Assembly: GCA_016934575.1 (NCBI GenBank)
Contig: JAFGSN010000187.1
Span: forward strand, 1 to 54,332
From: Vicinamibacteria bacterium
GTDB lineage: Bacteria > Acidobacteriota > Vicinamibacteria > Fen-336
Direction of reading: 5' to 3'
DNA: 54,332 nucleotides
Below the pieces are notes generated by a model that saw only the letters and a program-made list of their open reading frames with translations, had not been told where the DNA came from and searched no databases. Each line of letters starts with the position of its first letter. The stretch's first letter is position 1. The position numbers were made by a program, and so were the translations under genes. Positions 1 through 54,332 of this stretch are shown here, piece by piece.

Positions 1-3000
1 AGCGGCGAGTTGCGCGGCGTCTGTTCGACCAGCTCGCTCGAGCTGGGGATCGACGTCGGCGCGCTCGACGAGGTGCTGCTCGTCCAGACGCCGCCGACGC
101 TGGCATCGGCGGCCCAGCGCATCGGGCGCGCCGGTCATGCCGTCGGCGCGGCCAGCCGCGCGCGCTTCTTTCCGCTCGTCCCACGCGACCTTCTCGACGC
201 GGCGGTCGTCGCGCCCGCGGTGCTTGAGGGCGCGATCGAAACGGCGGCGCCCGTATCGGGCGCGCTCGACGTGCTCGCGCAAGCGATCGTCTCGATCGTG
301 GCCACCGAGACCTGGCGGCTGGACGATCTATTCGCGCTGGTGCGCCGCGTCGATCCCTATCACGAGCTGCCGCGGCGGTCGTTCGACCTCGTCGTGGAGA
401 TGCTGGCCGGGACGCGCGGAAACCGCCGCATACGCGCGCTCAATCCTCTCGTATTCATGGACCGCGCGGCCGGCACGCTGCGCGGTCTGCCCGGCGCCGC
501 ACGCCGCGTCTACCTGGCCGGCGGAACCATACCGGACCGCGGCTATTATCGGCTTCGGATCGAAGGAACGGGCGCGCTTCTAGGCGAGCTGGACGAAGAG
601 TTCGTCTGGGAGCGCTCGATCGGCGATTCCTTCACGCTCGGCGTACAGACCTGGCGCATCGAGCGCGTCACGCACAACGACGTGTTCGTTTCACCGGGCG
701 GGCGGCGAGCGGCGATGGCGCCCTTCTGGCGAGCCGACGAGCGGCATCGCCGCTTCGAGACCATGGAGCGCGTGGCGCTGTTTCTCGAATCCACGGAGCC
801 GCGCATCCGCGACCCGCGGCTGCGCGAGGAGCTGATCGAGAACAACCGCCTGGCGCCCGACGCGGCGGACGCGCTAATCCGATTCCTGGGAAAGCAGATG
901 CGCTCCACGGGCGGCATGCTGCCGCACCGCCATCGCGTGATCATCGAACATGTGCGACACGAGAATCATGAGCAGGTCATCCTGCACACGCTCTGGGGCG
1001 GACGGGTCAACCTGCCTTTTGCCCTGGCGCTCAGCGAGGCATGGGAGCGGCGTCACGGCGCGCCCGTCGCCTTCCTCCACGAAGACGACTGTATCGTGGT
1101 GAGCGAAGCAACCGGCGTCGATGTCCGAGAGCTTCTGGCGTTCGTGACTCCGGACAACGTCGAGGATCTGCTGCGCGCGCTTGCCGCGCTCGGGCGTCTT
1201 CGGCGCGCGCTTCCGCGATGCGGCCGCGATCTCGCTTCTTCTTCCGCGCGAGGGCTTTCGCCGCCGCACGCCGCTGTGGCTCGCGCGCCAGAGGGCCAAG
1301 GAGCTGCTGCAGGCGGTGTCGGGCTTCGACGATTTTCCGCTGACGATCGAGGCCTGGCGCGCGTGCCGCGACGACGTCTTCGATCTTGGCGCCCTGCGTT
1401 CGATACTCTCCGAACTCGCTTCCGGCCGCATCGCCGTGCGCGAGGTCGAGAGCGAGCGCCCGTCTCCTTTCTCGGCTCACGCCCAGTGGAAACGCACGAA
1501 CGATCTCATGTACGCGGACGACACGCCGTCGCCCGACGCCGCGCCGCGAGCGCGTCCCAATCTCATACGCGAGGCGGCCTTCTCCGCTCACCTGCGCCCG
1601 CGGCTTCCGCCCGCTCTGTGCCTCGATCTGTCGCGCAAGCTGCGGCGCGTGCATCCCGGCTACGCGCCGCGCTCGATCGAGGATCTGCTCTCCTTCATCG
1701 AAGAGCGCGCCGTCATTCCTCTCGACGAGTGGCGCGAGCTTCTCGCGGCGATCGAGCGCGATCGGGACGAATCGGTCATGCCGCCTGATCGCATCGACAC
1801 GAACGTCGTGTCGATACGTCTTGCCGGACGAGACGCCGCGACGTTCGTGTCTTTGCGCGTGGCTGTTCCACGCATCCTCGACGCTCTCGGAGTCGAGCCG
1901 GCCGGCGTCGAAATCCGCGCCGCGATGAGCGGGCGGGAAATCCTCGACGCGGCCGCCTCGTGCTCAAGGGAACGGATCGTAAGCGACGGGGAGGAAGGCG
2001 ATCCCTTGACGGAGCTGATCGCCGACGTGGTTCGTTTCTATGGTCCCGTATCGGAACGATTCATTCCGGATCTTCTGGCGCTGTCCGAGCCGATCTGGCG
2101 TCAGACACTCGCGGACCTCGTTGACGCGCAACGCATAGTATCCGACGCGCTCACGACCGACGCCGAGGCCGTACAGCTCTGCGACGCCTTGAACCTCGAG
2201 CGCCTACTCCGCCTGACTCGCGCCGCGGCGCGTCCCGCGTTCACTCCTCTCCCGCTCGATCGCTTGCCGTATTTCCTCGCCGCCTGGCAGGGCCTGCTCA
2301 TGCCCGCGGAAGGCCCCGACGGAGTGAGGGCTTCACTCGACCGGCTCGCCGGTTATCCTGCCCCGGTCTCGGTTTGGGAGGACGATCTGCTCCCGTCACG
2401 ATTGTCCAACTATCAAACGGCTTGGCTCGACGCGGTTTTTGCGGAAGGCGGGATCGTCTGGATCGGATGCGGCGAAGAGCGCCTGACGTTCATCGACTCC
2501 GAGGATCGCCTCCTGCTCGGAACCGAGGAGCCGACGTCCGAGGATTCGGTCGTGCTGGATGCCACCTTTCCCGCGCCGTTTGGCCGTTTCACGCTCGATG
2601 ATCTCGTGGCGCACACGCGTCTCGACTCGGCCGATCTCACCCGGAAGCTCTGGCATCTGGCATGGCGCGGCCGCGTCACATGCGACGGATTCGCTCCGGT
2701 GCGCCAGGGCATCGCCGGTCGTTTCCGGCCGAGCGTGATCGGACCGCCGTCTCCGGCGCGGGCCTCGGACCGGCGCCCGCGCTTTGCGCGTTACACGAGA
2801 ACGCGGCCTTTCGGCGGCGCGTGGCGTCGACTGACGCATGTGAATCAACCGGCCGACGCCCTCGAAGAGGAAGCTCTGGCGCGTGATCGCGCGCGGCTGC
2901 TCATTCAACGGTACGGCGTGCTCTTTCGAGAGCTGACGGATCGCGAGCTTCCCGGTCTCTCGTGGAGCCGGCTCTTCCGCGCCCTGCGCCTCCTGGAGTT

Positions 3001-3469
3001 GTCCGGGGAGATTGTCGGCGGGCGCTATTTCGACGACATCCCTGGGCTTCAGTTCGCCTCACCGGCCGCGGTGCGTCTATTAAGCGACGGCCTGGATGCC
3101 GCGGGCGTATATGCGATGAACGCCGTCGATTCCGCGTCGCCTTGCGGGCTCGGCATGGCGGTGACCGGCGCTCTTCCACGGCGCCTGCCGAACGCGCATC
3201 TCGTCTTCGACGGCCCGCGTCTCGCCGTCGTCTCGGAGCAGGGGGGACGGCGGCTCGTCATCCGCGCCGCGCCCGACGACGCGCGCCTTGGCGATTTCCT
3301 CAAGGCCCTACGATCCCGGCTGACTGGCGGCGATAAAGCGCGCCGATCGGTCGTCGTCGAAACGATCAACGGAGCGCCGGCGTCGCGAACCGGCTATCGC
3401 CCCGCCCTCGATGAGCTTTTCGACGTCATGCGCGACCATCTCGCTTTGCGGTTGATGCGGAAGTACTGA
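1..3469 (+). CDS. lhr: Lhr-type large ATP-dependent helicase, 3' portion (5' end outside window), split by an apparent +1 frameshift near 1171-1182
   Basis: Frame 1 has helicase motifs V/VI (CSTSSLELGIDVGALDEVLLVQTPPTLASAAQRIGRAGH). Frame 2 (ORF 1181..3469) continues with Lhr-typical LPRSGVFGARFRDAAAISLLLPREGF and FPLTIEAWRACRDDVFDLGALRSIL..RPSPF. Confidence 0.88.
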
Positions 3470-3566
3470 CGCCCTCGGCCGTTCAATTGCCCCTAACCTG
3501 GAAACGGATAAGATTCAATGATAGGCGCCGATTGGCCGCATCATCCACGCGCCTTGAAGGGAGACA

Positions 3567-4940
3567 ATGGGAATGTTCGGTAATCATTCAATTCGCTATC
3601 ATGTCGTTGAAACGGGATCGGCGCCGAAAACGGCGGCGTTCCTGGCGGCGCTGGGAGTTGTCGCGTCGCTCGCGTTCGCCGCGCCCTCGAGAGACGAACC
3701 GGCGGCAGGCAGTCCAGCGGCGCCGCCGGCCGACGGGATGGGCGCTTATGCCACCGGCAAGTATCGAAACATCTTTATCGAAGCCGGCCGCACCCAGGAA
3801 GAAGTCGACGCCAAGATCGACAAGGCGTATCGGCAGCTCTTCCATGGCGACCTGGAGACGGAGCGGTTGTTTTTCCCGAGCGGCGAGAACGAGAACGGCC
3901 CGCTGGCGTACATTCCCGACATCCAGCACAACGACGTACGTTCCGAGGGCATGTCCTACGGCATGATCATCGCCGTTCAGCTCGACAAGAAAGACGTTTT
4001 CGACGCGCTCTGGAACTGGTCCATGACGTACATGTATCAGAAGGATCCCAAGCATCCCACTTACGGATTCTTCTCCTGGCAGATGGCTTACGACGGCTCC
4101 GTGATCGACGAGCTTCCGGCGCCGGACGGCGAGGAGTACTACGTGATGGCGCTCTATTTCGCCGCGAACCGCTGGGGCAACGGCAAGGGCATCTACGACT
4201 ACAAGGCCCAGGCGGACCGGCTGCTGCACAACATGGTCCATCGCGAGCCGATCACGGGGATGGTGCGCCATCGGCACGGACAACGCGAGCACACCGTGAG
4301 CAAGGAGGTGAACGCCGAGCACGGGATGATTCTCTTCTCTCCGGACGAGCGGAATCATCTCACGGACGCGTCCTATCATCTGCCCGCTTTCTACGAGCTG
4401 TGGGCGCGCTGGGGCCCGGAAGACGACCGTGCGTTCTGGGCCAGGGCCGCCACGGTCAGCCGCGACTATTTCGTGAAAAGCGCCCACCCGGAAACGGGCC
4501 TCGTGCCCAATCTCGGCGGTTTCGACGGGAAACCGGTCGGACTCTTCGGACCATGGTCCACCGCGTTCAGGGAGGACGCCTGGCGCGTGGCCATGAATTG
4601 GTCCGTCGACTGGTCCTGGTGGGCCAAGGATCCGCGCCAGCAGGAGTTGAGCGATCGCATTCAGGCTTTCTTCGAAAGCCAGGGCATGGACGCATACGGC
4701 GACAACTGGAACCTAGACGGCACGGCGATCCGGCAGCGTCATTCGCCGGGCCTCGTCGCCACGAACGGCGTCGCTTCTCTCGCGGCGACGAACGGTGAGC
4801 GCGCCAGAAAGTTCACGGAGGCCCTCTGGAACCTGGAAGTCCCGTCGAGTCGCATTTTTCGCTACTACGACGGCCTGCTCTACATGATGAGTCTCATGCA
4901 CGCCGGCGGCAGATTCCAGATCATCATGCCGCGGCAATGA
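3567..4940 (+). CDS. Secreted GH8-family glycoside hydrolase, reducing-end xylose-releasing exo-oligoxylanase-like
   Basis: N-terminal hydrophobic signal. GH8/Rex-type motifs NDVRSEGMSYGMIIAVQLDKKDVFDALWNW, DASYHLPAFYELWARWGP, WRVAMNWSVDW. SD aaggagaca just upstream. Confidence 0.85.
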   Translation: MGMFGNHSIRYHVVETGSAPKTAAFLAALGVVASLAFAAPSRDEPAAGSPAAPPADGMGAYATGKYRNIFIEAGRTQEEVDAKIDKAYRQLFHGDLETERLFFPSGENENGPLAYIPDIQHNDVRSEGMSYGMIIAVQLDKKDVFDALWNWSMTYMYQKDPKHPTYGFFSWQMAYDGSVIDELPAPDGEEYYVMALYFAANRWGNGKGIYDYKAQADRLLHNMVHREPITGMVRHRHGQREHTVSKEVNAEHGMILFSPDERNHLTDASYHLPAFYELWARWGPEDDRAFWARAATVSRDYFVKSAHPETGLVPNLGGFDGKPVGLFGPWSTAFREDAWRVAMNWSVDWSWWAKDPRQQELSDRIQAFFESQGMDAYGDNWNLDGTAIRQRHSPGLVATNGVASLAATNGERARKFTEALWNLEVPSSRIFRYYDGLLYMMSLMHAGGRFQIIMPRQ

Positions 4941-7252
4941 CCCCAGGGTTGCGCGACATGATTCGACTCGCGATTTCCCGTCGAATACGCCGGCGTCCAT
5001 CAGTGCGCCAATGGCTGAAAATTATCCCGTTCTTGGTGTTCATGTTCATTCCGACCCAGGCTCTCTGGGCGCGTGATTACTGGGTCGACGCCAGCGCGCC
5101 GGACGGCGGAGACGGAAGCCCGGCCTTTCCTTATCGCCAAATTCAGTCCGCCGCATCCCGGGCCGCCGCTGGCGACATGGTGAGGATTCTTCCAGGCATC
5201 TACCGCGAGACGGTCATTCCCGCGAATAGCGGCTTCTCCGGACTTCCCATCGTCTATCGAGCGGAAAACGGGCCGGACACGGCGTTCATCCATGGCTCCG
5301 TGCCGTCTTCTTCTCTTGCCTGGACGGCCGCCGGCGATGACGTCTACTGGGCGGATATCTCCATGTTGCCAACCTTGCCGGAATTGATCTACGAAGTTCC
5401 CGTTTCGGGCCGCCCGATCAGGTATCCAAAAGCGCACGAACCGGACTTCACGGTGACGACGGCATGGAAACACCACGAGAACTGGCGGACGGCCGAGGGC
5501 GGCGGCGCGGCCGGGAATCGGTCGATGTACGAGTTGACCGATGCCGCGCATCTGAGCGGACCGCCCGACTTGAAGGGCGCTGTCGTCTACATGCTGGATA
5601 CGATCGAGGCCTTCTACAACTACCGCCGGACGGTGACAAGCCACGACGGGGCGACCGGAACAATCGGATGGACGCAGAAGGCGGAATTCGACAGCGGCTC
5701 CGACAATCCGGCGATCGGCATGTGCACGAAGTATTTCATCGAGGGCAAGAGCGTCTTCTGCGACGAGCCTCACGAGTGGTACGTCGAGAACGACCGATTG
5801 TATGTCCGCATGAACGGCGCCGTGGATCCGGCGACTCGCGACATCGAGATCGCGGTGCGCGGAATCGGCGTGGATTGCACGGATCGCTCCTTCCTCACCT
5901 TCAAGGATTTAAACATACGCTTCATCAATAATCGCTTATCGGAGGAAGGAACGCAGCATCCCGAGGGCGCTTTCCTGGTTTTCAATTACGACGCGCCGCA
6001 GAGCAGCCAGTATCTCGTTCTGGACAACCTAGATATCGCGCACTGCGGCAAGGGCTTGCGGTTCATCCAGTCGGCGGTCCAGGCCGGCCATCGCACCGAG
6101 CACGTCACGGTGAGGAACTGCGAGATTCACGACATCGAGGGCAGCGCGCTCGACATGAAATCCTGGAACTATCCTCAAGGCGCCGGCGTGCGCGGCGGAT
6201 ACCCGCACTTCATTTTCGAGTCCAATCATGTCCACGACGTCGGATTCAAGGCCGTCGCGGAAAGCCACGCCTTGATGTTCCTGGACGTCTACAAGCTGAT
6301 CGTGCGCGACAACTGGATTCATGACGTCGCGCACAAGGGAGTCATGATCAGTCGCGCCAAGAAGGGCGACGACGCCGGAGAATACATCCTGGTTCAGAAC
6401 AACGTGATCGAAAGAACTGGGCTGAACCACAGCGAAGGAGCGGGGATCGGCGCTTGGGACTTCAACCTGACCTGGCTCAAGACGCTGATCATGGGAAACG
6501 TGATCTCCGACGTCCATTCCTGGACCCACGCTTGCGCCGAAGCCGCGGCCGGCCGCAATCCGGACGGATACTCTTATTACAACGGCGAATCCGGCATGGG
6601 GGTGAATCTGGATCACGTGCGCGGCGTCAATCTCTATCGAAATATCGTGCTGGACGGCAGCTATTTCGGCCTGGAATCCACGCGCGACACGCGCGTCCAC
6701 AACAACCTCGTGCGCGGCTCGTGGCAAGGAGTCTCGGGCATGACCCAGCACGCCGGGCAGGAAAACGTCCGGATCATGAACAACATCCTGCTCGACAATT
6801 ATTATGGAATCCGGATCAATCCCGCGGACACGGCCTTGACCGAGATCGATCACAATCTCTATCAGCGCACGGACGGCGGTCCGTCATGGAGTCCGCGTTC
6901 GCACCTCTTTCTGGATCTTCCGTCGCAGAATCATTTCTATTTGAGCGTCGCTGAAATACAGGCGAGTCCGCTGTTCGATTGGGAAGCGCACGGCGTGGAG
7001 AACGCGGGCGCGCCGATTGTGCGGAATCCGTCGGGCGAAACGCGAGACGACTTCCGCCTGGTGTCCGGCGCCAAGGCGATCGACGCCGGCGCGCCGCCGG
7101 CCGAGATCGCCGCCTTGATGACGGAACTTTCCGATAATCTCGGCGTCCCTGTCGCGGACGTGACGACTCAAGGTCCATACGACATCGGTCCTGATGAATA
7201 CGTCATGACGCCCCGGCCGCGCGGATTGAGAATTCGGCCGAGGATGGAATAG
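4937..7252 (+). CDS. Secreted right-handed parallel beta-helix protein (DUF1565/pectate-lyase-like)
   Basis: Signal-like N-terminus, then DYWVDASAPDGGDGSPAFPYRQIQSAASRAAAGDMVRILPGIYRE and repeated beta-helix N/H-rich rungs. ATGA overlap with the GH8 stop. Confidence 0.8.
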   Translation: MTPGLRDMIRLAISRRIRRRPSVRQWLKIIPFLVFMFIPTQALWARDYWVDASAPDGGDGSPAFPYRQIQSAASRAAAGDMVRILPGIYRETVIPANSGFSGLPIVYRAENGPDTAFIHGSVPSSSLAWTAAGDDVYWADISMLPTLPELIYEVPVSGRPIRYPKAHEPDFTVTTAWKHHENWRTAEGGGAAGNRSMYELTDAAHLSGPPDLKGAVVYMLDTIEAFYNYRRTVTSHDGATGTIGWTQKAEFDSGSDNPAIGMCTKYFIEGKSVFCDEPHEWYVENDRLYVRMNGAVDPATRDIEIAVRGIGVDCTDRSFLTFKDLNIRFINNRLSEEGTQHPEGAFLVFNYDAPQSSQYLVLDNLDIAHCGKGLRFIQSAVQAGHRTEHVTVRNCEIHDIEGSALDMKSWNYPQGAGVRGGYPHFIFESNHVHDVGFKAVAESHALMFLDVYKLIVRDNWIHDVAHKGVMISRAKKGDDAGEYILVQNNVIERTGLNHSEGAGIGAWDFNLTWLKTLIMGNVISDVHSWTHACAEAAAGRNPDGYSYYNGESGMGVNLDHVRGVNLYRNIVLDGSYFGLESTRDTRVHNNLVRGSWQGVSGMTQHAGQENVRIMNNILLDNYYGIRINPADTALTEIDHNLYQRTDGGPSWSPRSHLFLDLPSQNHFYLSVAEIQASPLFDWEAHGVENAGAPIVRNPSGETRDDFRLVSGAKAIDAGAPPAEIAALMTELSDNLGVPVADVTTQGPYDIGPDEYVMTPRPRGLRIRPRME

Positions 7253-7367
7253 GCGCAAGGCGCCGAGCGATGAGAAGAGCTGCGTGGAACAGACCTTGGC
7301 GCTATCCGATTTCGGATTGGCGGGCCGAGACATCGCCGCGCCGCTGACGGACGTCGAGCGCGAACGC

Positions 7368-8237
7368 CTATTCTTGCGGCGGAAAAAGCCGGTAGCGGTA
7401 GTCGCGCGCGAAACCGTCGATCTCTGGAAACAACGACGCTTCAGTCACGTTCATGTGGCGCAGTTCGTCAAGCGCGTCCCAGTGACACCCGCGGATGACG
7501 AAGAGCTTCATGTGATCATCCCTGTTCATGGCGTTCGCCACGGTCGCCCGCAAGTTCTCGGCGAACGACGCCTCCAGATCGCCCTGGCACAGGAACACGC
7601 CTTGCTGGATCGTCAGACGCTCGTTGAGACGGAGAGGATTGAGAGGATAGACGAACTTGACGCGCTTGCCGGCACGAAACAGGCGAACAAAGAACTCGCC
7701 TGACCGCTTTTCCAGGAAGCGCGCAAGCATCTTGTCCAAGCGATAGCGCCGAAGCAGACGTTCGACTCGCTTGGCGAGCCACTGCGCATCGACCGCCCAT
7801 ACCGCCGCGTCGCCTTCGAGCGGCCCGTCCTTGTCCTTAACCGCGGCATGAGCCGCCACATAGGGCGAATAGCTCCAATCGAGCAGTTGCGTGGGCGCCC
7901 CGTAATGTTGCATGACGGCCAGCCATTCCAGCCAGTCGTCGGACGTGGGCGGACTGGAGATCAGGTGCCCGGAACGCCGCTGGAAATCACGCACCATCTC
8001 GTCTTGCCATCTGACGCGAGTCCACTTCTTCGTCGTCTTATCAGGCAATCGGTTCCAGCAACGCTCGAATAACGGCCGTAGGGTGGAGTGCTCGGCGGAT
8101 TGCCCGCGGTAGATCCAGGGCGAGTCCGAGGTTCCTGCCATCGACAGCCTGCGCAGCTTGTCGAGGAAATCGGCCCAGCCCGCGCATTGGATTCGACGGA
8201 ACAGATCGGAGACATTCTCTCTTTTGTTTGCATTCAT
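7368..8237 (-). CDS. FRG domain-containing protein
   Basis: WIYRGQSAEHSTLRPLFERCW and MQHYGAPTQLLDWSYSPYVAAHAAV match the FRG domain signature. ATG start with ggaagg upstream. Confidence 0.82.
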   Translation of the reverse strand: MNANKRENVSDLFRRIQCAGWADFLDKLRRLSMAGTSDSPWIYRGQSAEHSTLRPLFERCWNRLPDKTTKKWTRVRWQDEMVRDFQRRSGHLISSPPTSDDWLEWLAVMQHYGAPTQLLDWSYSPYVAAHAAVKDKDGPLEGDAAVWAVDAQWLAKRVERLLRRYRLDKMLARFLEKRSGEFFVRLFRAGKRVKFVYPLNPLRLNERLTIQQGVFLCQGDLEASFAENLRATVANAMNRDDHMKLFVIRGCHWDALDELRHMNVTEASLFPEIDGFARDYRYRLFPPQE

Positions 8238-8359
8238 GCTGGCGCTTCCTTCCTCTCATGCCGCGCGGGGGCGGGTCCCGGACGATGCCATGTCCGGATT
8301 CGACTTCGACGGTCGCTTGGCGATCGTATGTCGCCGTTGATCTCTCCGGCGCTCGCGAC

Positions 8360-10201
8360 TCATCGCAGCACATAGAACCACAGCGCGCCGTAGAGATTCA
8401 ACAAAACGGAATATTGAACGAGCGGAACGAGCGGCCATGGATACGCACGGCAGAGGCGGCCGGCGGCATATACCAGGACCGGGATCAAGTCCACGCCGTA
8501 GCGATAGCCGAACTGAAACCAGCCGTTCGATTCGTGCAGGAGAAGTCCGCCCCAGTGCAGAAACAGCGCGAGCGCAATCAACGCCTTCTCGCTTCGCGGC
8601 AATCTCCCGCTAAGGAACGCCCCGAAACCCAACAGGAGGATCGGACTGTGAATCCATATGGCGGTGCCACGCCCACTGAAGCCCAGGATTTCGCGCCCCG
8701 CATCCCACGCCGGGAGCTGCGCAAAAGCATGAAATAGGTTACGCGGCAGGTATGCCAGATTGAAAACACCGTGTTCTACGGCACGCGACCAGGGAAGAAA
8801 CGTGTGACCGAACTCGAACGGCGAGCCAAAGCGCGCGATGTTATAGACGGCATAGAAGACGATCGGGGGCGCAAAACCGATGATCGCGGCCGCCACATTT
8901 CGCCATGCCGGCGCCCGCCGGCAAGCCAGGTAGCAGTAGAGCGGTACGGTGAAGACGTGGAACGGCCGGCAGCCGACGGAAAAACCCAGCAGAAGAGCGC
9001 CAACTGCCGCGCGAGACGGTGAAACCGCCCCGGATACGCACAGGAACGCGGCGAGCGCAAAGCAGACGCCGAAGAGATGGCCTTGATGCCAGACCGAGCC
9101 CTCGAGCGAAAGATAAAGAACATTCGTTCCCCAGAAAAAAGCGAAAGCCAGGAGAAATGCCGAGCGCCGGTCGGCGCCCAGACGCACCAGCAGGGCGAAG
9201 GCCATCATCATTGATAGCCATGTGGCCAGAAGCAGCGCCAGCGTGTTGGGGGTCTCCCGGCCGAAGATGAGCGTGAGCGGCAACTCGACGAGAGTCGGCA
9301 CCGGCGGGAAACTGACGTAGTAGCGACCCTTGTAGGGTGAAAGCTCCAGCCATCCGCCGTCCTCGAGTTGCGAGACGCGCCCTTCGCGCCAAAGGGTCGC
9401 CTGGAGGGCATGCTGGTCGGCGCCGGAGTGATGTAGAAGCGACCGATCGATCGCCGGCAGCAACGCGAGCCAGAGCAACAGCATCGTGCCCCCGAAGATC
9501 AGAACGTCAGGACGGATGACGCGGCTTGCGGACGCCGCCTCCTTCGGTTGAATCGTCCGACCGAGAAAACGCCAACCCAACGGCGCGGCGAGCACGACGA
9601 TGCCCGCCAGGATGAGCATCAACGAATGAGAGCGCCAAGACGACGCGCGCTCCAGGTGATGCGCCTTGACGATGAACGGGACGACTCCGTCCGGCAGCGA
9701 CTCGATTCGCTCGAGCGTCACGTCGTCGAACCACGCGATGCCCTGATTCGGTCGAGTGGGCAGACCGAGCGTCAACATCAACGTGACCGAGTCGACTCCG
9801 CGCCCGGTCTTGAGATACAACTCCACGGCCTGCCACTCGTTGTCGCCGCGCAAGTCGCCTGCGATACGCGTCAATCCCCGGACTGTCAATCCCGCGCCGG
9901 CCGCATTCCGTCCGATGTCCTGAGTTCGCGCCCAGGCCGAAATGCGATAAAGCAAGCCCGGCGCGACACGCAAATCTTGCATTAGGCAAGCATGCGCGGG
10001 ATCGAGATTCTCGATGCGCATGCTGCGTTCGCCATCGTGGCTGCGGCGCGCATCGACCGTGAATCGACTGCAAGAGTCGTCCATCACGGACGCGACGGCG
10101 GTCCATCCGATCACGCGTCCATCATTCCGCGTCTCCTCAAACGATGGATTGGCGATTGTTACGGCGCCGGCGGCGAACAGAACGAGGAACAGCAGCGACA
10201 C
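8360..10201 (-). CDS. Membrane protein with N-terminal CBM4/9-like domain and multi-pass GT-C-like C-terminal region
   Basis: Signal peptide, then NPSFEETRNDGRVIGWTAV..YRISAWARTQ..GIAWFDDVTLERIE (CBM4_9-like jelly roll), followed by many hydrophobic segments. GTG start. Confidence 0.65.
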   Translation of the reverse strand: MSLLFLVLFAAGAVTIANPSFEETRNDGRVIGWTAVASVMDDSCSRFTVDARRSHDGERSMRIENLDPAHACLMQDLRVAPGLLYRISAWARTQDIGRNAAGAGLTVRGLTRIAGDLRGDNEWQAVELYLKTGRGVDSVTLMLTLGLPTRPNQGIAWFDDVTLERIESLPDGVVPFIVKAHHLERASSWRSHSLMLILAGIVVLAAPLGWRFLGRTIQPKEAASASRVIRPDVLIFGGTMLLLWLALLPAIDRSLLHHSGADQHALQATLWREGRVSQLEDGGWLELSPYKGRYYVSFPPVPTLVELPLTLIFGRETPNTLALLLATWLSMMMAFALLVRLGADRRSAFLLAFAFFWGTNVLYLSLEGSVWHQGHLFGVCFALAAFLCVSGAVSPSRAAVGALLLGFSVGCRPFHVFTVPLYCYLACRRAPAWRNVAAAIIGFAPPIVFYAVYNIARFGSPFEFGHTFLPWSRAVEHGVFNLAYLPRNLFHAFAQLPAWDAGREILGFSGRGTAIWIHSPILLLGFGAFLSGRLPRSEKALIALALFLHWGGLLLHESNGWFQFGYRYGVDLIPVLVYAAGRLCRAYPWPLVPLVQYSVLLNLYGALWFYVLR

Positions 10202-10626
10202 GGCTCAATACGCTCGATTCCGGAAAAAGGGGGCAGCGAGGCGCATGGCGGAATCTGAAAGCTACTACCAGCGCCTCGGGGGTGTCAAGAGCAATGGATG
10301 TGGAAATGGCGCGCCGTTCCCTTTATCTCGGCGAGACTCCGCGCGTCGGCCGTCATGGCGAGGCTGTCGTCGACATGCTCGCGCCCAGCAGCCGGGCCGT
10401 GCAGACCACACGGAATCTCCGCGGTTTCTGGGCGTGCGCAAGGAGTTGCGCGGACGATCGCCGGAGCGTCCCGGTTCCGAGGACCTTTCGAAGCGCCGAA
10501 CCCGGCGCGCGAAAAACCAACGTTGAGATTCAAATCTCCGAAACACGGCCCTGATCCGCCGCCGGCGTGGAAGGACGCCTGGTCAAGCCGTTGCGTTTGC
10601 GGTACTCTTTCCTAACGGAACAGGCG

Positions 10627-10950
10627 ATGCCGGAGCGCGAGGCGGAAAGACGTCTGTCGAGGCGTATCTCCTATCCGTGCGAGATCCGCGGCTACGCCCT
10701 GGGCGCGAGCCTGGTGGGCGCTCATCTCACGGACCTGAGCGTCGGCGGCGCATTCGTCGAAATGAACCTCGATCTGACCGAACGTACGGTGATTGTGTTG
10801 AAATTCCGGGTGAATGACGCGAACGTCAAGGTCGAGGGCACGGTCGTGCGCAACGATCCGCCGCGCGGCGTGGCCGTGCGGTTCATCAACCTTGCGCCGG
10901 AGCATCGCGACGCCATCGAGCGTGCGATCGAGAAACACCGGATTGGCTAG
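10627..10950 (+). CDS. PilZ domain protein with canonical c-di-GMP motifs
   Basis: RRLSRR (RxxxR) and DLSVGG (DxSxxG). ATG at 10627 is in frame with the longer called ORF. Confidence 0.75.
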   Translation: MPEREAERRLSRRISYPCEIRGYALGASLVGAHLTDLSVGGAFVEMNLDLTERTVIVLKFRVNDANVKVEGTVVRNDPPRGVAVRFINLAPEHRDAIERAIEKHRIG

Positions 10951-11060
10951 ATCCATCCGTTCACGGTCCGATCCGTTCTGGACGACCGAGCCAAGCGCGG
11001 TTCGCTGCCATGCGCTTTCGTATCCATGCACGGGTAAACCGTTTTCTTGAAGGCGTCCGT

Positions 11061-11082
11061 ATCCGGCGAATATCCGGCGAAT
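11061..11082. repeat. Perfect 11-bp tandem duplication upstream of the adaptor gene
   Basis: atccggcgaat atccggcgaat, head to tail. Confidence 0.6.
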
Positions 11083-11115
11083 GCAACCTGGGACGGGTTA
11101 CCAACGTATTCTGAG

Positions 11116-12240
11116 ATGAGTGCCGTGGAAAGGATGCGAAAACACATGCGCAAGGGGCTTATCGTCATCGGAATCCTGGCCGCCGGAGGCTTGGCCGCCG
11201 TCCTCTACAGTCGATCGAGCCACAACGGAAACGGTCTGAAAACCGTCGGGGTGACGCGCGGATCCATAGCCGAGAAGGCGCTCGCCATCGGCGCCATCCG
11301 GCCCCAGAAGGAGATCGCGGTCAAAAGCAAGATCTCCGGAATCGTGAAGAACTCGTTCCGTGAGGTCGGGGACAGGGTGAAGGTTGGAGAACCGCTTTTC
11401 GAAATACTGCCCGATCCCACGCCGCTCGAACGGACCGAGGCGCGACGCGAGGCGGAGATCGCGCGCAACATCTTCGAGCAGGCCCGGAAAAAGCACACGC
11501 GTTCGAAGTCCCTGAAAGAGCAAGGCGTTCTCTCGAGCCAGGATTGGGACCTGGCGGAAAAGGAGCTCCAGGACGCGCGTATCCGACTCGATCTGGCCGC
11601 CGAAAAACTGGCCCTGATCGAGAAGGGAAGGATCAAGAGCGATAGTAGCAATCGCCTGGCCGTGGAGTCGATCATCCGCGCTCCGATCGCGGGAACGGTG
11701 CTCGAGCTTCTCGTAAACGAGGGCGATCCGGTGGTTCCCTTGACTTCCTATCAGGCCGGAACCGCCCTGACCACCCTGGCCGACATGTCCGCCCTGGTCT
11801 TCAAGGGAACGGTGGACGAGATCGACGTGGGCAAGCTCCGGGAGGGCATGCCCGCCCAGATCAAGATCGGAGCCCTGCCTGATGCCAAGATCGAAGGCAA
11901 GGTCTACAAGATCGCGCCCAAGAGCACGACCGTCGAAGGCGCCACGCTGTTCGACATCGAGATCGAGCTGTTGCCGGTCAAGGACATCACGCTCCGAGCG
12001 GGCTATTCGGCCAACGCGGAGATCGCGGTGCGCTCCAAGGAGAACGTGCTGATCCTGCCCGAGAGGCTCGTGACCTTCGCCGCCGGCAAGGCCGCCGTCG
12101 AGGTGCCCGGCGTCGCGGGCGACGAGCCCGTCAAGAAGGAGATCGAGGTCGGCCTGTCGGACGGGCTCAACGTCGAGGTGACGAAGGGACTCGTCGAGAA
12201 GGACGTCGTCGTGGAGCGCCCGCCCAAGGAGATCGAGTAG
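11116..12240 (+). CDS. MacA/HlyD-family periplasmic adaptor subunit
   Basis: Single N-terminal TM, KEIAVKSKISGIVKNSFREVGDRVKVGEPLFEI lipoyl-like half, coiled-coil hairpin, IIRAPIAGTVLELLVNEGDPV second half. Followed by ABC permeases. Confidence 0.85.
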   Translation: MSAVERMRKHMRKGLIVIGILAAGGLAAVLYSRSSHNGNGLKTVGVTRGSIAEKALAIGAIRPQKEIAVKSKISGIVKNSFREVGDRVKVGEPLFEILPDPTPLERTEARREAEIARNIFEQARKKHTRSKSLKEQGVLSSQDWDLAEKELQDARIRLDLAAEKLALIEKGRIKSDSSNRLAVESIIRAPIAGTVLELLVNEGDPVVPLTSYQAGTALTTLADMSALVFKGTVDEIDVGKLREGMPAQIKIGALPDAKIEGKVYKIAPKSTTVEGATLFDIEIELLPVKDITLRAGYSANAEIAVRSKENVLILPERLVTFAAGKAAVEVPGVAGDEPVKKEIEVGLSDGLNVEVTKGLVEKDVVVERPPKEIE

Positions 12241-12293
12241 CGCCGGGCACGGCGCCAGCGAACGAAGAATCGCCGACATCAGTCAATTCAAGG

Positions 12294-13538
12294 ATGGAAA
12301 CGGTCATGACCTCGCTCTCCTTCCTGCGGCAGATGCTCCAGGACGTCCGGCATCAGAAAGTGCGTACTCTGCTCACCTTGCTCGGCATCACCTGGGGAAC
12401 AGTCTCGGTCGCGCTGCTGGTGGCCTTCGGAGAGGGTTTGCAACGAAGGATCGTGAAAAGCCAAAAGGGGCTCGGCGAGAGCATCGTCATCGCCTGGCCC
12501 AGTCGCACCTCTATTCCATATGAAGGTCTCGGAAAAGGGCGCGGCATCAGAGTTACCGAGGAAGACATCGAGGCGCTGCGACGCAAGATTCCGGACGCGC
12601 GCTTTTCCGGAGAACACTCGGACGGCCGCAACACGTTTCGTCGCGAGCGGGTGCGCATCTCGCCCGGCATGTCGGCCGTCAGTCCCGTTTTCGGAGTCAT
12701 GCGTAATCTCATTCCCGCGCCCGGCGGACGCTTCGTGAACGATCTTGACGTGGATCGTAAGCGCCGAATGGTTTTTCTCGGCGACAAGCTCAAGCAAGAC
12801 CTCTTCGGCGACGCCGAGGCCGTCGGCCAGACGATCATGATCGACAACGCGCCCTTCATGGTGATCGGCGTCCTGAAGAAAAAGGCCCAGGACTCGAGCT
12901 ACAGCGGCCGTGACCAGGATAAGGCTTTCATCGTCGACACGACGTATCGCGGGATTCACGGCGATCGTTACGTCAACAATTTCATCTTTCAGGCTAGGCA
13001 TCCTTCGCTGGTTCCGGAAGTCACGCGTCGGGTTTATGAAGAGCTCGGTCGTCGACTGAAGTTCAATCCCAATGACAAGGAAGCCATCAAGACGTGGGAC
13101 ACCACCGAGGGCGAAAAGTTCCTCTCGATATTCTTCACGACGTTCCGCCTGTTCCTGGCCGTGATCGGATCCTTCACGTTGATGGTCGGCGGACTCGGCG
13201 TGTCGAACATCATGTACGTCGTGGTTGAGGAGCGCACGCGCGAGATCGGAATCAAGCTCGCGGTGGGCGCCAAGCCTCGTTTCATACAGAGCCAGTTCCT
13301 GCTCGAAACCCTGACTCTCACGGCCCTGGGCGGCGTCCTGGGCTTCATCATCACCCTGGCGGTGCTGTGGATCTTCCCCTTTCTCGGCCTCGATGAGTAC
13401 GTCGGCACGCCAACGGCTTCGCCGGCGGTCGTGCTCACGACGGCCGCGCTGCTGGGTTTGATCGGGATCGCAGCCGGCCATTTCCCCGCCCGCCGGGCGT
13501 CGCTGCTCGACCCGGTCGCGGCGCTCAAGCTCTCATGA
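12294..13538 (+). CDS. MacB/FtsX-family ABC transporter permease
   Basis: RTLLTLLGITWGTVSVALLVAFGEG, VGGLGVSNIMYVVVEERTREIGIKLAVGA, C-terminal GHFPARRASLLDPVAAL. Confidence 0.9.
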   Translation: METVMTSLSFLRQMLQDVRHQKVRTLLTLLGITWGTVSVALLVAFGEGLQRRIVKSQKGLGESIVIAWPSRTSIPYEGLGKGRGIRVTEEDIEALRRKIPDARFSGEHSDGRNTFRRERVRISPGMSAVSPVFGVMRNLIPAPGGRFVNDLDVDRKRRMVFLGDKLKQDLFGDAEAVGQTIMIDNAPFMVIGVLKKKAQDSSYSGRDQDKAFIVDTTYRGIHGDRYVNNFIFQARHPSLVPEVTRRVYEELGRRLKFNPNDKEAIKTWDTTEGEKFLSIFFTTFRLFLAVIGSFTLMVGGLGVSNIMYVVVEERTREIGIKLAVGAKPRFIQSQFLLETLTLTALGGVLGFIITLAVLWIFPFLGLDEYVGTPTASPAVVLTTAALLGLIGIAAGHFPARRASLLDPVAALKLS

Positions 13539-14794
13539 GATTCGCGGCCGCCGAGATCGCGTTGGTGCTGCGCCTTTTCCAGGCGGACCTCGCCCATCAA
13601 CGCAAACGCATCGCGCTCACCGTCATCGCCATCGCGTGGGGCACGCTCTCGATCGTGCTGCTGCTCTCCTTCGGCGAAGGTCTGAAGCGCTCCTTGAGCA
13701 AGGGCGCCCGCGGCATGGGCGAAGGAGTCGCGGTCGTGTGGCCGGGCGCCACGACGCGGGCCTTCATGGGCCTCCCCTCGGGTCGCCGCATCGCCATCCG
13801 CGAGGAGGACGCGGAGCTTCTCCGCCGCTGCATCCCGGAGATCGAGACGTTGAGCCTGGAGTATGCCCGACATATACCCGTGACCGCGGGGACGAAGAGC
13901 GTGAACACGCGCGTGCGCGGAGTCGAGCCGGAGTTCGGCGAGATGCGCAATCTCCATCCCCAGGCCGGCGGGCGCTTCTTGAACGCGCCCGACATGGCTC
14001 AGAAACGCCGCGTCGTTTTCCTGGGCGAGGAGCTGGCGCGCGATCTCTACGGAACCGAGGACGCGGTCGGACGCGCCGTTCAGATCAACCAGTCGTCGTT
14101 TCTGGTCGTGGGCGTCGCCCGGAAGAAGCTCATGATGGGAATGTACAGCGGTCACGATCGCACACAGGCCACCATTCCGGCGACGAGCTTCAAGGCCATG
14201 CACTCCGACGCCGAGGTCGGAAACCTCGTCTATCGTCCCGCGCGGCCCGAGCTGTCCGGCCGCGCCAAAGCCGAGCTGTACCGCGTCATGGGACGCAAGC
14301 ATCATTTTGATCCCGAGGACACACGCGCCCTCGGCCTGTGGGACACTCTGGAAATGCAACGCATCAACAGAGACGTCGCCGTCGGAGTCCAGATCTTCTT
14401 GGGCATCATCGGCGGCCTGACGCTCTTCGTCGGCGGAATGGGCGTCGCCAACATCATGTACGCCGTCGTCAAGGAGCGCACCCGCGAGATCGGCGTGAAG
14501 ATGGCCCTTGGCGCAAAGGCGCGACAGGTAATGCTGCCGTTCGTGCTCGAGGCGCTGCTGATGACCGTCATTGGCGGGATCCTAGGCGCGGCGATCGCTC
14601 TGCTGCTGATCTTCGGTCTCGCGGCTCTGCCGCTGGAAAACGAAGCGTTCGACCTTCTCGGCCGGCCTACGTTCTCGCCGGTTATCGCCGTGACGACGGC
14701 CCTCGTGCTGGGAACGATCGGCGCGGCGGCCGGATACTTTCCCGCGCGCCGCGCGGCATTCGTCGATCCCGCGGAATCATTGAGGTATGAATGA
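13535..14794 (+). CDS. MacB/FtsX-family ABC transporter permease (second copy)
   Basis: Same family motifs: [53 protein letters not shown] overlap with the preceding permease. Confidence 0.9.
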   Translation: MRFAAAEIALVLRLFQADLAHQRKRIALTVIAIAWGTLSIVLLLSFGEGLKRSLSKGARGMGEGVAVVWPGATTRAFMGLPSGRRIAIREEDAELLRRCIPEIETLSLEYARHIPVTAGTKSVNTRVRGVEPEFGEMRNLHPQAGGRFLNAPDMAQKRRVVFLGEELARDLYGTEDAVGRAVQINQSSFLVVGVARKKLMMGMYSGHDRTQATIPATSFKAMHSDAEVGNLVYRPARPELSGRAKAELYRVMGRKHHFDPEDTRALGLWDTLEMQRINRDVAVGVQIFLGIIGGLTLFVGGMGVANIMYAVVKERTREIGVKMALGAKARQVMLPFVLEALLMTVIGGILGAAIALLLIFGLAALPLENEAFDLLGRPTFSPVIAVTTALVLGTIGAAAGYFPARRAAFVDPAESLRYE

Positions 14795-15477
14795 TGATGA
14801 TCGAGATGCGAGCGATTCGCAAAACCTATCGAACCGGCCGCGTGGAGGTCGAGGCGCTCCGGGACGTCAATCTCGACGTGGACCGCAATGAGTTCGTTGC
14901 CATCGTGGGACCTTCAGGCTCGGGCAAGAGCACGCTCATGAATCTGCTCGGCTGTCTCGATACGCCGACCGCCGGCGCGTATCGTCTTTCGGGCGAAAGC
15001 GTTGCCGGACTGGATCGCAACCGGCTGGCCGAGATCCGCAATCGCCACATCGGCTTCGTCTTCCAGAACTTCAACCTGCTTCCCTACGCCAGCGCCCTGG
15101 AGAACGTGGAACTGCCGCTTTTGTTCGCCGGCCTGCCGGCCAACGAACGGAACGAGCGCGCCACTGCGATACTCGAAAAGGTGGATCTCGCCGATCGCAT
15201 GCACCACAAGCCGGGCGAGCTGTCCGGCGGGCAGATGCAGCGCGTCGCCATTGCGCGCGCGCTCGTCAACCGGCCGACCATGGTGCTGGCCGATGAGCCG
15301 ACCGGGAACCTCGACTCGGTATCGGGACGCGGAATCGTGGGTCTCTTTCAGGAGTTGCACGCCGCCGGGCAAACGATCGTGATGATCACTCACGACATGG
15401 CGATCGCACGGATCGCTTCCCGTGTCGTTCAGATCCGGGACGGCGAGATCGTCGAGGACAAGAGCGCCGCGGCATAA
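14791..15477 (+). CDS. ABC transporter ATP-binding protein (MacB/LolD type)
   Basis: Walker [10 protein letters not shown], signature [15 protein letters not shown], Walker [14 protein letters not shown], switch H ITHD. Confidence 0.93.
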
Positions 15478-15747
15478 GACGCGTGCCCGACCTGACGCAT
15501 CCGCACGCTCGCCTGCCTGCCTCACGGCGTTCGCGCCTTTCCATGGCGCTATCGCTTCCTCGTCGACGCCTCGGACGCGGTTGTTGCGTGACCCGACGCA
15601 CGGCGTCCCTGCGCCGCCGCGCGGCACAAGATCAAATGAACGCTTCGACCCGTCCAGGAAGGGAGCAAATGGCCACGGCGCGGAGATCCGGCTGGTCTTC
15701 AAGGTGAGTAATCGACTATGCTTGATGGACGTTCAAGGAGCGTCCAC

Positions 15748-16755
15748 ATGGCAGATTTTTTAGAGCAAATCTTCGAGAAGGCGAGATCGAGCCCGAAAAA
15801 GGTCGTGTTCCAGGAGGGCGACGACGAGAGGACCGTCCAGGCGGCGGCCGAAGCCACGAAACAGGGCATCGCCCATGTCACCATGATCGGCGATCCCGGG
15901 AATATCAAGAGTATCGCGGAGGCGAGGTCGCTTCACCTCGGCGGAATCGAGATCATCGACAAGGCCGATCCGCCGCGCCTTCAGGAGTTCACGCACGAGC
16001 TATTCGAGCTACGCAAGGAAAAGGGCATGACCGAAGCCGCGGCCCTCGAGCAAATCCGCGAACCGCTCTGGTACGGCGCCATGATGGTCCGCAAGAACGT
16101 GGTGGACGCCTTCGTCGCCGGCGCCGTCCACTCCACCGCGGACGTGTGCCGAGTCGCGATCCAGGCGGTGGGTCTCAAACCCGGAATCAAGACCCTCTCC
16201 AGCTTCTTCGTGATGGTCCTGCCCGGCAAGACCTTCGGCAAGGACGGGATCCTCTTCTACGCCGACTGCGGCGTGGTGATCAATCCCGACGACAGCCAGC
16301 TCGCCGACATCGCGATCTCCGCATCCGAGTGCTATCGGCTGCTGATGGAAGACGAGCCCAGGGTCGCCTTGCTTTCGCTGTCAACCAAGGGAAGCGCGAA
16401 GCACCCGCGCGTGGAGAAGGTCAGGCGCGCATTGACGCTCGTCAAAGAACGCGCCCCGGACCTTGTCATTGACGGAGAGCTTCAGGCGGACGCGGCGCTC
16501 ATCGCCCAAATCGGGCAGCAGAAAGCCCCGGGCTCTCCGGTCGCCGGACGCGCCAACGTCCTCGTCTTCCCCGATCTCGACGCCGGCAATATCGCGTACA
16601 AGCTTACGGAGAGACTTGCCGGCGCCGAGGCCTACGGCCCGATCCTCCAGGGCACAGCCAAGCCGTGCAGCGATCTCTCGCGCGGCTGTAAAGCTTCCGA
16701 TATCGTCAATGTCGCGGCCATCAATGTCGTACGGTTCCAACACCCAGCCAGATGA
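15748..16755 (+). CDS. pta: Phosphate acetyltransferase
   Basis: [97 protein letters not shown]. aaggag SD before ATG 15748. Followed by ackA. Confidence 0.92.
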
Positions 16756-16831
16756 CTCCGCCATCGAGGACGGGCTGGCGCGCGCGTGACCGAACGCCGA
16801 AATATCGGCCTGTCGAGGAGGCACTCGAACA

Positions 16832-18049
16832 ATGAAAGTCTTGGTGATCAACTGCGGCAGCTCTTCTCTCAAGTTCAAGCTATTCGACATCGAGCAAAGC
16901 GACACCCTGCTTGCCAAGGGTCTGGTGGAAGAGATCGGAAGGACGCAATCGCGATTCAGATACAGCAGCCACCGAATGAAGAACGGGGAGAATCTCACGC
17001 AGCAGGTGACGGCCGAAAACCACACGGCGGCCGTGGATGTCGTCGCCAAAACGCTCCTGGATCCCGAGGTCGGGCTGTTCGAGGACGCCATCCGAGTGGA
17101 CGTCGTCGGCCACCGCGTGGTTCACGGCGGAGAGCAGTTCTCCAAGAGCGCTTTGATCACGACGGGGGTCAAGAAGGTCATCGAGGCCTGCTGCGACCTC
17201 GCTCCACTGCACAACCCGCCCAACCTCGCCGGGATTCTGGCTTGCGAGCATATCTTCCCCGGCATACCGCAGGTGGCGGTGTTCGACACCGCTTTCCACC
17301 AGACGATGCCCCGTAAAGCGTTCATTTACGGCCTGCCCTATGAATTGTACGAGCGCTACCACATCCGGAAGTATGGATTCCACGGAACGTCGCACGAGTA
17401 CGTGTCGCTGCGGGCCGCGGAGATCCTGGGCAAGGAGATCACGAAACTGAAGATGGTGACCTGCCACCTCGGCAACGGATCCAGCATCACCGCCGTGAAA
17501 TTCGGCCTCTCCATCGACACGTCGATGGGTTTCACGCCGCTGCCAGGTCTCGTCATGGGAACCCGGACGGGAGACATGGACCCGGCGGTGGTTCTTTTCT
17601 TGATGGAGAAAGAGCATCTCGACCTCAAGGCGATGAACGATCTGCTCAACAAAAAGAGCGGCCTCAAGGGAATCTCGGGCGTGAGCAACGATCTCAGGGA
17701 AGTCATGGAGAGCGCCCAACACGGCAATGCGCGAGCCCACGTGGCGATCGATTCGATGGTGTATCGAATCACCAAGTACATCGGCTCCTATGCGGCGGCA
17801 ATGGGCGCAATCGACGCTATCGTGTTCACCGGCGGCATCGGCGAGAACGCGGCGGCGATCCGCGAGAAGGTGCTGGAGCCGCTTGCATTCATGGGAGTCG
17901 TCCTGGATCCGGAAAAGAACGACTCCAACGACCGGGAGAAGGCGATCACCACCGACGATTCTCCGGTGAAAGCGCTGGTCATTCCGACGAACGAAGAGCT
18001 CATGATCGCCAGGAAGGCCAAGGCGATCGTGGAAGAAGCAGCCGGCTAA
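16832..18049 (+). CDS. ackA: Acetate kinase
   Basis: MKVLVINCGSSSLKFKLFD, GHRVVHGGEQF, FHGTSHEYVSLRAAE, CHLGNGSSITAVK, FTGGIGENAAAIREKV. Confidence 0.95.
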   Translation: MKVLVINCGSSSLKFKLFDIEQSDTLLAKGLVEEIGRTQSRFRYSSHRMKNGENLTQQVTAENHTAAVDVVAKTLLDPEVGLFEDAIRVDVVGHRVVHGGEQFSKSALITTGVKKVIEACCDLAPLHNPPNLAGILACEHIFPGIPQVAVFDTAFHQTMPRKAFIYGLPYELYERYHIRKYGFHGTSHEYVSLRAAEILGKEITKLKMVTCHLGNGSSITAVKFGLSIDTSMGFTPLPGLVMGTRTGDMDPAVVLFLMEKEHLDLKAMNDLLNKKSGLKGISGVSNDLREVMESAQHGNARAHVAIDSMVYRITKYIGSYAAAMGAIDAIVFTGGIGENAAAIREKVLEPLAFMGVVLDPEKNDSNDREKAITTDDSPVKALVIPTNEELMIARKAKAIVEEAAG

Positions 18050-18116
18050 ACCTGCCGAGATTCCCGATTCGCGGGGCCACGTTTTCGGGCAGATCATTTT
18101 CCTGTTGTGATTCACC

Positions 18117-18150
18117 CGACGCCGTCGCCAATACAGCATGAACGGCGTCG
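18117..18150. other. Stem-loop downstream of ackA (possible terminator or 3' end hairpin)
   Basis: Perfect 9-bp inverted repeat cgacgccgt ... acggcgtcg with 16-nt loop, followed by gctcgaaaaa. Confidence 0.4.
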
Positions 18151-18336
18151 CTCGAAAAACCCGGCCGCCCATGACAACGGGGAGCATCCGTGAACAAGAC
18201 GATCTCCCGCGCAAAGCGCGGCCGACCGGGACATATCGATGATAAAATGAGACAAACAATCATCGAGCATCATGCGTAATCGCTCATCGAGAGGCGAGAA
18301 GTCCGAGGCTAAAAGCAACAATAGGAGGATGGAAAA

Positions 18337-18840
18337 ATGAAGCAGCATATGAGCAGTTGGAGGATGGGCATCGGCGCGGCGACGCTCGTTTGCGCGGGCT
18401 TTGGATTGGCCTGGGCGAAGCCGGCGCCGACGCCAGCCACGCGTCTGGAAATAAAGAATAAGGTCGACTTGGCGATCCCGGTGAATGGGATGAAAGCGAC
18501 AAAGACGGGAGTCGCCGGAACAGATCACAAAGTGCGCATCGACGTCACGGTTCGCGCCACAACTAGATCGATGCTGAAGATCTGCTCCGGTCCATTCAAG
18601 GTCAAGGTCGAATCGACCGAAGACCCCACGACCGGGACCTGGAATCTCGTCGGCACGGCGGGAATCGCTGATATTTGCGTGGGCGGCGCTAAGGTCGCGA
18701 AAAGCGAGAAGCGTTCGTTTAACGACACCGTCCCGGCGGGATCGTTCCGCAAGTATCGGGCGACCATCGATTTCCTCGATCAAGTCAACGAATCCAACGA
18801 AACCAACAACGTCGAGTCCATCGGATACGTGGCTCACTGA
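18337..18840 (+). CDS. Small secreted protein with CARDB-like fold signature
   Basis: Signal peptide (LVCAGFGLAWA), ending VNESNETNNVESIGYV, typical of CARDB-type beta-sandwich. aggagg SD upstream. Confidence 0.6.
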   Translation: MKQHMSSWRMGIGAATLVCAGFGLAWAKPAPTPATRLEIKNKVDLAIPVNGMKATKTGVAGTDHKVRIDVTVRATTRSMLKICSGPFKVKVESTEDPTTGTWNLVGTAGIADICVGGAKVAKSEKRSFNDTVPAGSFRKYRATIDFLDQVNESNETNNVESIGYVAH

Positions 18841-18854
18841 GAAAAGCGATTGGG

Positions 18855-18900
18855 CGAGCTACGGCGTCCTCATGCGACGATAAGAGGGCGCCGTAGCTCG
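18855..18900. terminator. Strong stem-loop, candidate terminator after the CARDB-like gene
   Basis: 17-bp inverted repeat cgagctacggcgtcctc / gagggcgccgtagctcg (one G-U) with 12-nt loop. No clear U-tract follows. Confidence 0.5.
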
Positions 18901-18914
18901 ATCATGGACTGTCC

Positions 18915-21047
18915 ATGACAAAGTGGACGCCTCGCCTGGCGTCGCGACGCAAACGTGCATGGATGGGCGTCGCGCTCACGCTCGGATATCTCGGGCTCAC
19001 TCTGCTCTTCACTTATCCCCTGGCCTCATGCCTGATGACCTGTCATGCCGGCGAGGCCGGAGGGGACGCGCCCACGTACGTCTGGAATCTGTGGTGGATG
19101 AAGAAATCCCTGATCGAGCTTCATTCCAACCCGCTCACGACCGAATTCATCTTCCATCCCATCGGTATCAGTTTGGCGCTGCACACGCTCGGCGCGACCC
19201 AGGGCGCGTTCTTCGTCCCGTTGAGTCTGGCGCTGGGCGACGTCGCCGCCGCGAACGTCGTCGTTCTCCTTACTTTTCTTTTCTCGGCCCTAGCCGTATA
19301 TGCTCTCGCGCGCCACTATCACGCCGATCGCGGCGGCGCCTTTCTCGCCGGCGCGGCGTTCGCGTTCTGTCCCTATCGCGTGGCGCGCCTCGCGGGCCAC
19401 TACGATCTCCTGAGCACGGAGTGGATCCCTCTCTTCTTGCTGTGCTTCGCCAAAGCGCTGGATCGGACGCGGCGTTCGCGCGCCTGGCTCGTCATGGCCG
19501 CGCTGACGGCGGCGGCCTGCGGTTACGCGAACCTGAGTTATCTCGTCTTCCTGGGCCTGATCGCGATCGTCTTCGTGCTCGAACGTCTTGCTCGCAAGCG
19601 GGCTCCGTGGCGGACGCTGTTCTTGCGAGCCGGCTTCGTTTTCATCACGGCCGGCATCCTGCTTTCGCCGCTTTTCATCGCCATCGCCCAGGCGATGACG
19701 CGTTGGACCTATCCTCCGTACCCCGGAGCAGAGCGTTATTCGGCCGATTTGTTGTCCTACCTTCTTCCGGCGCCGAATCAGAACGTCCTCGGCGGCGCGC
19801 TCGGATACGAAGCGAGCCGCAATGCGACCGAATCGATCGTCTTTCCCGGATATCTGCCGTGGCTGCTCGGTCTGGCCGCGCTGCTGAAAAAACGCCTGCG
19901 GCGCTCGCATGCGTTCTGGATCGCGAGCGGAGTAATCTTCTTCCTGTTCAGCCTGGGCCCGGTCCTACGTGTTGCCGGACGCGAGACGGGCCTCCCCTTG
20001 CCGTTCGCCCTGCTTCAGAGACTGCCCCTTTTGCACAACCTGCGCGCGCCTGCGCGCTTCTCGCTCATCGTCGTCCTCGCTCTCGCGATTCTCATGGCCG
20101 CGGGCTGGACGGCGCTGAGCCGCCGGCTGCGCCGGCGAAGCGCTCGATACGCGATGACTGGAGCGGCCGCGGCGGCGCTCATCTTGGAGCTCGTCTCCGT
20201 TCCCGTTTCGGTGTTCGCCGCGGAAACCCCCGCGCTTTTCCGCGCCGTCGGCGCCGAGCCCGGCGATTTCGCGGTGGTCGAGATCCCCGGCATCGATCAA
20301 GTGTCGGGACGGCTCATGCACCATCAGACGGCGCACGGCAAGAGAATTTTCATCGGCTTTTGCGCCCGCGTGCCGCTTGAAAAAAAATCATATTACTACG
20401 GCCTTCCGCTCGTCCGTCCGCTGATCGACTTGCGCAAGCGCAAGATCCCGCTCGACGACGCGCTTGTTGAGCGGGAACGGACAAGCGCGCCGCGCGCCGC
20501 GCGCTTTCTCGGCATCCGCTACTTCGTGATCGAACGCTCCTTCGCCAAACGAGGCGTGATCGACTACCTCGAGCGCGTTCTTCCGATCGAGAGGCTCGGC
20601 GGTGACGACGAGCGCGAGCTGCTTCGCGTTCGCGAAGAGGAGCTGCCGCCTCTTCCCTGGACGATCGAGGCCGGCGCGCCCGAGTCGCGCCTTTATTTCG
20701 AAAGTGGCTGGCGGCGACCGGCCGTCTTCGAGGGCCGTCTCGGTCGCGCGGCTCGCGGCAGGCGTTCGACGGTTCTGCTGCGACGTCCAGCGGCCGGAAC
20801 GAGCGCGGTGACTCTGGTCGCGCACGTTCCCGCAAGCCTCCCGATCGATCTGCGAATCGACGACGAACGAATCGGGCGTCTGCGATTGCCCGCGGGTTGG
20901 AGCCGTCCACGAATCGAGCTACCGGCGTCGAAAGGCGCGTTCGCCGAAAGGCTCACCCTTCTCTGGAACGGGCCCGCCGATCCGAGCATCGAATCCGCGA
21001 TCGTGACCGAGATTCGCTTCGTACGATCGACGGCGTCGTATCACTGA
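18915..21047 (+). CDS. Multi-pass membrane protein, GT-C/YfhO-like
   Basis: About 10 hydrophobic segments, large C-terminal soluble region, N-terminal extracytoplasmic loop after TM1 as in GT-C enzymes. Confidence 0.55.
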   Translation: MTKWTPRLASRRKRAWMGVALTLGYLGLTLLFTYPLASCLMTCHAGEAGGDAPTYVWNLWWMKKSLIELHSNPLTTEFIFHPIGISLALHTLGATQGAFFVPLSLALGDVAAANVVVLLTFLFSALAVYALARHYHADRGGAFLAGAAFAFCPYRVARLAGHYDLLSTEWIPLFLLCFAKALDRTRRSRAWLVMAALTAAACGYANLSYLVFLGLIAIVFVLERLARKRAPWRTLFLRAGFVFITAGILLSPLFIAIAQAMTRWTYPPYPGAERYSADLLSYLLPAPNQNVLGGALGYEASRNATESIVFPGYLPWLLGLAALLKKRLRRSHAFWIASGVIFFLFSLGPVLRVAGRETGLPLPFALLQRLPLLHNLRAPARFSLIVVLALAILMAAGWTALSRRLRRRSARYAMTGAAAAALILELVSVPVSVFAAETPALFRAVGAEPGDFAVVEIPGIDQVSGRLMHHQTAHGKRIFIGFCARVPLEKKSYYYGLPLVRPLIDLRKRKIPLDDALVERERTSAPRAARFLGIRYFVIERSFAKRGVIDYLERVLPIERLGGDDERELLRVREEELPPLPWTIEAGAPESRLYFESGWRRPAVFEGRLGRAARGRRSTVLLRRPAAGTSAVTLVAHVPASLPIDLRIDDERIGRLRLPAGWSRPRIELPASKGAFAERLTLLWNGPADPSIESAIVTEIRFVRSTASYH

Positions 21048-21206
21048 AAGCCTTATGACGCGGGCGGCGTCTGCTATAGTTTTCATGACGGCCTTCCGAC
21101 GCGGCCTTGAGCGGCGATCAAACCGTCGCGGCCCATGATCTGCGTCCCGCGAGGCCGTGCCGGCCGGGAACGCGTCCCGGCCGGAGCATCTACGTGGAAT
21201 GTGTTT

Positions 21207-22565
21207 ATGTCGCGGATCCATGTCATATCGATGAAGCGTTCTATATTCTGCATTCTCATCGTCTCCGGCCTGATCGTGCGTCTGCTCGGCATGGGATCGT
21301 GGGGCACCTTCGATAACGAGGTGCAGAAAGCCTGGGCGGCGCGAGCGGCTTCGGAAGGTCTGGCCGATATCTATGGTCCTCCGGATCGTCAACTGCTTCA
21401 GTCGTCGCGGACCTACGGCCTGGACCCCACCGCGCTCGACGTTCCCTGGACGGAATGGGAGTGGGGAGGCAGACGCTACACCGTGGATTACCCGCCCGGC
21501 AGCCTGCTCTTCCTGTGGTCGGCGGGAAAGCTCTTTAACGCCCTTGAGACGAGGAGAGCCAACCATCCTCTGTTCAACGCGGCGATCAATCTCTTTCCTC
21601 TCCTGGGAAGCGGCGTCATCGCTTTCCTATTGTGGCGTTCCGCGCCGGCGGCCTTCGGTGGAAAAAGGGCGCTCGCGTTCTGGCTGAATCCCGCCGTGAT
21701 CCTGGCCGTTCCTTTCCATGGCTATCAAGACACGATCTTCGGCGCATTTGCCCTGGGAGCCACGCTGGCTCTATGGCGCGGGCGCCATGCTCAAGCCGCC
21801 GTTCTCATCACGGCGTCGATCCTGATCAAGCCGCAGGGCGCGCTGCTGCTTCCGACGCTGATCGCCGTCATGCTCCGCGAGACGCGCTGGCGCACGTGGA
21901 TCCGCGCCGTATTGTCTTCGGCCGTGACGGCCGCCATCGTGCTCTGGCCGTGGTGGAGCCGCGGGCACTTGTTGTCCGCCGTCCTGGGCGGCCTGCGGCC
22001 GCTTTCGCAGACGACGCTCTCGGCGCAAGGATTCAACCTCTGGTGGATCGCGGGCTGGCTCATGGATCGCGCGTCAGGAGCGCCGGATATGCTGGCCCGA
22101 ATCGTCCAGATTCACGAGTTCGAGGCATGGGCCGGCTGGGACCCGCGTCTTCTCTCTCGCGCGCTCGTGTGCGTCGCGGCTCTCGGCGTCGTCACGCTTG
22201 TCGCGCATCGACTGAAGGAGAGCCGCCACGCCATTCCTCTCTCAATCGTTCTCATGACGCACGCCTACGCGCTCCTCAACACCGCTGTCCACGAGAATCA
22301 CGTCTTTCTGGCGGTCATCGTGTCGCCGCTCTTGCTCGACGCCTGGCCGCGCGCCCGGGCAATCGTCGGCCTGAGCTCCGCTTTCCTCTTCCTCAATCTG
22401 TTTCTGACGTTCGGCCTGGGCCGGCGCGTCACTCGCCTGGCATGGGTCCACTCCATGCGCACGCTGCCGGGCCTTGACGTCAGCCTGATCGTGGCGTTGT
22501 TTCATGCCGTCATATTGACGCTCGTGATCATCTGGGCGACGCGACGCCTGGAGGCGCGCGCGTGA
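21207..22565 (+). CDS. Multi-pass membrane glycosyltransferase (GT-C; ALG6/8- or GT87-like)
   Basis: GSWGTFDNEVQKAWAA, RYTVDYPPGSLLFLW, LNPAVILAVPFHGYQDTIFGAFALGATLALWRGR, ILIKPQGALLLPTLI pattern. Confidence 0.65.
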   Translation: MSRIHVISMKRSIFCILIVSGLIVRLLGMGSWGTFDNEVQKAWAARAASEGLADIYGPPDRQLLQSSRTYGLDPTALDVPWTEWEWGGRRYTVDYPPGSLLFLWSAGKLFNALETRRANHPLFNAAINLFPLLGSGVIAFLLWRSAPAAFGGKRALAFWLNPAVILAVPFHGYQDTIFGAFALGATLALWRGRHAQAAVLITASILIKPQGALLLPTLIAVMLRETRWRTWIRAVLSSAVTAAIVLWPWWSRGHLLSAVLGGLRPLSQTTLSAQGFNLWWIAGWLMDRASGAPDMLARIVQIHEFEAWAGWDPRLLSRALVCVAALGVVTLVAHRLKESRHAIPLSIVLMTHAYALLNTAVHENHVFLAVIVSPLLLDAWPRARAIVGLSSAFLFLNLFLTFGLGRRVTRLAWVHSMRTLPGLDVSLIVALFHAVILTLVIIWATRRLEARA

Positions 22566-23974
22566 ACAGCGAGCGACGTTTCGCTCTTGCGCGACTCGTC
22601 GGCTCCGCGTTTCTCGCCGCGGGGTTGACGCTCGCGCTTTTCACAAACCGCATACGGCTGCTCGCGGCGCTCGGCGACGTCGCGATCTTCTGGCTTCCCG
22701 CGGTGGCCGTTCTCGCGCTGACACTTCGCCTTTTCCGCAACGCCTCATGGTCAAAGGGACTGGCGCGAAATCGCACGGGCATCTCGATTGCGCTGTTTAT
22801 CGCCTCGTCGGTCGTGGCCTGGAGCTTGACGTCTCGCGGCGGAAGACTGGCGCGTCACATCGTCGAGTTCCTCGTCGTCTGGCTTCCCATGCTCCTCCTT
22901 CTCAACTGGAGATACTGGCTGCGACGCTGGCGTGATCTGATCGCAACGGCAGTCTCCTCCATGGTCGTCATCCTCTCGTTGTGGCTCGCCGGACCGGAGA
23001 TCATGCGCCGCTGGATTCTGCCGCAATACGCGCTCGATCTCGATCACCGCCCGCGGCCCGGCACAGATCAGACGAACGAGGACGGCGTCTATACCTCGCG
23101 TCCGGCGAGCGCCTTCGGCCCCGACGGATTCAACGTCATCTGTATCGGCGACTCCTTCACGGCCAATCCGCACCTCCCGCCCGAGGAGCGTTTCCCTGAT
23201 CGCCTCGAGGCGCTTCTACGACAAAGGTGCTCGCATCGAGTGATCCGCGTGGCGAACTTCGGATGGGTTTCCTCGAGTCCCGTGCTGCAGGCGCGGCGGC
23301 TGCGCGAGATCGGATCTCGCTACCACCCGGCGCTCGTCGTTCAAGCGATCGACATGACTGATTTCCACGACGACTTACGCGCGACCGCGCGTATCCGCAG
23401 GCTCAATCTGGACGGCCGAGGCCGGGACGTCACGATCTTCCATGCCGTCGGCGCGGCCGTGAGTCGCCTCCTGGGAACCGATGACTATGGCGAGTGGCTT
23501 AGGGCCTATTTTGTCCTCGCGCCGCCCGCTCAACGGACCGAAATCCCCAGAAGACGGTTTTTTCCGCTCTTCCAGCCGCTATCGGCGACCGAGCCGTATC
23601 TCGATACGACCTGGCGGGCGATCCTCGAAACCGAGCGCATCGCGCGCTCACAGGGCGCTCGCTTCGCGCTTGTCGTGTTCCCACGATATCAGCAGTACAA
23701 CAGCCAGGAGGCGCCGCGCGATCTTGAGAAACGCGCCTTCCCGCCGTCCGACGAGTTCATCCTGGAGCCTTTTCGTTTCTTCGAGACGCGTCGCGGATCG
23801 GTCTCGTTTCCAATTCATTCGCTGCGCGAGGACTTCCTTCGGGCGTACGTCTTCCCGACCTGTCGCGAAGACGATCCTCACTGGAACGCGGAGGGCAACC
23901 GTGTCGCCGCCGAGGCGCTGGCCCGCTTTCTGGAGGCCGACGGCCTGCTGCCCTGTGGACGCGAGACGACGTGA
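22562..23974 (+). CDS. Membrane-anchored SGNH/GDSL-hydrolase-like protein
   Basis: N-terminal TM helices, then FNVICIGDSFTANPHLPPEERFPDRLEALL (GDSx block) and C-terminal DPHWNAEGNRVAAEALARFL (DxxH block). ATGA-type overlap with upstream GT-C gene. Confidence 0.7.
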   Translation: MNSERRFALARLVGSAFLAAGLTLALFTNRIRLLAALGDVAIFWLPAVAVLALTLRLFRNASWSKGLARNRTGISIALFIASSVVAWSLTSRGGRLARHIVEFLVVWLPMLLLLNWRYWLRRWRDLIATAVSSMVVILSLWLAGPEIMRRWILPQYALDLDHRPRPGTDQTNEDGVYTSRPASAFGPDGFNVICIGDSFTANPHLPPEERFPDRLEALLRQRCSHRVIRVANFGWVSSSPVLQARRLREIGSRYHPALVVQAIDMTDFHDDLRATARIRRLNLDGRGRDVTIFHAVGAAVSRLLGTDDYGEWLRAYFVLAPPAQRTEIPRRRFFPLFQPLSATEPYLDTTWRAILETERIARSQGARFALVVFPRYQQYNSQEAPRDLEKRAFPPSDEFILEPFRFFETRRGSVSFPIHSLREDFLRAYVFPTCREDDPHWNAEGNRVAAEALARFLEADGLLPCGRETT

Positions 23975-23978
23975 TCGA

Positions 23979-24356
23979 TCACATCTTGGCGATGACGTTG
24001 CTGCGGCGAAGCCGCTGCGCCATGAGTCCCATGACCTCGCGCGCGAAGCCCGGAACCTGCCGGACGAATTCGTCAAATTCCTCGCGGGTGATCACGACCA
24101 TCGAGCAGTCCGGGCCAGCGACGGCTCTGGCGCAACGGGGAGAGCTGTCAATGAGGGCCATTTCACCCACGAGGCCGCCGGATCCGACCGTTTCGAGCAG
24201 ACGGTCGCTGATCCATAATTCCACCGTGCCTGTGCGCACGATGTACATGGACTCTCCCGTCTCGCCCTCCTCGAAGATGACCGTTCCCTCGGCGAAAGGA
24301 ATCGGCCGTTCTTCGGACATCATCAACGCCTCGATATGAGTGTGGATCTCGGTCAT
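23979..24356 (-). CDS. Cyclic nucleotide-binding (Crp/cNMP) domain protein
   Basis: IPFAEGTVIFEEGETGESMYIVRTGTVELWI..GGLVGEMALIDSSPRCARAVAGPDCSMVVITREEF. ATG at 24356. Confidence 0.85.
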   Translation of the reverse strand: MTEIHTHIEALMMSEERPIPFAEGTVIFEEGETGESMYIVRTGTVELWISDRLLETVGSGGLVGEMALIDSSPRCARAVAGPDCSMVVITREEFDEFVRQVPGFAREVMGLMAQRLRRSNVIAKM

Positions 24357-24656
24357 CTGCTCGACCTCGGGAGTACCGGCGGCCTGCACAAACGTTTTAA
24401 ATATCCCAGAAACCGCTTCGCGCGCGTGATCGGCGTCACACCATGGCGGTCTCACGAACGTGTCTATACCAAAAGGATCTTTTCCGCAAGTATCAGTGAA
24501 AACGGCTTGCCTCGCTCCACGAATCCTATTCTCCGGATACCATCGTCACGCAGTCCATGACTCCTCTATAAGGCGCATTCTCTCATTAGCGCGCGGAATT
24601 CCACGCCGACGCATCCGCTGGCCGAGCGACGTCGAAGACAGCGGCCGTGGAATGGA

Positions 24657-25994
24657 TCAGCGCAGGCGCCGCGATGCCGGCGGAGGCGCGGTCAGCGTCG
24701 AAAGAAATGCGGCGTTTGAAGACGTCTTCTGAAGCTTGTCGACGAGGAATTGCGCCGCCTCCACGGGGCTCAGATCGGCCAGAGCACGCCGCAGGAGATG
24801 CCGCTTCTGCAACTCCTCGGGCGTGCACAGCAACTCTTCGCGTCTGGTGCCCGATTTCAACACGTCCACCGCCGGGAAAACGCGACGATCGGCGATGGCG
24901 CGGTCGAGAATAAGCTCCATGTTGCCCGTGCCCTTGAACTCCTGAAAGATGACCTCGTCCATGCGACTGCCCGTGTCCACGAGCGCCGTGGCGAGGATCG
25001 TCAGGCTTCCGCCGCCTTCGCAGTTACGCGCGGCGCCGAAGAACTGACGCGGAAAAAGTAGCGCGCGGTTGTCCACGCCGCCGCTCATCGTGCGCCCGCC
25101 AGGACCCTGCTCGCGGTTGCTGGCACGGCCCATTCGCGTCAGGCTGTCGAGCAGGATGACGACGTGCCGTCCCGCCTCGACGAGCCGCTTGGAGCGTTCG
25201 AGCGCGATGCGAGCGAGTCGGATATGCGAGTCGGAAGTGGAATCAGCCGAGGAAGCGAGCACCTCGGACTTCACCGCGCGCCGGAAGTGCGTCACTTCCT
25301 CGGGCCGCTCGTCGATCAGAAGCATGATGAGGTGAACGTCGGGATGGCGCCGGACGATCGCTTGGCCGAGATGCTCAAGGAGGGTCGTCTTTCCCGCCTT
25401 GGGCGGAGACACGATCAGGCCGCGCTGGCCGCGGCCGATGGGCGTGATGAGATCGATGACGCGTAGGCTGATCTCACCTTGTTCGCCCGCGAGACGAAAA
25501 GAGTCGTTCGGGTTGATCGAAACGAGATCCTGGAAGTGAGGCAGCGAAGCATACTGCGCCGGAGGAAGACCTTGCACCGCCGCGACCTCGATGAGCGTTC
25601 GGCGACCGCCGCCGTCGCGGGCGACGCCTTCGATTTCCGCGCCATCCCTGAGACTCAACGCGCGCACGAGCTGCGGGGGGACGATCACGTCCTCCCGGTT
25701 CGGGAGATAGTTGCGCTCCGCCATCCGAAGAGAACCGGCGCCCGAGCCGTCGATCTCCAGAAGTCCGGTGACCGCCATTGTCGGAACCGACGACGCGCGT
25801 ATGTTGTTGCGGGCGGCGCCCGCCTCGCGATGAGCCCATGGCACGGGTCGAGACCGCCCTCCGTTCCGGCGGGGGCGACGTCGGCGGCGTGAGCGTCTCG
25901 ACGCCGGACGCGTCGGTCCGATCTCGGCCGATACGGAGCGCGCGCCGACGGGCGGGGTCTGCGGCGAAGAGACGTTGCTCGTCGAATCACGCAT
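24657..25994 (-). CDS. rho: Transcription termination factor Rho with Arg-rich N-terminal extension
   Basis: [14 protein letters not shown] (Walker A), [49 protein letters not shown] (Q/R loop), ATG at 25994. N-terminal [21 protein letters not shown]. Confidence 0.92.
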
Positions 25995-26044
25995 GAGCGT
26001 TTCGCCGTTCGAGGAAGCGGAGCGTTCGATAAGACGTGGATCGG

Positions 26045-26716
26045 TCAGGGATTCTCTCCAGGCAACAATGGCCGTAACGTCACGACGTATTTCTTGTCGC
26101 GATGACAGACGGAAGCCGGCGCTGCTCCAGTCGGCCATCCCGACGCCATCTCGGCCGGAACGACGCGAGGAGCGGGCAGAACGTCGATCAAGGGCAACGC
26201 GAAGCTCCAGCTCCGACAGCCCCCCCGCAACTCGCCGGAGCGGACAGCCAACCGGTATCTGATCGCTTGATAAGGCCGAAGGGCCGGACTATCGAAGCAA
26301 AGCATGCGCTCGATCAACTGACTCAAGGGCTTCAGGCCCGACGGAACCGCGCCGAGATCGCCACGGGCCGTGAGCATGCCGCCCTTGCGAATATGGAGCT
26401 TGTATCGGGTTTCGCCCGGTCCCAGAACAACCTCGCCGGTCCAGACCCTCATCTTTCGAACATGATCGATCCGCTTCTGCAACCCATGCCGCTCCTTCCT
26501 CTCGAGACGGCAAGTATATATATCCGATGTCCCGCCCACGAAAACCTGTCCACTCCGGAGCATCACAAACCGCGGCGGAGCGGCTTCCGGAATAAAGTCA
26601 GGTGCGGGCGATCCGGCCACCTCGAACACAAGCTCCGCCTCCGGCACGCCGCATGGGGCGAAGGAAGCTGAAAACAGGGCGCAGACAGCGCCAAACGTCC
26701 AGGATGACACTCTCAT
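26045..26716 (-). CDS. Hypothetical secreted protein
   Basis: Signal-peptide-like N-terminus (TFGAVCALFSASFA), sits 50 bp upstream of rho on the same strand. No recognised domain. Confidence 0.5.
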   Translation of the reverse strand: MRVSSWTFGAVCALFSASFAPCGVPEAELVFEVAGSPAPDFIPEAAPPRFVMLRSGQVFVGGTSDIYTCRLERKERHGLQKRIDHVRKMRVWTGEVVLGPGETRYKLHIRKGGMLTARGDLGAVPSGLKPLSQLIERMLCFDSPALRPYQAIRYRLAVRSGELRGGCRSWSFALPLIDVLPAPRVVPAEMASGWPTGAAPASVCHRDKKYVVTLRPLLPGENP

Positions 26717-26866
26717 TCACGTGAGCCGCCGCAGGGCATCCCTATCGATCAACTGTCTCGAGCGCCGATCACCACCACGGGCAGGGGGTGCGACCAGCGA
26801 CTCGGACCCCACGGCAAAATCGTATCGATTATATCAGCCCTTTCCGGAAAAAGCACCTCTTTTATA

Positions 26867-27532
26867 TCAGTTGAAGGGTCTTTCGGGAGGGGGCCATGGA
26901 TCGCCTCGCTGAGCGGATTCATACGCGGCCCGTGCCCCGGGACGATTCTTCCAGAAGTCCGAATCAAGCCTCTGCGCCTCCCTGAAAGCCTCGACTGCTT
27001 CTTCATGCCGCCCGATCCTCGCCAGCGCAAAGCCCAGTGAACCGAAGGCGCTCACGGAATCTGGACGAAGAATCAACGACTTACGTAGGGGAAGCAGTGC
27101 ATCCCAAGGACGCCCCAGACCGAAGAGAATCGTATCTGCCAGCCGAAGATGCGCCTCGGCATCCTCCGGACGAAGCTGCACGAGCTTCTGATAGGCGTCC
27201 GCCGCCTCGTTCCATCGCGCCAGGTTTGCCAGATGGAGCGCAAGCACGCCCTGCGCCACGGATCTGCGCTCCGGGCCAAGCGGCAACAAAAGAGCTTGCC
27301 TGCAGGCCGCGACGCCCTCCTCCTTGCGTGAGGACATGCAAGAATAGAAAGCTTCATGCGGCGCCAGGACGCCCGCCGTCTCCTCCGAACTCGACGCCGA
27401 GGAAAACGCGACAAGAACGGCGCCCACGAACCCAGCGCGGCCGATTCGTCGCCAAACGAGCGACACTGCATTGTCGCGAACAACGCGATTGTCACGGAGT
27501 AATGAAGTTCCGCATAATCTCTTCATCGTCAA
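26867..27532 (-). CDS. TPR-repeat protein, exported
   Basis: LHLANLARWNEAADAYQKLVQLRPEDAEAHLRLAD, DALLPLRKSLILRPDSVSAFGSLGFALARIGRHEEAVEAFREAQRLDSD. Confidence 0.75.
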   Translation of the reverse strand: MTMKRLCGTSLLRDNRVVRDNAVSLVWRRIGRAGFVGAVLVAFSSASSSEETAGVLAPHEAFYSCMSSRKEEGVAACRQALLLPLGPERRSVAQGVLALHLANLARWNEAADAYQKLVQLRPEDAEAHLRLADTILFGLGRPWDALLPLRKSLILRPDSVSAFGSLGFALARIGRHEEAVEAFREAQRLDSDFWKNRPGARAAYESAQRGDPWPPPERPFN

Positions 27533-27653
27533 TCAATCAGCTCATGATCCGGCCGGGTATGCGATGCCGCGTGCGCTTGACGAGAAAAGCATATCGCGAA
27601 AAAGGACACCGCGCTTGCTTGACAGCCGCCGCCGCTGATTTTAGGCTCGAACC

Positions 27654-28235
27654 ATGACTACGGCGCCCTGGAGCGACGTGCTGCCGTCACTGGCACTGGC
27701 TATCGCTCTCGCCGCCTGCGCGGGCCTGCGCGCCTGGCTGCCGCTGTTCCTGGCCGCCGCGCTCGCGCGCCTGGGATGGCTCGACCTCAACCAATCCTTC
27801 GCCTTTCTCGCGTCCAACCAGGCGTTGATCCTCTTCGGAGCCGCGACTCTGATCGAGATCGCCGCGGACAAGATCCCGGCAGTCGATCATGCCCTGGACG
27901 CGGCGTCAACGGTGATTCGTCCGCTGGCGGGATCGCTCCTAGCCGCTTCGGTCCTTGGTTGGATCAAGGACCCCCTAGCCGCCTTGGCTCTCGGCATCGT
28001 CGTCGGGGCGCCCGCGGCTTTCGTGCCGCACGCCGCCAAGGCCAGCCTACGAACCGTAACGAGCGCGTTGACGGCCGGCATGGCCAATCCCATTCTGAGC
28101 TTCATGGAAGACGTTTTCACCGTCGTGCTGTTCGTCCTCGCGGTGCTCGTGCCCGTGCTGGTCCTCGTGATACTGCTGGGCGCCGCGTACTTCGCTTCGC
28201 GGCGTGCGAGAAGAAGACGACGCCGCTTCGCATGA
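27654..28235 (+). CDS. DUF4126-like membrane protein
   Basis: ALAACAGLRAWLPLFLAAALARLGW..LNQSFAFLASNQALILFGAATLIEIAADKIPAVDHALDAASTVIRPLAGSLLAASVL. Confidence 0.75.
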   Translation: MTTAPWSDVLPSLALAIALAACAGLRAWLPLFLAAALARLGWLDLNQSFAFLASNQALILFGAATLIEIAADKIPAVDHALDAASTVIRPLAGSLLAASVLGWIKDPLAALALGIVVGAPAAFVPHAAKASLRTVTSALTAGMANPILSFMEDVFTVVLFVLAVLVPVLVLVILLGAAYFASRRARRRRRRFA

Positions 28236-28307
28236 CTCGCGCGGGCCGCACGCGAATGATCGAGTCGCAGCCTGACGGCGCGTACGCGATAGGATGAGTC
28301 GCGCTGC

Positions 28308-29984
28308 ATGCCAAGAATCGAGATGGAGAAAGGCGACGGACGGAGCTGGTCGGTGCCTCTGCGCGGCGATCACGTCACGATCGGCCGCTCGCAAGACAAC
28401 GATATCTGCCTTCCCGACCAATGGCTGTCCCGGCATCATGCCGAGATCCGTCGTCGCGCGAACGATCACTACCTAATAGATCTCGGAAGCCGCAACGGCA
28501 GCTTCATCAACGAGTCTCGGGCGCGAAACGAAGAAAAGCTCAAGCATGGCGATCTCATAAGACTGGGCGAGAACCGGTTGAGATTCCTCGATGATGAGCG
28601 CGAACCGGCGTTCGGTAAGCCGACTCTCCCGACGGAGGCCGTGCCGCCCAGGACAAAAGTCTTCACCATGTCGGAAATGTTCGCCACACACGAGCCTTCC
28701 TTCGTGGAGAACGACGCATCGGCGCTTCAAAACCGTTCCCTTGGGCTGATCGCCGAAACGGCCAGCATCTTGCTCGTCGAGCATCGTCCCCTGCCGGATA
28801 TCTACGAACGCATTCTGTCGTTGTTGATGCGGGCGGTGCCCGCCGAGCGAGCGGCTATTCTTCGCCTCGAAGGCGATCCGCCGGAACCGACGATCAAGGC
28901 TTCCCGCAGTCGCTGCGGCGAGTCCATCGCGCGCATCAGCCGTTCGATCGCGCGCAAGGTCGTGAGGGAACGAGTCGTGCTTCTATTGCCCGACATCATG
29001 GAGGACGCGGACCTCAGCTCACGGGAGAGCATTCTCACGACGGGTATTCGCTCGGCGCTTTGCGCGCCACTTTGGTTCCGCGCTCCGTCTTCGGATCAGG
29101 ACGCGGTCATCGGCCTGGTCTATCTGGACACGCGCCGGCATGACCGCCCCCTGTGCGACGCCGACGTGCCCATCGCGAGCGCCCTGGCCAACATCGCGGC
29201 GGCCAAGATCGAAAACGTGCGCCTGCTCGATGAGAGCATCGAGAAACGGCGTCTCGAGGAGGACATCCGCGTGGCGGCTGAAGTGCAGCGCAGCCTGCTT
29301 CCGCGCGATCTGCCTCGCGTCGCCGGTCATGACCTGGCCGGCTCGACCCGACCCTGTCATGCCGTGGGAGGCGACTACTACGATCTGCTTGCCGATGATC
29401 ACCGGCTACTCCTGTCCCTCGGCGACGTCTCGGGCAAAGGAACGAGCGCCGCGCTGCTCATGAGCGTCCTGCGCGCCAGCGCGCGCGCCCACTGGCGCGA
29501 CGACGCGCCCGCGGCGGCCATGGCGCGGATCAATCGGACGGTCTTCGAAAACACGCCGGCCAATCGTTACGTGACCTTCTTTCTCGCGGCGCTCGACATA
29601 CGCGACGATCGACTTCGTTTCGTCAACGCCGGCCACAATCCCGGCCTGCTGATTCGCGCCGGCGGCGGCGTTGAACGCCTCCGGGACGGCGGCGTGGCCC
29701 TGGGCGTATTCGAAGAGGCGCATTATGAAGAGGGCGAAACGCGGCTGCTGCCCGGCGACACGTTGCTCCTGTACTCGGACGGCGTGACCGAAACATGGAA
29801 CGAGCGGGAGGAGGAGTTCGGCGAGGCGGGCCTGATCGGCGTGGTCACGCGCTGCCGCCGGCTCGGCGCGTCCGCGATCGAGTCCGAGATCTACCAGGAG
29901 CTCGAACGCTTCGCTCCCGGGACGCGCGCCATGGATGATCGGACTCTTCTCGTCGTCAAGCGCCTTCCATGTCCCGTCGCGTAG
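28308..29984 (+). CDS. FHA-GAF-SpoIIE/PP2C phosphatase
   Basis: FHA (VTIGRSQDNDICLPDQWLSRHHAEIRR), GAF-like middle, SpoIIE (EVQRSLLPRDLPRVAGHDLAGSTRPCHAVGGDYYDLL..LLLSLGDVSGKGTSAALLMSVLRA). Confidence 0.9.
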   Translation: MPRIEMEKGDGRSWSVPLRGDHVTIGRSQDNDICLPDQWLSRHHAEIRRRANDHYLIDLGSRNGSFINESRARNEEKLKHGDLIRLGENRLRFLDDEREPAFGKPTLPTEAVPPRTKVFTMSEMFATHEPSFVENDASALQNRSLGLIAETASILLVEHRPLPDIYERILSLLMRAVPAERAAILRLEGDPPEPTIKASRSRCGESIARISRSIARKVVRERVVLLLPDIMEDADLSSRESILTTGIRSALCAPLWFRAPSSDQDAVIGLVYLDTRRHDRPLCDADVPIASALANIAAAKIENVRLLDESIEKRRLEEDIRVAAEVQRSLLPRDLPRVAGHDLAGSTRPCHAVGGDYYDLLADDHRLLLSLGDVSGKGTSAALLMSVLRASARAHWRDDAPAAAMARINRTVFENTPANRYVTFFLAALDIRDDRLRFVNAGHNPGLLIRAGGGVERLRDGGVALGVFEEAHYEEGETRLLPGDTLLLYSDGVTETWNEREEEFGEAGLIGVVTRCRRLGASAIESEIYQELERFAPGTRAMDDRTLLVVKRLPCPVA

Positions 29985-30092
29985 ATTCCCGGGCGCGCTT
30001 CTTGACGTTGCCGGCGTGTTCACGCCGATCGATTCCATCAAGTCCGCCGCGGGGCGGTATACTACGAAGGAACTGTTGCGGAATGCGCTTCC

Positions 30093-33000
30093 ATGGCCGA
30101 GATCCGCGCGCTAGTCGTCGATAACGATGAACGCTTCATGGAGCTGCTCCGCTCCTCGCTGGACCCATATGGCGTCCGAATCGACGTCGCCAGCGACGCC
30201 AACGACTGTCTTGACCGCGTCGCCAGCCTGAGATTGGACGTTGTTTTCATTTCCGTGGAAGCTCCGGATAAATCGGGCTTTAAGCTGTTCAGTCGCGTCA
30301 AGGGGCTGAGCAAGGTTCTTCCGGTGGTCCTCGTCACATCGACCGTCCCTCCGGCGGACATGACCCTGCATCAGAAGCTCAAGATCCACGCGGACGATTA
30401 CTGGAACAAAAGCGATCTCACGCCGGAATCCGTCGTCAACCGCATGGCTAAGATCGTTCCGCTCAATGAACGACATCGCGCGGAAGCCGATGCGACTGAA
30501 AACGAAGACTTCATCGTCGTGGAGGACGCCGAGCTGGACGAGTTATTGAGCGATATCTCGCGGGCCGAGCGATCCATGTCGGAGAAAGCCGCGAAAAATT
30601 CGCCGCCCGACGCGCATCAAGAGCGCCTCGTGGCTCACGTGCACTCTCCCGTGCGCGGATTGAGCCTGGACGAGCTGGAGGCGCTCGTGGCCGAGCTGTC
30701 GGACTCGAGCTCCGCGCCGGCGTCCGCCGCCGCCTCTCCGACGACAAACCGCGGCGCCGACGGCAGTTCGGAAGAAAACGCGGAAATCCTGCGGCTGCGA
30801 AACGAGCTGGACGAAGCGCGGCGCATCGCTCGCGCTTCCCCGTTTTCTCAGGATTTCTTCCGTCTGCTCGAGAACGTTCGCGACAAGGAAAAGGAGATCT
30901 TCGACCTCAACGTGAAGCTCGAGGCGCGCAAGCGCGAGCTGTCATCAAGGACCGGAACGGCGCGCCAGTTGGCGGAGCAGCTTCTCGGAGCGCTCAGGTT
31001 AAGGGAGCATGAGCAGGAAATCATCTCCACGATGGAAGACGATCTCGGAGCGATTCGCGCCGAGCTGGAGAGAGAGCGCGCGGAGCGAGAGACGCTCCGC
31101 CTGCAACAGGACGCGGAAATCAAGCGTCTCGAAGCCGATTTCTCCCTCGAACGCGAACGCCATGCCGAGGCCTGCCGCCGCTATGAAACGACGATCACGG
31201 AAAACAGAACCCGTCACGCGGATGAGCTGAGAGACGAGGCGCAGGCCCGTCTTACCACCCTCGAGGCTATCGAGACGCGCCTGCGCGAAGAAAAGAACCA
31301 CGCCGTCGAGAACGCCATCGAGCGTGAGCGCCGGGAGCGCGACGAACGAATCCAGGAGCTGAAACGCGCCCACGAAGAGCAACTCGCCGCCCAGGAGCGT
31401 GAGCACGAGGCCGCGCGCAAGGGCGCTTCCGAGGAGCTGGCGCAGATACACGCGGCGCTGGAGAAACGCCTGGAAGAGATGCGCCGCGAGCGCGATGCGC
31501 GCGCCAGTCAACTCGCCGACGAGCACGCCCAGGCTTTGCTTGTCAAGGAGCAAGAGCACAAGAACGCGCTCGCGTCCATCGAGCGTCGATTGCATGATGA
31601 AGGTCTACGCGAGATCGAGGAGATCCGGCGGCAACACGCGGCGCAGTTGCGCGATAACGAGACGCTCCATGCCCAGGCGTTGGCCGAGGCCGAGCGCCGG
31701 CATCAGGGCGTCCTGGCGGAGATCGAGAAGCGGACGACGAGAGAGAAGAATGAAACGATACGCGCCTCGTCGTCCGAATGGGAAGGCCGACTGGCGCAGT
31801 TACGGCGCGAGCACGCCCAGGCGCTCGCGGCGCGCGAAGAGGAACACGAGCGGAAACGTCATGACATGCAGGCGCAGATCTCCGTGCAGTTGGGCCACGA
31901 GCGCGAGCAGACCGCCGAGCTCCGTCGCGTCGTGGACGAGATGTCGGCCGCGCGCGGCAGGCTCGAGCGACAACTCGACGAAACCCGCGATCAGCTCGAA
32001 TCGAAGCTGGCTGCCCTGGAAGTGCGCCACGCCGAGGCGCTGCACGAGGTCGAACAGAACCGTCTGATGGATCTTCAGACGGCCGAGAAACACCTGGCCG
32101 AGGAGAAGTCTCGGGCAATCGCCGCCGCGGAAGCCGGGTGGCGGCGGAAACTGGAACAGGCGCAACACGAGCGCGACGAGGCGATCGAGGCGTCGCGTCG
32201 GGATCTCGAGGCGCGAATGGCCGCCGCCGAGAAGTCGCAACGCGATCTGCGCGAGCGCGAGGCCTCGGAGATCACGGCAATGCGCCTGGAACTGAACCGG
32301 ATGCAGCGGGAATCGAGAGAAACGGAGTCGCGGCACGCGGAAGCGCTGCGTTTGGCCGATAAACAGCGAGACGACGCGCTGCGGGCCCTTGAAGGCCGCC
32401 TGAACGAGAAAAAGACCCAGGCGCTTTCGGCGCTCGACAACGAATGGCGCGAAAAGATGGAACAAGAGCGCAGGCGACATGCGGAAGCGCTGGCGCTTCT
32501 GAGACAGGAGCACGAAGCCGCATCCTCCGTTCAAGAAATGCAACTCCGGGAAATGCGGGAACGCGGGGGCGAGGAGATCAGATCTCTGCGCGCCGAAGCC
32601 CAGGATCTGCGCGACAAATTGTCGCTTATACAAGCCCAGCAATCCGAGGGACATCGACAGGCGGAAGTCGAACGCGACGCCGCTCTACAGGCCCTTGAGG
32701 CGCTTCTCGCCGAGAAGCAAGCGCAGGCGCTCGCGAAAACCGAGGAACAGTGGCGTCAAAAACTGAACGCGGCCAACCGCGAGAAGACCGATCTCCTCAT
32801 GACCGTGCAACGCGAACGCGAGCAGCTTGACGCTTCGGCGCACCAAGCGCAGGGCGAGGCGCTTGAAAAGAAAGAGGGCGAGCTCAAGATCGTCATGGCG
32901 GAAAACGCACGCCTCGAACAACAGCTCACGGAATCAAAGAGCGTCGTCGCGAATCATGAGCGCGCCATTGATTCGCTCCGGCGCGAGTCCGCCGATCAAG

Positions 33001-33206
33001 CTCAGACGATCGCCTCCCTCAAGGCGATGATCGGTGATTTTACCGTCGCTCCTGCGGGGCCGGATCAACCGATTCCAAAGGTCGCGGCCGCCGCCAAGCC
33101 GAATATGCCGCCACCCGCGACGCCCGGCGCAACGACACCCAAGCCCGCCGGGTCGTCTAGTCCGAAGGTGCCGCAGAAGACAACATCCGGATCAAATCGG
33201 CGATGA
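30093..33206 (+). CDS. Pseudo-receiver domain plus long coiled coil (FrzS/AglZ-like architecture)
   Basis: N-terminal receiver fold (RALVVDNDERFMELLRSSLDPYG..HQKLKIHADDYWNKSDLTPESVVNRM), then ~800 aa of E/R/A/Q-rich heptads, Pro-rich C-terminal tail. Confidence 0.82.
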   Translation: MAEIRALVVDNDERFMELLRSSLDPYGVRIDVASDANDCLDRVASLRLDVVFISVEAPDKSGFKLFSRVKGLSKVLPVVLVTSTVPPADMTLHQKLKIHADDYWNKSDLTPESVVNRMAKIVPLNERHRAEADATENEDFIVVEDAELDELLSDISRAERSMSEKAAKNSPPDAHQERLVAHVHSPVRGLSLDELEALVAELSDSSSAPASAAASPTTNRGADGSSEENAEILRLRNELDEARRIARASPFSQDFFRLLENVRDKEKEIFDLNVKLEARKRELSSRTGTARQLAEQLLGALRLREHEQEIISTMEDDLGAIRAELERERAERETLRLQQDAEIKRLEADFSLERERHAEACRRYETTITENRTRHADELRDEAQARLTTLEAIETRLREEKNHAVENAIERERRERDERIQELKRAHEEQLAAQEREHEAARKGASEELAQIHAALEKRLEEMRRERDARASQLADEHAQALLVKEQEHKNALASIERRLHDEGLREIEEIRRQHAAQLRDNETLHAQALAEAERRHQGVLAEIEKRTTREKNETIRASSSEWEGRLAQLRREHAQALAAREEEHERKRHDMQAQISVQLGHEREQTAELRRVVDEMSAARGRLERQLDETRDQLESKLAALEVRHAEALHEVEQNRLMDLQTAEKHLAEEKSRAIAAAEAGWRRKLEQAQHERDEAIEASRRDLEARMAAAEKSQRDLREREASEITAMRLELNRMQRESRETESRHAEALRLADKQRDDALRALEGRLNEKKTQALSALDNEWREKMEQERRRHAEALALLRQEHEAASSVQEMQLREMRERGGEEIRSLRAEAQDLRDKLSLIQAQQSEGHRQAEVERDAALQALEALLAEKQAQALAKTEEQWRQKLNAANREKTDLLMTVQREREQLDASAHQAQGEALEKKEGELKIVMAENARLEQQLTESKSVVANHERAIDSLRRESADQAQTIASLKAMIGDFTVAPAGPDQPIPKVAAAAKPNMPPPATPGATTPKPAGSSSPKVPQKTTSGSNRR

Positions 33207-33348
33207 TAATCGCCTCTTCCGCCCCCGATTGCAGATAGATCGGTATTGAGGCGCGATAGTGTTGACAGGCCTTGAGAAGCAGCTTGCGCTTCGGATCAGT
33301 AAGCCGCAAGGCGAACGCTTGATCTTCCGACTCTTCGGCGGAACTCAC
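33157..33348 (-). CDS. Small protein with one copy of a repeat also found in 51453..51791
   Basis: MSSAEESEDQAFALRLTDPKRKLLLKACQHYRASIPIYLQSGAEEAIIIADLIRMLSSAAPSD. GTG 33348 with ggag upstream. Same pattern as the repeat in the 51.5 kb ORF. Confidence 0.5.
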   Translation of the reverse strand: MSSAEESEDQAFALRLTDPKRKLLLKACQHYRASIPIYLQSGAEEAIIIADLIRMLSSAAPSD

Positions 33349-33424
33349 CCGAAGCGCTCCCCACACAGAGCAATCGAGTCGTCACTCATCGCTCTATCGA
33401 ACGACCGATCAGAACAGACGGTGA

Positions 33425-34174
33425 TTATTCTGCGTCCGGCGCTTCTTCCTTCTTCTTGCCGGAAGAAGACGTGCGGATCCGGCCCTCCTCGGCAACCGAG
33501 ACGCGTTTGCGCGGCGGCGTCTCCTGACGATCGCCTACCGTGACCAGGAGCACTGGAGGAATGACTTCCTCCATCTGCTTCCGATCGTCGAAGAAAGCGT
33601 TGCGGATCGCGGCGGCGTGGATCGCCACTTCCTCCATGTCACGGTTGCCGGCGTCCTCCAGCTCCGAGAGCTTCTCGAGCACTTCGAGAATCGCCCGATT
33701 GAGCGGATCGTCCTGACCCTTCTCCTTGTCCAGGTGCTTGCCCAAAGCATTCACGTCTTGAATGGAGAGCGGATAGATCCGATACCCGTCCTTGGGCGAG
33801 CTGTACACGGACTGCAAGACGCCGAGTATCACCGAAAGGTTTTTGTGATAGATCCCGCCCTTGTGCCAGCGCGTCATCATCGCCAGGATGCGCCCGACGA
33901 TGAACTCGTTGGGCTGCACGCCCGAGAGCAAGAGGAACGGATCCCTGTCTCCGATGAGAGCGTCGATGACCCAGTGATTCTCGATCTCGAGCATACGCAG
34001 GAAGACCGGGTAGTTCTCGGGAGTGATCCCGATCGTGCTCAGGAAGGTCGCGTAGGTGACCGCGGCCTCGACAGCCTCGGTCGTCCGGCATCCGAAGATC
34101 CCTTGCAGAAGCCGGTTCTCGATCTCCGAGATCTGAGCTTCAGTCCAGACTGGCTCGTCTATAACGTTGTTCAT
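33425..34174 (-). CDS. Conserved hypothetical protein, paralog 1 of a tandem pair
   Basis: Shares ENYPxFLxMLEIENHxVxDALxGxxDPFLLLS, GGIYxKxLxxxLGVLQxxYSSPxDGYxIYxLSIxDVxxLGKHLxKxKGQ with the neighbour. ATG with aggggt upstream. Confidence 0.85.
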   Translation of the reverse strand: MNNVIDEPVWTEAQISEIENRLLQGIFGCRTTEAVEAAVTYATFLSTIGITPENYPVFLRMLEIENHWVIDALIGDRDPFLLLSGVQPNEFIVGRILAMMTRWHKGGIYHKNLSVILGVLQSVYSSPKDGYRIYPLSIQDVNALGKHLDKEKGQDDPLNRAILEVLEKLSELEDAGNRDMEEVAIHAAAIRNAFFDDRKQMEEVIPPVLLVTVGDRQETPPRKRVSVAEEGRIRTSSSGKKKEEAPDAE

Positions 34175-34236
34175 CGTGTTACCCCTTCAACCCTCACGCT
34201 GTCCCGTAACCGTTGGTTCCCGAATCGTTCGCGCGG

Positions 34237-34929
34237 CTAGTCCGCGAACAAGGAACGCGGGGCCGTCTCGTCTGCGCGATAGTCGCCCCTTACCAGTAGA
34301 ACTTGCGGGATGCAGTCCTCCAGCATCTTCGTGTTGTCGAAGAAGTTCCCGCGGATTCTGATCGCCTGCCGAGCCACCTGTTCCATCAAATCGTCTGAGC
34401 GCACGCCCTCAAGGGAACCGACGCGGTCGAGGATGTCCAGGATGCAGCGGTTGCGTTCGTCCTTCTGGCCCTTGTCCTTCTCGAGGTGCTTGCCAAGGTT
34501 GTCCACGTCGGCGATGCTCAGTTTATAGATCTTGTAGCCATCCCGCGGCGAGCTGTAGGCATTCTGCAACACGCCCAGAACGATGGCCAATGTCTTGGGG
34601 TAGATCCCGCCCGGACGCCATCGCGTCAGCAACATGAAGCACTTGGCGATGAGATATCCATTGGGCGGAATGGTGGAGAGGAGTAAAAAAGGATCGCTGT
34701 TCCCCAAGAGCGCGTCGAGCACGTAATGATTTTCGATCTCGAGCATCTTCAGGAACAGTGGGTAGTTCTCGGTGTCCAGGCCAGAGAGCCTCAGAAATCG
34801 CGCATAGCTCGTCGCCGCCTCCACCGATTCCGGCGTTCGGCTCGCCATGATTTGCTGGAGAATCTTGTTCTCCACCTGTAAGATCGACTCCCGTGCCCAG
34901 AGCTTTGACGCTGCTTCCTGTTTCGCCAT
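34237..34929 (-). CDS. Conserved hypothetical protein, paralog 2 of a tandem pair
   Basis: Collinear with the 33425..34174 protein along nearly its entire length. aaggag upstream; ATG at 34929 preferred over the GTG at 34941. Confidence 0.85.
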   Translation of the reverse strand: MAKQEAASKLWARESILQVENKILQQIMASRTPESVEAATSYARFLRLSGLDTENYPLFLKMLEIENHYVLDALLGNSDPFLLLSTIPPNGYLIAKCFMLLTRWRPGGIYPKTLAIVLGVLQNAYSSPRDGYKIYKLSIADVDNLGKHLEKDKGQKDERNRCILDILDRVGSLEGVRSDDLMEQVARQAIRIRGNFFDNTKMLEDCIPQVLLVRGDYRADETAPRSLFAD

Positions 34930-35146
34930 CTTGGTGCTCACTCCTTCCCGGCCGCGAGACGGCCCGGATCCGTCTTTTTGAAGTCCGTTAGATCGTCATT
35001 CGGCACTCTAATCCGCTTTAGGGTGGGTTGTCAAGAAGGCAAGAGCCTCCATACGATCCTGAAGATAAAGGACATGCTTGCTCGCCGGATCCCACGCCGC
35101 ACCGATGACGGGGCCAACGCGAAAGACGATCCGAAGCAGGCGGCCA

Positions 35147-35974
35147 TCAATCCTCGTCCAGGCCTTCAGCGTCCTCGAAACGCTCCGTCCCCGTAGCATC
35201 AACCTCCATGACCGGATCCTCTTCACCAAGGCTCGCCTCCGACGGTCGCGGCGCCGCGATCGCTTTTTTAAGGCCTTCGACGTCGACTTCCTCCCCCAGA
35301 ACCTCGGCGAATTCCTCGATTCTCGGCAGCTCCGAAAGATCCTTGAGTCCGAAATGAACGAGAAATTCCTTGGTCGTTCCGTACAGCATCGGACGACCGA
35401 CGACGTCCTTGCGACCCTCGATCCTGATCAGGCGCCGTTCGAGCAGCGTCTTGATCACACCGCCGGACTTGACGCCGCGCAGCTCGATGATCTCGGGCAG
35501 AGTCACCGGCTGCTTATAAGCGATCACGGCCAGAGTCTCGAGAGCCTGCACCGACAGGCGCGTCGGCGCCTTGGGGTGCAACAACTCGCGCACCCAGTCG
35601 TTGTATTCAGGGCGCGTCGTGATCTGGTATCCGCCCGCCACCTCGACGAGCTGCAAGCCGCGTCCCGCGCGGGCATAGTCGTTCCGAAGATCGTCGAGAG
35701 CGGATGACCACTCCGCCTGTTCGACGGCGTCGCCGATGACCCGCGTGATTTCGCGCGTCGTGACCGGCTGCGGCGACGCAAAGATGAGCGCCTCGAGCAC
35801 GGCGCGCAGATCTTCAGGCGGAAGCGTAAGCGCCTCATCGCCTGATGAGCCCGTCTCTCGCGCCTCGCCGACATCCGACGCGATGTCACCGGCATTGGCG
35901 TTCTCCGGCCGGACTTCTGCCGTCTCATAAAGCGGCGGTTCCTTTTCGCGTTCTTCTTCCATTTCTTCAAGCAC
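35147..35974 (-). CDS. scpB: Segregation and condensation protein ScpB
   Basis: VLEALIFASPQPVTTREITRVIG, GGYQITTRPEYNDWVRELL, SVQALETLAVIAYKQPVTLPEIIELRGVKSGGVIKTLLERRLIRIEGRKDVVGRPMLYGTTKEFLVHFGL. Confidence 0.95.
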   Translation of the reverse strand: MLEEMEEEREKEPPLYETAEVRPENANAGDIASDVGEARETGSSGDEALTLPPEDLRAVLEALIFASPQPVTTREITRVIGDAVEQAEWSSALDDLRNDYARAGRGLQLVEVAGGYQITTRPEYNDWVRELLHPKAPTRLSVQALETLAVIAYKQPVTLPEIIELRGVKSGGVIKTLLERRLIRIEGRKDVVGRPMLYGTTKEFLVHFGLKDLSELPRIEEFAEVLGEEVDVEGLKKAIAAPRPSEASLGEEDPVMEVDATGTERFEDAEGLDED

Positions 35975-36863
35975 CCGCCGGCGGAGCGATCGTCTCGGGT
36001 CCGATGGGACGGAAAATCCGGATCGGCCCGAACAGCCCCCGCTGATACACTTTGATGCGACGAAGTCGGATCAACTCAAGCAGCGCCAGGAAAGTCACGA
36101 TCATGTCGGACTTGGTCCGCTCGTGCTCGAACAGATCGAGGAACTCGATCGACTCGCCTTCTCGCAACAACGTGAAGATCTCCCCCATGCGCTCTTCGAT
36201 CGACTTGCCCGACGGCCGCACTTCGTGCGCCAGCAGAACCTTGCGCCGATCGAGAAGCTCCTTGAAAGCGCCGATCAAGTCGAACAGTCCGACCTCCAGA
36301 TTCTCGTCGTCCGCGTCGCCGAAGGACGGCACGGCCCCGTCGGGACGGATCCACGTCGCGGCGCGAATCTCGCGCTTCTGATGAAGCAGGCCCGCCGCTT
36401 CCTTGTAGCGCTGGAACTCCAACAAGCGCTGCACGAGTTCTTCGCGCGGATCTTCATAGGGCTCCTCGCCCTCGGCTTCGGCCGGCGCGAGAGGCACGAG
36501 CATCTTGGATTTGATATGGATCAGAGTGGCCGCCATTACCAGGAACTCTCCGGCCAGCTCGAGATTCAGCTCCTTCATCAGATCGAGATATTCCATATAC
36601 CGCCGCGTGATGGGCGCGATGGGAATATCGTGAATGTCGATCCGTTCCCGGCGAATGAGGTAGAGCAGAAGGTCGAGAGGGCCTTCGAAAATCGGAAGCT
36701 GGATTCTGGGAACGTCTTCAGGCAGCGTCGACTCGACGCCCGCGGGAACGTCGACCTTATCCGGACGGGAGGGCGCGGCGGCGGCGTCATCGGCCGGCGA
36801 CGGGGCCCCCTCGCCTTCCTGGCCGATCTCTCGATCGTCCGTCACGTCGTCATCCACGCTCAC
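35967..36863 (-). CDS. scpA: Segregation and condensation protein ScpA
   Basis: IFEGPLDLLLYLIRRERIDIHDIPIAPITRRYMEYLDLMKELNLELAGEFLVMAATLIHIKSKMLVP. GTG 36863 just after the trpS stop. Overlaps scpB start. Confidence 0.93.
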   Translation of the reverse strand: MSVDDDVTDDREIGQEGEGAPSPADDAAAAPSRPDKVDVPAGVESTLPEDVPRIQLPIFEGPLDLLLYLIRRERIDIHDIPIAPITRRYMEYLDLMKELNLELAGEFLVMAATLIHIKSKMLVPLAPAEAEGEEPYEDPREELVQRLLEFQRYKEAAGLLHQKREIRAATWIRPDGAVPSFGDADDENLEVGLFDLIGAFKELLDRRKVLLAHEVRPSGKSIEERMGEIFTLLREGESIEFLDLFEHERTKSDMIVTFLALLELIRLRRIKVYQRGLFGPIRIFRPIGPETIAPPAGA

Positions 36864-36888
36864 GATCGCGCTTTGTCCAATCGCCGGT

Positions 36889-37890
36889 TCAGTGCTGAAC
36901 GCCCATGGCCGTTCTCGCCTCGTCCATGGTCGCCCGGGCACGCTCGCGCGCCCGACGAGACCCCTCGCGCAGAATGTCCCAGACCGTGTCCGGGCGAGCC
37001 GCAAGCTCCGGTCGTCGCGCATGAATGGGGCCAAGTCGTTCCAGGACATGATCCGTGAGCCTGGCCTTGCAGTCGAGGCAGCCGATCCCGGCGCCGCGGC
37101 ATCCGGCCGCGGCCCACTCGAGCGTCGCTGGCGAAGAGAAGGCTCGATGCAAATCGAACACCGGGCACTTCTCCGGATCGCCGGGATCGACACGACGCTT
37201 TCGATTCGGATCGGTGATCATGGGTTTGATCTTCCGGCGCAGCTCCTCGGGCGTGTCCTTGAGAAAGATCGCATTATCGAACGATTTCGACATCTTGCGT
37301 CCGTCGGTTCCGGGAATCCGCGGCGAAGGCGTGAGCAGCGTTTTCGGCTCTGGGAAAACCGGCCGGTACAGGTTGTTGAAGCGGCGCACGACCTCGCGCG
37401 CCAGCTCGATGTGGGGCGCTTGATCCTCACCCACCGGGACCGCGTCGCTCTTGTAGATGACGATATCGGCCGTCTGGAGCAGGGGATATCCGAGAAATCC
37501 GTAGGTTGACAGATCGCGGCCCATGAGTTGTTGCTGTTGTTCTTTATAAGTCGGAACCCTCTCGAGCCAGGGCAGCGGCACGATCATCGACAGCAACAGG
37601 TGCAACTCGGCGTGCTCCGGCACCAGGCTCTGCACCATGAGCGTCGAGCGCTCCGGATCCAGGCCCGCCGCCAGCCAGTCGACGGCGACCTCGAGGATGT
37701 TCCGGCGTATGGCAGATGGCTCCGCGTAGTCCGTCGTCAACGAGTGCCAGTCCACAATGCCGAAAACGCATTCGTACGAATCCTGCAGTTGAATCCAGTT
37801 GTCAAGCGCGCCCATCAGGTTCCCGAGATGCAGGGCGCCCGTGGGGCGCATTCCGGAGAAAATCCGCGGTTTATTCATGGCTTCAGGCAA
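36889..37890 (-). CDS. trpS: Tryptophan--tRNA ligase
   Basis: FSGMRPTGALHLGNLMGALDNWIQLQ (HIGH-like), VGEDQAPHIELAREVVRRFN, KMSKSFDNAI. Confidence 0.95.
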   Translation of the reverse strand: MPEAMNKPRIFSGMRPTGALHLGNLMGALDNWIQLQDSYECVFGIVDWHSLTTDYAEPSAIRRNILEVAVDWLAAGLDPERSTLMVQSLVPEHAELHLLLSMIVPLPWLERVPTYKEQQQQLMGRDLSTYGFLGYPLLQTADIVIYKSDAVPVGEDQAPHIELAREVVRRFNNLYRPVFPEPKTLLTPSPRIPGTDGRKMSKSFDNAIFLKDTPEELRRKIKPMITDPNRKRRVDPGDPEKCPVFDLHRAFSSPATLEWAAAGCRGAGIGCLDCKARLTDHVLERLGPIHARRPELAARPDTVWDILREGSRRARERARATMDEARTAMGVQH

Positions 37891-38539
37891 TCAGAAGAAG
37901 CAACTGGTGAACCAGCCTGACGACGGGCCCCAACACGAAACCGATGGCTCCCGAGAAAACGAGCAGAATGAGAATCCACATCCCGTATGGCGCAATGACG
38001 CGATCGTAACGCTCGGAAAAGGAGCGCGGAAGCCCCCAGGAGACGATCCACGAACCGTCAAGAGGCGGCAATGGTATCAGATTGAAGATCATCAAGACCA
38101 CGTTGAGAATGACGCCGGCCTTCAAAACCGCAAAAATCGGAACGAACAAGTCGCCGTACAGGCCGAGCCGGCTCATCAACGCGTATAGCGCCGAAGCAAC
38201 GATCGCCAAAACGAGATTGGACGCCGGCCCCGCGGCCGACACGAGCACATGCCCTCGAGCCTGCTGTCGGAAGTTGCTCGGAACGACAGGCGTCGGCTTG
38301 GCCCACCCGAACAACGGAAGACCATTCACGAATATCATGAGCAGCGGAATGACAACCGTTCCCATCGGATCGATGTGACGGATCGGATTGAGACTGACGC
38401 GGCCGAGACGCATCGCGGTGTCGTCGCCCATGCGATGGGCCGCCCAGGCGTGCGCCGATTCATGCGCCGAGAGGCTGAAAAGCAGGACAACAAAGAAGAT
38501 CAATCCTTGAATGACGACGTCTCCGGACATACCGCTCAT
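37883..38539 (-). CDS. Site-2 protease family (M50) membrane metalloprotease
   Basis: SAHESAHAWAAHRMGDDTAMRLGRVSLNPIRHIDPMGT, AAGPASNLVLAI, NLIPLPPLDGSWI. Confidence 0.93.
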   Translation of the reverse strand: MSGMSGDVVIQGLIFFVVLLFSLSAHESAHAWAAHRMGDDTAMRLGRVSLNPIRHIDPMGTVVIPLLMIFVNGLPLFGWAKPTPVVPSNFRQQARGHVLVSAAGPASNLVLAIVASALYALMSRLGLYGDLFVPIFAVLKAGVILNVVLMIFNLIPLPPLDGSWIVSWGLPRSFSERYDRVIAPYGMWILILLVFSGAIGFVLGPVVRLVHQLLLLIA

Positions 38540-38907
38540 TCCAGTCGGCGAAATTTCGATGTTAGCACACGCGTCAGGAATTCGCGCCGACTCCGTATAG
38601 TCGCCCGCGAATTCGAAACGCGCCGACGAACGATCCGCGACCGCCCATGAGAACCGCGAATCGAGTCCGGATCTATCGGTGAAAGACGGAACCGTTGCGC
38701 ATCAATTCCTTGATTGCCTCGGTGCCCTTATCCCCCCGGCGCGGCGACCGCTCCGACGATACGAAGCATCAAGGACGCAAGCGCCGTGCCGCTGCAAGAC
38801 GGCGGCGGCTCTAGCCTCATGGTTGGAGTGCTCATCGCGTCGTCTCGCGTGAAATCGCGAGCCCACGTGAGCCTAATGCACTCTAATCGAGACGTCAATT
38901 CAACCGG

Positions 38908-40710
38908 TCACGTCTCCTTCACGGCGAGATGCCGCCTGATTCGCCGCGCCAGGCTCTCGCCGACGACGCCGGCCAGATCGGCCTCGCTCGCCAGCTTCAA
39001 GCGGCGCAGGGAGCCGAAGTGAGCCAATAATCGCCGGCGTCGCGCCGGACCGACGCCGGGAATCTCGTCGAGCCCCGAGCGCAGCAGGCTCCTGGAACGA
39101 GAGGCGCGGTGAAAGCGAATCGCGAAGCGATGCGCCTCGTCGCGCATGCGCTGCAAGAGCTGCAAAACCGGCGAGTGCCGCGGGAGAACGATCGGCTCCG
39201 CGCGCCGACCGACGAAGATCAGTTCCTCGCGCTTGGCGAGACCGGCTGCCGGCCGGTCGCCGAGTCCGATCTGTTCGAGCGCTTCAAGCGCCGCCCCCAA
39301 CTGCCCCCTGCCGCCGTCGACGAGCACGAGGTCCGGGAGCATCCGGCCTTCTTCGAGCAGCCGCCGGTATCGACGAGACACCGCCTCGCGTATCGCCGCG
39401 ACGTCGTCGGGTTTGTCCGTAACGCCACGAACGCGATACTTGCGATAAGCGGACTTGAGAGGACGCGCGTTCTCGAAGCAAATCATCGCGGCGACAACAT
39501 CCGACCCTTGCGTGTTCGAGACGTCAAAGCACTCGATGCGTCTCGGCGCGTCTTCGAGCCCCAGCAAATCGCGGAGCGCGCACAAGATCTCCTCGGATTG
39601 ACGCCGCGGGCGCCTCCATTCCAAATCGAACGCCAATCGCGCGTTGCGCGCCAGAAGATCGAGCAGGCGCAACTTTTCGCCGCGTCGTGGCACGCGAATG
39701 CTCACGCGCGCGCCGCGTTTTTGCGACAACCACGACTCGATCAGACCACGCTCCGGGAAATCATCCTGGACGAGGATCTCTCGCGGCACGTCCTTGTCGG
39801 ATCCGTAATACTGCTGAAGCGTCGCGGAGAGCGCTTTGTCGGGCTCCTCCAGGCGGTCGAGCAGGAAAGCCTCGCGTTCGACCACCCGGCCGCCGCGAAC
39901 GACAAAGACCTGGAGCGCGGCGCGCGCGCCCTCGACGTGCGCATAGAAAACGTCGCGATCCCGCCTCGCGATCGTTGTGATCTTCTGGGGGGCGGCGAGC
40001 CGTTCGAGGTCGCGAATCTGATCGCGCAACGCAGCCGCATCCTCGAAGCGTTCGTCTGCGGAAGCGGACGACATCCGTGCGCGTAAAGACGCCAAGACCT
40101 CGTCGGCTCTTCCATCAAGAAACAAACGCGCCTCCTCGCAGGAACGACGATAACGCGCGCGAGAACAGATGGTTTCCACGCACGGCGCGAGACAGCGGCC
40201 GATCTGATGCTGAAGGCAGGGACGGCGACGGCGGCCGTCGAGCTTTTCGTGACAGGAACGAATCCCGAAGGCTTTGTGAACGACCGCCGCCGTCCGTCGC
40301 GACAACCCGGCCGGTATGTACGGCCCGCCATATGCGCCGCCGTCCGCGTCCACGCGCCGCACGACGTGCAGCCGCGGATATTCCTCGGCCAGCGTGAGCT
40401 TGAGATAAGGATGATTCTTGTCATCGCGCAAAAGAACGTTGTACGGAGGACGATGGCGCTTGATGAGATTGTTCTCGAGCGCGAGCGCCTCGACCTCGGA
40501 GTCGGTGACGATCACTTCGATATCGACGATCTCCGAGACAAGCGACCGCTTGTGCGGATCCAACGGCTGCTTTGGCTGAAAGTAGGTGCGCGCGCGATCG
40601 CGCAGGGAGCGCGCCTTGCCGACGTAGAGAATCCGGCCGCCGTCATCACGAAAGAGATAGACGCCCGGCCGCGACGGCAGGCCGTCGAGTTTTTCCCGCA
40701 GACTCATCAC
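38908..40710 (-). CDS. uvrC: Excinuclease ABC subunit C
   Basis: PSRPGVYLFRDDGGRILYVGKARSLRDRARTYF (GIY-YIG), RRIECFDVSNTQGSDVVAAMICFENARPLKSAYRKYRV, C-terminal HhH DEIPGVGPARRRRLLAHFGS. Confidence 0.95.
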   Translation of the reverse strand: MMSLREKLDGLPSRPGVYLFRDDGGRILYVGKARSLRDRARTYFQPKQPLDPHKRSLVSEIVDIEVIVTDSEVEALALENNLIKRHRPPYNVLLRDDKNHPYLKLTLAEEYPRLHVVRRVDADGGAYGGPYIPAGLSRRTAAVVHKAFGIRSCHEKLDGRRRRPCLQHQIGRCLAPCVETICSRARYRRSCEEARLFLDGRADEVLASLRARMSSASADERFEDAAALRDQIRDLERLAAPQKITTIARRDRDVFYAHVEGARAALQVFVVRGGRVVEREAFLLDRLEEPDKALSATLQQYYGSDKDVPREILVQDDFPERGLIESWLSQKRGARVSIRVPRRGEKLRLLDLLARNARLAFDLEWRRPRRQSEEILCALRDLLGLEDAPRRIECFDVSNTQGSDVVAAMICFENARPLKSAYRKYRVRGVTDKPDDVAAIREAVSRRYRRLLEEGRMLPDLVLVDGGRGQLGAALEALEQIGLGDRPAAGLAKREELIFVGRRAEPIVLPRHSPVLQLLQRMRDEAHRFAIRFHRASRSRSLLRSGLDEIPGVGPARRRRLLAHFGSLRRLKLASEADLAGVVGESLARRIRRHLAVKET

Positions 40711-40829
40711 CCCTCAATTATGCGGGAGAAATCGAGAAGCCGAAGGAAGCGCGCCGCGCCGCCGTGACGCGCCGCGCCGCTCCGGAGCAAGCCGGAATCG
40801 AACGCGGCTCATGCGCCTGGAACCCGACT

Positions 40830-41861
40830 TTAGCCGGGCCCTATCGCATCCCGTGAGCGAATGGGAGTCGACTCCACATCGTGGGATTCAATCGAGACGC
40901 CGTACCAGATGGCCTCGGGCGTCACGCCCAGGCTTCCGGCCTGCATTCTCAGCTCGATCCGGCCTTTCGCGAGACCGACATATCGACGAAAGCGGATTGG
41001 CACGCGAATCGCGCCCGGTTCGAGAGCCGGCAGCCTGACGGCGAGACCGCGTGAGACGACCTTGTGAAGCTGATCCAGAACGTCCTTGGGCCGCAAGGCC
41101 AGACCGCATCGCCAGAACGTGTCCTGGGCGCGCAACGCCTTCTCGACATGACTCCACGAGGCGCCGGACGGTTTCACGCGTACGCGAAGACGGCGCCCAT
41201 GAATCCGCGGCCGCGCCACGACCGTCTCGCCGTCGGCCGTCAGCAAGAGCTCTCCCGTCAGGTCGTAAGTCTGCGGCATGATGTCGGCTTCGACTTCCTG
41301 CCGCAGACTGAAATCGCGGCAGACCAGGTTCGCCATTCCCCGTGAGTTCCACGCGAATTGCATGGTGGCCCGCGCCCGGCCTTCCCGCAAGGATACGGGC
41401 ATGACGATCGCCACGCGACTTTCATCTTCACAAGCGACCTGCGGCCGGCCGGCGCGCAGCACGCCGCTGACACGATGTACGTCGAGCCGCAACCTCCAGC
41501 TCCCGACGCGAACCCGGCCGAGAAGCACGCCCTTGTGAACGTCGCCGCGCTTCTCCACGCGAATGCCCTCCACATCGAGCGGAGCGCGGTCGATGACCTG
41601 CGCGACGACGCGCTCGGTGAGTTTCTGCGCGTAGAGCCAGCGCAAACCGAAAGCGACGTCATTGCGAGGCGCGCCGCGCAACGACGGATCCTGCGCGGCC
41701 AGATGGGCCCATTGCGCGCGCAGTCGCTCTCGGTCGTCGCGCAGCTCTCCCAAGCTCGGGCGCAAGAAAAGGTAAACACCGACCGCCAGAATGACCGTCA
41801 GGGCGAGGGCTCGCAACGGTCGCGGTCGCGTGCGTTTCGGTCGCTTGGTCTTCCTGGCCAT
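40830..41861 (-). CDS. Hypothetical membrane-anchored protein
   Basis: Basic N-terminus then TM (ALALTVILAVGVYLFL), beta-rich extracytoplasmic region. 9 bp from upstream gene. Confidence 0.65.
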   Translation of the reverse strand: MARKTKRPKRTRPRPLRALALTVILAVGVYLFLRPSLGELRDDRERLRAQWAHLAAQDPSLRGAPRNDVAFGLRWLYAQKLTERVVAQVIDRAPLDVEGIRVEKRGDVHKGVLLGRVRVGSWRLRLDVHRVSGVLRAGRPQVACEDESRVAIVMPVSLREGRARATMQFAWNSRGMANLVCRDFSLRQEVEADIMPQTYDLTGELLLTADGETVVARPRIHGRRLRVRVKPSGASWSHVEKALRAQDTFWRCGLALRPKDVLDQLHKVVSRGLAVRLPALEPGAIRVPIRFRRYVGLAKGRIELRMQAGSLGVTPEAIWYGVSIESHDVESTPIRSRDAIGPG

Positions 41862-41870
41862 CCGAGAACG

Positions 41871-42656
41871 CTACTCCGAAGGCGACTCGATTGAGTCGGT
41901 CACATCGGCGCGCAGGGCAATCCACAGTCGTCCATCGTACGCCAGCACGTCGGACACGGTCGCCGTGACCGCAAGTCGGCCCGCATGCAATCGAACGGCG
42001 CCATGCCGGCTCGCCGGAGGTATGTCGATGACGCGCTCAAGACGCACGGGAACCTCAAAAGGGCGCGCGAATGTCTCAAATGCATGGATTCGCAAACGTC
42101 CAAACTCGTCGAGAAGACGCCGTGTCGCGCCGTGACGCTCAAAAACGCCGGCGGGGCGGACTTCGAACGCCAGGAGTGAAACACGCCCCTTCAGCGTGCC
42201 CTCCACGTCGTCCAGATCGACGACATCGACCTCGCCGAAGAGCCGCAATGCCGCGAACTCGTCGGACGGTTGCACGCCGCGTTCGCCGACGCGGCCCTCC
42301 ATGACCAGAAGAGCCAGACCGTCCTCACACTCGACCGCCACTTCAGTGATCCGTACGCGATATCGATCAGCGACGACATCCTCCCAAGGCAGATGCGCGC
42401 CGAGGATCGCCGCGATCAGGCCCTGATCCAGGACCAGCGTCATGTCGTGCTCGGCGAGAATCGACCCGGCGCGCGACGCGTTGACGAGTTTTCGCAGCTT
42501 CTCCACTCGCCGCGTCAGGATCGCCCGCTCGCCGGATCCCGTCAGCCGCAGACGGCCGCAGGCGGAAGGATCGAAGGTCGGCATGCCCACGAGCCCGATC
42601 GCCAGAAGGGCGGCGACCGGCGCGCGAGCGACGCCGAATCCGACGGCGCGATTCAC
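41871..42656 (-). CDS. Hypothetical exported protein
   Basis: Signal-like N-terminus (VAALLAIGLVGM), beta-rich body. Co-directional with and 3 bp from NUDIX. Confidence 0.65.
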   Translation of the reverse strand: MNRAVGFGVARAPVAALLAIGLVGMPTFDPSACGRLRLTGSGERAILTRRVEKLRKLVNASRAGSILAEHDMTLVLDQGLIAAILGAHLPWEDVVADRYRVRITEVAVECEDGLALLVMEGRVGERGVQPSDEFAALRLFGEVDVVDLDDVEGTLKGRVSLLAFEVRPAGVFERHGATRRLLDEFGRLRIHAFETFARPFEVPVRLERVIDIPPASRHGAVRLHAGRLAVTATVSDVLAYDGRLWIALRADVTDSIESPSE

Positions 42657-42659
42657 GGC

Positions 42660-43190
42660 TCAGGCGCTCCTAACCAAGCGCGCCAGGACTCGACGCACGG
42701 AATCGAAGGCGACGTCGCTCATGTCGATCTCCCGCGGAAGAACAAAGTCGTAATCGGAAATGTCGTCAGCGGCGCGGATCAGGGACGGATCGTGAACGCC
42801 GCAGGTGTAGTAGACGTCGAGTGTGTTGTAACGCAGACCGCCGTAATCGTAGGTATTGAATTCGGAGCAGAAGTACTTCGAATCAACGATCTCCAGGTTG
42901 AGCTCCTCACGCAGCTCGCGATGCAACGCCTCCTCGGCCGTCTCCCCCGGTTCGACGAATCCCCCGGGAACGTCGAGTTTGCCGCGTTGAGGATCGATCG
43001 CTCTTCGCGTGAGAAGCACCCGATCGTCGTCGCCCCGAATGATCGCGGCCACGGCGGCGGCGACATCCAGATAAAAGATGAACCGGCAGCTCGCGCAACT
43101 GAAACGGGAACCGGCTCCCGACTCCAGCCCCGCGGCGCCGCATCGGGGACAGAAGCGAAAAACGAGGGCGGGCTGAGCGTCGGCGCTCAT
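42660..43190 (-). CDS. NUDIX hydrolase with N-terminal zinc ribbon
   Basis: FCPRCGAAGLESGAGSRFSCASC (Zn ribbon); GGFVEPGETAEEALHRELREELNLEI (NUDIX box). Confidence 0.93.
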   Translation of the reverse strand: MSADAQPALVFRFCPRCGAAGLESGAGSRFSCASCRFIFYLDVAAAVAAIIRGDDDRVLLTRRAIDPQRGKLDVPGGFVEPGETAEEALHRELREELNLEIVDSKYFCSEFNTYDYGGLRYNTLDVYYTCGVHDPSLIRAADDISDYDFVLPREIDMSDVAFDSVRRVLARLVRSA

Positions 43191-43333
43191 CAGAAATCGA
43201 GACGCGTCTCGGCCGTCACGCCGCGTTCGATGCTATCGCCATGCGTCGCTTCAGTCTCCAACCGCTCCAGATCGTGCTCGCATGCGAACGAAAGCGGCAT
43301 GGCGAACGGCACGATGGCAAGGATCCATCGCAT
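43190..43333 (-). CDS. Small (47 aa) exported/lipoprotein-like ORF, not in the supplied ORF track
   Basis: Reads MRWILAIVPFAMPLSFACEHDLERLETEATHGDSIERGVTAETRLDF*. Perfect SD gaaggaggacgtgaATG; stop overlaps the NUDIX start (TGATG). Confidence 0.6.
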   Translation of the reverse strand: MRWILAIVPFAMPLSFACEHDLERLETEATHGDSIERGVTAETRLDF

Positions 43334-43509
43334 TCACGTCCTCCTTCCGGCGTGACTCAATGAGATCGACCCTCCCGGACTCGCACGCCCTTATGGATTG
43401 ACACGGTCTCACGCTCCTGTATAGCCTAATCTAATCCAGCCATTGTCGGCATCGGCCCTTTGATGGGAGGCTAGCGGAACCTTCAGCGTGACGAAGGAGT
43501 GAACGCCGC

Positions 43510-44619
43510 CTAACCCGCCGCGGCGTCGTTCTGCGCTCGAAACGCGGCGAGCGCCCGATCGACTTCGGCGACGTCGATCACGATCTTGCCGTCTTCGGCG
43601 GCCGTCCCCCGGGGATCGTACTCGAACGGGCGAATCACGCGCCGAAAGATCTCCTTGAGAGCGCGCGCGCCCAGTCGCGGCTGTCGCGACGCTTCTCGGG
43701 CGATTCTGCGGCAGGCGTCGGGAGTGAGCTGGAGCCGAATGCCCAGACGGGCGAAATAGGTCTGCGACTGTCGTAATGCCGACTCCTGCCCTTGCGTGAA
43801 GATCCTCAACAGATCCTCCTCGCCCAGAGCGTCGAGAAGCACGACGGCATCGAAGCGCGACAGAAACTGCGGGCTCACGCCGTACTCGAAGAGGTCTTCG
43901 CTCTTCAGCCATTCGCGCAACGAGAACTGAAGCTCGTTGCGAACGCGGCCGTCCTCCACGACCGTCACCGGTTTCAAGGCGCCCCGGTCCCTCCCCGCGG
44001 TGACGCGATGATAAACGGCGTCATGGAGGCCCTCGAACGCCCCCACACAGACGAACAAGATGCTCCGCGAATCGATCTGAACCGTCGCACCGTCCGCCCA
44101 GTCCGGAAGTCGCAGCGGCACGGCCTCGTTCTCGATCAGGGTGAGCAACGCCTCCTGCGCCCGAATTCCGGAGACGTTCGGCTGCCCGCCGACCACCGTC
44201 CGGATCTTATCGACCTCGTCCACGAACACCAGGCCGTGGCTGGCTTGCTCAATCAGCAGCTCGACGGAGGCGCCGGAGCCGAGCCGCCTGCGAGCGCGTT
44301 CGATCAATCGCAGCAACAGACCCTCTCCGGCATGGCCGCGCTCGGCCTCCTCTCCCAGCACGTTGGCGTGAATGCGTATCACGTTCGAGCTCACGGCCAG
44401 GCTCGGATCGGCGGCCAGCATCTCTTCGACGGCATGCAGCAGCGTCGTCTTGCCCGTGCCCGAGGGCCCGATCATCAAGACGTTGCCGACGCGCAGGCCC
44501 GTCAGCTTCTTCGCGATCGCGACCGCGATCTCCTGAATCGCCTCCCGCTGGCCGATCACGCGCTGCTCAAGCTGTTGCGCGATCTGAATCGGAGTCGGCG
44601 TTCCCGACGTGATGGTCAC
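43510..44619 (-). CDS. ClpX-like AAA+ ATPase lacking zinc-binding domain and IGF loop
   Basis: LEQRVIGQREAIQEIAVAI, Walker A GPSGTGKTT, Walker B GLVFVDEVDKI, sensor 1 SILFVCVGAFEGL, FLSRFDAVVLLDAL, sensor 2 RLGARALKEIFRRVI. GTG 44619. Confidence 0.85.
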   Translation of the reverse strand: MTITSGTPTPIQIAQQLEQRVIGQREAIQEIAVAIAKKLTGLRVGNVLMIGPSGTGKTTLLHAVEEMLAADPSLAVSSNVIRIHANVLGEEAERGHAGEGLLLRLIERARRRLGSGASVELLIEQASHGLVFVDEVDKIRTVVGGQPNVSGIRAQEALLTLIENEAVPLRLPDWADGATVQIDSRSILFVCVGAFEGLHDAVYHRVTAGRDRGALKPVTVVEDGRVRNELQFSLREWLKSEDLFEYGVSPQFLSRFDAVVLLDALGEEDLLRIFTQGQESALRQSQTYFARLGIRLQLTPDACRRIAREASRQPRLGARALKEIFRRVIRPFEYDPRGTAAEDGKIVIDVAEVDRALAAFRAQNDAAAG

Positions 44620-44623
44620 TTTT

Positions 44624-45442
44624 CTATCCTGCAGGCCGGGCGGGACCCTTGAGAGGAACCTCGCCCAGCGCTTGACGTTGAATCGCGATGAGCTCGGAGA
44701 TGCCGCGCTCGGCCGTCGCCAAAAGCGCATGCAGGTCGGTCGTATCGAACGGACGCCCCTCGGCCGTGCCCTGAATCTCGACGAAACGGCCGCCGCCAGT
44801 CTTCACGATGTTCATGTCGACCTCGGCGCTCGCGTCCTCCCGATAAGTGAGATCGAGCAAGACGTTGTCGCCGATCTTGCCCACCGAGGTCGCCGCGACA
44901 AAATCAAGCAACGGCGGCTGAACGACGAGTTTCTGTTTCTCCAGCCGCTTGAGCGCCTCGGCCAAAGCCACGAAGGCTCCCGTGATCGAAGCCGTCCGCG
45001 TGCCGCCGTCCGCCTGAATGACGTCGCAGTCCACCCACAGCGTGCGTTCCCCCAACGCCTTGAGGTCCACCACCGCCCGTAGCGCGCGGCCGATCAGCCG
45101 CTGGATCTCGCAGGTCCGCCCTGAAGCGCGGCCGCGGGTGGCTTCGCGTTGCGTCCTGTCGCTCGTGGCGCGCGGGAGCATTCCATACTCGCTGGTGATC
45201 CAGCCCTCGGCCTTTCCCTTGAGAAAGCGCGGGACGCGCTCCTCGACGCTGACCGTGCAAATGACTTTCGTCTCGCCCACCTCGATCAGCGCCGACCCTT
45301 CCGCATGCTTGCTGAATCCGGGAGTGATGACAACCGGCCGCAACGCGTCCGCCCTCCGACCGTCCTCGCGCTCGCCCGGAGCGCGATCACGAAGCAGGGT
45401 CGAATCGATGCGAGTCTTGAAATCGCCGATATGAAAGCTCAT
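44624..45442 (-). CDS. rph: Ribonuclease PH
   Basis: [101 protein letters not shown] 45442 overlaps upstream stop. Confidence 0.96.
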
Positions 45443-47652
45443 GGCTGCGTGTTTCTCGCGGAATGGACATGGCCCGGTGTTCCGAGCGCATAGATCCGCC
45501 GATAGTGAGCCTGGTTGGCCAGGACCGTGGCAACATAATGCCGGGTTTCGGAAAAGGGGATGTTCTCGATGAACATCTCCGCGGGCATGTCGGGCTGAGA
45601 CGAAGTCCACTGAGTCACGCGGTGAGGTCCGGCGTTGTATGCCGCCAGGGCGCGTTCGATCCGTCCTCCGAAAGAGTCGATCATTTCGCGCAGGTAGTGT
45701 AGCCCGAAGTCGAGGCTCACGGCAGGATCGTGAAGAGCCTGGCGGCTGAAAGGCGTTCCCAACTCACGAGCGATCTGCCGCCCCGTGGCGGGCATGATCT
45801 GCATCAGTCCGCGCGCTCCGGCGGGGCTTAAGGCGGCGGCCTGGAACGTGGACTCCTGACAGATCAACGCCGCGATCAACGCGGGATCGATGTTTTCTCT
45901 CACGGCCTTGGAAACGATCATCTCCTCGAATTCCAGCGGGTAGAGAATACGCCAGACCGGCTCGGGAAGCAGATCGCCGGCCTCGCCGATCCATTCGGGA
46001 TAGGCGCGTTTCATGGAGACGATCGCGGGACGCAACCGTTCCGAGCGCCGCTCCAGCCAACCGATCGTGGCTTGCACGCCGGGCGTCAAAGGCAGGCTCT
46101 TCAGCTCGCCAATCGCTTCAGCGTGCCGATTGATCAGAACGAGCTGCCGTACGCGAGCGCGGCTGGGCTCCGGAATGTCCGCGGCGGCGTCCTCGGCCAT
46201 GGGCCGAACGAACGCGGGCGGCGCGGGGCTCTTCGTCGGCGGCGCGGGAAGCTCGCCCAACGCCTCGCGCGCCTTCATTCCGTGATATGCGTGCTTGAAA
46301 CGACGTACGGTCTCGGCGAACAGATCGCGAGCCCGGTCCGTCTGTCCGGTCGCGATGCGCGCACGACCGGCCCAGTAGAGAAACCCCGCGGTCTCCCGCT
46401 CCGACGGCCAGACACGCGCCGCGCGCTCGAATGACTGGGCCGCGGCATCGTATCGCCCGTGACGGAAATCCGCCCAAGCGACGTGCCAGGATGCTCGCCG
46501 AGCGTCGCGCGATTCAGTGTCCGCCGCCAGCAGTTGGCGAAAGAACGGCACGGCATCGTCCGCGCGTCCCTGGGCGAGATGGTTGGAGGCGAGTCGTATC
46601 AGGGCCGCCCCGGCCCATGGGCTGCCCGGACAGCATCGCGCCACGGCCTCGTACCCGGCGAGACGATTGTCCTTTGTGGGAGCGCGGCGCGCGCGATGGT
46701 AGAGCGCTTCCGCTTCATAAGGCGAGCCCGTGGGGACCGACGCGAGCTGCGCCAGACCCGCGCGACGGCGCCCCAGAGCCAGAAGCGTCCGGCCCAGTCG
46801 AACGGCAATGAGATCGTCCTCGACCGTGCCCGAGCGCGGCTTTTGAAGCGCGCCCAAAAGGGATTCGGCCTCTCGATACAGTTTCGCGTCAAAGAGCGCG
46901 AGAGCCCTCTGGAGATTCCGCCGCCGCTGTTCAATCGGAGTGAGGGGCGGCAGATACCGCGCCAGAGATCGCATGAGATCGGCCGCCTGGACACGCTCCG
47001 GCGCGGCCGGGTGTTCGCGATCAAGACGATCGAGGCACGACGCCGCTTCCTGCGAATTCTTCTGATCATTGCGAACGCGCGCCAGAATCAGCAATACCCT
47101 TGCCGTCCGTTCGGGACAGGCGGCCAGCGCCTGCATCGACGCATCGGCCGCCTCGCTGAGCCGTCCAATATCGGCCAGAACCGACGCGCCTTCGATCAAC
47201 GCCGGACAGATCAGCGGGCTTCCTGTCTGCGCCTTGGCGGCGGCAAGAAACAGCTTTCCCGCATCCGGCTTGTCGCCGGCGTCGCGATAGGCGCGCGCCA
47301 GCGCGAGCAACGCATGATCGGACAGCGCCGTCAAGCGTACGTCGGGGTGCCCGAGCAGCGTCGCCGCCCGCGCCACGCGACGTGATTCGATCAGCGATAG
47401 TCCCGCGGCGATGCGCGCCAGACCCGCGACGAGCGTGCCCGGATGCGCCGACCATACTCGCTCAAGGGCGGCGATGCGCGCGTCGGGACCGCCGAACGCG
47501 GTCATGACAAGCGCGTCCCGCAGCGACTCCTCGCCGTGCGTCTCGAATCCAGGCTCGTACCAGTAGCCGTGACGTTGCTCCGCCGCGGCAGGCGGCGCGG
47601 CGGCAAGGCCGAGCATAAGGCTCGCAAGAATGTGAGCGCCGAGCACGAACAT
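45439..47652 (-). CDS. Soluble lytic murein transglycosylase (Slt-like, TPR + SLT domain)
   Basis: [81 protein letters not shown]. Confidence 0.93.
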
Positions 47653-47672
47653 GATCTTGAATCAAGAAAGCG

Positions 47673-48902
47673 CTACATCGGACCAAGCGCGGAAGGATCC
47701 CCTCCGGCGAGAATACGCACGAGCTCGTCGACGAAGTAGTTGGTGCTCTCGCGGATCTGGGCGGGAACGCGATCGAGATACATCTGCCGCCCCCGTTCAA
47801 TATCCTCCTTCAAACGCTCGTAGACGTCGCGATTGCGCCGGCCTTCAGTCACCTTGGCCTCGTTGTACAGCTTGATCTCGCTCACGACGAGTCGCGCAAA
47901 GCGCTTGGCGTCTTCGTGAGCTTTCTGGTCATCGGGCGTCAGCGCCGGTCGAACCGGCGCTGGAGGAGGAGGAGGCGTTGCGGCTGGAATCGGCGTGTGC
48001 GCCGCGATGCCGGACATCTGCTGTTTGAGCGCCGCGGCGACGGGGCTACGGAACATTACCGTGGCCGCGCTCTCCTCGCTCGCCGGAGGCACGGGCGTGA
48101 ATCCGCCCGGCGACGGCGTCATGGGTCGTTCCTCGGCATGCGTCCGCATCGCGTGAGCGGGAGCGCCCGCGACCTTGGCCGCGCCGGCGGCCTTTGGAGC
48201 CAATGAGATCAGATCGATCACCTTGGCGGCGAAAAAAACCAGGATCTCGATCGCGCTCGTCTCGGCAACGGATATCTCCTCCTGCGTGGAGTCGCAATAG
48301 AGGATCGCGGCGATCTTGTCGCGCAAGATCAACGGCACGGCCAGGATGCCCTGCGGCGCGCCGCCGAGACGCGCGATCGCCTGCATCGTGCCGGGAGAAT
48401 GTGCGATGTGTCCGCTCAGAGCCTGTCGTGAGCTCAAAACGATGCGGAAGACGGTGTCGGCGCCGAGCGGAATGTTGATCTGCTTGACCAGGTCGGGCGG
48501 ATCGATGCCTCGAGCGTACCAGCCGATGGCGTTGTTGCCCTTGATGATGAACATCGCCGCCCGGTCGGCGTATTGGGAAACCTCGTTGACAAGGAAAATG
48601 AGGACTTCGGAAAGGCTTGTGCCTTTTTCCACGGCCACGATCGAAGCTTTGAGCCGATCGATCCCTGGACCGACCGGAGCAGGCGGTGGCTGCAGGGCCA
48701 ACGTCTCTGCAATCGCCGCGTCGATGGCGGACTCGTCGATCCGTTCGTCATATTTCGCGGCATTTTCCTGGAGAACATCCAGAGCGCTGACAAAATCCGC
48801 CTGTTGTCTGGCGATCTGTCGCTGTATCTCGACGACCCAGTTCGCCATCTGTTGATGAATCAGCGCCAAAGCTTTCGCTTTCAGCTCGTCCTGGAGGCTC
48901 AT
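47673..48902 (-). CDS. GAF domain-containing protein with conserved C-terminal helical region
   Basis: GAF-like LIFLVNEVSQYADRAAMFIIKGNNAIGWYARGI..GGAPQGILAVPLILRDKIAAILYCDST; C-terminal FARLVVSEIKLYNEAKVTEGRRNRDVYERLKEDIERGRQMYLDRVP. Confidence 0.75.
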   Translation of the reverse strand: MSLQDELKAKALALIHQQMANWVVEIQRQIARQQADFVSALDVLQENAAKYDERIDESAIDAAIAETLALQPPPAPVGPGIDRLKASIVAVEKGTSLSEVLIFLVNEVSQYADRAAMFIIKGNNAIGWYARGIDPPDLVKQINIPLGADTVFRIVLSSRQALSGHIAHSPGTMQAIARLGGAPQGILAVPLILRDKIAAILYCDSTQEEISVAETSAIEILVFFAAKVIDLISLAPKAAGAAKVAGAPAHAMRTHAEERPMTPSPGGFTPVPPASEESAATVMFRSPVAAALKQQMSGIAAHTPIPAATPPPPPAPVRPALTPDDQKAHEDAKRFARLVVSEIKLYNEAKVTEGRRNRDVYERLKEDIERGRQMYLDRVPAQIRESTNYFVDELVRILAGGDPSALGPM

Positions 48903-49087
48903 GTCAACCTCGGCCTACCCTCGAAATCTCGGTGGCACCGGAATTTAGGCGTCAAAGGATTATCCGTCAGTTGAAGAGTCCTGTCAATGCTTCGCGCGTC
49001 TCCAAGCTTCTGGGCGGCGGCAGAAGACGGCGGAAATCGAGGTTTCCGTGCAGAATGCCATATCATGCTAACATTCCCATTATCAGA

Positions 49088-49440
49088 GGGGGCGTCACGG
49101 TTTCGACGGGAACGCCGTCCCCGAGGGAGGCAAGCCGAGCGTTCTACCGGCTCGTTGATACGGTGGAAAACCTTAACTGCCAACGATAACTTGGCTCTGG
49201 CTGCCTAAAATATAGGCAACCCGCTTCTCCGGTTCCCCGCCCACGGGCGTCGGAAGAAGCGTCATCAATGTGGGCTGGCCCATGAGCTCTCGGTCCGGGG
49301 GCTTCGGGCAAGATCAATCGGACTAGCCGCCGCCGGTTTCGTCCGATCTTCACGGCGACGGCGAATCAACAGGTCGGACTAAGCTTGTAGGCTCTCTCGC
49401 AGGCACGCTTCCGGACGCGGGTTCGACTCCCGCCGCCTCC
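49088..49440 (+). ncRNA. ssrA: tmRNA (tag peptide ANDNLALAA)
   Basis: 5' GGGGGCGTCACGGTTTCGACGGG; 3' GGACGCGGGTTCGACTCCCGCCGCCTCCA; acceptor GGGGGCG pairs with CGCCTCC; tag ORF GCC AAC GAT AAC TTG GCT CTG GCT GCC TAA at 49179-49208. Confidence 0.97.
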
Positions 49441-49452
49441 AGATCAAGAAAC

Positions 49453-49469
49453 ACGTCGCCGAAGGCGAC
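49453..49469 (+). terminator. Short perfect hairpin just 3' of tmRNA, possible terminator/processing hairpin
   Basis: cgtcgcc-gaa-ggcgacg 7-bp stem; no U-tract. Confidence 0.35.
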
Positions 49470-49502
49470 GCGCGTCTACGAGTCGGTCATCGACGGCCGG
49501 GA

Positions 49503-49949
49503 TCAACTCTTGCGTTTTGCGCCGCCCGTTGCATGTTGTGAGATGTAATCACGCACAAGCCTCTCGATGCGTTCTCGGTCCTTCATGCTAAGCCGCTCGA
49601 ACCGGACGCCGCAGCCGGGCGGCAAGCTGTGCACGGGATGCGCCTGGCGCGGATTCTGCCAGGCGACCACGGACCGCGCCTCGACCTCATTCTCGCTGCC
49701 GGGCAAACCGAAGCGACAGACGACGCGCCGCCCGAGCTCGGGCATCAGGTCCAGCGCGATGTAAGCGCCAAGCACGTTGATGTTGACGATGAAAGCCTCG
49801 GCCGTCGAGCCGTCCTCGAACTCCAAATGGCTGCGTCGCACGAACGGGATACGAAGCATGCCGCTCGAGCGGCGGTCGTTCGGCGGCTGCGTGCCCGCGC
49901 GCGGCGCTTCGGCCGCTCTTCGGGCCGGATCACGCTTGCTCGTGGCCAT
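49503..49949 (-). CDS. PilZ-like domain protein with degenerate c-di-GMP motifs
   Basis: RIPFVRRSHLEFEDGSTAEAFIVNINVLGAYIALDLMPELGRRVVCRFGLPG..VEARSVVAWQNP..GCGVRFERLSMKDRERIERLVRDYI. Confidence 0.75.
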   Translation of the reverse strand: MATSKRDPARRAAEAPRAGTQPPNDRRSSGMLRIPFVRRSHLEFEDGSTAEAFIVNINVLGAYIALDLMPELGRRVVCRFGLPGSENEVEARSVVAWQNPRQAHPVHSLPPGCGVRFERLSMKDRERIERLVRDYISQHATGGAKRKS

Positions 49950-50022
49950 CTCGCTGCCCTCCGTTTCACATCCGCCGCGCGCGGTTTCGTGCGGGATGCA
50001 CGGTGACGCTGATCGACCTCCG

Positions 50023-51441
50023 TTACACGATCGCGCGCGGCAGCCGCGCGTCGCGTCGCAACTCGACCGCGCGCGCCTCGAACCCCGTTCGCCCCATGAG
50101 GGCGTAAGTGGCGATCTTGCCCGCCTCCACGCCCGGCTGGTCGAAAGCGTCGATGTCGTACAGCTCGCCGGCCAGAGCCGTCTGGAACTCGAAAAGATAG
50201 AAGAGCTGGCCGAGCACGTGCGCGGAGACGGCGGGCAAAATGTAAGAAAGATTGGGACGTCCCGCGGCCGTGAGAGCGGTCTCGGTGGCCTTGCGCTCGG
50301 CCAGGATCAGCTCGCCAAGCGTCCTTCCTCCGAGATATCCCGTCGAGGAGAGGTCGTCATGCAAACGCGGTATGCGAACGTCCCGTCGAAACGCGCGCAC
50401 CTCCAAGAACGTCACGACCTTGTCGTGCGGCCCTTCCATGTAGAGCTGGACCTGCGAGTGCTGGTCGGTCGCGCCCAGCGCGGCGACCGGCGTCTGTCCC
50501 GTCTCGACGAGACGGCCCCGGCGATCGACGCGCTTGCCGAGGCTCTCGGCCCAGAGCTGACAATACCAGCCGACGAGGTGAACCAGCGCATCGGAGTATG
50601 ACATCAGAACCTGGATGTTTCGCCGCCTCTTCGTCGCCAAGAGAAAGAGAACGACCGCGCCGATCACGCCGACGTTTTTCTCCGGAGGCGCGGACCAGCA
50701 ATGACGCCGCATCAAGCGCGCGCCCTCGATCAAGGCCGCGACGTCGACGCCGAGGAAAGCCGCCGGCAGGAGACCGACGGGCGACAGTACGGAAAATCGA
50801 CCGCCGACGTTCTCGGGAATCGGGAGCGTCGGAATCCCGAGTCGCCGCGCTATCGCCAGCAGATCGCCCTTGCACGGATCGGTGGTCGCGGCCCAGTGAC
50901 GGACGTGACGCGGACCCAGCGAGCGCTCCATCCATTCGAGCAGAACCAGCAGGTTGGCCATGGTTTCTGCCGTGCTGCCCGACTTGGTGATCGCATTGAC
51001 GGCGGTCCGCCGAGGCTCTAGCGAGGACAGAACCGCGGCGACGCCCTCGGGATCGATGTTGTCGAGAACCGCCAAGCGGCGCCGCGAGCAGAGCGCGGTC
51101 TCGATCGCCAGCGGTCCCAGCGCGGAGCCGCCGATGCCGTTGACGACGAGGACGTCCGCGAGACGCGCCAGCCGGCGTCCCTCGCGAACGCTGGCGCTCT
51201 GCAACCGACGGTCGTCGAGAATCTCATCGAAACCGTAGCGGCCGGCTTCGAGCGCGCGCCGCAGACGTCGCATTCCTCTATCCGCCGCGCGGCATCCGCG
51301 TCGGATCTCGACGGAGGTCAATCCGCTCCGTCCCACGCGCTCGGCCGTGCACCCGGTGTAATCGAGCAGAACTCGCGTCGACTGCGCTCGTGATGCGCGA
51401 CGCCTTCGCGGTCCGTCTCCCATCGCGGTTCTCTTCGACAT
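50023..51441 (-). CDS. pgi: Glucose-6-phosphate isomerase
   Basis: VVNGIGGSALGPLAIETAL, NAITKSGSTAETMANLLVLLEWME, SYSDALVHLVGWYCQLWAESLGKR, GATDQHSQVQLYMEGPHDKVVTFLEV. Confidence 0.95.
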   Translation of the reverse strand: MSKRTAMGDGPRRRRASRAQSTRVLLDYTGCTAERVGRSGLTSVEIRRGCRAADRGMRRLRRALEAGRYGFDEILDDRRLQSASVREGRRLARLADVLVVNGIGGSALGPLAIETALCSRRRLAVLDNIDPEGVAAVLSSLEPRRTAVNAITKSGSTAETMANLLVLLEWMERSLGPRHVRHWAATTDPCKGDLLAIARRLGIPTLPIPENVGGRFSVLSPVGLLPAAFLGVDVAALIEGARLMRRHCWSAPPEKNVGVIGAVVLFLLATKRRRNIQVLMSYSDALVHLVGWYCQLWAESLGKRVDRRGRLVETGQTPVAALGATDQHSQVQLYMEGPHDKVVTFLEVRAFRRDVRIPRLHDDLSSTGYLGGRTLGELILAERKATETALTAAGRPNLSYILPAVSAHVLGQLFYLFEFQTALAGELYDIDAFDQPGVEAGKIATYALMGRTGFEARAVELRRDARLPRAIV

Positions 51442-51452
51442 CGCAAGCGCTC

Positions 51453-51791
51453 TTATGAAAAATCACGCGAGGTCGAGACTCCGAAGACGGTCTCCGCGTT
51501 CTTGTAGAGTTTGGCCGCCAGCGCCAGCCGCGCTTCCTTCTCGGCGCGGGCGATGAACGAGAAGTTCTCGCGGGTGACCTTGATCAGAAACAGCAACTCA
51601 TCGCGCGTGAGGTTGAGCACGACGCGGCTTTCGAGCTTGTCAACCGGGAACTCGAGAAACTTGTCACGCAAACGAAGCCGCGCCTGCTGCTCCTCGTCAG
51701 TGATGAAATGATACTCCTGCCGAGTGACCTTCTGAAGGAAAAGCATCTCGCGACTCGACAGATTGAGCGTCACGGTTCGGACTTCCGACAT
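51453..51791 (-). CDS. Small protein made of two tandem copies of a ~45-aa repeat
   Basis: VTLNLSSREMLFLQKVTRQEYHFITDEEQQARLRLRDKFLEF and VVLNLTRDELLFLIKVTRENFSFIARAEKEARLALAAKLYKN. ATG at 51791. Confidence 0.8.
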   Translation of the reverse strand: MSEVRTVTLNLSSREMLFLQKVTRQEYHFITDEEQQARLRLRDKFLEFPVDKLESRVVLNLTRDELLFLIKVTRENFSFIARAEKEARLALAAKLYKNAETVFGVSTSRDFS

Positions 51792-51989
51792 GCCGTTCTC
51801 CTCCGCGGCCCGCCGTCGGCCGACTCCTCGATCCATGTCAATGCGCCTATTCTATCCGAACGTCTGTTTCGACCAAGCCGGGTCAAACGCGGCCTCCGGC
51901 CGCAACCGAACTGAAGCAACCCGTCCGCTTGTCGCGCATGCGCCTCGAAAGAGTACATGCGTCGAGCGCGGACGTCGCCGAGTCGTCGA

Positions 51990-54209
51990 CTATCGAGCGC
52001 GGCGGCGCGGCGGCCCGGAACGCCGCGCCTTCGGCGGTCGCCCCGGTCGCGCTCCGGCTTGCGCGCGGGCGGCCACGTCCACGAGCACGAAATCGACCTG
52101 TCGCCGATCGAGATCCACGCGCGCGACTTGGACCTCCGCGCGATCTCCCAGCCGGTACACGCGGCGCGTGTTCTCGCCGCGCAACGCCCGGTTTTTCTCT
52201 TGGAAGACGTAGTAGTCGTCGCTCATCGAGGACACGTGCACCAGACCCTGGACATAGATCTCTTCCAGCTCGACGAACAGACCGAACGCCTGCACGTTTG
52301 TCACGTATCCCGAGAAGGTCTCGCCGATCTTGCCCGCCATGAAGCGAACCTTCTTCCACTCGATCAACTCGCGCTCGGCCTCGCTGGCCGCCCGCTCGCG
52401 TTCGGAGAGGTGACGGCTCATCTCCGACAAGCGCTCGCCGCGATCCATGTCGATACGAGCGCTCCTGTTCCGGCGCAACGCGCGTAACACGCGATGCACG
52501 ATCAGGTCGGGGTATCGGCGGATGGGGCTCGTGAAATGCAGATAACGCTCGGTCGCCAGGCCGAAGTGCCCCAGGTTCTCCTCGTTGTAGCGCGCCAGCT
52601 TCATCGTGCGCAAGAGCAGATATGAGACGAGCTTTTCCTCGGGACGATGCTCGATCCTGCGCAGAATCGCCTGAAAATCCAGGGGGGTCGCTCCGCCCTC
52701 ACGCCGAGGAAGACGATAGCCTAGGGACGCAACGAGATCGCAGAACTCCTCGACCTTCTCCGGATCGGGGGCTTCGTGAATGCGAAACACGGCCGGTGTT
52801 CCGGACTCGACCAGATGGCGCGCCACGGCCTCGTTCGCCGCCAGCATGAACTCCTCGACGATGCGCATGCTCGTCAGGCGTTCGGCGCCTTTGATGCCGA
52901 CCATCTCGCCCGACTGGTCGAGCAGTAACTTGGGTTCGGGCAAATCGAGATCCAGAGCACCCCGTTCGTGTCGTCGTGCGCGCATCCGTTGCGCCAGCCC
53001 GCTCATCGTTTCGAGCATCGGGACCAGCCGCTCGCGCCGCGCACGCGACTCCGTGTCGCCGTCGAGGATACGCTGCGCCTCCTCATAATTCAGACGCGCC
53101 GCGCTGCGGACGACTCCGTCGTGGAATTCGGCGCTCGTGACGCGACCCGTCTCGTCCACTTCGAGAATCACGCTCTGCGTCAACCGGTCGCGCCCCTCGC
53201 GCAGGCTACAGACGTCGCTCGAGAGGGAGTGCGGCAACATGGGGACGACGCGGTCCGGAAAGTAGACCGATATCCCGCGCCGGTAGGCCTCGGCGTCGAC
53301 GACGCCGCCTTCCGGAACGTAGTGCGCAACGTCCGCGATGTGCACCGCCAATCGATATCCCGAGCCCACGCGCGAGATGGCGACGGCGTCGTCGTGATCA
53401 CGCGCGTCCTCGGGGTCGATCGTGACCGTCGTCCAGTCGCGGAAGTCCGTACGCTCCGCGATCTCCTCGGGAGAAGGCTCGCGGGCACCGCGGGCCGCCT
53501 CGGTTTCGACCTCCTCCGGAAGCGTTTCGGGCCACCCGTGCTTCGCGAGGATGACCTTGACGTCCACGCCCGGTTCGTCGATTCGCCCGAGCACTTGAAT
53601 CACACGACCGAACGGATTGCGTGTCGCCGTCGGCGGCCGCGTGACCTCGGCGACGACCATCTCGCCGGTCAAAGCGGTTCCGCTCTCGCCCGGCGGAACG
53701 ATGAGCTCGTGCAGAACTCGCCGGTCAAAGGGCACGACATGCCCGCCGTGCCGCTCGTCTTCCTCGTAACGGCCCACCAGCCGCGACAGGCGTCGTTCGA
53801 GCACCCGTATGATCCGTCCCTCCGGTCCGCGATCGGTCGTGCGCTCGATGCGCGCGATCACGCGATCGCCATGAAGCGCCTCTTTCATGTTGACGGCGGA
53901 GACGTATACGTCGCGACGCCTTTTCGTGGCGCGGGCATCGTCCGGCTCGCGGGCCTCCGGCACGACGAATCCGAAACCCGACGGACTGCAACGCAGCTCG
54001 CCCACGACGAGGTTCATGCGCAGCGGCAGGCCGATCCGGCCGCCCCGCACCCGGATCACGGCGCCGGCCGTGAGGAGGTCGCGCAGCGACGCCTTCAACT
54101 CTTTGAGGGCGGCGCCGCGCAGATCCAGGCCGTGAGCCAGCTCGCGCAACGCTACGGGCTTTCCCGCATGCGACACGCGATCGAGAATCCGATCGTGCAA
54201 TTCGGTCAT
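51990..54209 (-). CDS. rnr: Ribonuclease R
   Basis: DFRDWTTVTIDPEDARDHDDAVAISR..YRLAVHIADVAHYVPEGGVVDAEAYRRGISVYFPDRVVPMLPHSLSSDVCSL (RNB), S1 domain VRFMAGKIGETFSGYVTNVQAFGLFVELEEIYVQGLVHVSSM. Confidence 0.96.
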   Translation of the reverse strand: MTELHDRILDRVSHAGKPVALRELAHGLDLRGAALKELKASLRDLLTAGAVIRVRGGRIGLPLRMNLVVGELRCSPSGFGFVVPEAREPDDARATKRRRDVYVSAVNMKEALHGDRVIARIERTTDRGPEGRIIRVLERRLSRLVGRYEEDERHGGHVVPFDRRVLHELIVPPGESGTALTGEMVVAEVTRPPTATRNPFGRVIQVLGRIDEPGVDVKVILAKHGWPETLPEEVETEAARGAREPSPEEIAERTDFRDWTTVTIDPEDARDHDDAVAISRVGSGYRLAVHIADVAHYVPEGGVVDAEAYRRGISVYFPDRVVPMLPHSLSSDVCSLREGRDRLTQSVILEVDETGRVTSAEFHDGVVRSAARLNYEEAQRILDGDTESRARRERLVPMLETMSGLAQRMRARRHERGALDLDLPEPKLLLDQSGEMVGIKGAERLTSMRIVEEFMLAANEAVARHLVESGTPAVFRIHEAPDPEKVEEFCDLVASLGYRLPRREGGATPLDFQAILRRIEHRPEEKLVSYLLLRTMKLARYNEENLGHFGLATERYLHFTSPIRRYPDLIVHRVLRALRRNRSARIDMDRGERLSEMSRHLSERERAASEAERELIEWKKVRFMAGKIGETFSGYVTNVQAFGLFVELEEIYVQGLVHVSSMSDDYYVFQEKNRALRGENTRRVYRLGDRAEVQVARVDLDRRQVDFVLVDVAARAQAGARPGRPPKARRSGPPRRRAR

Positions 54210-54297
54210 CGTCGCACTTCGCCGAAGGTCGGCTCGATGGAGGCGGGCGAACACGCCGCGTCTCGAGCCGTCAATGTCGTCTGGCTCCGCGATCGAG

Positions 54298-54332
54298 TGG
54301 TGCCGGAGGTGGGACTTGAACCCACACTAGCC
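54298..54332 (-). tRNA. Partial tRNA 3' end (likely tRNA-Leu) with encoded CCA, running off the right edge
   Basis: Reverse complement GGCTAGTGTGGGTTCAAGTCCCACCTCCGGCACCA: T-arm GTGGGTTCAAGTCCCAC, acceptor CTCCGGC + A + CCA. CTCCGGC would pair with the common tRNA-Leu 5' GCCGGAG. Confidence 0.85.

Follow-up and report, generated by a model that had tools for sequence, protein, structure and literature searches.

Our analysis brought out an uncatalogued protein family, of which more than 100 members were collected, and which is represented by two tandem genes, P2 and P1, in a 54,332-nucleotide stretch of DNA from a Vicinamibacteria bacterium (Acidobacteriota; contig JAFGSN010000187.1 of assembly GCA_016934575.1; hereafter the window). 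Judged from comparisons across genomes, the two products are very probably obligate physical partners, and a small third gene, S, is in all likelihood part of the same system. The three may well form a positioned assembly, in which a P1–P2 heteromer would be docked by S to a placement machinery, a reading that we favour while doubting it slightly more than we trust it. The features concerned are listed in Table 1.

Table 1. Coordinates and strands of the features discussed; positions are those of the window unless a locus is named.
Feature	Position	Strand	Description
P2	34237-34941	-	Upstream paralogue, first gene of the P2-P1-S run; 234 aa from GTG 34941
P1	33425-34174	-	Downstream paralogue; 249 aa; variable charged C-terminal tail, probably disordered
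S	33157-33366	-	69 aa; ~46-aa domain with motif KxCxxYRxxxPxYLxS
FrzS/AglZ-like protein	30093-33206	+	1037 aa; convergent with P2-P1-S; genome outside Myxococcota
FHA-GAF-SpoIIE (PP2C) phosphatase	28308-29984	+	SpoIIE 7.3e-47, FHA 2.1e-21; just upstream of the FrzS-like gene
P2-P1 fusion	L064:8056-9384 = L036:1492-2820		442-aa ORF; spirochaete G594

A conserved tandem pair

P1 and P2 are 53% identical (72% positives) over 217 aa with 4 gap positions (BLASTP, E 5e-85), which bears out the sequence-only reading that these adjacent, same-strand genes align over almost their full length. A charged low-complexity tail is present in P1 only of the two, as that reading had also held; the P1 orthologues carry a tail too, of variable sequence. 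For P2, the in-frame ATG at 34929 is the likelier start and fits the MAKxE-like start of the orthologues. Neither protein gave a match above the cut-off in Pfam, NCBIfam, PHROGs or PADLOC, and profile comparison with PDB sequences returned chance-level matches alone. The earlier view that the pair carries no known domain thus stands, no confident profile match to a known family having been found. AlphaFold2, run on alignments without the more divergent paralogues, gave unusable folds for both P2 (24 alignment rows, pLDDT 53, pTM 0.40) and P1 (25 rows, pLDDT 44, pTM 0.27), and the idea of a scaffold therefore finds no structural support in these models.

A contig scan located 13 loci in MAGs of Acidobacteriota, Desulfobacterota and Spirochaetota, and wherever the flanks were adequate both genes were present, always in the order P2–P1. 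Orthologues are ~67–81% identical and paralogues ~50–57%, indicating that the duplication predates the spread of the pair. In a tree of 118 members, built by a quick search with no bootstrap, the P2 clade (35 rows, SH-aLRT 96) stands apart from the P1 clades, and the same groups branch within it as within the P1 clades. P1 and P2 distances run parallel across 13 genomes (r = 0.93), and dN/dS ranges from 0.025 to 0.127 for the pairs with measurable dS, several dS values exceeding 1 and lying near saturation. Moreover, the two halves of the fused ORF of G594 place in the P2 clade and the P1 clade, respectively, with the P2 tail and the P1 start absent at the join; this ORF comes from a single assembly of unknown quality and could reflect an assembly or sequencing error. 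Taken together, the low dN/dS, the parallel distances and the fused ORF argue that P1 and P2 are an obligate pair. The selection proposed earlier from the retention of two diverged copies is supported by these ratios, and the homologues, spread over several phyla, are far from a family confined to one genome with dN/dS near 1. The suggestion of a heteromer is likewise strengthened by a tandem order that never varies, by P1 and P2 trees that mirror each other and by the one fusion ORF.

The S domain and its FrzS-like and ParA neighbours

The S gene lies 3' of P1 and overlaps the end of the convergent FrzS/AglZ-like gene by 50 bases; the window's own S matches the S HMM at 2.4e-24, its sequence being among the seeds of the model. 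The 46-aa domain is found next to P1 in all nine group A loci read (the window, L004, L005, L008, L011, L013, L014, L067 and L091). A search of 46 genomes, whose counts are not phylogenetically independent, detected S in 15/15 carriers of the two-gene type, one copy each, and in 0/21 non-carriers, and left it undetected in 10/10 spirochaetes with multiple paralogues (4–7 copies) or a fused gene. Some of the positive carriers had seeded the model, and their matches were expected; the co-occurrence is nevertheless informative, because all six non-seed carriers (G299, G302, G303, G305, G817 and G820) have S and no non-carrier does. In addition, a protein of 81–128 aa encoded directly 5' of P2 in the group B spirochaetes looks like a remote relative of S (hhalign 86%, reversed control 0.1%).

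The characterised FrzS and AglZ proteins come from Myxococcota, a phylum outside the range of our genome search. The gene convergent with P2–P1–S in the window encodes a protein whose N-terminus matches Pfam Response_reg (2.1e-12) and which has FrzS (2gkg, 5.5e-8) among its best PDB matches. In this pseudo-receiver, the phospho-acceptor Asp is replaced by Ser in the window and by Ser or Ala in 7/7 homologues, and H93 and Y103 are invariant in 7/7 homologues, with the same spacing of 10 as His92 and Tyr102 of FrzS. These two FrzS residues are necessary for leading-pole localisation, and AglZ has both (PMC1974792). The receiver is followed by a long charged region rich in E, K, R, A and L, coiled-coil-like by eye. 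A homologue adjoins P2–P1–S in 7/9 group A loci, the exceptions being those of G298 and G817. In the window and at L004 this gene converges on the run, whereas in Desulfobacterota it points the same way, and since both orientations occur, the linkage is more than operon inertia. A search at E < 1e-13 detected the subfamily in each of seven group A carriers but not in the non-carriers compared, which were four genomes of the same phylum and none of them Desulfobacterota. G298 has three genes of the subfamily (L078, L081 and L084), none of them beside its P2–P1–S locus in the 20 kb read there. The sequence-only reading was right in reporting scpBA beside the pair, but its account of the neighbourhood overlooked both this linked gene and S, whose co-occurrence with P1 and P2 is strict among the two-gene carriers.

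In the six group B carriers (G299, G300, G672, G302, G303 and G305), the S domain makes up the C-terminus of a 134–287 aa protein encoded next to a ParA ATPase (AAA_31 match 6e-43). These adaptor-like proteins all (6/6) share a conserved N-terminus, MARKRLIKGxNAxRV(E/G)xRI, which carries a net charge of +3 to +5 over 20 aa and is separated from the S domain by a variable linker. The short S proteins of group A do not have this basic N-terminus. In the partners of ParA/MinD ATPases, a positively charged N-terminus contacts the ATPase, and the remainder of the protein serves the cargo (PMC10241942; PMC12204374). Read by analogy, the S domain would bind the cargo, for which P1 and P2 would be the candidates. 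A ParA gene beside S was not seen in the window or in the other group A loci, and the spirochaete carriers have no clear-scoring FrzS-like protein of the window's type, so that the ParA and FrzS-like links never share a locus.

Alternative readings and the spread of the pair

Signalling genes also accompany the pair, and P1 and P2 could instead form a regulatory heteromer, acting perhaps as target or antagonist within a partner-switch or kinase/phosphatase circuit, with the positioning genes incidental. We consider this possible but improbable. Around the pair, the group B spirochaetes encode an RsbW-like HATPase_c_2, two STAS proteins, an alpha/beta hydrolase and a SpoIIE-type phosphatase; the group C neighbours include a PPP-type metallophosphatase (Metallophos 3.2e-13), divergent kinase-like proteins and a 311-aa protein with an invariant DEDRNPNNY and 0 matches to PDB sequences; and the FHA–GAF–SpoIIE phosphatase of the window, which clusters with the phosphatases of L007, L009 and L060, is possibly associated with the P2–P1–S system. 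However, such neighbours vary by group and are not visible at the Desulfobacterota loci, while S accompanies the pair throughout groups A and B and takes the form of a ParA-type adaptor in spirochaetes. Individual loci illustrate these surroundings. At L007:4849-10067, an RsbW-like HATPase, two STAS proteins, an alpha/beta hydrolase and an undescribed 358-aa protein lie around the pair. L056:7156-15429 and the similar L057–L066 are spirochaete clusters with 4–7 paralogues, a PPP-type metallophosphatase and the 311-aa DEDRNPNNY protein, and clusters of this type also encode a membrane protein with a C-terminus that is LysM-like in look.

A role in polar surface motility, in which P1–P2–S would serve the FrzS/AglZ-like protein as effector and act on type IV pili or a gliding apparatus, would draw on the linkage in most group A loci, on the hallmark residues of FrzS and on the occurrence of the gene in both orientations. 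It is nonetheless unlikely, given that the spirochaete carriers have no FrzS-like protein of this type at E < 1e-13, that pilus or gliding genes were not recognised beside the loci, and that Ras-like small GTPases (PF00025) do not distinguish carriers from non-carriers. Present in all 15 genomes checked, PF00025 proved uninformative as an indicator of MglA. Even less can be said for chromosome organisation, in which P1 and P2 would be accessory proteins of ScpAB/SMC. In the window, ~205 bases separate the start of P2 from the end of scpB, and the sequence-only reading had put its emphasis there; this adjacency is real but unique to the window among the loci read, no other carrier locus having scpAB near the pair, and the conservation of the scpBA neighbourhood across homologues that had been proposed as a check was not found. 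The relatives G066 and G221 retain uvrC–M50–trpS–scpB in the same order with the pair absent, so that the adjacency is best regarded as incidental, and of 297 genomes of the phylum in the first sample, only one carries the pair. The linkage not being conserved, an accessory role for ScpAB/SMC is highly improbable and can be taken as largely refuted. In the window, the mechanical ScpA ORF (35967-37193, minus strand) runs into trpS (36889-37890), and the true ScpA start probably lies at ~36660-36880.

The pair occurs sporadically elsewhere too. Among closer relatives, 4/149 genomes carry it, that of the window included, which is the sole carrier among 14 sampled in its own family (0/13 further members); the pair is found in 7/243 genomes of a Desulfobacterota order and in 31/248 of a spirochaete class, many of the latter with 4–7 paralogues. 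The P2 of the window is 75–77% identical to those of Acidobacteriota carriers and 70–73% to those of other phyla, whereas the corresponding values for UvrC drop from 54–55% to 37–41%. This patchy spread, together with a P2 identity that falls far less than that of UvrC across phyla, favours horizontal transfer of the pair, although strong constraint could contribute to the contrast. The GC3 of P1 and P2 (0.79) resembles that of the neighbours (0.73–0.77) and therefore does not indicate a recent import. The same patchiness, as in the window's family and the Desulfobacterota order, and the same contrast with UvrC might point to a mobile or defence module, spread horizontally and with no housekeeping role. 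We regard this as distinctly improbable: the pair had 0 matches in phages, plasmids and viral contigs, PADLOC gave nothing better than a match to Cas11f (0.016, 39 residues), which is not credible, integrase and defence genes were not recognised at the loci, and the composition of the genes is that of their surroundings.

The proposed assembly and known systems

The partnership of P1 and P2 is well supported; a physical complex, its docking by S and its spatial positioning are what we infer from genomic association. In the positioned assembly that we prefer, P1 and P2 would together make up a soluble cytoplasmic heteromer, probably all-helical, which may serve as a scaffold or as cargo, and the S domain would be the docking module that ties it to protein-placing machinery. 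In spirochaetes, the assembly would be placed by the ParA ATPase through the protein in which a linker joins a basic N-terminus to a C-terminal S domain, while in the window's organism and in Desulfobacterota it would be tied to the FrzS/AglZ-like pseudo-receiver polarity protein. Once placed, the assembly may act in motility, envelope growth or signalling, and the signalling-type genes near the spirochaete pairs (phosphatase, kinase-like, STAS and RsbW-like) suggest that phospho-signalling switches it. A broader proposal, which we put forward only tentatively, is that P1–P2–S lies at the heart of a cytoplasmic multi-protein structure not described before, sporadic in at least three phyla and placed either by ParA and its adaptor or by a FrzS-like protein, with 4–7 paralogues under kinase/phosphatase control in some spirochaetes.

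Both ParA-type ATPases and FrzS/AglZ-like proteins have been recognised as carriers or landmarks, yet for many of them no cargo or partner is known. A strongly conserved obligate pair that occurs one-to-one with an adaptor domain provides a concrete candidate cargo, and the candidate contacts are those between P1 and P2, between P1/P2 and S, and between the adaptor and ParA.

Three known systems invite comparison. The genes around the group B pair recall RsbU/RsbW/RsbV partner switching in their HATPase_c_2, STAS and SpoIIE phosphatase components; however, P1 and P2 resemble none of the components of that system, a sigma factor was not seen, and such genes are absent around the Desulfobacterota loci. 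The FrzS/AglZ-like protein of the window shares with FrzS and AglZ of Myxococcus xanthus a receiver that lacks the acceptor Asp and has equally spaced equivalents of His92 and Tyr102, followed by a long charged region that looks like coiled coil. It differs in its linkage to P2–P1–S, which is not described for either protein in the literature consulted. With respect to ParA/MinD positioning (McdA–McdB and kin), P1/P2 as presumed cargo and S as presumed docking domain belong to undescribed families and the window has no ParA beside S, but the spirochaete carriers display the same arrangement, a ParA gene beside a protein built of a basic N-terminus, a linker and a C-terminal domain.
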